Assembly: GCA_017511465.1 (NCBI GenBank)
Contig: JAFWJU010000033.1
Span: 1 to 32,361, forward strand
Reading direction: 5' to 3'
From: Eggerthellaceae bacterium
GTDB taxonomy: Bacteria > Actinomycetota > Coriobacteriia > Coriobacteriales > Eggerthellaceae
DNA: 32,361 nt
Both the position numbers and the translations under genes were made by a program. This document shows positions 1-32,361 of this stretch, one piece after another. The notes below the pieces were generated by a model. The model was not told where the DNA came from, searched no databases, and was given only the letters and a program-made list of their open reading frames with translations. The number at the start of each line of letters is the position of its first letter. Position 1 is the stretch's first letter.

Positions 1-167
1 AGAAGAGCGGCACCGTGGAAGGCGCTGCGGCGCTCGGCGAGATCGTCGGCAAGAAGGCCATCGAGGCCGGCATCACCGAAATCGTGTTCGACCGCGGTGG
101 ACATCTGTACCATGGCCGCGTCAAGGCCGTTGCGGATGCCGCCCGCGAAGCAGGACTGAAGTTCTAG
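1..167 (+). CDS. rplR: 50S ribosomal protein L18, C-terminal part
   Basis: Only the last 54 codons are inside the window (first complete codon at position 3, stop TAG at 165-167). L18 binds 5S rRNA in the large subunit. The visible tail contains the family's conserved [20 protein letters not shown] stretch followed by REAGLKF, which is diagnostic. rpsE follows after 15 bases, the normal spc-operon order. The start lies upstream of the window, so the truncation is only a window effect. Confidence 0.96.
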
Positions 168-182
168 AAAGGGAATAGCGAT

Positions 183-743
183 ATGCCTCGTAACCAGAAA
201 CAGCAGGAATCGAACGTTCCCGAGCTTCAGGAACGCGTCGTAACCATCAAACGTGTCGCCAAGACCGTTAAGGGCGGTCGCCGCATGCAGCTGACCGCGC
301 TCGTGGTCGTGGGCGACGGCCAGGGCAACGTCGGCGTTGGCCTGGGCAAGTCCAAGGAAGTCCCGACCGCCATCGCCAAGGGCGTCGAGGACGCGAAGAA
401 GAACATGTTCCACGTGGCGCTCACGCCCGAAGGCACCGTGCCCCATGACATCCTGGGCGAGTTCGGTGCAGGCCGCGTGCTCATCAAGCCCGCCATCCGC
501 GGTACCGGCGTCAAGGCCGGCGGCCCGGTGCGCGCCATCATGGAGCTCGCGGGCGTCACGGACGTCATCACGAAGTCGCTTGGCACCAACAACGCCATGA
601 ACATCGTCAAGGCGACGGCCGAGGGCCTCAAGAACATGCAGAGCCCGGAGCAGGTCGCTGCGCGCCGCGGCGTGTCGGTTGACTACATCTGGGGCCGCAA
701 GGAGAAGACTCCCGCTGCGGTTGACGCCACCGAGCAGGCTTAA
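183..743 (+). CDS. rpsE: 30S ribosomal protein S5
   Basis: S5 (186 aa) is a small-subunit protein needed for translational accuracy and assembly, located at the mRNA entry side. The N-terminal double-stranded-RNA-binding-like domain is visible ([12 protein letters not shown], then [18 protein letters not shown]), followed by the C-terminal domain ([19 protein letters not shown]). Length is slightly over the usual 160-170 aa because of short, poorly conserved tails at both ends. The ATG at 183 has AAAGGGAA about 8 bases upstream. It sits between rplR and rpmD in the spc operon and is presumably co-transcribed with them. Confidence 0.98.
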
Positions 744-755
744 GGAGGCTGAACA

Positions 756-944
756 ATGGCAGAGAAGAAAATGCTGCGTTTGACGCAGGTTAAAAGCCAG
801 ATCGGCCGCAAGTACGACCAGGACCAGACGCTGAAGTCGCTCGGCCTGGGCCGCATCGGCAAGACGCACGACATCGTTGACAACGAGAGCGTGCGCGGCA
901 TGATCTTCAAGGTCAAGCACCTTATCAAGGTTGAAGAGCTTTAA
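756..944 (+). CDS. rpmD: 50S ribosomal protein L30
   Basis: L30 (62 aa) is a small large-subunit protein with a ferredoxin-like fold. Typical features are the N-terminal LRLTQVKSQIG strand-helix and the central SLGLGRIGKTHDIVDN motif, with the C-terminal strand HLIKVEEL. Length is normal for bacterial L30. A strong AAGGAGG ribosome-binding site lies at 742-748, just after the rpsE stop. It belongs to the spc operon, but unlike its neighbours it is followed by an 87-base gap with two hairpins before rplO. Confidence 0.97.
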   Translation: MAEKKMLRLTQVKSQIGRKYDQDQTLKSLGLGRIGKTHDIVDNESVRGMIFKVKHLIKVEEL

Positions 945-971
945 TCGCATCCGGTTAAAGCGTAGGAGTTT

Positions 972-1010
972 GCTGGCGAGCGAGCTGCCAGCACGGGGTG
1001 GGAGCCCCGT
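972..1010 (+). other. Two consecutive hairpins between rpmD and rplO
   Basis: The 87-base gap contains GCTGGC (972-977) paired with GCCAGC (987-992), loop of 9, immediately followed by ACGGGG (993-998) paired with CCCCGT (1005-1010), loop of 6. No U-tract follows, so these are not standard intrinsic terminators. The rplO ribosome-binding site AAGGAG (about 1019-1024) is just downstream. An RNA-processing, protein-binding or attenuation role is possible but unproven. Confidence 0.5.
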
Positions 1011-1031
1011 ATAGCGAAAAAGGAGAACAAC

Positions 1032-1481
1032 ATGGAACTCAAAGATCTTTATCCGGCACCTGGTTCGCGTCATGCAAAGAAGCGCGTCGGCCGTGGTCCC
1101 GGCTCCGGCAAGGGCAAGACTGCCGGTCGTGGCGAGAACGGTCAGCTTTCCCGCGCTGGCGGCGGCAAGCGTGCAGGCTTCGAGGGCGGTCAGACGCCTC
1201 TGGCCCGTCGCCTTCCGAAACTGCCCGGCTTCACCAACATCAACCGCGTGGAGTACGTGCCGGTTAACGTGAAGGTCTTGGAAGAGCGCTTCGAGGCCGG
1301 CGACGTCGTCGACCGCGACAGCCTCATCGAGAAGAACATCATCAAAAAGTATGAGAAACTGGTCAAGGTTCTCGGCGACGGCGAGCTGACGAAGCCGCTC
1401 ACTGTCAAGGTTGACAAAGTTTCGAAGACCGCGCAGGCCAAGATCGAGGCTGCGGGCGGAAAGGTTGAAGAGCCTTGCTAA
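1032..1481 (+). CDS. rplO: 50S ribosomal protein L15
   Basis: L15 (149 aa) is a late-assembly protein contacting 23S rRNA. The N-terminus [20 protein letters not shown] and the glycine/basic tail [15 protein letters not shown] are highly typical, as is [15 protein letters not shown]. The C-terminal globular domain runs from about residue 75. The start ATG is preceded by AAAAGGAG at good spacing. The last codons overlap the secY start by 7 bases, so the terminal Pro-Cys is partly dictated by that overlap; translational coupling to secY is likely. Confidence 0.98.
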
Positions 1482-2773
1482 GTTCGATTGTCGACGCATT
1501 CAAGGTTCCGGAGCTTCGCAAGAAGATTCTGTTCACGCTCGCCATCTTGGCGTTGTATCGCGTGGGCGCTTACTTGCCGGTTCCCGGAATCCCGTTTAAC
1601 CAGTTCGCCACGGCGTTCATGGATACGAACCAGGCGAACGCGGGCGGCATTTCCATGACCATGCTCGACCTGTTCACTGGCGGTGCGTTGTCCAACTTCT
1701 CGGTTTTCTCGTTGGGCATCATGCCCTACATCACGGCATCGATCATCATGCAGCTGATGCAGGGCGTCATCCCGGCAGTTGGCCGTTGGGCCCGTGAAGG
1801 CGAGACGGGTCGTCGTCGCATCACGCAGATCACCCGTTACCTGACGCTGGTTCTGGGCCTGATCAACGCCATCGGCTACCTGCTGCTGTTCCAGTCGTCT
1901 GCGTACGGCGTCGTGTTCAGCGACCAGGTGCCGCATGTGCTGACCAGCATCGTCATCGTGTTCACGCTCGTTGCGGGCACCGCCTTCATCATGTGGATGG
2001 GCGAGCTCATCACGCAGCGCGGCGTGGGCAACGGCATGTCGCTCATCATCTTCATCAGCATCGTGTCCCGTGTCCCGTCCGCCATCTTCAGCTCGATCAA
2101 CCTGACGAGCGACCTTGGCATGGGCATCGCCATCACGATCCTGATCCTCATCGTGGTCCTCGCGTGCATCCCGGCCATCATCTTCATGGAGCGCGCTCAG
2201 CGCCGCATTCCCGTGAACTACGCCAAGCGCGTGCAGGGTCGTCGCATGATGGGTGGCCAGAACACGTACATCCCGCTGAAGGTCAACGCTGCCGGCGTTA
2301 TCCCCATCATCTTCGCGAGCTGCCTGATTTACTTCCCGGCGCAGCTGGCGGCCCTGTTCAACGTGGACTGGCTGTCCACGTTCGCAGACTGGGTTTCCAC
2401 TGGCTGGCTGAACTGGATTCTGACGGTAGCTCTCATCGTCTTCTTCGCGTATTTCTACACCAGCATGGTGTTCAATCCCGAGGAGACGGCGGACAACATC
2501 CGCAAGCAGGGCGGCTTTATTCCGGGCATCCGTCCCGGCAAGGCCACGACCGATTACATCCGCAACGTCATGAGGCGCATCACGTTGCCGGGCGGCCTTT
2601 ACATCGCCCTCATCGCGGTCGTGCCGTCCATCCTGTTCTACTTCACGGGCAACCAGCTTATCCAGGCGTTCGGCGGCACGTCGATCCTCATCATGATCGG
2701 CGTTGCGCTCGACACCATGACCAAGCTCGAAAGCCAGTTGAAGATGTACAACTACGAGGGCTTCTTCAAGTAA
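1475..2773 (+). CDS. secY: Protein translocase subunit SecY
   Basis: SecY (432 aa) is the channel subunit of the SecYEG translocon in the cytoplasmic membrane. The start is a TTG at 1475 overlapping the rplO stop; it gives the standard N-terminus [20 protein letters not shown]. Ten hydrophobic segments are visible, and the hallmark signatures are present: [12 protein letters not shown], the cytosolic loop [11 protein letters not shown], and the C-terminal MYNYEGFFK. Length matches the family. An AAGGTTGAAGAG purine-rich tract inside rplO may serve as ribosome-binding site. Transcription ends right after the gene at a strong hairpin, so adk, map and infA, which often follow secY, are absent here. 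Confidence 0.98.
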
Positions 2774-2796
2774 GCCATCTCGAAAGCACAAACTCG

Positions 2797-2830
2797 CAAC
2801 GGCCTGGGTTCGCCCAGGCCGTTGTGTTTT
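2797..2830 (+). terminator. Intrinsic terminator of the spc operon
   Basis: Perfect 12-bp stem CAACGGCCTGGG (2797-2808) with CCCAGGCCGTTG (2813-2824), the very stable TTCG tetraloop (2809-2812), and a T-rich tail TGTTTT (2825-2830). It begins 24 bases after the secY stop. Confidence 0.93.
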
Positions 2831-2870
2831 GGTTTACGAGGCGAATCAGCCATCAGCCTCGTTCAGACCT

Positions 2871-3084
2871 CGCACTTCCGTCATTTCCCGCCAGCCAATC
2901 CAACACTTCCGGCAAATCAGTCCAAATTCGTTTTTTCGATGACGGAATTGCTGGAAGTGCGGGGTTTTCGAGCCGTTTTTGGACGGATATTGCGGAAGTG
3001 CGTGGTTCGAGGCACCGATTTCCACGCACTTCTAGAATATCTGTCATCGGATTTTTCGAAATGGACAGAAAGGCCAGAAGTGCG
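2871..3084 (+). repeat. Cluster of six GGAAGTGCG-type repeats in both orientations
   Basis: This non-coding stretch carries six copies of a nonamer: minus orientation at 2871-2879, 2904-2910 (shorter, CACTTCC) and 3025-3033 (last base changed), plus orientation at 2953-2961, 2994-3002 and 3076-3084 (first base changed). Flanks are also related: the 30 or so bases before the copy at 2953 resemble the reverse complement of those after the copy at 3033, sharing TTCG, a T/A run and CGATGAC. GAAGTGCGTGG (2995-3005) and CCACGCACTTC (3022-3032) form a perfect 11-bp inverted repeat around a 16-base loop. It looks like degenerate REP-like units. Nothing else was found between 2831 and 3167. Confidence 0.75.
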
Positions 3085-3167
3085 GGATTGAAACGGAGCC
3101 TGCGCTTAGAACCCTCGCGCGACGAGGAATTTCAGCTGGCAGAATTGAAAGAAAAGATTCTGTTCGA

Positions 3168-3196
3168 GAAAAAAGAACCCAGCATGAGCCGGGTTC
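3168..3196 (-). terminator. Intrinsic terminator of the minus-strand hypothetical gene
   Basis: On the minus strand GAACCCGGC pairs with GCTGGGTTC (9 bp with one G-U, forward 3175-3196) around a TCAT loop, followed by six T (forward A 3169-3174). It lies about 26 bases past the stop of the gene at 3223-3633. Confidence 0.85.
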
Positions 3197-3222
3197 CTTG
3201 GCTGCGCGATGAAAGCGGCGGT

Positions 3223-3633
3223 TTAGTAGTGGTACCTCACGTCGCTGAAGGCGGCATGGGCGGTAGCCCCGTATCCTTCGGCGACAGCCGACACGGCTTT
3301 GTACATGGCGTTCATGCAGCCGTTGAGCTCGCTGAAGTCCCAGTACAGGAAGTCGTCTTCGCGGACTGCGCTTACCACGTCGCGGTCGGCGCCTTTCTCG
3401 ATGGGCAAACGCAGGCTTGCGCCGATGACGCGCGATTCCAGATCGATACGGCTCTGCGCCCAAACCTTGTGGCTTTGCTTCTTCTCTTCGGGAATAATCT
3501 CGTGGAACGCCTCAAGGCACTTCTCTTCGGCTTCATTCTTGACTTGCTTGATGCGCTCGAGGGCTTCATCGCCGGAGCCTCTGGGAATCGTCTCGTCAAA
3601 AGGCAGGACGAAGAATACAGCGAATTCGAACAT
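3223..3633 (-). CDS. Uncharacterised protein, 136 aa
   Basis: I do not recognise this family. The start at 3633 (MFEFAVFFVLPFDE) is chosen because GGAAAGGAG stands 8 bases upstream; a longer reading to 3714 would run through the promoter. The protein is predicted soluble: a short hydrophobic beginning that looks like a beta strand rather than a membrane segment, then a charged helical region (about residues 22-50, rich in E and K), then IDLESRVIGASLRLPIEKG and an Ala-rich helix near the end, finishing VRYHY. It has its own promoter and terminator and is divergent from the M50 protease gene. Base composition resembles its neighbours. Function cannot be assigned. Confidence 0.8.
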   Translation of the reverse strand: MFEFAVFFVLPFDETIPRGSGDEALERIKQVKNEAEEKCLEAFHEIIPEEKKQSHKVWAQSRIDLESRVIGASLRLPIEKGADRDVVSAVREDDFLYWDFSELNGCMNAMYKAVSAVAEGYGATAHAAFSDVRYHY

Positions 3634-3672
3634 GGGTGGCGCTCCTTTCCCGAACAGCAAGTTACTCAAAGC

Positions 3673-3702
3673 ATTATAGTCCAGTTTGACAAATGATGTT
3701 AA
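3673..3702 (-). promoter_or_regulatory. Promoter of the hypothetical gene, overlapping an inverted repeat
   Basis: Minus strand: -35 TTAACA (forward 3697-3702), 18-base spacer, -10 TATAAT (forward 3673-3678). The -35 sits at the centre of an inverted repeat TTGACA (3686-3691) / TGTCAA (3709-3714), whose centre is also the palindrome GTTAAC (3698-3703). This arrangement would suit a repressor operator. Confidence 0.7.
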
Positions 3703-3801
3703 CCCTAATGTCAATGAAGTGTCTAATGGTTTGAGCCCCTGTCATCGTTCGCTTTACGTGAAAGGCGCGAACGAGCGCGCATGGTCGGGTATCATGAACC
3801 T

Positions 3802-4482
3802 ATGGGCTCAGTATCCATTCCATATGTCATCTGCTCGATTTTGGCGTTCGTGCCAGCCATCGTGCTGCACGAGATGGGCCATGCCTTCGCAGCATACAGG
3901 TTGGGTGACCCGACGGCTAAAAGCGCGGGACGCCTGTCGTTTAATCCCATTCGCCACATCGACCCGTTCGGCACGGTGATCATGCCGCTCATGCTTATGC
4001 TGCTTAACATGCCCATCTTCGGATACGCCAAACCGGTGCCGTACAATCCACAGTATTTCGAGGACCCGCGTAAAGGCGACCTCATCGTGGGTTTAGCCGG
4101 TCCCGCGGCAAATCTCATTCAGGCGCTTGTGGGGACGGCCATTGCATGGGCGCTCTACACGTTGACGCCCATCGTGTCGCTCGTGCAGTCCAGCGAGCTG
4201 TTCTATTACTTCTACTTGTTGTTCCTGCCGTATTACATACTCATCAACCTGTTCTTGCTGTTTTTCAACATCTTGCCCATCCCGCCGCTTGACGGTTCGT
4301 CTATCTTCGCGTTCTTCTGCCCGAAGCAGTACTTGCCGACGTACTACAAGATTCAGCAGTACGCTTTGCCCATCTTCCTCGTCATCGTCATCCTGGTTCC
4401 CCAGGTGCTGGGCGTCAATCCCATTGGCGCCTACCTAGACGTGACGGCGTATAACCTGTTCAACCTGATGTATCCGGTGTAG
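3802..4482 (+). CDS. Site-2 protease family protein (peptidase M50)
   Basis: Integral-membrane zinc metalloprotease of the M50 family (about 226 aa). The catalytic HEMGH motif is near residues 23-27 of this reading, followed by the family's AYRLGDPTAKSAGRLSFNPI segment and IDPFGTVIMP; the third ligand region NILPIPPLDG appears near residue 160. Several hydrophobic segments are visible. Compact members such as this one lack the PDZ domain of RseP, and their substrates are generally unknown. The start is uncertain: an upstream in-frame ATG at 3781 has no well-placed ribosome-binding site, whereas the ATG at 3802 stands 6 bases after TATCAT (3790-3795), which would suit a leaderless message. scpA follows 2 bases after the stop. 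Confidence 0.92.
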   Translation: MGSVSIPYVICSILAFVPAIVLHEMGHAFAAYRLGDPTAKSAGRLSFNPIRHIDPFGTVIMPLMLMLLNMPIFGYAKPVPYNPQYFEDPRKGDLIVGLAGPAANLIQALVGTAIAWALYTLTPIVSLVQSSELFYYFYLLFLPYYILINLFLLFFNILPIPPLDGSSIFAFFCPKQYLPTYYKIQQYALPIFLVIVILVPQVLGVNPIGAYLDVTAYNLFNLMYPV

Positions 4483-4484
4483 TC

Positions 4485-5273
4485 ATGTCATATCGCGTTC
4501 GCACAGACAATTTCGAGGGCCCGTTCGATATCCTGCTGTACCTTGTGAGCCGGCAGCGCGTCGACATCGGGTCCATCAACATCGCCGACATCGCCGACCA
4601 GTATCTCGACGAGATTTCGCGCGTGCACATCGTCGATTTGGACGTTGCCAGCGATTTCCTGCTGGTGGCAGCCACGCTGCTCGAGATAAAGGCGGCAAGC
4701 CTCATACCGCGCGACAAGGACGCCACCGACGAGGAGATAGCCGACCTTTCGCCCAACGAGGCGCGCGACATCCTGGTAGCGCGCCTTATCGAATACAAGA
4801 AGTTCAAAAACGCCGCGGCGATGCTCGACAGCCGCGAGAAGCTGCAGGCACGGATGCACAGCCGTCCGTTCGGGCCCGATCCCGAATTTACCAAGGCGAT
4901 GCCCGATTTCCTGCGGGACGTATCGCTCGATGCGCTTGCCAGCCTGGCGGTGGAAGCTTACGCCCGCCGTGAGACGGCGCTGCTCGAATCGGAGCATATC
5001 GCGGCCAAGCCCATACCGGTCGAGATGCACGTCCGGGCGCTCCATTCGCGCATCGTCAACCGCAAGCACATGAAATTCTCGGAGCTCGTCAACGAGAACA
5101 CGCCGACACCAATCGTCGTGGTCACGTTCTTGGCGGTGCTCGAGTTGTACAAGCGCTCGATGGTGCGCGTGACCCAAGATCAGCAGTTCGGCGACATTCA
5201 AATCGACTACATCGAAGGGGCGGGCGAGCTCGTGTTCGATGAAGATGACGATTTGCAGAAGGAATACTCGTAA
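4485..5273 (+). CDS. scpA: Segregation and condensation protein A
   Basis: ScpA (262 aa) is the kleisin that bridges the SMC dimer and, with ScpB, forms the bacterial condensin that compacts and segregates the chromosome. The N-terminal signature FEGPFDILLYLVSRQRVDI (residues 10-28) is clear, followed by the helical DQYLDEI segment and the LLEIKAASLIPR region. The C-terminal winged-helix part (KFSELVNENTPTPIVVVTFLAVLELYKR) is also typical. Length is normal. It starts 2 bases after the protease stop and is followed 31 bases later by scpB, indicating one transcript. Confidence 0.97.
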   Translation: MSYRVRTDNFEGPFDILLYLVSRQRVDIGSINIADIADQYLDEISRVHIVDLDVASDFLLVAATLLEIKAASLIPRDKDATDEEIADLSPNEARDILVARLIEYKKFKNAAAMLDSREKLQARMHSRPFGPDPEFTKAMPDFLRDVSLDALASLAVEAYARRETALLESEHIAAKPIPVEMHVRALHSRIVNRKHMKFSELVNENTPTPIVVVTFLAVLELYKRSMVRVTQDQQFGDIQIDYIEGAGELVFDEDDDLQKEYS

Positions 5274-5304
5274 CACGCGATGCGTGCGGCGATGAGAGGC
5301 GACC

Positions 5305-6018
5305 ATGTTTGAGGGAATCGATTTAGAGCACTTGCCGGCGGCACTCGAGGCGTTGCTGTTCGTCACTGACGAGCCGGTGGACGCCATAACGCTGGCCAAC
5401 ATATTTGGCGAGAACGTCGAGGAAATCGAGCTGGCACTCGAAGACCTGCAGCGCAAGCTCGACGAGGATGCGCGCGGCATCCAGCTGCGCGAGGTCGCCG
5501 GTGGGTGGCGCCTGTACACGCATCCCGCCTACCACGAGCTCATCGAGAAGTACGTGCTGTCGTGGGATACGCGCCGCATGTCGAGCGCTGCTTTGGAAGT
5601 CCTTGCCATCGTGGCATATTCGCAGCCGATAACGCGCGCGCAGATATCCGCCATCCGAGGTGTTTCGTCCGACACCGCCCTCAATACGCTTATCGACCGC
5701 GGTTACGTGCGTGAAGTTGGCTCTGCCGATGCGCCGGGCAATCCCGGGTTGTACGGCACGACGAGCATGTTCCTCGAGAAATACGGCCTGCGCTCTCCGG
5801 CAGACCTTCCCAATTTGGAAGAATACGCACCCGACGAGAAGACGGTCCAGCTTATCCGCGAGCGCCTCGGCGCGCCTTCTGCCGCCGATGCTGCCGTGCC
5901 TGACGAACGCGACCTGCCTACTCCCGAGCAGATTGTCGCCGATGCTCAGGCGAGCCTCCTCGGCGTCGTCGAAAAGGTCGACTTCGACCAGCTGACGTTC
6001 AACACAGACGATGAGTAA
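5305..6018 (+). CDS. scpB: Segregation and condensation protein B
   Basis: ScpB (237 aa) dimerises and binds ScpA in the SMC condensin complex. Two winged-helix domains are recognisable: the first around residues 8-80 (LEALLFVTDEPV, LREVAGGWRLYT), the second with the family hallmark LEVLAIVAYSQPITRAQIS and IRGVSSDTALNTLIDRGYV. The acidic C-terminal tail after about residue 185 is lineage-specific. GAGAGGCGACC precedes the ATG. The stop overlaps the next gene in ATGAGTAA, so rluB translation is probably coupled. Confidence 0.97.
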   Translation: MFEGIDLEHLPAALEALLFVTDEPVDAITLANIFGENVEEIELALEDLQRKLDEDARGIQLREVAGGWRLYTHPAYHELIEKYVLSWDTRRMSSAALEVLAIVAYSQPITRAQISAIRGVSSDTALNTLIDRGYVREVGSADAPGNPGLYGTTSMFLEKYGLRSPADLPNLEEYAPDEKTVQLIRERLGAPSAADAAVPDERDLPTPEQIVADAQASLLGVVEKVDFDQLTFNTDDE

Positions 6019-6787
6019 TCCCTTGGCATTCGAGGATCGACCTGAAGACGGCCTTGGCGGTCGCATCGTCCCCATGCGCTTGCAGAAGTTTTTGGCGCGT
6101 GCCGGAGTAGCATCGCGTCGCGGTTCCGAAGACCTCATGACGGCGGGTCGTGTCACCGTGAACGGCGTTGTCGTGACGGAATTGGGATCGAAGGTCGACC
6201 CGCTCGTCGACGAGGTGGCAGTCGATGGCAAGGTTGTGAGCTTGGCGGACGAACCCGTCACCATCATGCTTCACAAGCCCGCAGGCGTCATCACGACGAT
6301 GAAAGCGCAATCCGATAAGCCGATCGTGGCAGACCTCGTGCCCACCGACGATTTCCCGGGGCTGTTTCCCATTGGCAGGCTCGATGCCGACACGACGGGG
6401 CTTTTGCTGTTCTCGACCAATGGCGAGCTGGGCAACCTGTTGTTGCATCCCCGTCACCATGTGGCGAAGACGTATCTCGCGCGTTTGAAGAAGCCGCTTG
6501 AGGACGAATCGGCGCAGCGTTTGCGCGCCGGCGTCACGCTTGATGACGGCCCGACGCAACCCGCCGATGTGTCATATGCTGACAAGGCGCGCAAGCTCGT
6601 GCGCATCACCTTACGCGAGGGGCGCTATCACCAGGTGAAGCGCATGTTCGATGCCGTGGGCGATCCAGTGGTCAGCTTGCATCGCGAATCGTTCGGCCCG
6701 CTGCGCCTTGGCAAGCTGAAACCTGGGGAGTGGCGCCAGCTGACAGATTCCGAAGTCGACAAGCTCCGTCGCGCTGCCCGCTCGTAA
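6011..6787 (+). CDS. rluB: Ribosomal large-subunit pseudouridine synthase, RluB family
   Basis: Converts a uridine in 23S rRNA (position 2605 in E. coli for RluB) to pseudouridine. The N-terminal S4 RNA-binding domain (MRLQKFLARAGVASRRGSED, residues 22-41) is followed by the catalytic domain; GRLDADTTGLLL holds the catalytic Asp at residue 125, and EGRYHQVKRMFDAVG is the conserved motif III region. The ATG overlapping the scpB stop gives a 21-residue extension before the usual start; an internal ATG at 6074 would give the standard N-terminus, so the start is open. The scpA-scpB-rluB order is widespread in Gram-positives. Exact target uridine is inferred from the family. Confidence 0.94.
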   Translation: MSNPLAFEDRPEDGLGGRIVPMRLQKFLARAGVASRRGSEDLMTAGRVTVNGVVVTELGSKVDPLVDEVAVDGKVVSLADEPVTIMLHKPAGVITTMKAQSDKPIVADLVPTDDFPGLFPIGRLDADTTGLLLFSTNGELGNLLLHPRHHVAKTYLARLKKPLEDESAQRLRAGVTLDDGPTQPADVSYADKARKLVRITLREGRYHQVKRMFDAVGDPVVSLHRESFGPLRLGKLKPGEWRQLTDSEVDKLRRAARS

Positions 6788-6857
6788 CGGGAGGGTGTGC
6801 GCGTCCGCACGGTCTAGCCCCCAATTCCCGCTGTCAGCAATCCCGTGCTCTATGCGA

Positions 6858-6863
6858 TAGAAT
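6858..6863 (+). promoter_or_regulatory. Putative -10 element upstream of tyrA
   Basis: TAGAAT in the context GATAGAATAGG, 30 bases before the tyrA start. The same 11-mer occurs upstream of gpsA at 16405-16415. No good -35 hexamer is visible at 16-18 bases. Confidence 0.5.
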
Positions 6864-6893
6864 AGGCTCGTAACGTACATGCTGGGAGGACGC

Positions 6894-8030
6894 ATGTTCA
6901 AGAACGTCGTCATAGTCGGTCTGGGCCTGATTGGGGCGTCCATCGCGGGCGGTATCCGCGAGGCATGGCCCGATGTGCACCTAACGGGTATCGACGTCGA
7001 CGAGCGCACCCGGCGCATTGCGCTATCGAAGGACCTCGTCGACGAGGCTATCGCCGATGACGACCCCCGCTTCATGGAGCTTCTGAAGACCGATTGCGAT
7101 TTGGTCATCCTTGCCACGCCGGTCGATGCCGACGAACCGTACCTGAAGGCTATTGCCGAAAGCGGTTATACGGGCATCGTCACCGACACCGCCTCCACCA
7201 AGGAGCGCGTCACCAAGATGGCTGCCGAAACGCTGCGCTATCCGCAGAACTTCGTGCCCGGTCATCCCATGTCGGGTTCCGAGGTAAACGGCATAGACGG
7301 CGCCCGTGCCGACTTGTTCCAGGGCGCGTATTGGATTCTGTGCCCCAGCGAGGACACGCCGCCCGACCATATTCCCGCGCTTCACGAGTTCGTGGCGGGT
7401 TTGGGTGCGCGCGTCATCGTCATCGCACCCGACCAACACGACCGTGCCGTCGCCGTCGTGTCGCACGTTCCTCATTTCGTGGCATCGTCGCTTGTCACGC
7501 TGGCCGCACGAGCCGCCGACGAGCAGCAGACCGTCATGCGTCTGGCAGCGGGCGGTTTCAAGGACACGACGCGCATCGCGGCCGGCTCGCCCGATTTATG
7601 GTGCGGTATCGCGTTCGACAATGCCGACCAGGTGAAAGCCGGCTTGTCTGATATGCGCGACATTTTGGGTGCGTTTGCCGACGCGCTCGAAACGGGCGAC
7701 CGCGCCACGCTCACGCAGATGCTTAAATCTGCCGCGGATGTGCGCCGTTCGCTTCCCGCCGCGTGGGTGCCGTCATCCGAGCGCCTGCTTGAAGTGCGCA
7801 TTCCCATCACCAACCATCCCGGCGCCGTTGCCGAGGCTACCACGATTGCAAGCGAAGTGGGTTGCAACATCCAATCCATCGAAATCGACCACGTCACCGA
7901 GGACCGCGCATACCTGTCGATGATCCTTACCGACGAAGGAGATATCGGCCAGCTGTCGACCAAGCTGATCGATGCCGGCTATGCAGTTTCGTTCGCACCG
8001 TTGATGCCGAAGGAGTATATCCATGTCTAA
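6894..8030 (+). CDS. tyrA: Prephenate dehydrogenase with C-terminal ACT domain
   Basis: Oxidatively decarboxylates prephenate to 4-hydroxyphenylpyruvate with NAD(P)+, the committed step to tyrosine. The Rossmann motif GLGLIGAS is at residues 9-16, FVPGHPMSGSEVNGI is the prephenate-binding region, and a C-terminal ACT domain (from about residue 297, EVRIPITNHPGAVAEA) suggests allosteric control by an aromatic amino acid. The start at 6894 is preferred over an in-frame ATG at 6879 because GGGAGG lies between them and the protein then begins MFKNVVIVG. Its end overlaps aroA by 8 bases, so the two shikimate-pathway genes are coupled. Confidence 0.95.
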   Translation: MFKNVVIVGLGLIGASIAGGIREAWPDVHLTGIDVDERTRRIALSKDLVDEAIADDDPRFMELLKTDCDLVILATPVDADEPYLKAIAESGYTGIVTDTASTKERVTKMAAETLRYPQNFVPGHPMSGSEVNGIDGARADLFQGAYWILCPSEDTPPDHIPALHEFVAGLGARVIVIAPDQHDRAVAVVSHVPHFVASSLVTLAARAADEQQTVMRLAAGGFKDTTRIAAGSPDLWCGIAFDNADQVKAGLSDMRDILGAFADALETGDRATLTQMLKSAADVRRSLPAAWVPSSERLLEVRIPITNHPGAVAEATTIASEVGCNIQSIEIDHVTEDRAYLSMILTDEGDIGQLSTKLIDAGYAVSFAPLMPKEYIHV

Positions 8031-9351
8031 CGAAAGCGAACCGCGCATTATCGACCCCTTACCAGGACCTCTCGATGGTTCATGTGTCGTACCGGGTGAT
8101 AAATCGATTTCCCACCGCGCCATACTGTTCTCGGCCATGGCCGAGGGCACTTCGCGCTTGCTCGGCGTGTTGGACTCGTCCGATGTACGGGCGTCCATCA
8201 AGGCGGTGCAGAAGCTCGGCGCCAAGGTCTCGCTCGAGAAGCAGACCGACGGCAGCCTGGCCGGTGGCATTGAAGGGTGGGGCGCCGCTGGTCCCAAACA
8301 GCCCGATGGCCCCATCTACTGCGCCAACTCGGGAACGACGGCGCGCCTGCTGATGGGCGTGCTCGCGCCGTGGGACATCACGGTGCGCATCGAGGGCGAC
8401 GAGTCGCTTTCGAAGCGCCCCATGCGCCGCATCACCGCGCCCCTTATGAAGATGGGCGTGGAATTCGACCCTGCTGGAGCCGAGACGCTGCCCATCACCG
8501 AGCATGGCTGCAAGCGCCTGCGTGCCATCAAGTACGATTCGCCCATGGCATCGGCTCAGCTGAAGACAGCTGTGCTGTTGGCAGGCGTCTACGCCGATGG
8601 CGTGACCGAACTCAACGAGCCTTCCGTGTCACGCAACCATACCGAGCTCATGCTGCCCGAATACGGCGTCGAGACCACGGCGGGCGAGCGCACGGCCCGC
8701 GTCTTGGGTCCCACGCAGATGCATTCCGCTGAAATCCGCGTGCCCGGCGATCCCTCGTCTGCGGCGTACATCGTATGTGCGGCCCTGCTGAAACCGGGCA
8801 GCGCTGTGCAGATCGAAAACGTCAGCCTGAACACGGCACGCACGGGCTTCCTCATGACGCTCGAACGCATGGGCGCCGACGTCACGACGCGCCGCACGGG
8901 CAGTTCGGGCAAGGAGCCCTTCGGCATCATCGGCGCGTGTTACACGCCCCGCCTTCATGGCTGCGAGATTCCCGGGTACAAGATCGCCAGCCTCGTCGAC
9001 GAGGTGCCGGTGCTGTCGCTCGTTGCGGCGCATGCGCAGGGCCTCACGGTGTTCCGCAATGTCGAAGAGCTGCGCGCCAAGGAATCCGACCGCCTCGACG
9101 CCATCGTCAAGGGTTTGGCTCAGCTGGGCGTTGACGCATGGACCGAAGGCGACGACCTGTTCATCGAGGGTCAACCCGACCTGCAAGTGCCCGAGGGGCT
9201 TGTGTTCGATTCACGTGGCGACCATCGCCTGGCAATGACGTGGTCGCTTGTGGGATTAACGGGTCGGGTGCCCGTTGGCGTCACGAGCTTCGACAGCGTT
9301 GACGTGAGCTATCCCGATTTCCTGCGCGACATGAAGGAGTTGGCACGATGA
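8023..9351 (+). CDS. aroA: 3-phosphoshikimate 1-carboxyvinyltransferase (EPSP synthase)
   Basis: Transfers enolpyruvyl from PEP to shikimate-3-phosphate, the sixth shikimate-pathway step. Diagnostic motifs: PGDKSISHRAILFSAMAEG near residue 26, ANSGTTARLLMG near residue 102, and ELRAKESDRL near the C-terminal third. PGDKSISHR in place of the E. coli-type PGSKSVSNR is what is seen in Gram-positive (class II-like) enzymes; class assignment is by motif memory only. Length 442 aa is normal. A good AAGGAG site lies within the end of tyrA; the 3' end overlaps cmk by 4 bases (ATGA). Confidence 0.97.
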   Translation: MSNESEPRIIDPLPGPLDGSCVVPGDKSISHRAILFSAMAEGTSRLLGVLDSSDVRASIKAVQKLGAKVSLEKQTDGSLAGGIEGWGAAGPKQPDGPIYCANSGTTARLLMGVLAPWDITVRIEGDESLSKRPMRRITAPLMKMGVEFDPAGAETLPITEHGCKRLRAIKYDSPMASAQLKTAVLLAGVYADGVTELNEPSVSRNHTELMLPEYGVETTAGERTARVLGPTQMHSAEIRVPGDPSSAAYIVCAALLKPGSAVQIENVSLNTARTGFLMTLERMGADVTTRRTGSSGKEPFGIIGACYTPRLHGCEIPGYKIASLVDEVPVLSLVAAHAQGLTVFRNVEELRAKESDRLDAIVKGLAQLGVDAWTEGDDLFIEGQPDLQVPEGLVFDSRGDHRLAMTWSLVGLTGRVPVGVTSFDSVDVSYPDFLRDMKELAR

Positions 9352-10022
9352 TTATCGCCATAGACGGCCCCAGCGGGGCCGGCAAATCAAGCGTTTCGAA
9401 ACTGGTTGCGACCGAACTTGGCTTCGCGTGCCTCGACACGGGCGCCATGTACCGGTCGGTTGCATGGCAAGCCGTCCACGACGGCGTCGCGCTCGACGAC
9501 AACGAAGCGCTTGGAAAGCTCGCGCGCACGTACGACATCGAGTTTGAACACGAACCCGGCAACCCTTCGCCGATCGGCGTTTTCATCGGCGGCAACGACG
9601 TGACGTTGGCCATACGCACGCTCGAGATCGACCGTGCCGTCAGTCCCGTATCGGCAGCACCCGCCGTCCGCGAGGCGCTCGTCGCGCAGCAACAGCGCAT
9701 CGGCCGCGCGGGCAACTACGTGGTTGAAGGCCGCGACATCGGCACCGTCGTGTTCCCTGACGCCGAAGTCAAGGTGTTCCTGACAGCGTCCGACGAAGCG
9801 CGCGCTCGCCGTCGCGTGTTGCAGAACGAGCAGCGGGGCGTGGGTTCCACCGACTTCGAAGAGGTGCTGGCCGACATCATCCGCCGCGATACGGCTGATT
9901 CAACGCGTGCCACCTCGCCGCTCAAGCCTGCAGACGATGCCGTGCACATCGACTCGTCCGACATGACGATAGAAGAAGTCGTCGAAGCGATTTGCGACTT
10001 GGCGCGAAAGGCCCAAGGCTAA
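9348..10022 (+). CDS. cmk: Cytidylate kinase
   Basis: Phosphorylates CMP and dCMP with ATP, feeding CTP/dCTP pools. The P-loop GPSGAGKSS is at residues 6-14, followed by the typical LDTGAMYRSVAW segment and the nucleotide-binding VEGRDIGTVVFPDAEVKVFL. The lid region with RR pairs (EARARRRVLQNEQRG) is present. Length 224 aa matches the family. It overlaps aroA by 4 bases and is one base from the acyltransferase gene; cmk next to a plsC-type gene and ispH is a common Gram-positive arrangement. Confidence 0.97.
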   Translation: MIIAIDGPSGAGKSSVSKLVATELGFACLDTGAMYRSVAWQAVHDGVALDDNEALGKLARTYDIEFEHEPGNPSPIGVFIGGNDVTLAIRTLEIDRAVSPVSAAPAVREALVAQQQRIGRAGNYVVEGRDIGTVVFPDAEVKVFLTASDEARARRRVLQNEQRGVGSTDFEEVLADIIRRDTADSTRATSPLKPADDAVHIDSSDMTIEEVVEAICDLARKAQG

Positions 10023-10023
10023 G

Positions 10024-10872
10024 ATGGCAGACAATCAAAAGCCCCCATACGAGGAGAAATACGCCGACCTGTTCGACAGGCCGTTTGGCGTTGACGAATA
10101 CGAAAACGGCAAGAAGCGGATAAGCCGCGTGCCTGCCCGCGTCATCGTGGGCACGGTGGCCGGCATCTGCAAGGTGCTGTACCGCTACGAGGTCAGGGGC
10201 CGCGATAACCTGTACCAGCTTGCCGCCAAGTCGGGCGTCGTCGTCGTGAGCAACCACACGTCGTACCTCGACGTCGTGTTCATGTACCTGGCCATCCGTC
10301 CCAAATACTGGCCGCGCTTCATCGCGCGCGACTCGCTGTTCGAGGCCAATCCCGCTCTGGCGTGGATTTTCGCCCATATCGGCGCGTTTCCCATCAAGCG
10401 AGACTCTGCCGACCGCACGGCCGTCAAGCGTGCGGCGCGCATGTTGAAGAACGGCGAGATCGTCGGCATCATGCCCGAGGGCTCGCGTCGAGGCAAAGGT
10501 TCTGCCGCCCCGCGCGTGCACGGAGGTGCGGCGCTCATCGCGCGCATGGGCAAGGCGCCCATCCTTCCCATGGCCGTGCACAACGTCGACAAGATCAAGC
10601 GCAAGGGCGAGCGGCTGCGGTTCCCGAAGGTCATGGTGGAATACGGAAACCCGGTCCTTCTTTCCGACTTCGATTTCTTGCCGAAGGACGACCGTCTGGA
10701 CGCTTGCGTGTGGTACGCGCTGCGCGAATGCTTTGCCATGTTCCAGCACGTCTCGCCCGAAGAAGTCGATATGGTGGCTTTGTTCCCCGAGGACAAGGAT
10801 TTCACCGAGACGTTTGCCGAGCATCCCATCCCGCGCCTGACATCGGAAGAAGTCGCCGCGCTGCTTGGCTGA
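10024..10872 (+). CDS. plsC: 1-acyl-sn-glycerol-3-phosphate acyltransferase family protein
   Basis: Acylates lysophosphatidic acid to phosphatidic acid in the inner leaflet. The acyltransferase HX4D motif is NHTSYLD (His78, Asp83), and the glycerol-phosphate-binding motif PEGSRRGKG is at residues 151-159. A hydrophobic helix surrounds residues 38-52. The C-terminal 60 residues (after the PILPMAVHNVDKIK strand) are an extension of unknown role. At 282 aa it is a little longer than typical PlsC (about 240). It sits between cmk and ispH. Acyl-donor and lysolipid preference cannot be read from sequence, so the product could act on another lysophospholipid. Confidence 0.9.
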   Translation: MADNQKPPYEEKYADLFDRPFGVDEYENGKKRISRVPARVIVGTVAGICKVLYRYEVRGRDNLYQLAAKSGVVVVSNHTSYLDVVFMYLAIRPKYWPRFIARDSLFEANPALAWIFAHIGAFPIKRDSADRTAVKRAARMLKNGEIVGIMPEGSRRGKGSAAPRVHGGAALIARMGKAPILPMAVHNVDKIKRKGERLRFPKVMVEYGNPVLLSDFDFLPKDDRLDACVWYALRECFAMFQHVSPEEVDMVALFPEDKDFTETFAEHPIPRLTSEEVAALLG

Positions 10873-10896
10873 TGAAAGAGATGCGGAAGGATGCGC

Positions 10897-11736
10897 ATGA
10901 AGGTTGTACTCGCCGAGAATGCCGGGGCCTGCTACGGCGTGCAGCGCGCGCTCGACATGGCGCTTGAAGCGTCAGAGGGGCATGCGAAGGCATATACGCT
11001 CGGGCAGCTCATTCACAATCCCGGGGTCGTTGCCGCTCTCAAGGCGCGTGGCGTGTTCGTCGCCGACTCCATCGACGACATCGAAGACGGGGCAACCGTC
11101 ATCATCCGCAGCCATGGCGTTATGCCCGAGGTATACGAAGAGGTCGAGGCCAAGGGCCTTCCCATGGTCGATGCCACATGCCCCCACGTCGCACGTGCCC
11201 AAAAGGCGGCTGCCGGGTTGGCTTCGAAGGGCTGTCGTGTCATCGTCGTGGGCGAGGAGGGTCATCCCGAAGTCGAAGGCCTGAAAGCATGGGCCCGACG
11301 CGAAGGGGCGAAGGTCGATATCGTGCCATCGCCCGATGACGTGCCCAGCGATCTCAGGGCGCCCATCGGCGTGGTCGTGCAGACGACTCAAAGACGCGAG
11401 AACCTCGATGCGGTTGTCGATGCCATAAAGGCTCAGGGCATATCGCCCATCGTCAAGCACACGATTTGCCTGGCGACGCGCCATCGCCAAGACTCGGCTG
11501 CCGAACTAGCCCAGAACGTCGATGCAATCGTGGTCATCGGCGGGCGCAATTCATCCAACACGACGCGTCTTGCCGAGATTTGCGCGGCATCGTGCCCGCG
11601 CACGCACCATATAGAATCCGTTTCCGAAATCGATCCCGCATGGTTCGAAGGCTACGAGACCGTAGGCGTGACAGCCGGCGCCTCGACTCCCGAAGACCAG
11701 ATCAAAGCTGTCATCGCGTGGCTGAAGCAGCTGTGA
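10897..11736 (+). CDS. ispH: 4-hydroxy-3-methylbut-2-enyl diphosphate reductase
   Basis: Last enzyme of the MEP pathway, an iron-sulphur reductase producing IPP and DMAPP. The three cluster cysteines are visible: Cys12 (ENAGACYGVQ), Cys95 (DATCPHV) and Cys191 (ICLATRHRQ); substrate-binding histidines are at 40, 73 and 123. The start at 10897 is chosen over the ATG two codons earlier because GGAAGG is then 6 bases upstream. Length 279 aa is usual for the Gram-positive LytB form. The stop codon overlaps the GTG start of the next gene, implying coupling. Confidence 0.97.
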   Translation: MKVVLAENAGACYGVQRALDMALEASEGHAKAYTLGQLIHNPGVVAALKARGVFVADSIDDIEDGATVIIRSHGVMPEVYEEVEAKGLPMVDATCPHVARAQKAAAGLASKGCRVIVVGEEGHPEVEGLKAWARREGAKVDIVPSPDDVPSDLRAPIGVVVQTTQRRENLDAVVDAIKAQGISPIVKHTICLATRHRQDSAAELAQNVDAIVVIGGRNSSNTTRLAEICAASCPRTHHIESVSEIDPAWFEGYETVGVTAGASTPEDQIKAVIAWLKQL

Positions 11737-13106
11737 GCCAGTATCCTCCGAAAGATTTCGAGCGCGATCTCGCATGCCGAGCGCTCATCGCCTCAGTCGA
11801 GCCCGCTTCGCCGGCCGATGATGCCGGCTTTTCACCTGGCTGTTTCATCACGGCGGTAGACGGCCAGCCCTTGCGAGACGCAATCGATTGGCGATGGCTT
11901 TCATCCGAGGACGTCATCAGGGTTTCTTACATCGACCTCGACGGCGACAAAGGTGAAGTGGAGCTTTGGCGCGAACCGGGCGAGGATTGGGGCTTCGAGT
12001 TCGAAGGGCTCGTGTTCGACGAAGTCAAGCAATGCCGCAATGCCTGCACGTTTTGCTTCATGCGCCAATTGCCGCCCGGCATGCGCCCGTCGCTTTCGCT
12101 GCGCGACGACGATTTCCGCCTGAGCTTTTTGGTGGGGACGTTCATCACGTGCACGAACCTGACGCCTGAAGACGAGGCGCGCATAATCGAGCAGCGCATA
12201 TCGCCGTTGCGCGTGTCCTTGCAGGCTAGCAACCCCCAAGTGCGCCGCCGCCTTATCGGCAAGCACGCCCAGCATGGCATCGATGCACTCGAGCGGCTGT
12301 TGGCGGTGGGCATCGAGTTTCATGCGCAAATCGTGCTCGTTCCCGGCGAGAACGATGGGGACGCGCTTGCCGAGACGCTTTCATGGGCATATGAGCGCCC
12401 CGGAATCCTGGGCATCGGCATAGTTCCACTTGGCTACACACGTTTCCAGACGATGTTCGACCACAGCTTCAACGACAAGGATGCCGCCCGTGGTTTGCTC
12501 GACATCGTAGAGCCGTTTCAGAAGCGCGCCATGAAAGAGCGGGGTACTCCGTGGGTGTTCGCCGCAGACGAGTTTTACCGCAACGCTTATCCGGACGACT
12601 TGCTCGACCATTTGCCGCCGACGGAGTTTTACGGCGACTTCGCCATGTTCGAAGACGGCATCGGCATCGTGCGGTCGACGGTCGACGACTGGAATCGCGC
12701 CGAAGGGGAGGGCGCCGTTGCCGCCTGCGCCAACGCGCTGCGTCAAGCGCATGCTGTTGCCCGCATGGTGGTGGGGTGCGCTCAGCGCGAGTTCCTCGAG
12801 CCCCTTATCGCGCATTCTGGTATCGCTGACATCTTCCAGCCTCTGTATGTGCCCAACGCGTTCTTCGGCGGCAACGTCGACGTGACGGGTCTGCTCGTGG
12901 CCGACGATATCGTAAACGCGATTGTGGAAGAGGGCCATCTTCCACGCAGCCTTTTCCTCATCCCGTGTGTGGTTTTCAACGACGACGGGCTGACGCTCGA
13001 TGGCATGACGTTGGAGGAAATGGGGAAAGCGGCAGGTCAAAACCTTCACATGGTATCCTGTACACCTGCAGAGTACTTCAACGAGATCATCGCGCTCATC
13101 GCGTAG
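11733..13106 (+). CDS. Radical SAM protein with N-terminal PDZ domain (DUF512 family)
   Basis: A 457-aa protein of the DUF512/YtgA-like family whose reaction is not established to my knowledge. Start GTG at 11733 overlaps the ispH stop (GTGA); the open frame extends further upstream but that part lies inside ispH. Residues about 17-70 look PDZ-like (SPADDAGFSPGCFITAVDGQ). The radical-SAM cluster motif is CRNACTFC (Cys101, 105, 108), spaced CX3CX2C as in the superfamily. The C-terminal part contains VPNAFFGGNVDVTGLLVADD, typical of DUF512. It lies immediately before der, as in many Firmicutes, which has led to guesses of a role in ribosome or tRNA maturation; that remains inference. Confidence 0.92.
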   Translation: MSQYPPKDFERDLACRALIASVEPASPADDAGFSPGCFITAVDGQPLRDAIDWRWLSSEDVIRVSYIDLDGDKGEVELWREPGEDWGFEFEGLVFDEVKQCRNACTFCFMRQLPPGMRPSLSLRDDDFRLSFLVGTFITCTNLTPEDEARIIEQRISPLRVSLQASNPQVRRRLIGKHAQHGIDALERLLAVGIEFHAQIVLVPGENDGDALAETLSWAYERPGILGIGIVPLGYTRFQTMFDHSFNDKDAARGLLDIVEPFQKRAMKERGTPWVFAADEFYRNAYPDDLLDHLPPTEFYGDFAMFEDGIGIVRSTVDDWNRAEGEGAVAACANALRQAHAVARMVVGCAQREFLEPLIAHSGIADIFQPLYVPNAFFGGNVDVTGLLVADDIVNAIVEEGHLPRSLFLIPCVVFNDDGLTLDGMTLEEMGKAAGQNLHMVSCTPAEYFNEIIALIA

Positions 13107-13119
13107 ATAGGAAACCATC

Positions 13120-14442
13120 ATGGCATTGCCCCTCGTGGCCGTCGTCGGACGGCCAAACGTCGGTAAATCGACGTTCGTCAACCGCATCATAGGCGCGGAC
13201 GACGCCATCGTGCATGAGATGCGCGGCGTCACGCGCGACCGGTCGTATCACGAGGCTTCATGGAATGGCGTCGCCTTCACCGTCGTGGACACAGGCGGCA
13301 TCGAAATGGGAAGCGACGACGATTTCCAGGCTTCCATCACCAGCCAGGCGCTCACGGCTACGAACGAGGCCGATGTCATCGTGCTCATCGTCGATTCCCG
13401 CACGGGCGTCAACGCCGACGACGAGGAAGTGGCGCGCGTGTTGCGCAAGTCGAAGAAGCCCGTGCTCGTCGCGGTGAACAAGCTTGACACGCCCAACCGT
13501 TACGACGAGATGTACGAGTTCTACCAGCTGGGATTGGGCGATCCGTGGCCCATTTCATCCATTCACGGTCATGGCACGGGCGACTTGCTCGACGAGATCG
13601 TCAAGCAGCTGCACGAGACCGGCGCGCTCGACCGTGCGAACGAAGCCGAGGATTCGGGCATCAACGTGGCCATCATCGGCCGCCCGAATGCGGGTAAGTC
13701 ATCGCTTACCAACAAGATGACGTCGGGTGAGCGATCCATCGTGTCGGATGTCGCCGGCACGACGCGCGACGCAATCGACACGCCCGTCGAGCACGACGGC
13801 AAGCGTTACACCATCGTCGACACGGCCGGCCTGCGCCGCAAGAGCCAAATCGACGAGGACGTGGAATACTACGGCTTCGTGCGCGCGATGCGCGCCATCG
13901 ACCGCGCCGACGTGGCGGTGCTCGTCATCGACGGCACGCTGGGCTTAACTGACCAGGACCAGCGCGTGGCGCGTTTCGCACACGACCGCGGGTGCGCCCT
14001 GGTCATTGCGTTGAACAAATGGGATATCGTTGAGGGCCCCGACGCCAAAGCCGAGATTCGCGAACGCGTAGAAGACCGTATGATGTACGTCGGGTACGCG
14101 CCGGTCGTTGCCATTTCAGCTCTTACGGGCAAGAACGTACACCGCATTTGGGAAGCCATCGACAAGGCGTACGAGAACTACTCCAAGACCATTCCGACGA
14201 ACCAGCTGAACACGTGGCTCGCCGAAATCCGCGAGACGGGACACACCATCACCAAGGGCAAGGCCATCTTGCGCATGAAGTACGTCACGCAGACCGATAC
14301 GCAGCCACCCGTGTTCACGTTCTTCGCGAATCGTCCCGACATCGTCGACGACAACTACGAGCGCTACCTCGAAAACAACATGCGCAAGCACTTCGACCTT
14401 GAGGGCACGCCCATTCGCTTTAAGTTCAAGAAAAAAGACTAG
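13120..14442 (+). CDS. der: Ribosome assembly GTPase Der
   Basis: Essential double GTPase (EngA) needed for 50S assembly. Two G domains are present: G1 motifs GRPNVGKST (about residue 8) and GRPNAGKSS (about residue 187), each with a DTGG or DTAG switch and the NKLD / NKWD specificity motifs. The C-terminal KH-like domain (from about residue 355) carries the basic ending IRFKFKKKD. Length 440 aa is normal. The ATG follows the radical SAM gene by 13 bases with AGGAAA upstream, so it shares that transcript. Confidence 0.98.
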   Translation: MALPLVAVVGRPNVGKSTFVNRIIGADDAIVHEMRGVTRDRSYHEASWNGVAFTVVDTGGIEMGSDDDFQASITSQALTATNEADVIVLIVDSRTGVNADDEEVARVLRKSKKPVLVAVNKLDTPNRYDEMYEFYQLGLGDPWPISSIHGHGTGDLLDEIVKQLHETGALDRANEAEDSGINVAIIGRPNAGKSSLTNKMTSGERSIVSDVAGTTRDAIDTPVEHDGKRYTIVDTAGLRRKSQIDEDVEYYGFVRAMRAIDRADVAVLVIDGTLGLTDQDQRVARFAHDRGCALVIALNKWDIVEGPDAKAEIRERVEDRMMYVGYAPVVAISALTGKNVHRIWEAIDKAYENYSKTIPTNQLNTWLAEIRETGHTITKGKAILRMKYVTQTDTQPPVFTFFANRPDIVDDNYERYLENNMRKHFDLEGTPIRFKFKKKD

Positions 14443-14463
14443 GTTTGTAGGTAAGGTTGTTGC

Positions 14464-15135
14464 ATGGGCGTTTTCGCGTACATACTCATACTCGTCATCT
14501 CGTTCTTTTTGGGATCGATTCCCTGGGGACTCGTCATTTCGAAAGTGTTCTTCGGGAAGGACCTGCGTGACGAGGGCTCCGGCAACATCGGCACGACCAA
14601 CGCCATTCGCGCGATGGGGAAACCAGCTGGCTACGCCGTGTTCGTGCTGGATTTCGGCAAGGGACTGCTGTCGGGCTTCATTGCGCTTGGAATAGCGGGG
14701 CTTTTCAGCATGGGCAAGCCTGCTACGGACATCGCCACCGCCGTGGCTTTCCTCGGCTGCGTGTACGGGCATATCTTCAGCCCGTGGCTGGGCTTCAAGG
14801 GCGGCAAGGGCATTGCCGTTGCCATCGGCTGCCTGTTCGTCACGTTCGGTCCCATCGGCGCCTTCATCGAATTGCTCATCTTCGCCGTGTTAGTCATCGT
14901 TTTCAGGTACGTGTCACTCGGTTCGGTGGCTTCGGCTTTGGCTTGCCCCTTTATCGCCCTGGTCATTTTCTGGGGCAATTGGCCTGCGGTGATTCTCTGC
15001 GCGATCGTCGGTTTCACCGTCGTGTGGGCTCATCGAGCCAATATCCGCCGCTTGCTCGATGGCACCGAGCGCCGCGTGGGCGAATCCAAGCAATCCGGGC
15101 AGCAGCAGAGGCAGAGGACCCGTTCACGCCGATAA
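14464..15135 (+). CDS. plsY: Acyl-phosphate:glycerol-3-phosphate acyltransferase PlsY
   Basis: Membrane enzyme making lysophosphatidic acid from acyl phosphate and glycerol-3-phosphate. Multiple membrane helices and the three conserved loops are visible: GSIPWGLVI (near residue 18), GSGNIGTTNAIRAMGK (about residues 38-53) and GFKGGKGIAVA (about residue 114). At 223 aa it is longer than usual because of a hydrophilic, arginine-rich tail after the last helix (about 25 residues, ending RQRTRSRR). It follows der by 21 bases. With gpsA and plsC in the window it completes the route from DHAP to phosphatidate. Confidence 0.96.
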   Translation: MGVFAYILILVISFFLGSIPWGLVISKVFFGKDLRDEGSGNIGTTNAIRAMGKPAGYAVFVLDFGKGLLSGFIALGIAGLFSMGKPATDIATAVAFLGCVYGHIFSPWLGFKGGKGIAVAIGCLFVTFGPIGAFIELLIFAVLVIVFRYVSLGSVASALACPFIALVIFWGNWPAVILCAIVGFTVVWAHRANIRRLLDGTERRVGESKQSGQQQRQRTRSRR

Positions 15136-15157
15136 CGCGCTCGGCGCAAGCTGCATG

Positions 15158-15196
15158 AAAAAGCCCGGCGTCACATGAGCCCTTGTGACGCCGGGC
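15158..15196 (-). terminator. Terminator between plsY and the dehydrogenase gene
   Basis: Perfect 13-bp stem GCCCGGCGTCACA (15163-15175) / TGTGACGCCGGGC (15184-15196), 8-base loop. On the minus strand it is followed by five T (forward A 15158-15162), so it best serves the minus-strand gene; on the plus strand the tail is T-poor, though the stem could still weakly stop plsY transcription. Confidence 0.87.
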
Positions 15197-15244
15197 CGTG
15201 TTCAGTCGTTGAACGTGGTCGCGGGAATCACCCACAAACCATTT

Positions 15245-16180
15245 CTAGTTGTACTTGTAAAAGCCCTCGCCGGCGTTGATGCCGGTTTTACCCGCGTCGA
15301 TTTTCTCCTTCAACTTCGCGGCGATCTTGCCAGGGGTCGACTCGGGGTCAGCTGCCTGCGGGTTCATGGTCACGATATTGTAAGCGGTGACCAAGCCCAC
15401 GACGTCGAGGATGCGGAACGGGCCGTTCGGCGCGCCGGTTGCGAGCGTCCAAGTCTTGTCGATGGTTTCTGGGTCGGCCACGTCGTTGGCATACAGGGCT
15501 TCGGCGGCCGAGAGGAACGGGACGAGCATCGAGTTCAGGATGTAGCCGGGCTGCTCCTTGCGCAGGCACAACGGCACCATGCGGATGTCCTCGGCGAATT
15601 TCACGATTTGGTCGTAGTATTGTTGATCGGTGCGGCTATGGCCCATGACCTCGGCGGTGTTGCCTACCCAGATGTTGTTGGCGAAGTGCAGCGCCAGGTA
15701 TTTCTCTGGACGACCCGTATGGTCGGCAAACTGGCTCGGCAGAAGCGTCGAGGAATTGGTGACCACGATGGCCTTTTCGGGCAGGTGCTTCTGCAGCTTC
15801 TCGTAGAAATCGATCTTTTGCGCTGGGTCTTCCGCGACAGCTTCGATGACCAGGTCGGCATCGGCAAACGCCTCATCCCAGTCGCACGTCAGCTTGATGC
15901 TCGCACGTGCAGGCGCAACTTTGGCGATAAGCGCGTCGAGCTCCTCGATTGTGGCGCCCTCGTTGGAAAGCCCGTCCGCCCGTTTGGAGGGATCGTCTTT
16001 TGTGGCCTCGAGCGTCGCCGCGTAGATGCTCGCAAAGCGGTCGAGTTTCGGAGCGCAGCGCTCGATGGAGCCTTCGCTACGCAACCAGATGGTGACATTG
16101 AAGCCGCAATAGGCGCTTTGCAGCGCAATCTGGCTTCCCAGCACGCCGCCACCTGCAACAGTAACGTTCTTGATGGTCAT
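15245..16180 (-). CDS. 3-hydroxyacyl-CoA dehydrogenase family protein
   Basis: NAD-dependent dehydrogenase (311 aa) acting on 3-hydroxyacyl-CoA, by family most like 3-hydroxybutyryl-CoA dehydrogenase. The Rossmann motif GGGVLGSQIA is near residue 10. The catalytic His lies in LALHFANNIWVGNTAEV, a divergent form of the usual HFFNP...EV, and the C-terminal dimerisation domain includes QPGYILNSMLVPFL and GPFRILDVVGLVTAYNI. The start at 16180 (MTIKNVTVAGGG) is chosen because AAAGGCGGA lies upstream; a longer reading adds an unconvincing Cys-rich leader. It is on the opposite strand between plsY and gpsA, with its own promoter and terminator. Substrate is uncertain. Confidence 0.9.
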   Translation of the reverse strand: MTIKNVTVAGGGVLGSQIALQSAYCGFNVTIWLRSEGSIERCAPKLDRFASIYAATLEATKDDPSKRADGLSNEGATIEELDALIAKVAPARASIKLTCDWDEAFADADLVIEAVAEDPAQKIDFYEKLQKHLPEKAIVVTNSSTLLPSQFADHTGRPEKYLALHFANNIWVGNTAEVMGHSRTDQQYYDQIVKFAEDIRMVPLCLRKEQPGYILNSMLVPFLSAAEALYANDVADPETIDKTWTLATGAPNGPFRILDVVGLVTAYNIVTMNPQAADPESTPGKIAAKLKEKIDAGKTGINAGEGFYKYN

Positions 16181-16213
16181 GGGATTCCGCCTTTCGTCTC
16201 GTCGTGCGTAAGG

Positions 16214-16241
16214 GCGCTCACAGAGCGCAAGGCAGATTATA
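16214..16241 (-). promoter_or_regulatory. Promoter -10 and downstream palindrome of the dehydrogenase gene
   Basis: Minus-strand -10 TATAAT (forward 16236-16241). Immediately downstream in the transcript, GCGCTC (16214-16219) and GAGCGC (16223-16228) form a tight inverted repeat around ACA, covering roughly +1 to +20, a position suited to a repressor operator. No convincing -35 is visible. Confidence 0.6.
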
Positions 16242-16300
16242 GCAGCGAAGCAACACGTTTTGCATGACATGCCAAACACTGACTAAAAACCCATTTAAAA

Positions 16301-16323
16301 GATGCTTTTCCGGAAGGCGCATC
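16301..16323. repeat. Nested palindrome between divergent genes
   Basis: GATGC (16301-16305) and GCATC (16319-16323) flank the perfect palindrome TTCCGGAA (16308-16315), with nearly the same centre. It lies between the divergent dehydrogenase and gpsA promoters; it could be an operator or a hairpin. No other feature is seen between 16242 and 16400. Confidence 0.4.
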
Positions 16324-16383
16324 CCTGTTCGCATCGGGGCGATCCGCGGCGGCTCGAATTGGGACGGTGGGCGACGGCTGCTT

Positions 16384-16411
16384 TTGCTGCGTCGGCTCTG
16401 GCTGATAGAAT
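16384..16411 (+). promoter_or_regulatory. Putative promoter of gpsA
   Basis: -10 TAGAAT (16406-16411) in GATAGAATAGG, identical over 11 bases to the tyrA upstream region; a possible -35 TTGCTG (16384-16389) stands 16 bases upstream. Confidence 0.55.
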
Positions 16412-16462
16412 AGGGTAAAAGGCCTTGCCTTTGTTTGGGCGATACGTGGGGAGTTGATGGTA

Positions 16463-17458
16463 GTGAACGTTGCGGTAATCGGAGCCGGGTCGTGGGGTAC
16501 GGCACTGGCGCAAGTGCTTGCAACAAACGGGCATGACGTTTGCTTGTGGGCTCGTCGCGTAGAGGTGGCCGACGGCGTCAACGAGACCCATCGCAATCCC
16601 GATTACCTGAAAGACGCCGTGCTTTCGGACCGTATTGTGGCAACAGATGATATGGCGCAAGCGCTTGGCAACGCCGATGCGGTCGTCGTCGTCACGCCAT
16701 CAAAATACGCGCGCTCCACGGCACAGGCCATGGCAGGCCTCGTCGGCGCGGATGTCCCCATCGTGCTGTGCATGAAGGGCGTCGAAGCTCAAACGGGCAT
16801 GGTGCCCGTCGAAGTGTTCCGCGACGTTATGGGTTCCAACCAGCCGTTGGCGGTGCTTTCGGGGCCTAACCATGCCGAAGAAGTCGTGCAGGGCGTGCCG
16901 GCGGCGACGGTCGTGGCGTCGGAATCTTCCAAGACGGCGCGTTTCTTCCAGGAGATGCTGGCTTCTCCTGCATTCCGCGTGTACACGAGCGATGACGTGT
17001 TGGGAGTTGAGTTGTGCGCCGCTTTCAAGAACGTCATCGCCATTGCGGTCGGCGTGTCGTACGGGTTGGGGTACGGTGACAATACAGCGGCCATGCTCAT
17101 GACGCGCGGACAAGCCGAGATGGGCCGTTTGGTTGCAGCCGCAGGCGGCGATCCCATGACCTGCATGGGGCTTGCGGGGACAGGCGACCTCATTGCTACG
17201 TGCATGTCGCGCCATTCACGCAACCGCATGTTCGGCGAGGCGCTGGCGGAAGGCGAGACAGTCGCGCAATACGAGGCACGCCGCCACATGGTGGTGGAAG
17301 GCGCCCTTGCCTGCAAGACGCTTTCGGCGCTCTCATCGCGTTATAACGTGGAGCTTCCCATCACCGACGTCGTGCGGTCGCTCGTTTGGGAAGGCGTTGA
17401 CCCTCGAAACGTGGCAAGCAAGTTGGCCGCCCGCTCGCTCAAACCCGAGTTCTACTAA
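16463..17458 (+). CDS. gpsA: Glycerol-3-phosphate dehydrogenase [NAD(P)+]
   Basis: Reduces dihydroxyacetone phosphate to sn-glycerol-3-phosphate for phospholipid synthesis. The N-terminal motif GAGSWGTALAQVLATNGH is nearly invariant in GpsA, followed by SGPNHAEEVV and the catalytic-lysine region ELCAAFKNVIAIAVGV; GLAGTGDLIATCMSRHSRNR is also typical. Length is normal (about 331 aa). Start: a GTG at 16463 is 9 bases after GGGGAG and gives MNVAVIGAG; an ATG at 16457 and a TTG at 16454 in the same frame are too close to that site. The gene is convergent with the next minus-strand gene, with 8 bases between the stops and no terminator visible. Confidence 0.96.
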   Translation: MNVAVIGAGSWGTALAQVLATNGHDVCLWARRVEVADGVNETHRNPDYLKDAVLSDRIVATDDMAQALGNADAVVVVTPSKYARSTAQAMAGLVGADVPIVLCMKGVEAQTGMVPVEVFRDVMGSNQPLAVLSGPNHAEEVVQGVPAATVVASESSKTARFFQEMLASPAFRVYTSDDVLGVELCAAFKNVIAIAVGVSYGLGYGDNTAAMLMTRGQAEMGRLVAAAGGDPMTCMGLAGTGDLIATCMSRHSRNRMFGEALAEGETVAQYEARRHMVVEGALACKTLSALSSRYNVELPITDVVRSLVWEGVDPRNVASKLAARSLKPEFY

Positions 17459-17466
17459 GCTAAGGA

Positions 17467-17937
17467 TTAGCCATCTTGCACAACGCGCTGCTCGAGTGCT
17501 TGCAGCGCGCGCATTATCTTCGCTTGCTTGCCCGTGGCCGAAGCGGCTAAAACGCGATGCGTGGGGATTATCGGCGCCAGTACGTTTTGCTTGATGGCCG
17601 TGCCGACCGAACGGTGGCTTCCCGGTTTGCCGAGCGCATCTGCGATATCGGCGGCAGACCTCGTCTCGCCGTAAGGCACGGCGCACACCTCGGCCCAGAC
17701 TGCTTTCTGGAAAGCGCTTCCCTTGGCGTCGATGGGCACGTCGAACGATTGCCGCTTGCCGGCGAGGTATTCCTGAATCTGGGTGGCGGCGGCGTTCGTC
17801 ATATCGGAAGCCGCACATGAACCTTCGAGTTTCGCCTGGTCGAACACGATTTCGCATATTCCGCGCCTCGTGGCGCGAATCGTGATAGGCCCGTGGACCG
17901 TGGCATACGTGAAGTACGTGGATTGCGGTTGCGTCAT
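17467..17937 (-). CDS. Alkyltransferase-like protein lacking the active-site cysteine (MGMT fold)
   Basis: 156-aa protein with the O6-alkylguanine-DNA alkyltransferase fold: the DNA-binding part includes GSAFQKAVWAEVCAVPYGET and SHRSVGTAIKQN. The suicidal-cysteine motif PCHR reads PTHR: residue 126 is Thr (codon ACG, forward 17560-17562). Genuine methyltransferases need that Cys, so direct repair is not expected. Known alkyltransferase-like (ATL) proteins have Trp, Ala or another residue there and flag alkylated bases for nucleotide-excision repair; a similar role is inferred here. The hinge region QNV also departs from the usual GNP. Frame is intact along its whole length, arguing against a decayed gene. 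It is divergent from rpe. Confidence 0.88.
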   Translation of the reverse strand: MTQPQSTYFTYATVHGPITIRATRRGICEIVFDQAKLEGSCAASDMTNAAATQIQEYLAGKRQSFDVPIDAKGSAFQKAVWAEVCAVPYGETRSAADIADALGKPGSHRSVGTAIKQNVLAPIIPTHRVLAASATGKQAKIMRALQALEQRVVQDG

Positions 17938-17957
17938 GTCGCCTCCCGTCGAATCCC

Positions 17958-17979
17958 ATTATACGACTTGCGTTAGAAT
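17958..17979. promoter_or_regulatory. Divergent -10 elements for the ATL gene and rpe
   Basis: Minus-strand TATAAT (forward 17958-17963) for the alkyltransferase-like gene and plus-strand TAGAAT (17974-17979) for rpe lie within 22 bases, so the two promoters overlap. The -35 hexamers are poor for both. Confidence 0.55.
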
Positions 17980-18014
17980 GGCGGTGTAAGCTCAGTCGAA
18001 TTCTTGGGGGCGAA

Positions 18015-18710
18015 ATGTTCCAGCCAGTGAAAATCGCTCCGTCGATCCTTTCGGCGGATTTCATGAACCTCGAGCGTGACATTGCCATGATCGAGCAGGC
18101 GGGTGCGGGTTATGTGCACGTGGACGTCATGGACGGGCATTTCGTGCCCAACCTGACCATCGGCGTCCCGCACGTGAAGCAGCTGAAGCACATCACCAGC
18201 TTGCCGCTGGACGTCCACCTGATGATCTCGAATCCGCTCGTGCAGCTTCCCTGGTTCCTCGAGGCGGGGGCCGATATGGTCACCGTGCACATCGAGGCAT
18301 TGGAAGGCCAGTGGGCCGATCGGGCCGTCGAGGCCATTCACGAAGCCGGCGCGCAGGCATGCGTGGCGCTGAAGCCCAACACGCCTGCGGACGTGCTGTC
18401 GTCCACTATCGGCAAACTCGACATGGTGCTCATCATGTCCGTTGAGCCCGGCTTTTCGGGGCAGGGCTACATCGAGGGCAGCGAAGACAAGGTGGCGCAG
18501 GTCGTCAGCATGGCGCGCGAAGCCGGCAACGACGGCATGCTCATCGAGGTCGATGGCGGCATCGGCTTGAAGACGGTCGAGCGCGTATGCGCCGCCGGCG
18601 CCGATGTCATCGTGTGCGGAAACGCCGTTTACGCCGCCGAAGACCCTGCGGCTGCCTTGGCTGAAATCGAGGCCCTGGGCAACAAGGCCCGTCTCGCCGC
18701 ATTGGCGTGA
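18015..18710 (+). CDS. rpe: Ribulose-phosphate 3-epimerase
   Basis: Interconverts D-ribulose-5-phosphate and D-xylulose-5-phosphate in the pentose phosphate pathway; a metal-dependent TIM barrel. Motifs: IAPSILSADFMNL (N-terminus), HVDVMDGHFVPNLTIG with the metal-binding His and catalytic Asp, LDVHLMI, MSVEPGFSGQGYI and the phosphate-binding EVDGGIGLKT. Length 231 aa is normal. GGGGG lies 4-8 bases before the ATG. The cysteine desulfurase gene follows after 22 bases, so they may share a transcript. Confidence 0.97.
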   Translation: MFQPVKIAPSILSADFMNLERDIAMIEQAGAGYVHVDVMDGHFVPNLTIGVPHVKQLKHITSLPLDVHLMISNPLVQLPWFLEAGADMVTVHIEALEGQWADRAVEAIHEAGAQACVALKPNTPADVLSSTIGKLDMVLIMSVEPGFSGQGYIEGSEDKVAQVVSMAREAGNDGMLIEVDGGIGLKTVERVCAAGADVIVCGNAVYAAEDPAAALAEIEALGNKARLAALA

Positions 18711-18732
18711 CGATTCATTCGAACAGGACATC

Positions 18733-19938
18733 ATGCCGATAACCGTTCCGGACAATTACGTGTACCTCGACTGGGCGGCCACAACGCCGCTGTGCGAGGA
18801 AGCAGCGCAGGCCATGGCGCCGTACTTGGTGCCCGGCTTGGGCAACATCGCGCATGGCATGAATGCCAACTCGCTGCACGCGCCCGGCCGCGCGGCGTTC
18901 GAGGAAATGGAATTGGCGCGCAAGCAACTGGCGCGCGATTTGGGGGCCTCGCGTCCGAACGAGGTTGTGTTCACATCGGGCGCGACTGAATCCGACAACA
19001 TGGCGATACTCGGCATTGCGCGTGCTGTTTCCGACAACCGCCGCAAGCGCGAGGGCAAGGATTTCGTCGGCCGCGTTGTCACGACGTCCATCGAGCACGA
19101 TGCCGTGTTGGAACCGGCGCGCCGCCTGGCGCATGAGGGGTTCGACGTCGTGTACGTCAACCCCGACAAGGGCGGTTTCGTGACGCCAGAAGCCCTCGCC
19201 GCCGCACTTGACGAGCGCACGGTGCTCGTGTCGGTGCAAATGGCCAACAGCGAGATCGGCTCGATTCAGCCCATCGCGCAGCTTGCGCGCATGTCCCACG
19301 AGCATGGCGCCCTGTTCCACACCGATGCCACGCAGGCTTTGGGCAAGGTGCCGGTCGATGTCGGCGCGCTTGGGGTGGATGCGGCGTCGTTTTCCGCTCA
19401 TAAGGTCTGCGGACCCAAGGGCGTGGGTGCCCTGTACCTGAAGGCGCGCACCCCGTTGCAAGCGCAGATGCTCGGCGGCGGTCAAGAAGAGGGAAGGCGG
19501 TCGACGACGCAAAACGTTGCGGGAATCGTCGGGTTTGCGTCTGCGTGCCATGCGGCAATGGGGATCCTCGATGCGGAATCCCAACGCCAGCGCGCGATGC
19601 GCGACGCCTTGCGGAACCGTTTGGCGGCCTTGCCCGGCGTGCGGTGCACGGTAGATGCGCCGACTGGCTCGCAGGACTACCTGCCCAACATCGTTCATGT
19701 GCTCGCAAGCGGCTTCGAAAGCGAAACGCTCGTCTTGCGCTTGGACATGATGGGTTTCGGCGTGTCCGGCGGGTCAGCATGCTCGTCGCATTCGCTCGAG
19801 CCCAGCCACGTCCTGCGCGCAATGGGCATTTCCGCCGATGAGGCATATGGCGCTTTGCGCGTTTCGTTCGGACGCTACACGACCGAAAACGACATCGATC
19901 GCTTTGTCGAGGCGCTGCAACAGGTGATTGCGCGATAG
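18733..19938 (+). CDS. Cysteine desulfurase (class V aminotransferase fold)
   Basis: PLP enzyme releasing sulphur from cysteine for Fe-S clusters or thiolated cofactors (NifS/IscS group). The start at 18733 gives MPITVPDNYVYLDWAATTPL, matching the family's N-terminus; the upstream part of the open frame overlaps rpe. The PLP lysine is Lys224 (SFSAHKVCGPKG), the cofactor-binding His in HTDATQALGK, and the catalytic Cys350 lies in SGGSACSSHSLEPSHVL. The short active-loop arrangement SACSS is NifS/IscS-like. No scaffold gene (iscU or sufU) is adjacent, so its partner cannot be inferred from context; tRNA thiolation remains an alternative role. 401 aa, normal length. Confidence 0.93.
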   Translation: MPITVPDNYVYLDWAATTPLCEEAAQAMAPYLVPGLGNIAHGMNANSLHAPGRAAFEEMELARKQLARDLGASRPNEVVFTSGATESDNMAILGIARAVSDNRRKREGKDFVGRVVTTSIEHDAVLEPARRLAHEGFDVVYVNPDKGGFVTPEALAAALDERTVLVSVQMANSEIGSIQPIAQLARMSHEHGALFHTDATQALGKVPVDVGALGVDAASFSAHKVCGPKGVGALYLKARTPLQAQMLGGGQEEGRRSTTQNVAGIVGFASACHAAMGILDAESQRQRAMRDALRNRLAALPGVRCTVDAPTGSQDYLPNIVHVLASGFESETLVLRLDMMGFGVSGGSACSSHSLEPSHVLRAMGISADEAYGALRVSFGRYTTENDIDRFVEALQQVIAR

Positions 19939-19982
19939 CGCGATGCACGGCGCCCTGTTTTTCGCACGAGGGAGGAATCTGC

Positions 19983-20876
19983 ATGATAACCATCGAAGAT
20001 GCCCGCGGCACCGAGCTTACGAAAGCCCAGGCGAGTGAAATCTCGAAGCAAACGAAGCCGTTGACAGTGGGCGCCCTCGAACTGGCGCTGTTGGCGCAGT
20101 TCCCGCGCGAAGATGCCGAGGAATGGGACCGCACGGGCTTGCTCGTCGGCGATCCGGCAGCACTCGTCACGAGCGTGGCGGTTGCGCTCGACGTGACGCA
20201 CGACGCCATCGAGGCCGCTTATCGGGCGGGCGCAAACGTGCTGCTAACGCATCATCCCGCATTTATCGAACCGCCTGCGGTATTTTCGCCTTCGTATGCC
20301 GTTGCCAGCGCGCCCGGCGTCAACGTGTACGACGCCATCGGCAAGGGCGTGGCGCTGATGAACTTCCACACGGCGCTCGATGTCAGCGTTGCGGCGACGC
20401 GCCTTCTGGCAGGCATGCTGGGCGTTGATTTCGAGCGCATCTTGATTCCCGTAGACGAAAGCGGGCAAAAGGGCTACGGCCAGCTTTGCGCTGTCCGGCC
20501 GTCGGATGCGCCGTTCAGGCTGCAGCATCTTGCCGCTCGGTGCACATCGGTGTTCGGACGCTTGCCGCGTGTGTGGGGGAGCGCTTCTGCAACCGTCAAG
20601 CGCATCGTCATTGCGAATGGCTCTGCTGGCAACGTGATAGAAACTGCGATTGCCGTTGGCGCCGATTGCCTGGTATGCGGCGAGGTGAAGTACCATGCAG
20701 CACTCGACGCCTTGCAGGCGGGCCTGTGCGTTGTGGAACTCGGCCACGACGTGAGCGAACTCCCGTTGTGCGCCCTGCTCGCGCAGGCAACAATCGATGC
20801 AGGCGTTCCGTCCGATGAGGTGTTCATCTTGGACCAAGGTTCGAATTGGTCGACACCTGACGCCACTCGAATCTAG
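19983..20876 (+). CDS. NIF3-like dinuclear metal-centre protein
   Basis: Member of the NIF3/YqfO (DUF34) family, often listed as GTP cyclohydrolase 1 type 2 homologues; true function is unsettled. Family metal-ligand segments are visible: LLTHHPAFIEPPA, NFHTALDVS and, near the C-terminus, VVELGHDVSELPL. At 297 aa it lacks the PII-like insertion that enlarges some Gram-positive members. GGGAGGAA lies before the ATG. The next gene encodes the C4 zinc-ribbon protein; this pair is conserved across many Gram-positive bacteria, which suggests related jobs, though a separate promoter seems to lie between them. Confidence 0.9.
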   Translation: MITIEDARGTELTKAQASEISKQTKPLTVGALELALLAQFPREDAEEWDRTGLLVGDPAALVTSVAVALDVTHDAIEAAYRAGANVLLTHHPAFIEPPAVFSPSYAVASAPGVNVYDAIGKGVALMNFHTALDVSVAATRLLAGMLGVDFERILIPVDESGQKGYGQLCAVRPSDAPFRLQHLAARCTSVFGRLPRVWGSASATVKRIVIANGSAGNVIETAIAVGADCLVCGEVKYHAALDALQAGLCVVELGHDVSELPLCALLAQATIDAGVPSDEVFILDQGSNWSTPDATRI

Positions 20877-20883
20877 CGGCCAT

Positions 20884-20915
20884 AACGGTTACAATGTGTC
20901 CAGTCCGCAACCGTT
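20884..20915 (+). promoter_or_regulatory. Promoter of the zinc-ribbon gene within an inverted repeat
   Basis: TACAAT (20890-20895) is a good -10. AACGGTT (20884-20890) and AACCGTT (20909-20915) form a 7-bp inverted repeat with 18 bases between, bracketing the -10 and the expected start point. Confidence 0.5.
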
Positions 20916-20930
20916 GGAAGGGACACGTGC

Positions 20931-21650
20931 ATGCAAGCTGATTTGCAAGACCTCGAAGCTCTGCTCGAGATCCAGAAAATAGACCTGGACACCATTCAAG
21001 CGACGAAAAAGCGCGTCGAATTACCCCAGCGGATCGAGGTCATGCGCCTGCGCAAGAAGCGCGGGGAAATCCAGGGCAAGCTCGACCAAGTGCATGAACT
21101 GCAAAAGAAGGCCGATGCAGAGATGACCATCGTCGAAGACGAAGACCGCTCGCTCGCCGAAAAGCAGGAGCGCGCTCAACAGCTCATCGACGCTTCAGGG
21201 TCTGATTACCGCAAGGTCGAATCGCATTCGCGCGAGATGGCCGGTGTCATGAAGCGCCGCGAAACGCTTGCCGAGAAACGCGTCGAAGTGCAAGCGCAGC
21301 TCGACAAGATCAAGGGCGTTCGCGACCAGCTCGAAGGCGCCATCGCCGCGTCGGAAGCCAAGGAAGCCTCATTGCGTGCCGCATTCGAAGGCGAGGACAG
21401 CGCTCTCGCCGAGCAAATCCGCGCGAACACGGCCCGTCGCGACGAGCTGATGGCCTCCATTGCGCCTGAGCTTGCCCGCACGTACAAGAAGACGGCTGAA
21501 AAGACCGGTGGCGTCGCCATCGGCAAGCTCGATGGCGAGACATGCGGAGTGTGCCGCACGCATATCGAAGGCGGCCATCTTATCTCGCTGCGCGCCCAAG
21601 CCCCCATCGGCACATGTCCGGTTTGCAAGCGCTTGCTCGTCATCGAATGA
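20931..21650 (+). CDS. Coiled-coil protein with C4 zinc ribbon (DUF164-like)
   Basis: 239-aa protein: residues about 5-180 form a long charged coiled coil (repeated K/E/R/Q heptads, few prolines), and the last 45 residues form a zinc ribbon with CGVCRTHIEGG and CPVCKRLL, giving two CXXC pairs. This is the bacterial C4-type zinc-ribbon family usually next to NIF3-like genes, as here. Role is unknown; related proteins have been discussed as RNA- or nucleic-acid-binding, but nothing in the sequence decides it. GGAAGG precedes the ATG by 9 bases. A bidirectional terminator follows. Confidence 0.92.
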   Translation: MQADLQDLEALLEIQKIDLDTIQATKKRVELPQRIEVMRLRKKRGEIQGKLDQVHELQKKADAEMTIVEDEDRSLAEKQERAQQLIDASGSDYRKVESHSREMAGVMKRRETLAEKRVEVQAQLDKIKGVRDQLEGAIAASEAKEASLRAAFEGEDSALAEQIRANTARRDELMASIAPELARTYKKTAEKTGGVAIGKLDGETCGVCRTHIEGGHLISLRAQAPIGTCPVCKRLLVIE

Positions 21651-21686
21651 CCCACGGCGCCTGTCCCAAATACTTGCCCCAACGAG

Positions 21687-21712
21687 AAAAAGCCCGCCGA
21701 AGCGGGCTTTTT
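21687..21712. terminator. Bidirectional terminator between zinc-ribbon gene and rpmB
   Basis: AAAAAGCCCGC (21687-21697) and GCGGGCTTTTT (21702-21712) flank a CGAA loop: a 6-bp GC stem extended by A-T pairs, with T-runs in both directions. It suits both convergent genes. Confidence 0.92.
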
Positions 21713-21732
21713 ATGCGATGAAACAGCGTTAG

Positions 21733-21924
21733 TTACGCGCGCTCGACCTTGCCGGCCTTCATGCAGCGCGTGCAAACGTTGGCCTTGCGCACATGACCGC
21801 TCTTGTCGCGGATCGTGACCTTCTGGATGTTGGGCTTGAACCAGCGGTTCGTCACGCGGTGCGAGTGGCTGACGTTACGACCGGCGGCGGGCTTCTTGCC
21901 GCAAACTTCGCAAATCTTAGACAT
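21733..21924 (-). CDS. rpmB: 50S ribosomal protein L28
   Basis: L28 (63 aa) of the large subunit. The start at 21924 (MSKICEVCGKKPAAGRNVSH) is preferred over a reading 11 codons longer because CGGAG lies upstream at good spacing and the shorter N-terminus is standard. It is a zinc-binding C+ form, with CEVC near the start and CTRC near the end. The motif SHSHRVTNRWFKPNIQKV is diagnostic. It is monocistronic, with a plausible promoter upstream and the shared terminator downstream. Confidence 0.96.
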   Translation of the reverse strand: MSKICEVCGKKPAAGRNVSHSHRVTNRWFKPNIQKVTIRDKSGHVRKANVCTRCMKAGKVERA

Positions 21925-21991
21925 GGCTATCAACTCCGTATAACTGCATTTCATCACGGCATTCGCCGTTTGCCTTCAAACTAGCCAAGAA

Positions 21992-22020
21992 ACTATAGCA
22001 CACCAAAGGCACGTCATCAA
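21992..22020 (-). promoter_or_regulatory. Promoter of rpmB
   Basis: Minus strand -35 TTGATG (forward 22015-22020), 17-base spacer, -10 TATAGT (forward 21992-21997). Confidence 0.68.
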
Positions 22021-22043
22021 AGGATTTTTGCCGTCTTCAAATG

Positions 22044-22070
22044 CCCTTCATGTGAAACCCTTCATGTGAA
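22044..22070 (+). repeat. Tandem 13-mer upstream of asp23
   Basis: CCCTTCATGTGAA occurs at 22044-22056 and again at 22058-22070 (period 14). Each copy contains the dyad TTCA-TG-TGAA. It lies 37 bases before the asp23 -10 element, between divergent rpmB and asp23, so paired operator sites are a fair guess. Confidence 0.6.
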
Positions 22071-22106
22071 TCATACGCTGATGTGCGGCTATGATGTATC
22101 GTGCGT

Positions 22107-22112
22107 TATACT
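22107..22112 (+). promoter_or_regulatory. Putative -10 element of the asp23-fakA operon
   Basis: TATACT in GTTATACTTTTTAAG, 57 bases before the asp23 start; the -35 is not evident. Confidence 0.5.
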
Positions 22113-22169
22113 TTTTAAGTTACGCAAACGATGGGCAGAACAAGCCCGCGTTCGGAAAGGAAGCTTTAC

Positions 22170-22514
22170 ATGGCACCTGTTCCTGGAAAACTGCATGTTG
22201 CAAATGATGTCCTGGCCGACATGGTTGGCCATGCCGCCATGGAATGCTACGGCGTTGTGGGCATGGTGGCGCCGAACGCCGCCGATGGCATTTCGAAGAT
22301 CCTGCCGGTTTCGCGCCTGCGCCGTGGCATCACGCTGGCCACGACCGACGCCGGCATCCATGTCGATTTGTATGTCGTCATCGAATATGGCATGAATATC
22401 AACGCTGTGTCGCAGAACCTTGTCGACGCCGTCTCGTTCGTCCTGAAAGAGCAGGCACGCGTTCCCGTTGACGGCATCGACGTGCATGTCATGGACGTGA
22501 AGGTCCGCAAGTAG
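22170..22514 (+). CDS. Asp23/Gls24 family protein (YloU-like)
   Basis: 114-aa member of the Asp23/Gls24 (DUF322) family, small alkaline-shock-type proteins; the copy beside the DhaL-type kinase corresponds to B. subtilis YloU. The pattern HVANDVLADMVGHAAMECYGVVGM and the closing VPVDGIDVHVMDVKV are typical. The ATG at 22170 follows GGAAAGGAAG, so the in-frame upstream ATG at 22131 is not used. The DhaL-type gene begins 38 bases downstream; this gene pair is conserved widely in Gram-positives. Biochemical role is unknown; a cell-envelope stress link is known for other family members. Confidence 0.93.
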   Translation: MAPVPGKLHVANDVLADMVGHAAMECYGVVGMVAPNAADGISKILPVSRLRRGITLATTDAGIHVDLYVVIEYGMNINAVSQNLVDAVSFVLKEQARVPVDGIDVHVMDVKVRK

Positions 22515-22552
22515 CGTTACAGCACCCGTATCTACCTGGAAAGAACAACGAT

Positions 22553-24190
22553 ATGACTGAATTTACCGGCAACGATGTCTTGTCCGCGATTGCGGCGGCG
22601 AGCAAGAACCTCAGCGAGCGCAAGGAAGAGATCAATCGCCTTAACGTGTTCCCCGTGCCCGACGGCGACACGGGCACGAACATGTCGCTGACGATTGAAT
22701 CCGTCGTCAAGAACGTTTCGAAGCTGCCTTTGGGCGCGTCGGCCGCCGACGTCCGCAAGGCCATCACGACGGGTGCGCTCATGGGCGCACGCGGCAACTC
22801 CGGCGTCATCACGTCCCAGATCCTGCGCGGCTTGTGCGAAGGATCCACTGAATCCGACCACTTGACGACCGAGGCGCTCGACGCAGCGTTCTCGCGTTCC
22901 GCCGAGGTTTCGTTCCAAGCCGTCCGCAAACCGGTCGAGGGCACGATCCTCACGGTGTTGAAAGATTCGGCGACTGCTGCAAAGCAAGCCCATAAGAAGA
23001 AGCTCGAAATCGATGAAGCACTCGAGTTCATCGTGCGCGAGGCGTATGCGTCGGTTCAGCGCACGCCCGAGTTCCTGCCCGTGCTGAAGGAAAACAACGT
23101 CGTCGACGCCGGCGGTTTCGGCCTGGCCATCTTGTTCGACGGCTTTGTCAGCGCGCTTTTGGGCAAAAGCGAGTTTGCGGGCGACCAGTTCGAGTTCTCG
23201 CCCAAAGCCGAGCCCAAAGTCGAAATCGAGCATCTGAACGACTGGGAGGGCTCCGAATACCGCTATTGCAACGAGTTCCTGGTGTATTCCGACACGCTCG
23301 ACAAGGACGAGGCGCTCGACTTCCTGTCCACGATGGGCGATTGCGAGCTGTGCGTGGGCGCGAACCCGCGCTTCAAGGTGCACGTGCATTCCAACCACCC
23401 GAACCAGGTGCTCGAATACTTCCTCGACCGTGGTCAGATTTTCGAAGTCTTCATCCACAACATGGACCTTCAGAGCATTGAACGCAACGACAAGCTCGTG
23501 GCCGAGCAATCCGAGGCGCCGGCCGAGCGCAAGCCGTTCGGCGTCGTGGCCGTTGCCGCTGGCGAGGGCAATGCCAATATCCTGCGCAGCTTGGGCGTCG
23601 ACGTCGTCGTGTCGGGCGGCCAGACCATGAATCCCTCCACGGCCGACTTGCTCGATGCCGCCAACGCCACCAATGCCGACAACGTCATCATCCTGCCCAA
23701 CAACTCGAACATCATCATGGCGGCGAACAGCGCTGCCGAGTTGGCCGAGATGTCATGCGGCGTCGTTCCGACCAAGAGCGTGCCGCAAGCGTTCTCGGCC
23801 CTGTTCGGCTATGACCCGGATGCGACGCTCGAGGACAACATCGAGTCGATGACCGACGCGTTCTCCGAAGTCAAGACGGGCGAAGTCACCACGGCGGTCA
23901 AGGATTCGCGCGACGCCAAGGGCGACCCCATCGCAGAGGGAGACGTCATCGGCATTGCCGACGGCTCGATTGATGCCGTTGGATCGTCCATCGAGGATGT
24001 CGTCATGGGCTTGCTCGAGGTCATGGAAGCCGACGATGCCGATACGTGTACGGTGCTCGCCGGCGAGGACTACTCCGACGAGCAGCTGGAAGCCCTCGTC
24101 GAGCGCATCGAGGCTGAGTACGACGATCTCGAGATTGACGCTCAACGTGGCGAGCAGCCGCTGTACCCGGTTATCTTCTCGGTAGAGTAA
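22553..24190 (+). CDS. fakA: DAK2/DhaL domain kinase, FakA-like (YloV)
   Basis: 545-aa protein resembling fatty acid kinase FakA, which phosphorylates FakB-bound fatty acids to acyl phosphates, the donor used by PlsY. The N-terminal DhaL domain carries the nucleotide/Mg motif FPVPDGDTGTNMSLT (about residues 35-50) and ARGNSGVITSQILRG. A middle and C-terminal region follow (GGQTMNPSTADLLDA, LPNNSNIIMAA), as in full-length FakA. No fakB (DegV-family) gene is in the window, so the partner is elsewhere. Linked downstream to recG with only one base between stop and start, an arrangement shared with many Gram-positives. Confidence 0.92.
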   Translation: MTEFTGNDVLSAIAAASKNLSERKEEINRLNVFPVPDGDTGTNMSLTIESVVKNVSKLPLGASAADVRKAITTGALMGARGNSGVITSQILRGLCEGSTESDHLTTEALDAAFSRSAEVSFQAVRKPVEGTILTVLKDSATAAKQAHKKKLEIDEALEFIVREAYASVQRTPEFLPVLKENNVVDAGGFGLAILFDGFVSALLGKSEFAGDQFEFSPKAEPKVEIEHLNDWEGSEYRYCNEFLVYSDTLDKDEALDFLSTMGDCELCVGANPRFKVHVHSNHPNQVLEYFLDRGQIFEVFIHNMDLQSIERNDKLVAEQSEAPAERKPFGVVAVAAGEGNANILRSLGVDVVVSGGQTMNPSTADLLDAANATNADNVIILPNNSNIIMAANSAAELAEMSCGVVPTKSVPQAFSALFGYDPDATLEDNIESMTDAFSEVKTGEVTTAVKDSRDAKGDPIAEGDVIGIADGSIDAVGSSIEDVVMGLLEVMEADDADTCTVLAGEDYSDEQLEALVERIEAEYDDLEIDAQRGEQPLYPVIFSVE

Positions 24191-24191
24191 G

Positions 24192-26393
24192 GTGCCGACG
24201 GCGGCCGACAGCAAGGCGGTTGACCGCACGAAAGCGACGCTGGCGCTCGACGCGCCGGTTACGTCGGTGCGGCTCGTCAGCCCCAAGCGGGCGCAAGCGC
24301 TGGGCAAGTTGGGCATTTCGACGGTACGCGACCTGGTTTCCAATTACCCGCGCCGCTATATCGACATGTCTCATGTCGCCACGATTGCAGATTCCCGCAT
24401 TGGCGAGACGTGCACCATCAAGGCGCGCATCCACGAGGTGAAGGTGAAGCGACCCAAGCCCCGTGTCGTGCTGGCCGAGGTCACCGTTGTCGACGACACG
24501 GGCACGCTCATCGTGACCGCGTTCAACCAGCCGTGGCTCGCCGACCAATTGAAGCCCGGTGCTGCTGTCGCCCTATCGGGCGAGGTGGCGTTCAACTACG
24601 GCTACAAGCGCATGACGAATCCCTACATCGAGCAGTTGGAGGGGTCGGGTGATGATTTCCACGGCATGATCGTGCCCGTACATCCGCTTACCGGCGCCAT
24701 CAAAGCTGGCATGATGCGCCGGCTCGTCAGCAACGCGCTTGACGAAGTCACGGGGCTCATCGACCCCATGCCGCTTTCCCTTCGCGCCAAGTACCGGCTC
24801 ATGAGTCGCAACAGCGCGCTTTCGTGCATCCATTTCCCGCACACCATGCAAGAACAGCGTGAAGCGCGCCGCCGCTTGGCATACGAGGAGGTCTTGCTGC
24901 TTCAGCTCATGTTGATGCAAGAGGGCGAGCGACGAAGCGTTGGGCTTGCTGCCACGGCTCATGTCATCGACGGGCCCGCAGTAAAGGCGCTTGCCGAAGC
25001 CGTTCCCTTCACGTTGACAGGCGAGCAGCAGCAGGCGTGCGACGAGATCTTGCAGCGCATGGCGGCGCCGCGCACGGCCAACCACATGTTGCTTGGCGAT
25101 GTGGGCACGGGCAAGACCATCGTGGCGGCTTTCGCATTGGCGGCTGCCGCCGATACGGGTTGCCAAGCCCTGTTCATGGCCCCGACCGAGATCTTGGCCC
25201 GCCAGCATGCGGCAAGTCTGGGCCCGTTGCTCGATGCGGCAGGCGTGACGTGGGACATCCTGACCGGCTCGACATCGGCTGACGAGCGTGCGGGCATCCT
25301 GAACCGTGCGGCATCGGGGGACACGAGCGTGCTCTTCGGCACCCATGCGCTGCTCGAAGATGACGTGGTGCTCGACCATTGCACGCTCGTCATCATCGAC
25401 GAGCAGCAGCGTTTCGGTGTGGACCAGCGCGTGGCCTTGATGGCCAAGGGCACGTGTCCCGACGCGCTGTTCCTGACGGCGACGCCCATCCCGCGCACAT
25501 TGGCACTGGCGTTGTTCGGCAACTTGTCGCTTTCCTATATCAAGGAGCGGCCGCATACGGCTGCACCGCGCACGACGTTCGTGCACACGCTGTCAGGCAG
25601 GGGAGTGGCGTATGACGCCGCCAAGGAAGCCCTCGCACGTGGCGAGCAGGTGTACGTCGTGTGCCCGCTCGTGGGCGAGAAAGCTCCCGAGTCCGAATCG
25701 GAAAAGAAGGGCTCTTCCCGTGAAGAGGAAGACGTTTACGAGTTCGAGCGCATCGCCATCGAGGACGAAAACGACATGACGGGCGCAAACGCGTCTGCCG
25801 CCGAAGCAGAGGCGGCGTTCCTGCAATCGAAGGTGTTTGTCGATTACGAGGTCGGCCTCGTGCACGGCAAGCTGCCCGCTGCCGAAAAGCAGGAGGTCAT
25901 GGACCGGTTCCGCGCAGGCGAGATCGGCGTGCTCGTGGCGACGACCGTCATCGAGGTGGGCGTGGACGTTCCCAACGCCACGGTCATGATCGTGGAAGAC
26001 GCAGATCGTTTCGGCTTGTCGCAGTTGCACCAGCTACGCGGCCGTGTCGGCCGAGGCGATGCTCCCGGCCAAGTGCATCTGGTTTCCGGCACGAAGAGCG
26101 AGAAGGCCATCGAGCGCCTAAGCGCCATGCAGCGCACCGATGACGGCTTCGAATTGGCATCATATGACCTGTCGCTGCGCCGCGAGGGCGACATCCTAGG
26201 CAACCGCCAACACGGCGCGTCGCTCCTCAAGTTGGTCAACGTCGTGCGCGATGGACGGCTTATCGAGGCAGCCCATGAAGACGCCCTGGCCATCCTCGAC
26301 GAAGACCCACAACTGCAAACCGCTCAGTACAAGGCGCTTGCGCGCGAAGCCCGCGTCGTGTACCGTCGTGCCGAAGGTTTAGCAGGAGGCTGA
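24192..26393 (+). CDS. recG: ATP-dependent DNA helicase RecG
   Basis: Remodels stalled forks and Holliday junctions. The GTG start at 24192 is one base after the fakA stop; no good ribosome-binding site is visible, so coupling is likely. N-terminal wedge (OB-fold) domain spans about residues 70-190; Walker A GDVGTGKT is at 302-309, followed by DEQQRFGVDQR (motif II), LTATPIPRTLAL (motif III) and GRVGRGDAPGQ (motif VI). At 733 aa it is longer than typical RecG (about 690). Part of the excess is an acidic, low-complexity insert (about residues 497-545, rich in E, S, A) in the second helicase lobe between VCPLVGE and VGLVHGKL. Confidence 0.96.
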   Translation: MPTAADSKAVDRTKATLALDAPVTSVRLVSPKRAQALGKLGISTVRDLVSNYPRRYIDMSHVATIADSRIGETCTIKARIHEVKVKRPKPRVVLAEVTVVDDTGTLIVTAFNQPWLADQLKPGAAVALSGEVAFNYGYKRMTNPYIEQLEGSGDDFHGMIVPVHPLTGAIKAGMMRRLVSNALDEVTGLIDPMPLSLRAKYRLMSRNSALSCIHFPHTMQEQREARRRLAYEEVLLLQLMLMQEGERRSVGLAATAHVIDGPAVKALAEAVPFTLTGEQQQACDEILQRMAAPRTANHMLLGDVGTGKTIVAAFALAAAADTGCQALFMAPTEILARQHAASLGPLLDAAGVTWDILTGSTSADERAGILNRAASGDTSVLFGTHALLEDDVVLDHCTLVIIDEQQRFGVDQRVALMAKGTCPDALFLTATPIPRTLALALFGNLSLSYIKERPHTAAPRTTFVHTLSGRGVAYDAAKEALARGEQVYVVCPLVGEKAPESESEKKGSSREEEDVYEFERIAIEDENDMTGANASAAEAEAAFLQSKVFVDYEVGLVHGKLPAAEKQEVMDRFRAGEIGVLVATTVIEVGVDVPNATVMIVEDADRFGLSQLHQLRGRVGRGDAPGQVHLVSGTKSEKAIERLSAMQRTDDGFELASYDLSLRREGDILGNRQHGASLLKLVNVVRDGRLIEAAHEDALAILDEDPQLQTAQYKALAREARVVYRRAEGLAGG

Positions 26394-26395
26394 TG

Positions 26396-26980
26396 ATGCG
26401 AATTGTCGCAGGCACATTGCGTGGGCGCACGATCAGCGCCCCAGAAGGGGAGGGCACGCGCCCCACAGTCGACCGTGTGCGTGAGGCCCTCTTCAGCTCG
26501 CTTTACAGTTTGCGAGGCGGCTTCGAAGGCGCAATCGTGCTCGATGCGTTCGCCGGATCGGGCGCGCTCGGCATCGAGGCGTTGTCGCGCGGTGCCGAAT
26601 TCGCGGCGTTCGTGGAGCGCGACCTTAAGGCGGCCAAGGTGCTCGAGTACAACGTGCGCACGTGCGGCCTCGAAGTCAACCGCGCCGCCGTCTTGCGCCG
26701 CGACGTCATGAACGGCCTGCCCAAGGTCACCCCGTATGCGTTCGACCTCGTGTTCTTAGATCCGCCGTACAGCTACGATGCCGGTGAGGTGCTGGGCATG
26801 GTCAGCGCGTTGGCCGAAGGCGGCATGGTGGCGAAAGGCGCTATCATTGTGTACGAACATGCCCTGAAGTCGGCTGAAGACGTGGCATGTGCACTGCAGG
26901 AAATCGGGTGCGATGTGCGCCCGTCGAAGAAATACGGCAAAACGGGCGTCACCATCGGCGTCTTGGAGGGAGAGGCGTAA
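26396..26980 (+). CDS. rsmD: 16S rRNA (guanine(966)-N2)-methyltransferase
   Basis: SAM-dependent methyltransferase acting on G966 of 16S rRNA in E. coli numbering. The N-terminus MRIVAGTLRGRTISAPEG is typical, the SAM site is LDAFAGSGALGIEALSRG, and the catalytic motif is DPPY in LVFLDPPYSYDAGE. AGGAGG at 26384-26389 is 6 bases from the ATG at 26396, so that start is preferred over the ATG one codon earlier that overlaps the recG stop. Length about 194 aa. coaD begins directly at the next base after the stop; rsmD-coaD pairing is very common in bacteria. Confidence 0.96.
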   Translation: MRIVAGTLRGRTISAPEGEGTRPTVDRVREALFSSLYSLRGGFEGAIVLDAFAGSGALGIEALSRGAEFAAFVERDLKAAKVLEYNVRTCGLEVNRAAVLRRDVMNGLPKVTPYAFDLVFLDPPYSYDAGEVLGMVSALAEGGMVAKGAIIVYEHALKSAEDVACALQEIGCDVRPSKKYGKTGVTIGVLEGEA

Positions 26981-27460
26981 ATGAAGCGAGCAGTCACCCC
27001 CGGCACATTCGACCCCATCACATACGGCCATCTTGACGTCATCACGCGTGCTGCGCAGCTCGTCGACGAGGTCGTGGTAGCGGTAGCGGCTTCGCCCAGC
27101 AAAAGCCCGCTATTCAGCTTGGAGGAACGCACCGAGCTCGCGCGTGAGGCCACCAAGCATCTCGATAACGTGCGCGTGGAGCCCTTCGACGGCCTGCTCG
27201 TGGACTTCGCACGCGAACAGGGCGCGTCCGTCATCGTCAAGGGCCTGCGGGCTATCACCGACTTCGAATACGAGTTCCAGATGGCCGCTCTCAATTACCA
27301 GTTGGCCAACGAGCTCGAGACGGTGTTCATCATGTCGCCGCCTCAATACATGTACCTGTCGTCGTCCATCGTCCGTGAACTCGCACGTCTGCAAAGCCCC
27401 GTCGACCAGTTCGTCCCGCCTACCGTGGCGTCGGCTTTGGAGAGAAAGTTCGTCGACTAA
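26981..27460 (+). CDS. coaD: Pantetheine-phosphate adenylyltransferase
   Basis: Penultimate coenzyme A enzyme, joining ATP and 4'-phosphopantetheine to dephospho-CoA. The nucleotidyltransferase motif TPGTFDPITYGH (the (T/H)xGH site) is at residues 5-16; KGLRAITDFEYEFQMA and the second ATP-binding motif near YLSSSIVRELAR are also typical. Length 159 aa is standard. Zero-base spacing from rsmD, with GGAGGGAGAGG upstream, means it is in the same transcript. A large structured non-coding element starts right after its stop. Confidence 0.97.
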   Translation: MKRAVTPGTFDPITYGHLDVITRAAQLVDEVVVAVAASPSKSPLFSLEERTELAREATKHLDNVRVEPFDGLLVDFAREQGASVIVKGLRAITDFEYEFQMAALNYQLANELETVFIMSPPQYMYLSSSIVRELARLQSPVDQFVPPTVASALERKFVD

Positions 27461-27466
27461 CAAGCA

Positions 27467-27652
27467 GGAAAGCACGTTTGCGGCCGTTGGTGCCTGTCCA
27501 CGACTCGTGGACTGCGATGAGCGCAGGCGCAGCGGGAGCGAGGACTGTTTGAGCCCGCGAAGCGGGCGAGTTCCGCAGCTGCTGCGCTGGAGCGAAGAGC
27601 GGTTAGTCCACGCTGGAGTGAGACAGGCGCGCAACGGCCGCAGACGTTTTCC
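27467..27652. ncRNA. Long rod-like inverted structure of unknown class
   Basis: About 186 nt fold into a nearly continuous hairpin. From outside in: GGAAA (27467-27471) with TTTCC (27648-27652); ACGTT (27474-27478) with GACGT (27643-27647, one G-U); an 11-bp perfect stem TGCGGCCGTTG (27479-27489) / CAACGGCCGCA (27632-27642); GCCTGTC (27492-27498) / GACAGGC (27622-27628); CGTGGACT (27506-27513) / AGTCCACG (27605-27612); GCGCAGC (27527-27533) / GCTGCGC (27581-27587); and the apical GCCCGC-GAA-GCGGGC (27553-27567). No ORF is supported. T-run TTTT (27647-27650) overlaps the outer stem on the plus strand. It could be a structured RNA, a MITE-like element or an oversized terminator of the coaD transcript; I cannot name a family. 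Confidence 0.7.
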
Positions 27653-27725
27653 CCGTTGACCGCTCGCGTGCGCTCCGTTGGGCGATGCACGTGATTGCCC
27701 CCGCATCCCATCTTGTTCCAGATGG

Positions 27726-27731
27726 TACACT
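27726..27731 (+). promoter_or_regulatory. Putative -10 element of the riboswitch-purO transcript
   Basis: TACACT, placing the transcript start near 27738, a few bases before riboswitch helix P1. CCATC (27708-27712) and GATGG (27721-27725) form a small dyad just upstream. No clear -35. Confidence 0.55.
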
Positions 27732-27742
27732 GACCGCGTTAC

Positions 27743-27816
27743 CGCGCTGCGACTGACGGGCTAACGTGGATGACCACGGGGGAGCGGCGCGCACATATCA
27801 TGCCGACCGTCTGGGC
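27743..27816 (+). promoter_or_regulatory. ZTP riboswitch (pfl motif)
   Basis: Aptamer sensing ZTP/ZMP (AICAR phosphates), the purine intermediates that build up when folate-dependent formylation falls. P1 is CGCGCTGC (27743-27750) with GCGGCGCG (27784-27791, one G-U). P2 is GTGG (27766-27769) with CCAC (27774-27777) around ATGA, followed by the conserved GGGGGAGCG. The 3' domain has CCGTCTGGGC (27807-27816), matching the consensus CCGCCUGGGC. The pseudoknot pairs GACGG (27755-27759) with CCGTC (27807-27811); against the consensus as I recall it, both strands are changed in a compensating way. It lies directly upstream of the purine genes it would be expected to control. Confidence 0.92.
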
Positions 27817-27893
27817 TAGCCGCGTTTCGCAAGAAGGTCGGATTATCGCCACAGGCCTCCAAACGCAACACGGCGATTCGAGCATTTGGAGGG
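27803..27893 (+). promoter_or_regulatory. Expression platform of the ZTP riboswitch (translation control)
   Basis: The ribosome-binding site GGAGGG (27888-27893) lies in TTTGGAGG (27885-27892), fully complementary to CCTCCAAA (27856-27863), an anti-ribosome-binding-site. A competing stem ATCGCC (27845-27850) / GGCGAT (27872-27877) crosses the sequestering stem, so both cannot form. CCGACC (27803-27808) can pair with GGTCGG (27836-27841), which would break the aptamer's 3' domain. Together these give two exclusive folds, with the ligand expected to favour an open start. No U-run is present, so control is probably translational. Confidence 0.7.
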
Positions 27894-27898
27894 CAGAC

Positions 27899-28531
27899 AT
27901 GCAGAACTTGGCGGACATCCTTAAGAGCAATCCCTATCCTGGTCGCGGCATCGCCGTCGGCAATGGGGTTGTGTACTACTTCATCATGGGGCGGAGCCAA
28001 AACAGCCGCAACCGTATCTTCTCGTTGACGGATGACGGCATCCGCACCGAGGCACACGACCCGGCGCTGGTCGAGGATCCCAGCCTTATCATCTACCATC
28101 CCGTGCGCACCATGGGCGATGCGCTTGTCGTGACCAACGGCGACCAGACTGACACCATCGTCGAGGCCGGCAGCTTCCGCGACGGCTGCATGGCGCGCGA
28201 ATACGAGCCCGATGCCCCTAATTTCACACCGCGCATCAGCGCCATCGTCAACGGTGACGGTACGTTCGAGATATCCATCCTCAAGCACGTCGGCGGCCGT
28301 TGCGTGCGCGAGTTCTTCGCTTACGAGGGCTGCGACGAAGGCTGCGGTTACTTCATCAGCACGTACCAGGGCGACGGCAGCCCGCTTCCCACGTTCGTGG
28401 GCGAGCCCATTGCCGTCGAGCTGCCCGATGCCGACACGCTGTGGGAAGCGCTTAACGAGGACAACAAGGTTTCGCTGTATGCCAACGTGAACGGCGACGT
28501 GAAACTGTACAACAAGAATCTGGGCGACTAG
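27899..28531 (+). CDS. purO: IMP cyclohydrolase, PurO type
   Basis: Closes FAICAR to IMP, the final purine step. It resembles the archaeal-type PurO fold rather than the cyclohydrolase domain of PurH: residues 12-40 carry PYPGRGIAVG and FIMGRSQNSRNR, the family's conserved beginning. The start at 27899 gives a 210-aa protein and has GGAGGG 5 bases upstream; the longer open frame from 27770 begins inside the riboswitch P2 loop and is rejected. The C-terminal region (FEISILKHVGGR, LPTFVGEPIAVELP) is typical of the bacterial branch. The formyltransferase follows 27 bases later. Regulation by the upstream ZTP riboswitch supports the assignment. Confidence 0.9.
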   Translation: MQNLADILKSNPYPGRGIAVGNGVVYYFIMGRSQNSRNRIFSLTDDGIRTEAHDPALVEDPSLIIYHPVRTMGDALVVTNGDQTDTIVEAGSFRDGCMAREYEPDAPNFTPRISAIVNGDGTFEISILKHVGGRCVREFFAYEGCDEGCGYFISTYQGDGSPLPTFVGEPIAVELPDADTLWEALNEDNKVSLYANVNGDVKLYNKNLGD

Positions 28532-28558
28532 CGCGCTGCGCTGGCAAGGAGGAACATG

Positions 28559-29737
28559 ATGAACGAGCTCGAGCTGAAATACGGCTGCAACCCCAATCAG
28601 AAACCGTCGCGCATCTTCATGCGGGATGGCAGCGATTTGCCGCTGCAGGTGCTTAACGGCAAGCCAGGCTACATCAACTTCATGGACGCGCTTAACTCGT
28701 GGCAGCTCGTGCGCGAGCTGAAAGAGGCAACAGGGCTTCCGGCTGCCGCGTCGTTCAAGCACGTGAGCCCGGCTGGCGCGGCTGTGGGCGTGCCGCTTTC
28801 CGACATCGACCGCCAGATGTACTTCGTCGAGGGCGAAGGCGAATTGTCGCCCATCGCTTGCGCTTACATCCGCGCACGCGGTGCCGACCGCCTGTGCAGC
28901 TACGGCGACTGGGCGGCGCTCTCGGATGTGTGCGACGCCGATGTGGCCAACTACCTGAAACTCGAGGTTTCCGACGGCATCATCGCGCCCGGCTACACCG
29001 ACGAGGCGCTCGAGATCCTGAAGACCAAGAAGAAGGGCAATTACAACGTCGTGCAGATCGACCCCGACTACGTGTGCGCCGAGCAAGAGTACAAGGACGT
29101 GTTCGGCATCACGTTCGAGCAAGGCCACAACTTCTTCCACATTGGCGAGGAACTGCTCGCCAACGTCGTGACCCAGAACAAGGACATCCCCGAGGCTGCC
29201 AAGATCGACCTGATCGTGGCCCTCATCACGCTGAAGTACACGCAATCCAACTCGGTGTGCTACGTCAAGGACGGGCAGGCCATCGGCGTCGGCGCCGGCC
29301 AGCAGAGCCGCATCCACTGCACGCGCCTGGCGGGCAGCAAAGCCGACACGTGGTACCTGCGCCAGCATCCGAAGGTCTTGGGCCTTCCGTTCATCGAGGG
29401 CATCGGCCGTCCGACGCGCGACAACGCCATCGACGTGTACATCTCGGAGGAATGCGACGACGTGCTGCGCGATGGCGAATGGCAAAAGGTGTTCACCGAG
29501 CAGCCCGAACCGCTGACGCCTGCCGAGAAGAAGGCCTGGGTTGCCACGCAATCCGGCGTTTCCATCGGGTCCGATGCGTTCTTCCCGTTCGGCGACAACG
29601 TCGAGCGCGCACGCAAGTCGGGCGTGGCCTACATCGCCGAGCCCGGCGGGTCGATTCGCGACGACAACGTCATCGAGACCGCTGATAAATACGGCATTGC
29701 TATGGCCTTCACGGGGATGCGCCTGTTCCACCATTAA
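28559..29737 (+). CDS. Stand-alone AICAR formyltransferase (phosphoribosylaminoimidazolecarboxamide formyltransferase)
   Basis: Transfers formyl from 10-formyl-THF to AICAR, giving FAICAR. It corresponds to the formyltransferase half of PurH without the cyclohydrolase half: 392 aa. The catalytic Lys-His pair is in FKHVSPAGAAVG (KH..P.G motif), with LKYTQSNSVCYVKDGQAIGVGAGQQSR style substrate-binding segments (seen at about residues 225-255) and SDAFFPFGDNVERA near the end. Start at 28559 has AGGAGG 6 bases upstream; an ATG one codon earlier is 3 bases from it. It follows purO and would share the ZTP riboswitch leader. No terminator is obvious after it. Confidence 0.94.
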   Translation: MNELELKYGCNPNQKPSRIFMRDGSDLPLQVLNGKPGYINFMDALNSWQLVRELKEATGLPAAASFKHVSPAGAAVGVPLSDIDRQMYFVEGEGELSPIACAYIRARGADRLCSYGDWAALSDVCDADVANYLKLEVSDGIIAPGYTDEALEILKTKKKGNYNVVQIDPDYVCAEQEYKDVFGITFEQGHNFFHIGEELLANVVTQNKDIPEAAKIDLIVALITLKYTQSNSVCYVKDGQAIGVGAGQQSRIHCTRLAGSKADTWYLRQHPKVLGLPFIEGIGRPTRDNAIDVYISEECDDVLRDGEWQKVFTEQPEPLTPAEKKAWVATQSGVSIGSDAFFPFGDNVERARKSGVAYIAEPGGSIRDDNVIETADKYGIAMAFTGMRLFHH

Positions 29738-29807
29738 GCCGTCATCGGCCATTGTGGACACACTGTGATAATACGAAGCCGCTTGGGCGAGAACACGAAA
29801 ACTTCTC

Positions 29808-29836
29808 TTAAAACCTGCGGCTAATTGTGCTAGTAT
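29808..29836 (+). promoter_or_regulatory. Promoter of tRNA-Pro
   Basis: -35 TTAAAA (29808-29813), 17-base spacer, -10 TAGTAT (29831-29836); the mature tRNA begins 22 bases after the -10. Nothing else was noted between 29738 and 29807. Confidence 0.6.
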
Positions 29837-29858
29837 TTCACCCGCTGTCGAACAGCAT

Positions 29859-29935
29859 CGGCGCGTGGCTCAGCTTGGTAGAGCGCTGCGTTCGGGACGC
29901 AGAGGTCGCTGGTTCAAATCCAGTCGCGCCGACCA
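29859..29935 (+). tRNA. tRNA-Pro (anticodon CGG)
   Basis: 77-nt cloverleaf with encoded CCA. Acceptor CGGCGCG (29859-29865) pairs with CGCGCCG (29925-29931), then discriminator A and CCA (29933-29935). D-arm GCTCAGCTTGGTAGAGC, anticodon arm CTGCG-TTCGGGA-CGCAG with anticodon CGG reading CCG, T-arm GCTGG-TTCAAAT-CCAGT. The loop has no mismatch that would suggest a pseudogene. Confidence 0.97.
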
Positions 29936-29943
29936 TCGCAGAT

Positions 29944-29977
29944 AAAGGGGATGCTTTTTCGGAGCCATCCCCTTTTT
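29944..29977 (+). terminator. Intrinsic terminator after tRNA-Pro
   Basis: AAAGGGGATG (29944-29953) pairs with CATCCCCTTT (29966-29975), 12-base loop, followed by a T-run to 29977. It starts 9 bases after the tRNA, so the tRNA is a single transcription unit. Confidence 0.9.
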
Positions 29978-30017
29978 CTTAGGCTTGTCAAACGACATGT
30001 CTGGCAGGAGGCGACAC

Positions 30018-30281
30018 ATGAAGTTCTTCGGAATGGGCGGACTCGAGCTCATCATCATCTTGGTGATCGTGCTCATCATTTTCGGTCCCAAACAACTTCC
30101 GAAGCTGGGCAAGATGCTCGGTCGCGGCGTGAAGAGCGTTCGCGAGGGCGTCGAGGCCGGTAAGGACAAGATCGACGAGAAGTTCGAGGAAGTGGAAGCC
30201 GAGAAGGCCGAAGCTGCCGAGCAGGAAAGCGCCGTTGCCCAGCTTGAGGCTCCCGCGGCGCAAGACACGGACGGCAAATAG
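30018..30281 (+). CDS. tatA: Sec-independent protein translocase subunit TatA
   Basis: Pore-forming subunit of the twin-arginine translocon, exporting folded proteins. The start at 30018 has AGGAGG 6 bases upstream; the open frame reaches further but would need an implausible leader. The 87-aa product has one N-terminal membrane helix ([16 protein letters not shown]), the conserved [11 protein letters not shown] hinge, the amphipathic helix with [10 protein letters not shown], and a charged Ala/Glu-rich tail. TatA versus TatE or TatB cannot be fully settled, but the short tail and hinge fit TatA. No tatC is in the window. Confidence 0.94.
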
Positions 30282-30311
30282 CCGGTCCCCGACCCCGTAA
30301 GGATAAGCATT

Positions 30312-30782
30312 ATGGCTAACGACAATGTCATCTTGACGCCCGAAGGGCGCGAAAAGCTGGAAGAAGAGCTGCACTACCTCGAGACCGAGAAGCGCGCCGA
30401 AATCGGCGAGCGCATCAAGGTCGCGCGTGAGTTCGGAGACATCACCGAGAACTCCGAATATGACGACGCCAAGAACGAGCAGGGCATGGTCGAGGCGCGT
30501 ATCGCCGAGATCACGCGCATCCTTTCCGAAGCGACGGTCGTCACCACGCCCAAGCGCTCGAACAAGGTGAACATCGGCAGCACCGTCACGGTCGACATGG
30601 GCGGCCGCGAGCGCGTGTTCCTGATTGTCGGCGCCGCCGAGAGCGATGTCGCCGAAGGCAAGATTTCGAACGAGTCTCCCGTCGGCTCCGCGCTCATCGG
30701 CCACAAGAAGGGCGACCATATCGAGACGGTTGGCCCCACCGGCCGCAAGATCGAGATGGATATTCTGAAGATCGAGCACTAA
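30312..30782 (+). CDS. greA: Transcription elongation factor GreA
   Basis: Rescues backtracked RNA polymerase by stimulating transcript cleavage through its secondary channel. The N-terminal coiled coil carries the tip motif GDITENSEYDDAKNEQG (the acidic D-E pair that acts in cleavage), followed by the FKBP-like C-terminal domain (VDMGGRERVFLIVGAAESD, ESPVGSALIGHKKGD). 156 aa, normal. AAGGATAAGC precedes the ATG. greA followed by lysS is a common Gram-positive order. Confidence 0.97.
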   Translation: MANDNVILTPEGREKLEEELHYLETEKRAEIGERIKVAREFGDITENSEYDDAKNEQGMVEARIAEITRILSEATVVTTPKRSNKVNIGSTVTVDMGGRERVFLIVGAAESDVAEGKISNESPVGSALIGHKKGDHIETVGPTGRKIEMDILKIEH

Positions 30783-30824
30783 TTGCAGGTTGTCCGTCTG
30801 GCTGGCGGGTAGTGGAGGTGCGCA

Positions 30825-32324
30825 ATGGCTGACATGGAACAAAACCCCGACATCATCGAAGACGACCCTATCGAGGTGCGCAAGGCCAAGCGCGCGTCCA
30901 TCATCGAAGCCGGCGGCAACCCATACGGGCATGCATTCGACTACTCGCATCATGCAGCTGATATAGACGCGGCTTATGCACAGCTCGAAGACGGCGCATC
31001 GACCGAAGACGCCGTGCAGATGTGCGGCCGCATCATGGCCAAGCGCGTTCAGGGCAAGGTCAGCTTCTTCACCATGCGCGATACGACGGGCGAAATTCAG
31101 CTGTTCTGCCGCATCAACGTGCTGGGCGAGCAGGCGTACGCCGAGATGAAGGACCTCGATGTGGGTGACTGGATCGGCGTGTGGGGCACCGTCATGAAGA
31201 CGCGTCGCGGTCAGTTGTCCATCGCCGTCGAGCGCTTCGAGCTTCTAAGCAAATCGTTGCGTCCGCTTCCCGAGAAGTTCCACGGACTGGCCGACAAGGA
31301 AATCCGCTATCGCCAGCGTTACGTCGACCTTATCGCGAACCCCGAAGTGCGCGCCGTTTTCGAAAAGCGCTCGAAGATCATCACGGCCATCCGCCGTTAC
31401 ATGGAAGAAGAGCAGGGCTACTTCGAGGTCGAGACGCCGTTCTTGCAGTCCATCATGGGCGGCGCCAACGCGCGTCCCTTCGTCACGCACCTGAATGCGC
31501 TCGATCGCGATTACTATCTTCGCATCGCCACCGAACTGCCGCTGAAGCGCCTGCTCGTAGGCGGTTTCGAGCGCGTATTCGAACTCGGCCGCATCTTCCG
31601 CAACGAGGGCATGGACCAAACGCATAATCCCGAGTTCACCACGATGGAAGCGTATTGCGCGTTTTCCGATCTCGAGGGCATGATGGAACTCGCCGAAGGC
31701 GTCATCCAAGCGGCCGCCATGGCGGCTTGCGGAACGCTGAAAGTGCCCTACCAGGGCATCGAGATCAATCTCGAAGGCCCGTGGCCTCGCCGCACGATGA
31801 TCGAGCTGGCGACTGAGGGCGCGGGCGAGGACGTGTCATTCGACCGCAGCCTCGAGGACTTGCGCGCCATTGCCAAGCGCGTCGGCGTCGAAGTCGAAGA
31901 ACCGTGGGGCAAGGGCAAGCTGATCTCCGAGATTTTCGAGGAAACGTGCGAGAGCAAGCTGGTGCAGCCCATTTTCGTGACTGACCATCCGCTCGAGATA
32001 TCGCCGCTGGCCAAGAAGAAGCCCGAGGACCCGAACCTGACCGACCGCTTCGAGTTGTACATCTGTGGTCACGAGTATGCCAACGCCTTCAACGAGCTGA
32101 ACGACCCCATCGACCAAGCCGAGCGTTTCCACGCGCAGGTCGCCGCCAAGGACTACGACGACGAGGCCATGGGTTACGACGCCGACTACATCCGCGCACT
32201 AGAGTACGGCATGCCGCCCGCTGGCGGCATAGGCATCGGCATCGACCGCCTGGTCATGCTGCTGACCGACAGCGACTCGATCCGCGATGTGCTGCTGTTC
32301 CCCTTGATGAGGGACGAAGCGTAG
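30825..32324 (+). CDS. lysS: Lysine--tRNA ligase (class II)
   Basis: Charges tRNA-Lys. The N-terminal OB-fold anticodon-binding domain (GRIMAKRVQGKVSFFTMRD, then IQLFCRINVLGE) is followed by the class II catalytic core: the motif 1 region around EVETPFLQSIMGGANARPF, motif 2 FRNEGMDQTHNPEFT, and motif 3 GIGIGIDRLVMLLTDSDSI. 499 aa, standard length. TGGAGGTGCGC lies just before the ATG, 42 bases after greA, so the two are likely co-transcribed. No terminator is seen in the remaining 37 bases of the window. Confidence 0.98.
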   Translation: MADMEQNPDIIEDDPIEVRKAKRASIIEAGGNPYGHAFDYSHHAADIDAAYAQLEDGASTEDAVQMCGRIMAKRVQGKVSFFTMRDTTGEIQLFCRINVLGEQAYAEMKDLDVGDWIGVWGTVMKTRRGQLSIAVERFELLSKSLRPLPEKFHGLADKEIRYRQRYVDLIANPEVRAVFEKRSKIITAIRRYMEEEQGYFEVETPFLQSIMGGANARPFVTHLNALDRDYYLRIATELPLKRLLVGGFERVFELGRIFRNEGMDQTHNPEFTTMEAYCAFSDLEGMMELAEGVIQAAAMAACGTLKVPYQGIEINLEGPWPRRTMIELATEGAGEDVSFDRSLEDLRAIAKRVGVEVEEPWGKGKLISEIFEETCESKLVQPIFVTDHPLEISPLAKKKPEDPNLTDRFELYICGHEYANAFNELNDPIDQAERFHAQVAAKDYDDEAMGYDADYIRALEYGMPPAGGIGIGIDRLVMLLTDSDSIRDVLLFPLMRDEA

Positions 32325-32350
32325 GCGTTCTGTTACAGGAAAGTATCGGA

Positions 32351-32359
32351 TTAGCACTC
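32351..32359 (+). promoter_or_regulatory. Left half of a CIRCE operator, cut by the window edge
   Basis: TTAGCACTC matches the left arm of CIRCE (TTAGCACTC-N9-GAGTGCTAA), the HrcA heat-shock repressor site. Only the left arm and two bases are in the window, so the match is 9 of 9 on one side and the right arm is unseen. A chaperone gene such as groES/groEL or the hrcA-dnaK group would be expected downstream. Confidence 0.65.
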
Positions 32360-32361
32360 CC

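Follow-up and report, generated by a model that had tools for sequence, protein, structure and literature searches.

The rod-like inverted structure behind coaD in the window (the whole 32,361-nt stretch analysed, contig JAFWJU010000033.1 of an Eggerthellaceae bacterium) is probably one of the dispersed copies of a non-autonomous, mobile palindromic element, the unit of which is an arm, a structured core of ~130 nt and the inverted arm, with an outer stem that is new at each insertion. The core folds as one hairpin, and copies have entered intergenic DNA in either orientation as well as flexible protein linkers, where they keep the reading frame. Insertion takes in both arms, which are private to each insertion and then decay by ordinary uncompensated mutation.

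The upstream gene nearest the rod is coaD (26981-27460, + strand), and downstream of it is a ZTP riboswitch (27739-27823). The + strand from 27440 to 27680 folds as a single long rod at -129.1 kcal/mol versus -101.0 ± 4.7 for dinucleotide shuffles (z = -6.0), with none of 200 shuffles as stable; the - strand also folds, less well (z = -5.1). The 5′ private arm, GGAAAGCACGTTTGCGGCCGTTGGTGCCTGTC (27467-27498, +), begins 7 nt past the coaD stop codon and pairs at 88% identity with its reverse complement, the 3′ private arm (27622-27652, +), and it has no other occurrence anywhere in its own genome. Between the arms is the conserved core (approximate borders 27499-27621, +), which BLAST and alignments show to be shared by 25 or more further copies in the genome. 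It comprises an internal loop whose 5′ side, GCGAGGACTGTTTGAGC (27538-27554, +), is (nearly) invariant in 58 genus copies, a covarying tip hairpin, GCCCGC-GAA-GCGGGC (27553-27567, +; helix 7, two-sided changes at 4 of its 6 pairs), and the 3′ side of the loop, GCGAGTTCCGCAGC (27566-27579, +), invariant in the alignment of genus copies. The original prediction of a rod-like inverted structure at 27467-27652 is borne out by this z score and by covariation across the 58 genus copies, and its statement that the structure codes for nothing holds at the coaD locus but not for the family, other copies being translated in frame within genes.

An ordinary, species-variable terminator hairpin of coaD is what the position might at first suggest, the rod following the stop codon and ending near TTTT, and relatives having other hairpins there. 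As a full account it is refuted, and next to no probability attaches to it, with the core at at least 25 other loci and in many species, inside genes included. Features of intrinsic termination are also wanting in the family: by inspection no consistent T-run follows the arms, and orientation is unbiased. The element is also neither specific to coaD nor confined to one orientation. Behind coaD the element is absent in every genus relative whose spot could be read, the sequence there holding other hairpins or nothing; in one relative (G003) a different palindrome occupies the spot.

The BLAST check for further copies, proposed with the prediction, gave at least 26 in the own genome (Coriobacteriia-like), together with copies in genus relatives. 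Most own-genome matches span the middle ~95-130 nt only, at 82-91% identity, a range that applies over query positions 73-167 and longer. Of 14 relatives in the genus at least 12 have the element; the 10 other genera of the family that were tested lack it, and it recurs in a few members elsewhere in the order. Absence from all relatives and absence of covariation had been named as outcomes that would tell against the structure; relatives within the genus do carry copies, and covariation is pronounced. The consensus structure from 58 aligned genus copies has 41 pairs, 25 of them with two-sided compensatory change. Compensatory cells number 349 versus 109 ± 8 in shuffles, a level that none of 500 shuffles reaches, and paired cells amount to 95.3%, versus 80.4% in shuffles and 33-44% when the partners are slid, which abolishes the covariation signal. 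At variable pairs on the motif strand G.U occurs in 26 cells versus 8 for A.C, and two G.U pairs in the core are nearly invariant; since a G.U on one strand is an A.C on the other, the motif strand is the folding strand.

What the ~130-nt family core keeps, while its helices covary, is the invariant internal loop GCGAGGACTGTYTGAGC...GCGAGTTCCGCAG, and the least variable part of all is GCGAGGACTGTYTGAGC / GCGAGTTCCGCAGC. In one variant (L302) the GGA/TCC helix is exchanged for CCCCGCG/CGCGGGG and CTGTYTGAG/CGAGTT is kept, so that it is the loop that matters and not the letters of the helix. A tandem GA/GA beside a bulge in the internal loop resembles, by inspection, a kink-turn. A further form of the element, at three loci (L047, L051 and L253), has an extra ~90-nt branch (GGACCGAGCGCCCGGAAAA...GAGCCAGTGGCTC...) in place of part of the core. 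Strong covariation, the G.U excess on one strand and an invariant loop with tandem G.A-like positions retained across phyla are what would be expected of a structured non-coding RNA family, either an sRNA or an mRNA 3′-end element, kept for regulation. Such a family is nevertheless an unlikely explanation, given the lack of orientation bias to neighbouring genes, positions that are not conserved, copies inside coding regions on either strand, the private arms and the decay. Among the options of a non-coding RNA, a non-autonomous mobile element and a DNA-structure element that had been offered for the rod, it is the mobile element that is favoured, by the 26 or more dispersed copies, the absence behind coaD in each genus relative readable there, an orthologous empty site and the in-frame insertions.

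The arms are of a different character from the core. In the 40 clearest copies they are 18-61 nt long, 74.5% GC and often perfect. (In own-genus copies the 5′ strand of the private arms is G-rich, with G at 41% and A at 11.5%, and GC is above that of the flanks.) The privacy of the arms is starkest at two loci of one genome (L054 and L055 of G012), where the cores are 100% identical and the perfect arms unrelated. More generally, the arm pairing score has a median of 40 within a copy and 14 between copies, 38 of 65 own-arm pairings exceed the best of 514 mixed-arm controls, and arm-to-arm similarity between copies is close to the shuffled level. The arms of the 26 own-genome copies tested have no match elsewhere in that genome, and neither phages nor, for the three arms searched, viral contigs yielded a source, though this is a weak test. 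Where a copy is orthologous between two genomes (L342 in G005 and L343 in G010) the arms are shared with 6 changes, none compensated, which argues that arms pass down vertically and drift, a new pair being acquired only on movement of the core.

A stop codon lies no more than about 25 nt from the start of most intergenic copies in the own genome. For 59 genus copies orientation is unbiased, with 14 sense and 10 antisense between tandem genes, 12 between convergent and 5 between divergent ones. Four own copies sit in frame within protein linkers, one each in an ABC exporter, MurD, peptidase U32 and transketolase, and the existence of orthologues with and without the element identifies the in-frame copies as insertions. 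MurD has the element in G000, G008, G009 and G012, with both orientations represented, is empty in G005, G010 and G014, with a linker of 2-3 codons (6-9 nt), and in G003 and G007 holds unrelated palindrome families in place of the element. In peptidase U32 the element is present in G000 and G008, and a decayed half-copy is common to G003 and G007. The ABC exporter linker without an insert is 39-66 nt in most species. That linker in G007 (L390) has an in-frame GAGCGAAGCGAGGAATCT...CAGGATGACA repeat, apparently of another repeat family. In the same linker of G012 (L389) and G003 (L397) there is a second core, TCGCTTGTCCTCGC...CTGCGGAATCGC, between perfect arms of 38 and 28 bp whose sequences are unrelated, so that several families of core may possess private arms.

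The one clean empty site pairs a G003 copy (L009) with its orthologous site in G007, CGCGTCTAAACGCG, a dyad where the ends of two convergent genes overlap. The insert of ~190 bp, both ~37-bp arms included, splits this dyad, and the flanks are contiguous with a 2-3 bp overlap; the empty site being devoid of the arms, they arrived with the insertion. A somewhat different picture is given by the G005 copy behind rpmB, where the arms, over their outermost 12 nt, match a native gene end, again a small dyad, indicating that part of an arm can derive from the target. From these two cases (CGCGTYTAAACGCG; GTTGTGGAGTAA/TTACTCCACAAC) the centres of small dyads already present may be the insertion targets. 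The target-site duplications for which a search had been advised did not materialise in consistent form among 42 copies, direct repeats at whose ends average 3.1 versus 2.95 for random partners, with none shared.

The G005 case speaks for template switching, in which the core lands and an inverted copy of one native flank is made on the other side. There the convergent gene's conserved VVE-stop falls within the right arm, and the left arm, beside a GTTGTGG also present in relatives, repeats it in inverted form; arms elsewhere often begin at stop codons, and palindromes are a known setting for template switching (PMC7202029). Against it, nothing of the 37-bp arms is to be seen at the G003/G007 empty site, and both arms in MurD are foreign, as the linker measures 6-9 nt when empty and what is left of it in G000 is about as short. 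A rule that one arm is always inverted native flank, which fits G005, was rejected as it fails at the G003/G007 site, and template switching as the general explanation is rather improbable. A two-step origin, with long private palindromes such as terminators pre-existing and the core entering their tips, would accord with insertion sites that are small dyads and with other palindrome families at the same spots in relatives. It is held to be unlikely, since core-free palindromes are rare (7 with arms of at least 13 bp in 236 kb of the own genome) and their longest arm is 20 bp, versus up to 61 bp with a core, and since the G007 empty site is without a long palindrome. Unlike the private arms, the palindromes that G003 and G007 have without a core belong to ordinary multi-copy families. 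These palindromes (L254, L255 and L069) are in dozens of copies with conserved arms and share hot spots such as the MurD linker with the element.

For the mobile element with arms renewed at each insertion, the following route can be envisaged. The mobile or recognised form would be the core strand, as RNA or single-stranded DNA. Before or during integration the stem of the hairpin might gain 20-60 nt of new GC-rich sequence, which could be copied to the other side by fold-back (self-primed) synthesis, and the open end of the hairpin would then be joined into the target. Stem extension with fold-back copying would yield perfect arms that differ each time and need no genomic source. A bolder proposition, which is put forward tentatively and is possible rather than probable, is that this is a new kind of mobile element of which only the structured core is inherited, with each transposition making a fresh private self-complementary stem, either untemplated or templated outside the genome, and with an invariant recognition loop in several phyla.

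The search for a mobilising enzyme brought none to light: Y1 transposases and reverse transcriptases are not consistently present in host genomes, and their patchiness among carriers implies either an unrecognised protein or host polymerases. Dependence on reverse transcriptase was rejected on this ground, RVT_1 having no match in G000, G008, G012 or G014 (all at least 90% complete). Mobilisation of a REP-type repeat by a RAYT or IS200-like Y1 transposase could be entertained because the palindromes are short and dispersed, inverted pairs occur in proteobacteria and the own genome has one Y1 gene. However, 30 Y1 loci of relatives (each ~3 kb) lack the motif, which led to rejection of RAYT/Y1 mobilisation, and G007 and the copy-rich G009, both carriers, have no Y1 match. 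In addition, an element of ~130 nt plus long private arms contrasts with REPs of 20-40 nt tagged by GTAG or CGTC (PMC3733652), and the genes between paired motifs are not Y1; the REP explanation is thus regarded as very unlikely.

The string of the loop's 5′ side at 27538-27554 extends well beyond the genus. Among 84,980 species genomes scanned, GCGAGGACTGTYTGAG-N(5-34)-CGAGTTC occurs in at least 118 stretches from several phyla, those listed being from Beta- and Gammaproteobacteria, Nitrospira, Bacteroidota, Patescibacteria, Myxococcota and Coriobacteriia, with isolates (Dechloromonas hankyongensis, Litorivivens lipolytica and Niveibacterium) included. In other clades the motif caps longer hairpins, the outer portions of which are peculiar to each clade, and in 55 of 129 such instances the outer arms pair better than 95% of mismatched controls. 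Most of the genomes are MAGs at draft level, the own one being 90% complete, gene calls were made here from codon usage, and private arms are demonstrated mainly in the MAG genus; the presence of the motif in isolates as well means that it and its stems are not explained by chimeric assembly. Plasmid, phage and E. coli records had no motif match and viral contigs had it in one only. A coding reading of the Patescibacteria motif (EDCL...RVPQ) was dropped, the motifs being located between annotated-size ORFs. The judgment that no named class fits stands for Rfam and for the literature searched: Rfam covariance models gave no relevant match for the window, even at a permissive threshold, or for 10 loci of other phyla, and the motif strings were not found in that literature. 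At six Beta- and Gammaproteobacterial loci (L090, L138, L142, L143, L148 and L153) two inverted copies of the motif face outward at a distance of ~200-230 bp, within units of ~500 bp bounded by TACTTTCTTTTGGCGAAGCAAAAGAAAGTA-type hairpins. Some inverted pairs are spaced at 0.9-1.3 kb (L106, L111, L114, L144 and L147), and in the three examined (L106, L144 and L147) one ordinary-looking gene is between the pair, in a cassette-like arrangement.

Of known systems, the Rickettsia palindromic elements (Ogata et al. 2000, 2002, as summarised in PMC10969869) are the closest in behaviour. Like the present element they are dispersed palindromes of ~100-150 bp, both intergenic and, in frame, within unrelated genes, without a transposase of their own; the difference is that their sequence is conserved along the element, whereas here only the core is conserved and the arms are private. 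The core motif here also spans several phyla, and the comparison is one of descriptions across different host phyla. A more distant likeness is to REP, BIME and REPIN sequences of RAYT (Y1) (PMC2817692, PMC3733652), which are dispersed extragenic palindromes, some in inverted pairs and some in coding regions; from these the element differs in having no GTAG/CGTC tag in the core alignment, no adjoining Y1 gene, a far greater length and private arms. Bacterial MITEs (ERIC, BOX, RUP and Correia; PMC10969869) are likewise small, non-autonomous and structured, but their terminal inverted repeats are common to all copies with target duplications alongside, and the arms of the element are unshared. 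The coding palindromes of Nematomorpha mitochondria (PMC6649704) are also long, perfect, locus-specific inverted repeats in protein genes; there, however, both arms encode native conserved residues and there is no conserved core, while here a core and foreign arms have been inserted. The mitochondrial hairpin elements of fungi and sponges (e.g. PMC2800124, PMC4478555) are described as mobile hairpins as well.

Set against these, the element is a dispersed palindromic one distinguished by conservation that does not extend along its whole length, by lack of REP tags and by lack of shared terminal repeats. To our knowledge, private perfect arms round a conserved core have not been reported for the mitochondrial hairpin elements, and we know of no described insertion sequence, MITE or REP that has a conserved core with arms renewed at each insertion. 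If the interpretation is correct, bacterial mobile DNA can keep a conserved core and remake long terminal arms every time it inserts. The near-invariance of the internal loop across phyla points to a putative recognition factor. In-frame copies add 50-90 residues to essential enzymes such as MurD, and the element therefore also reshapes proteins.
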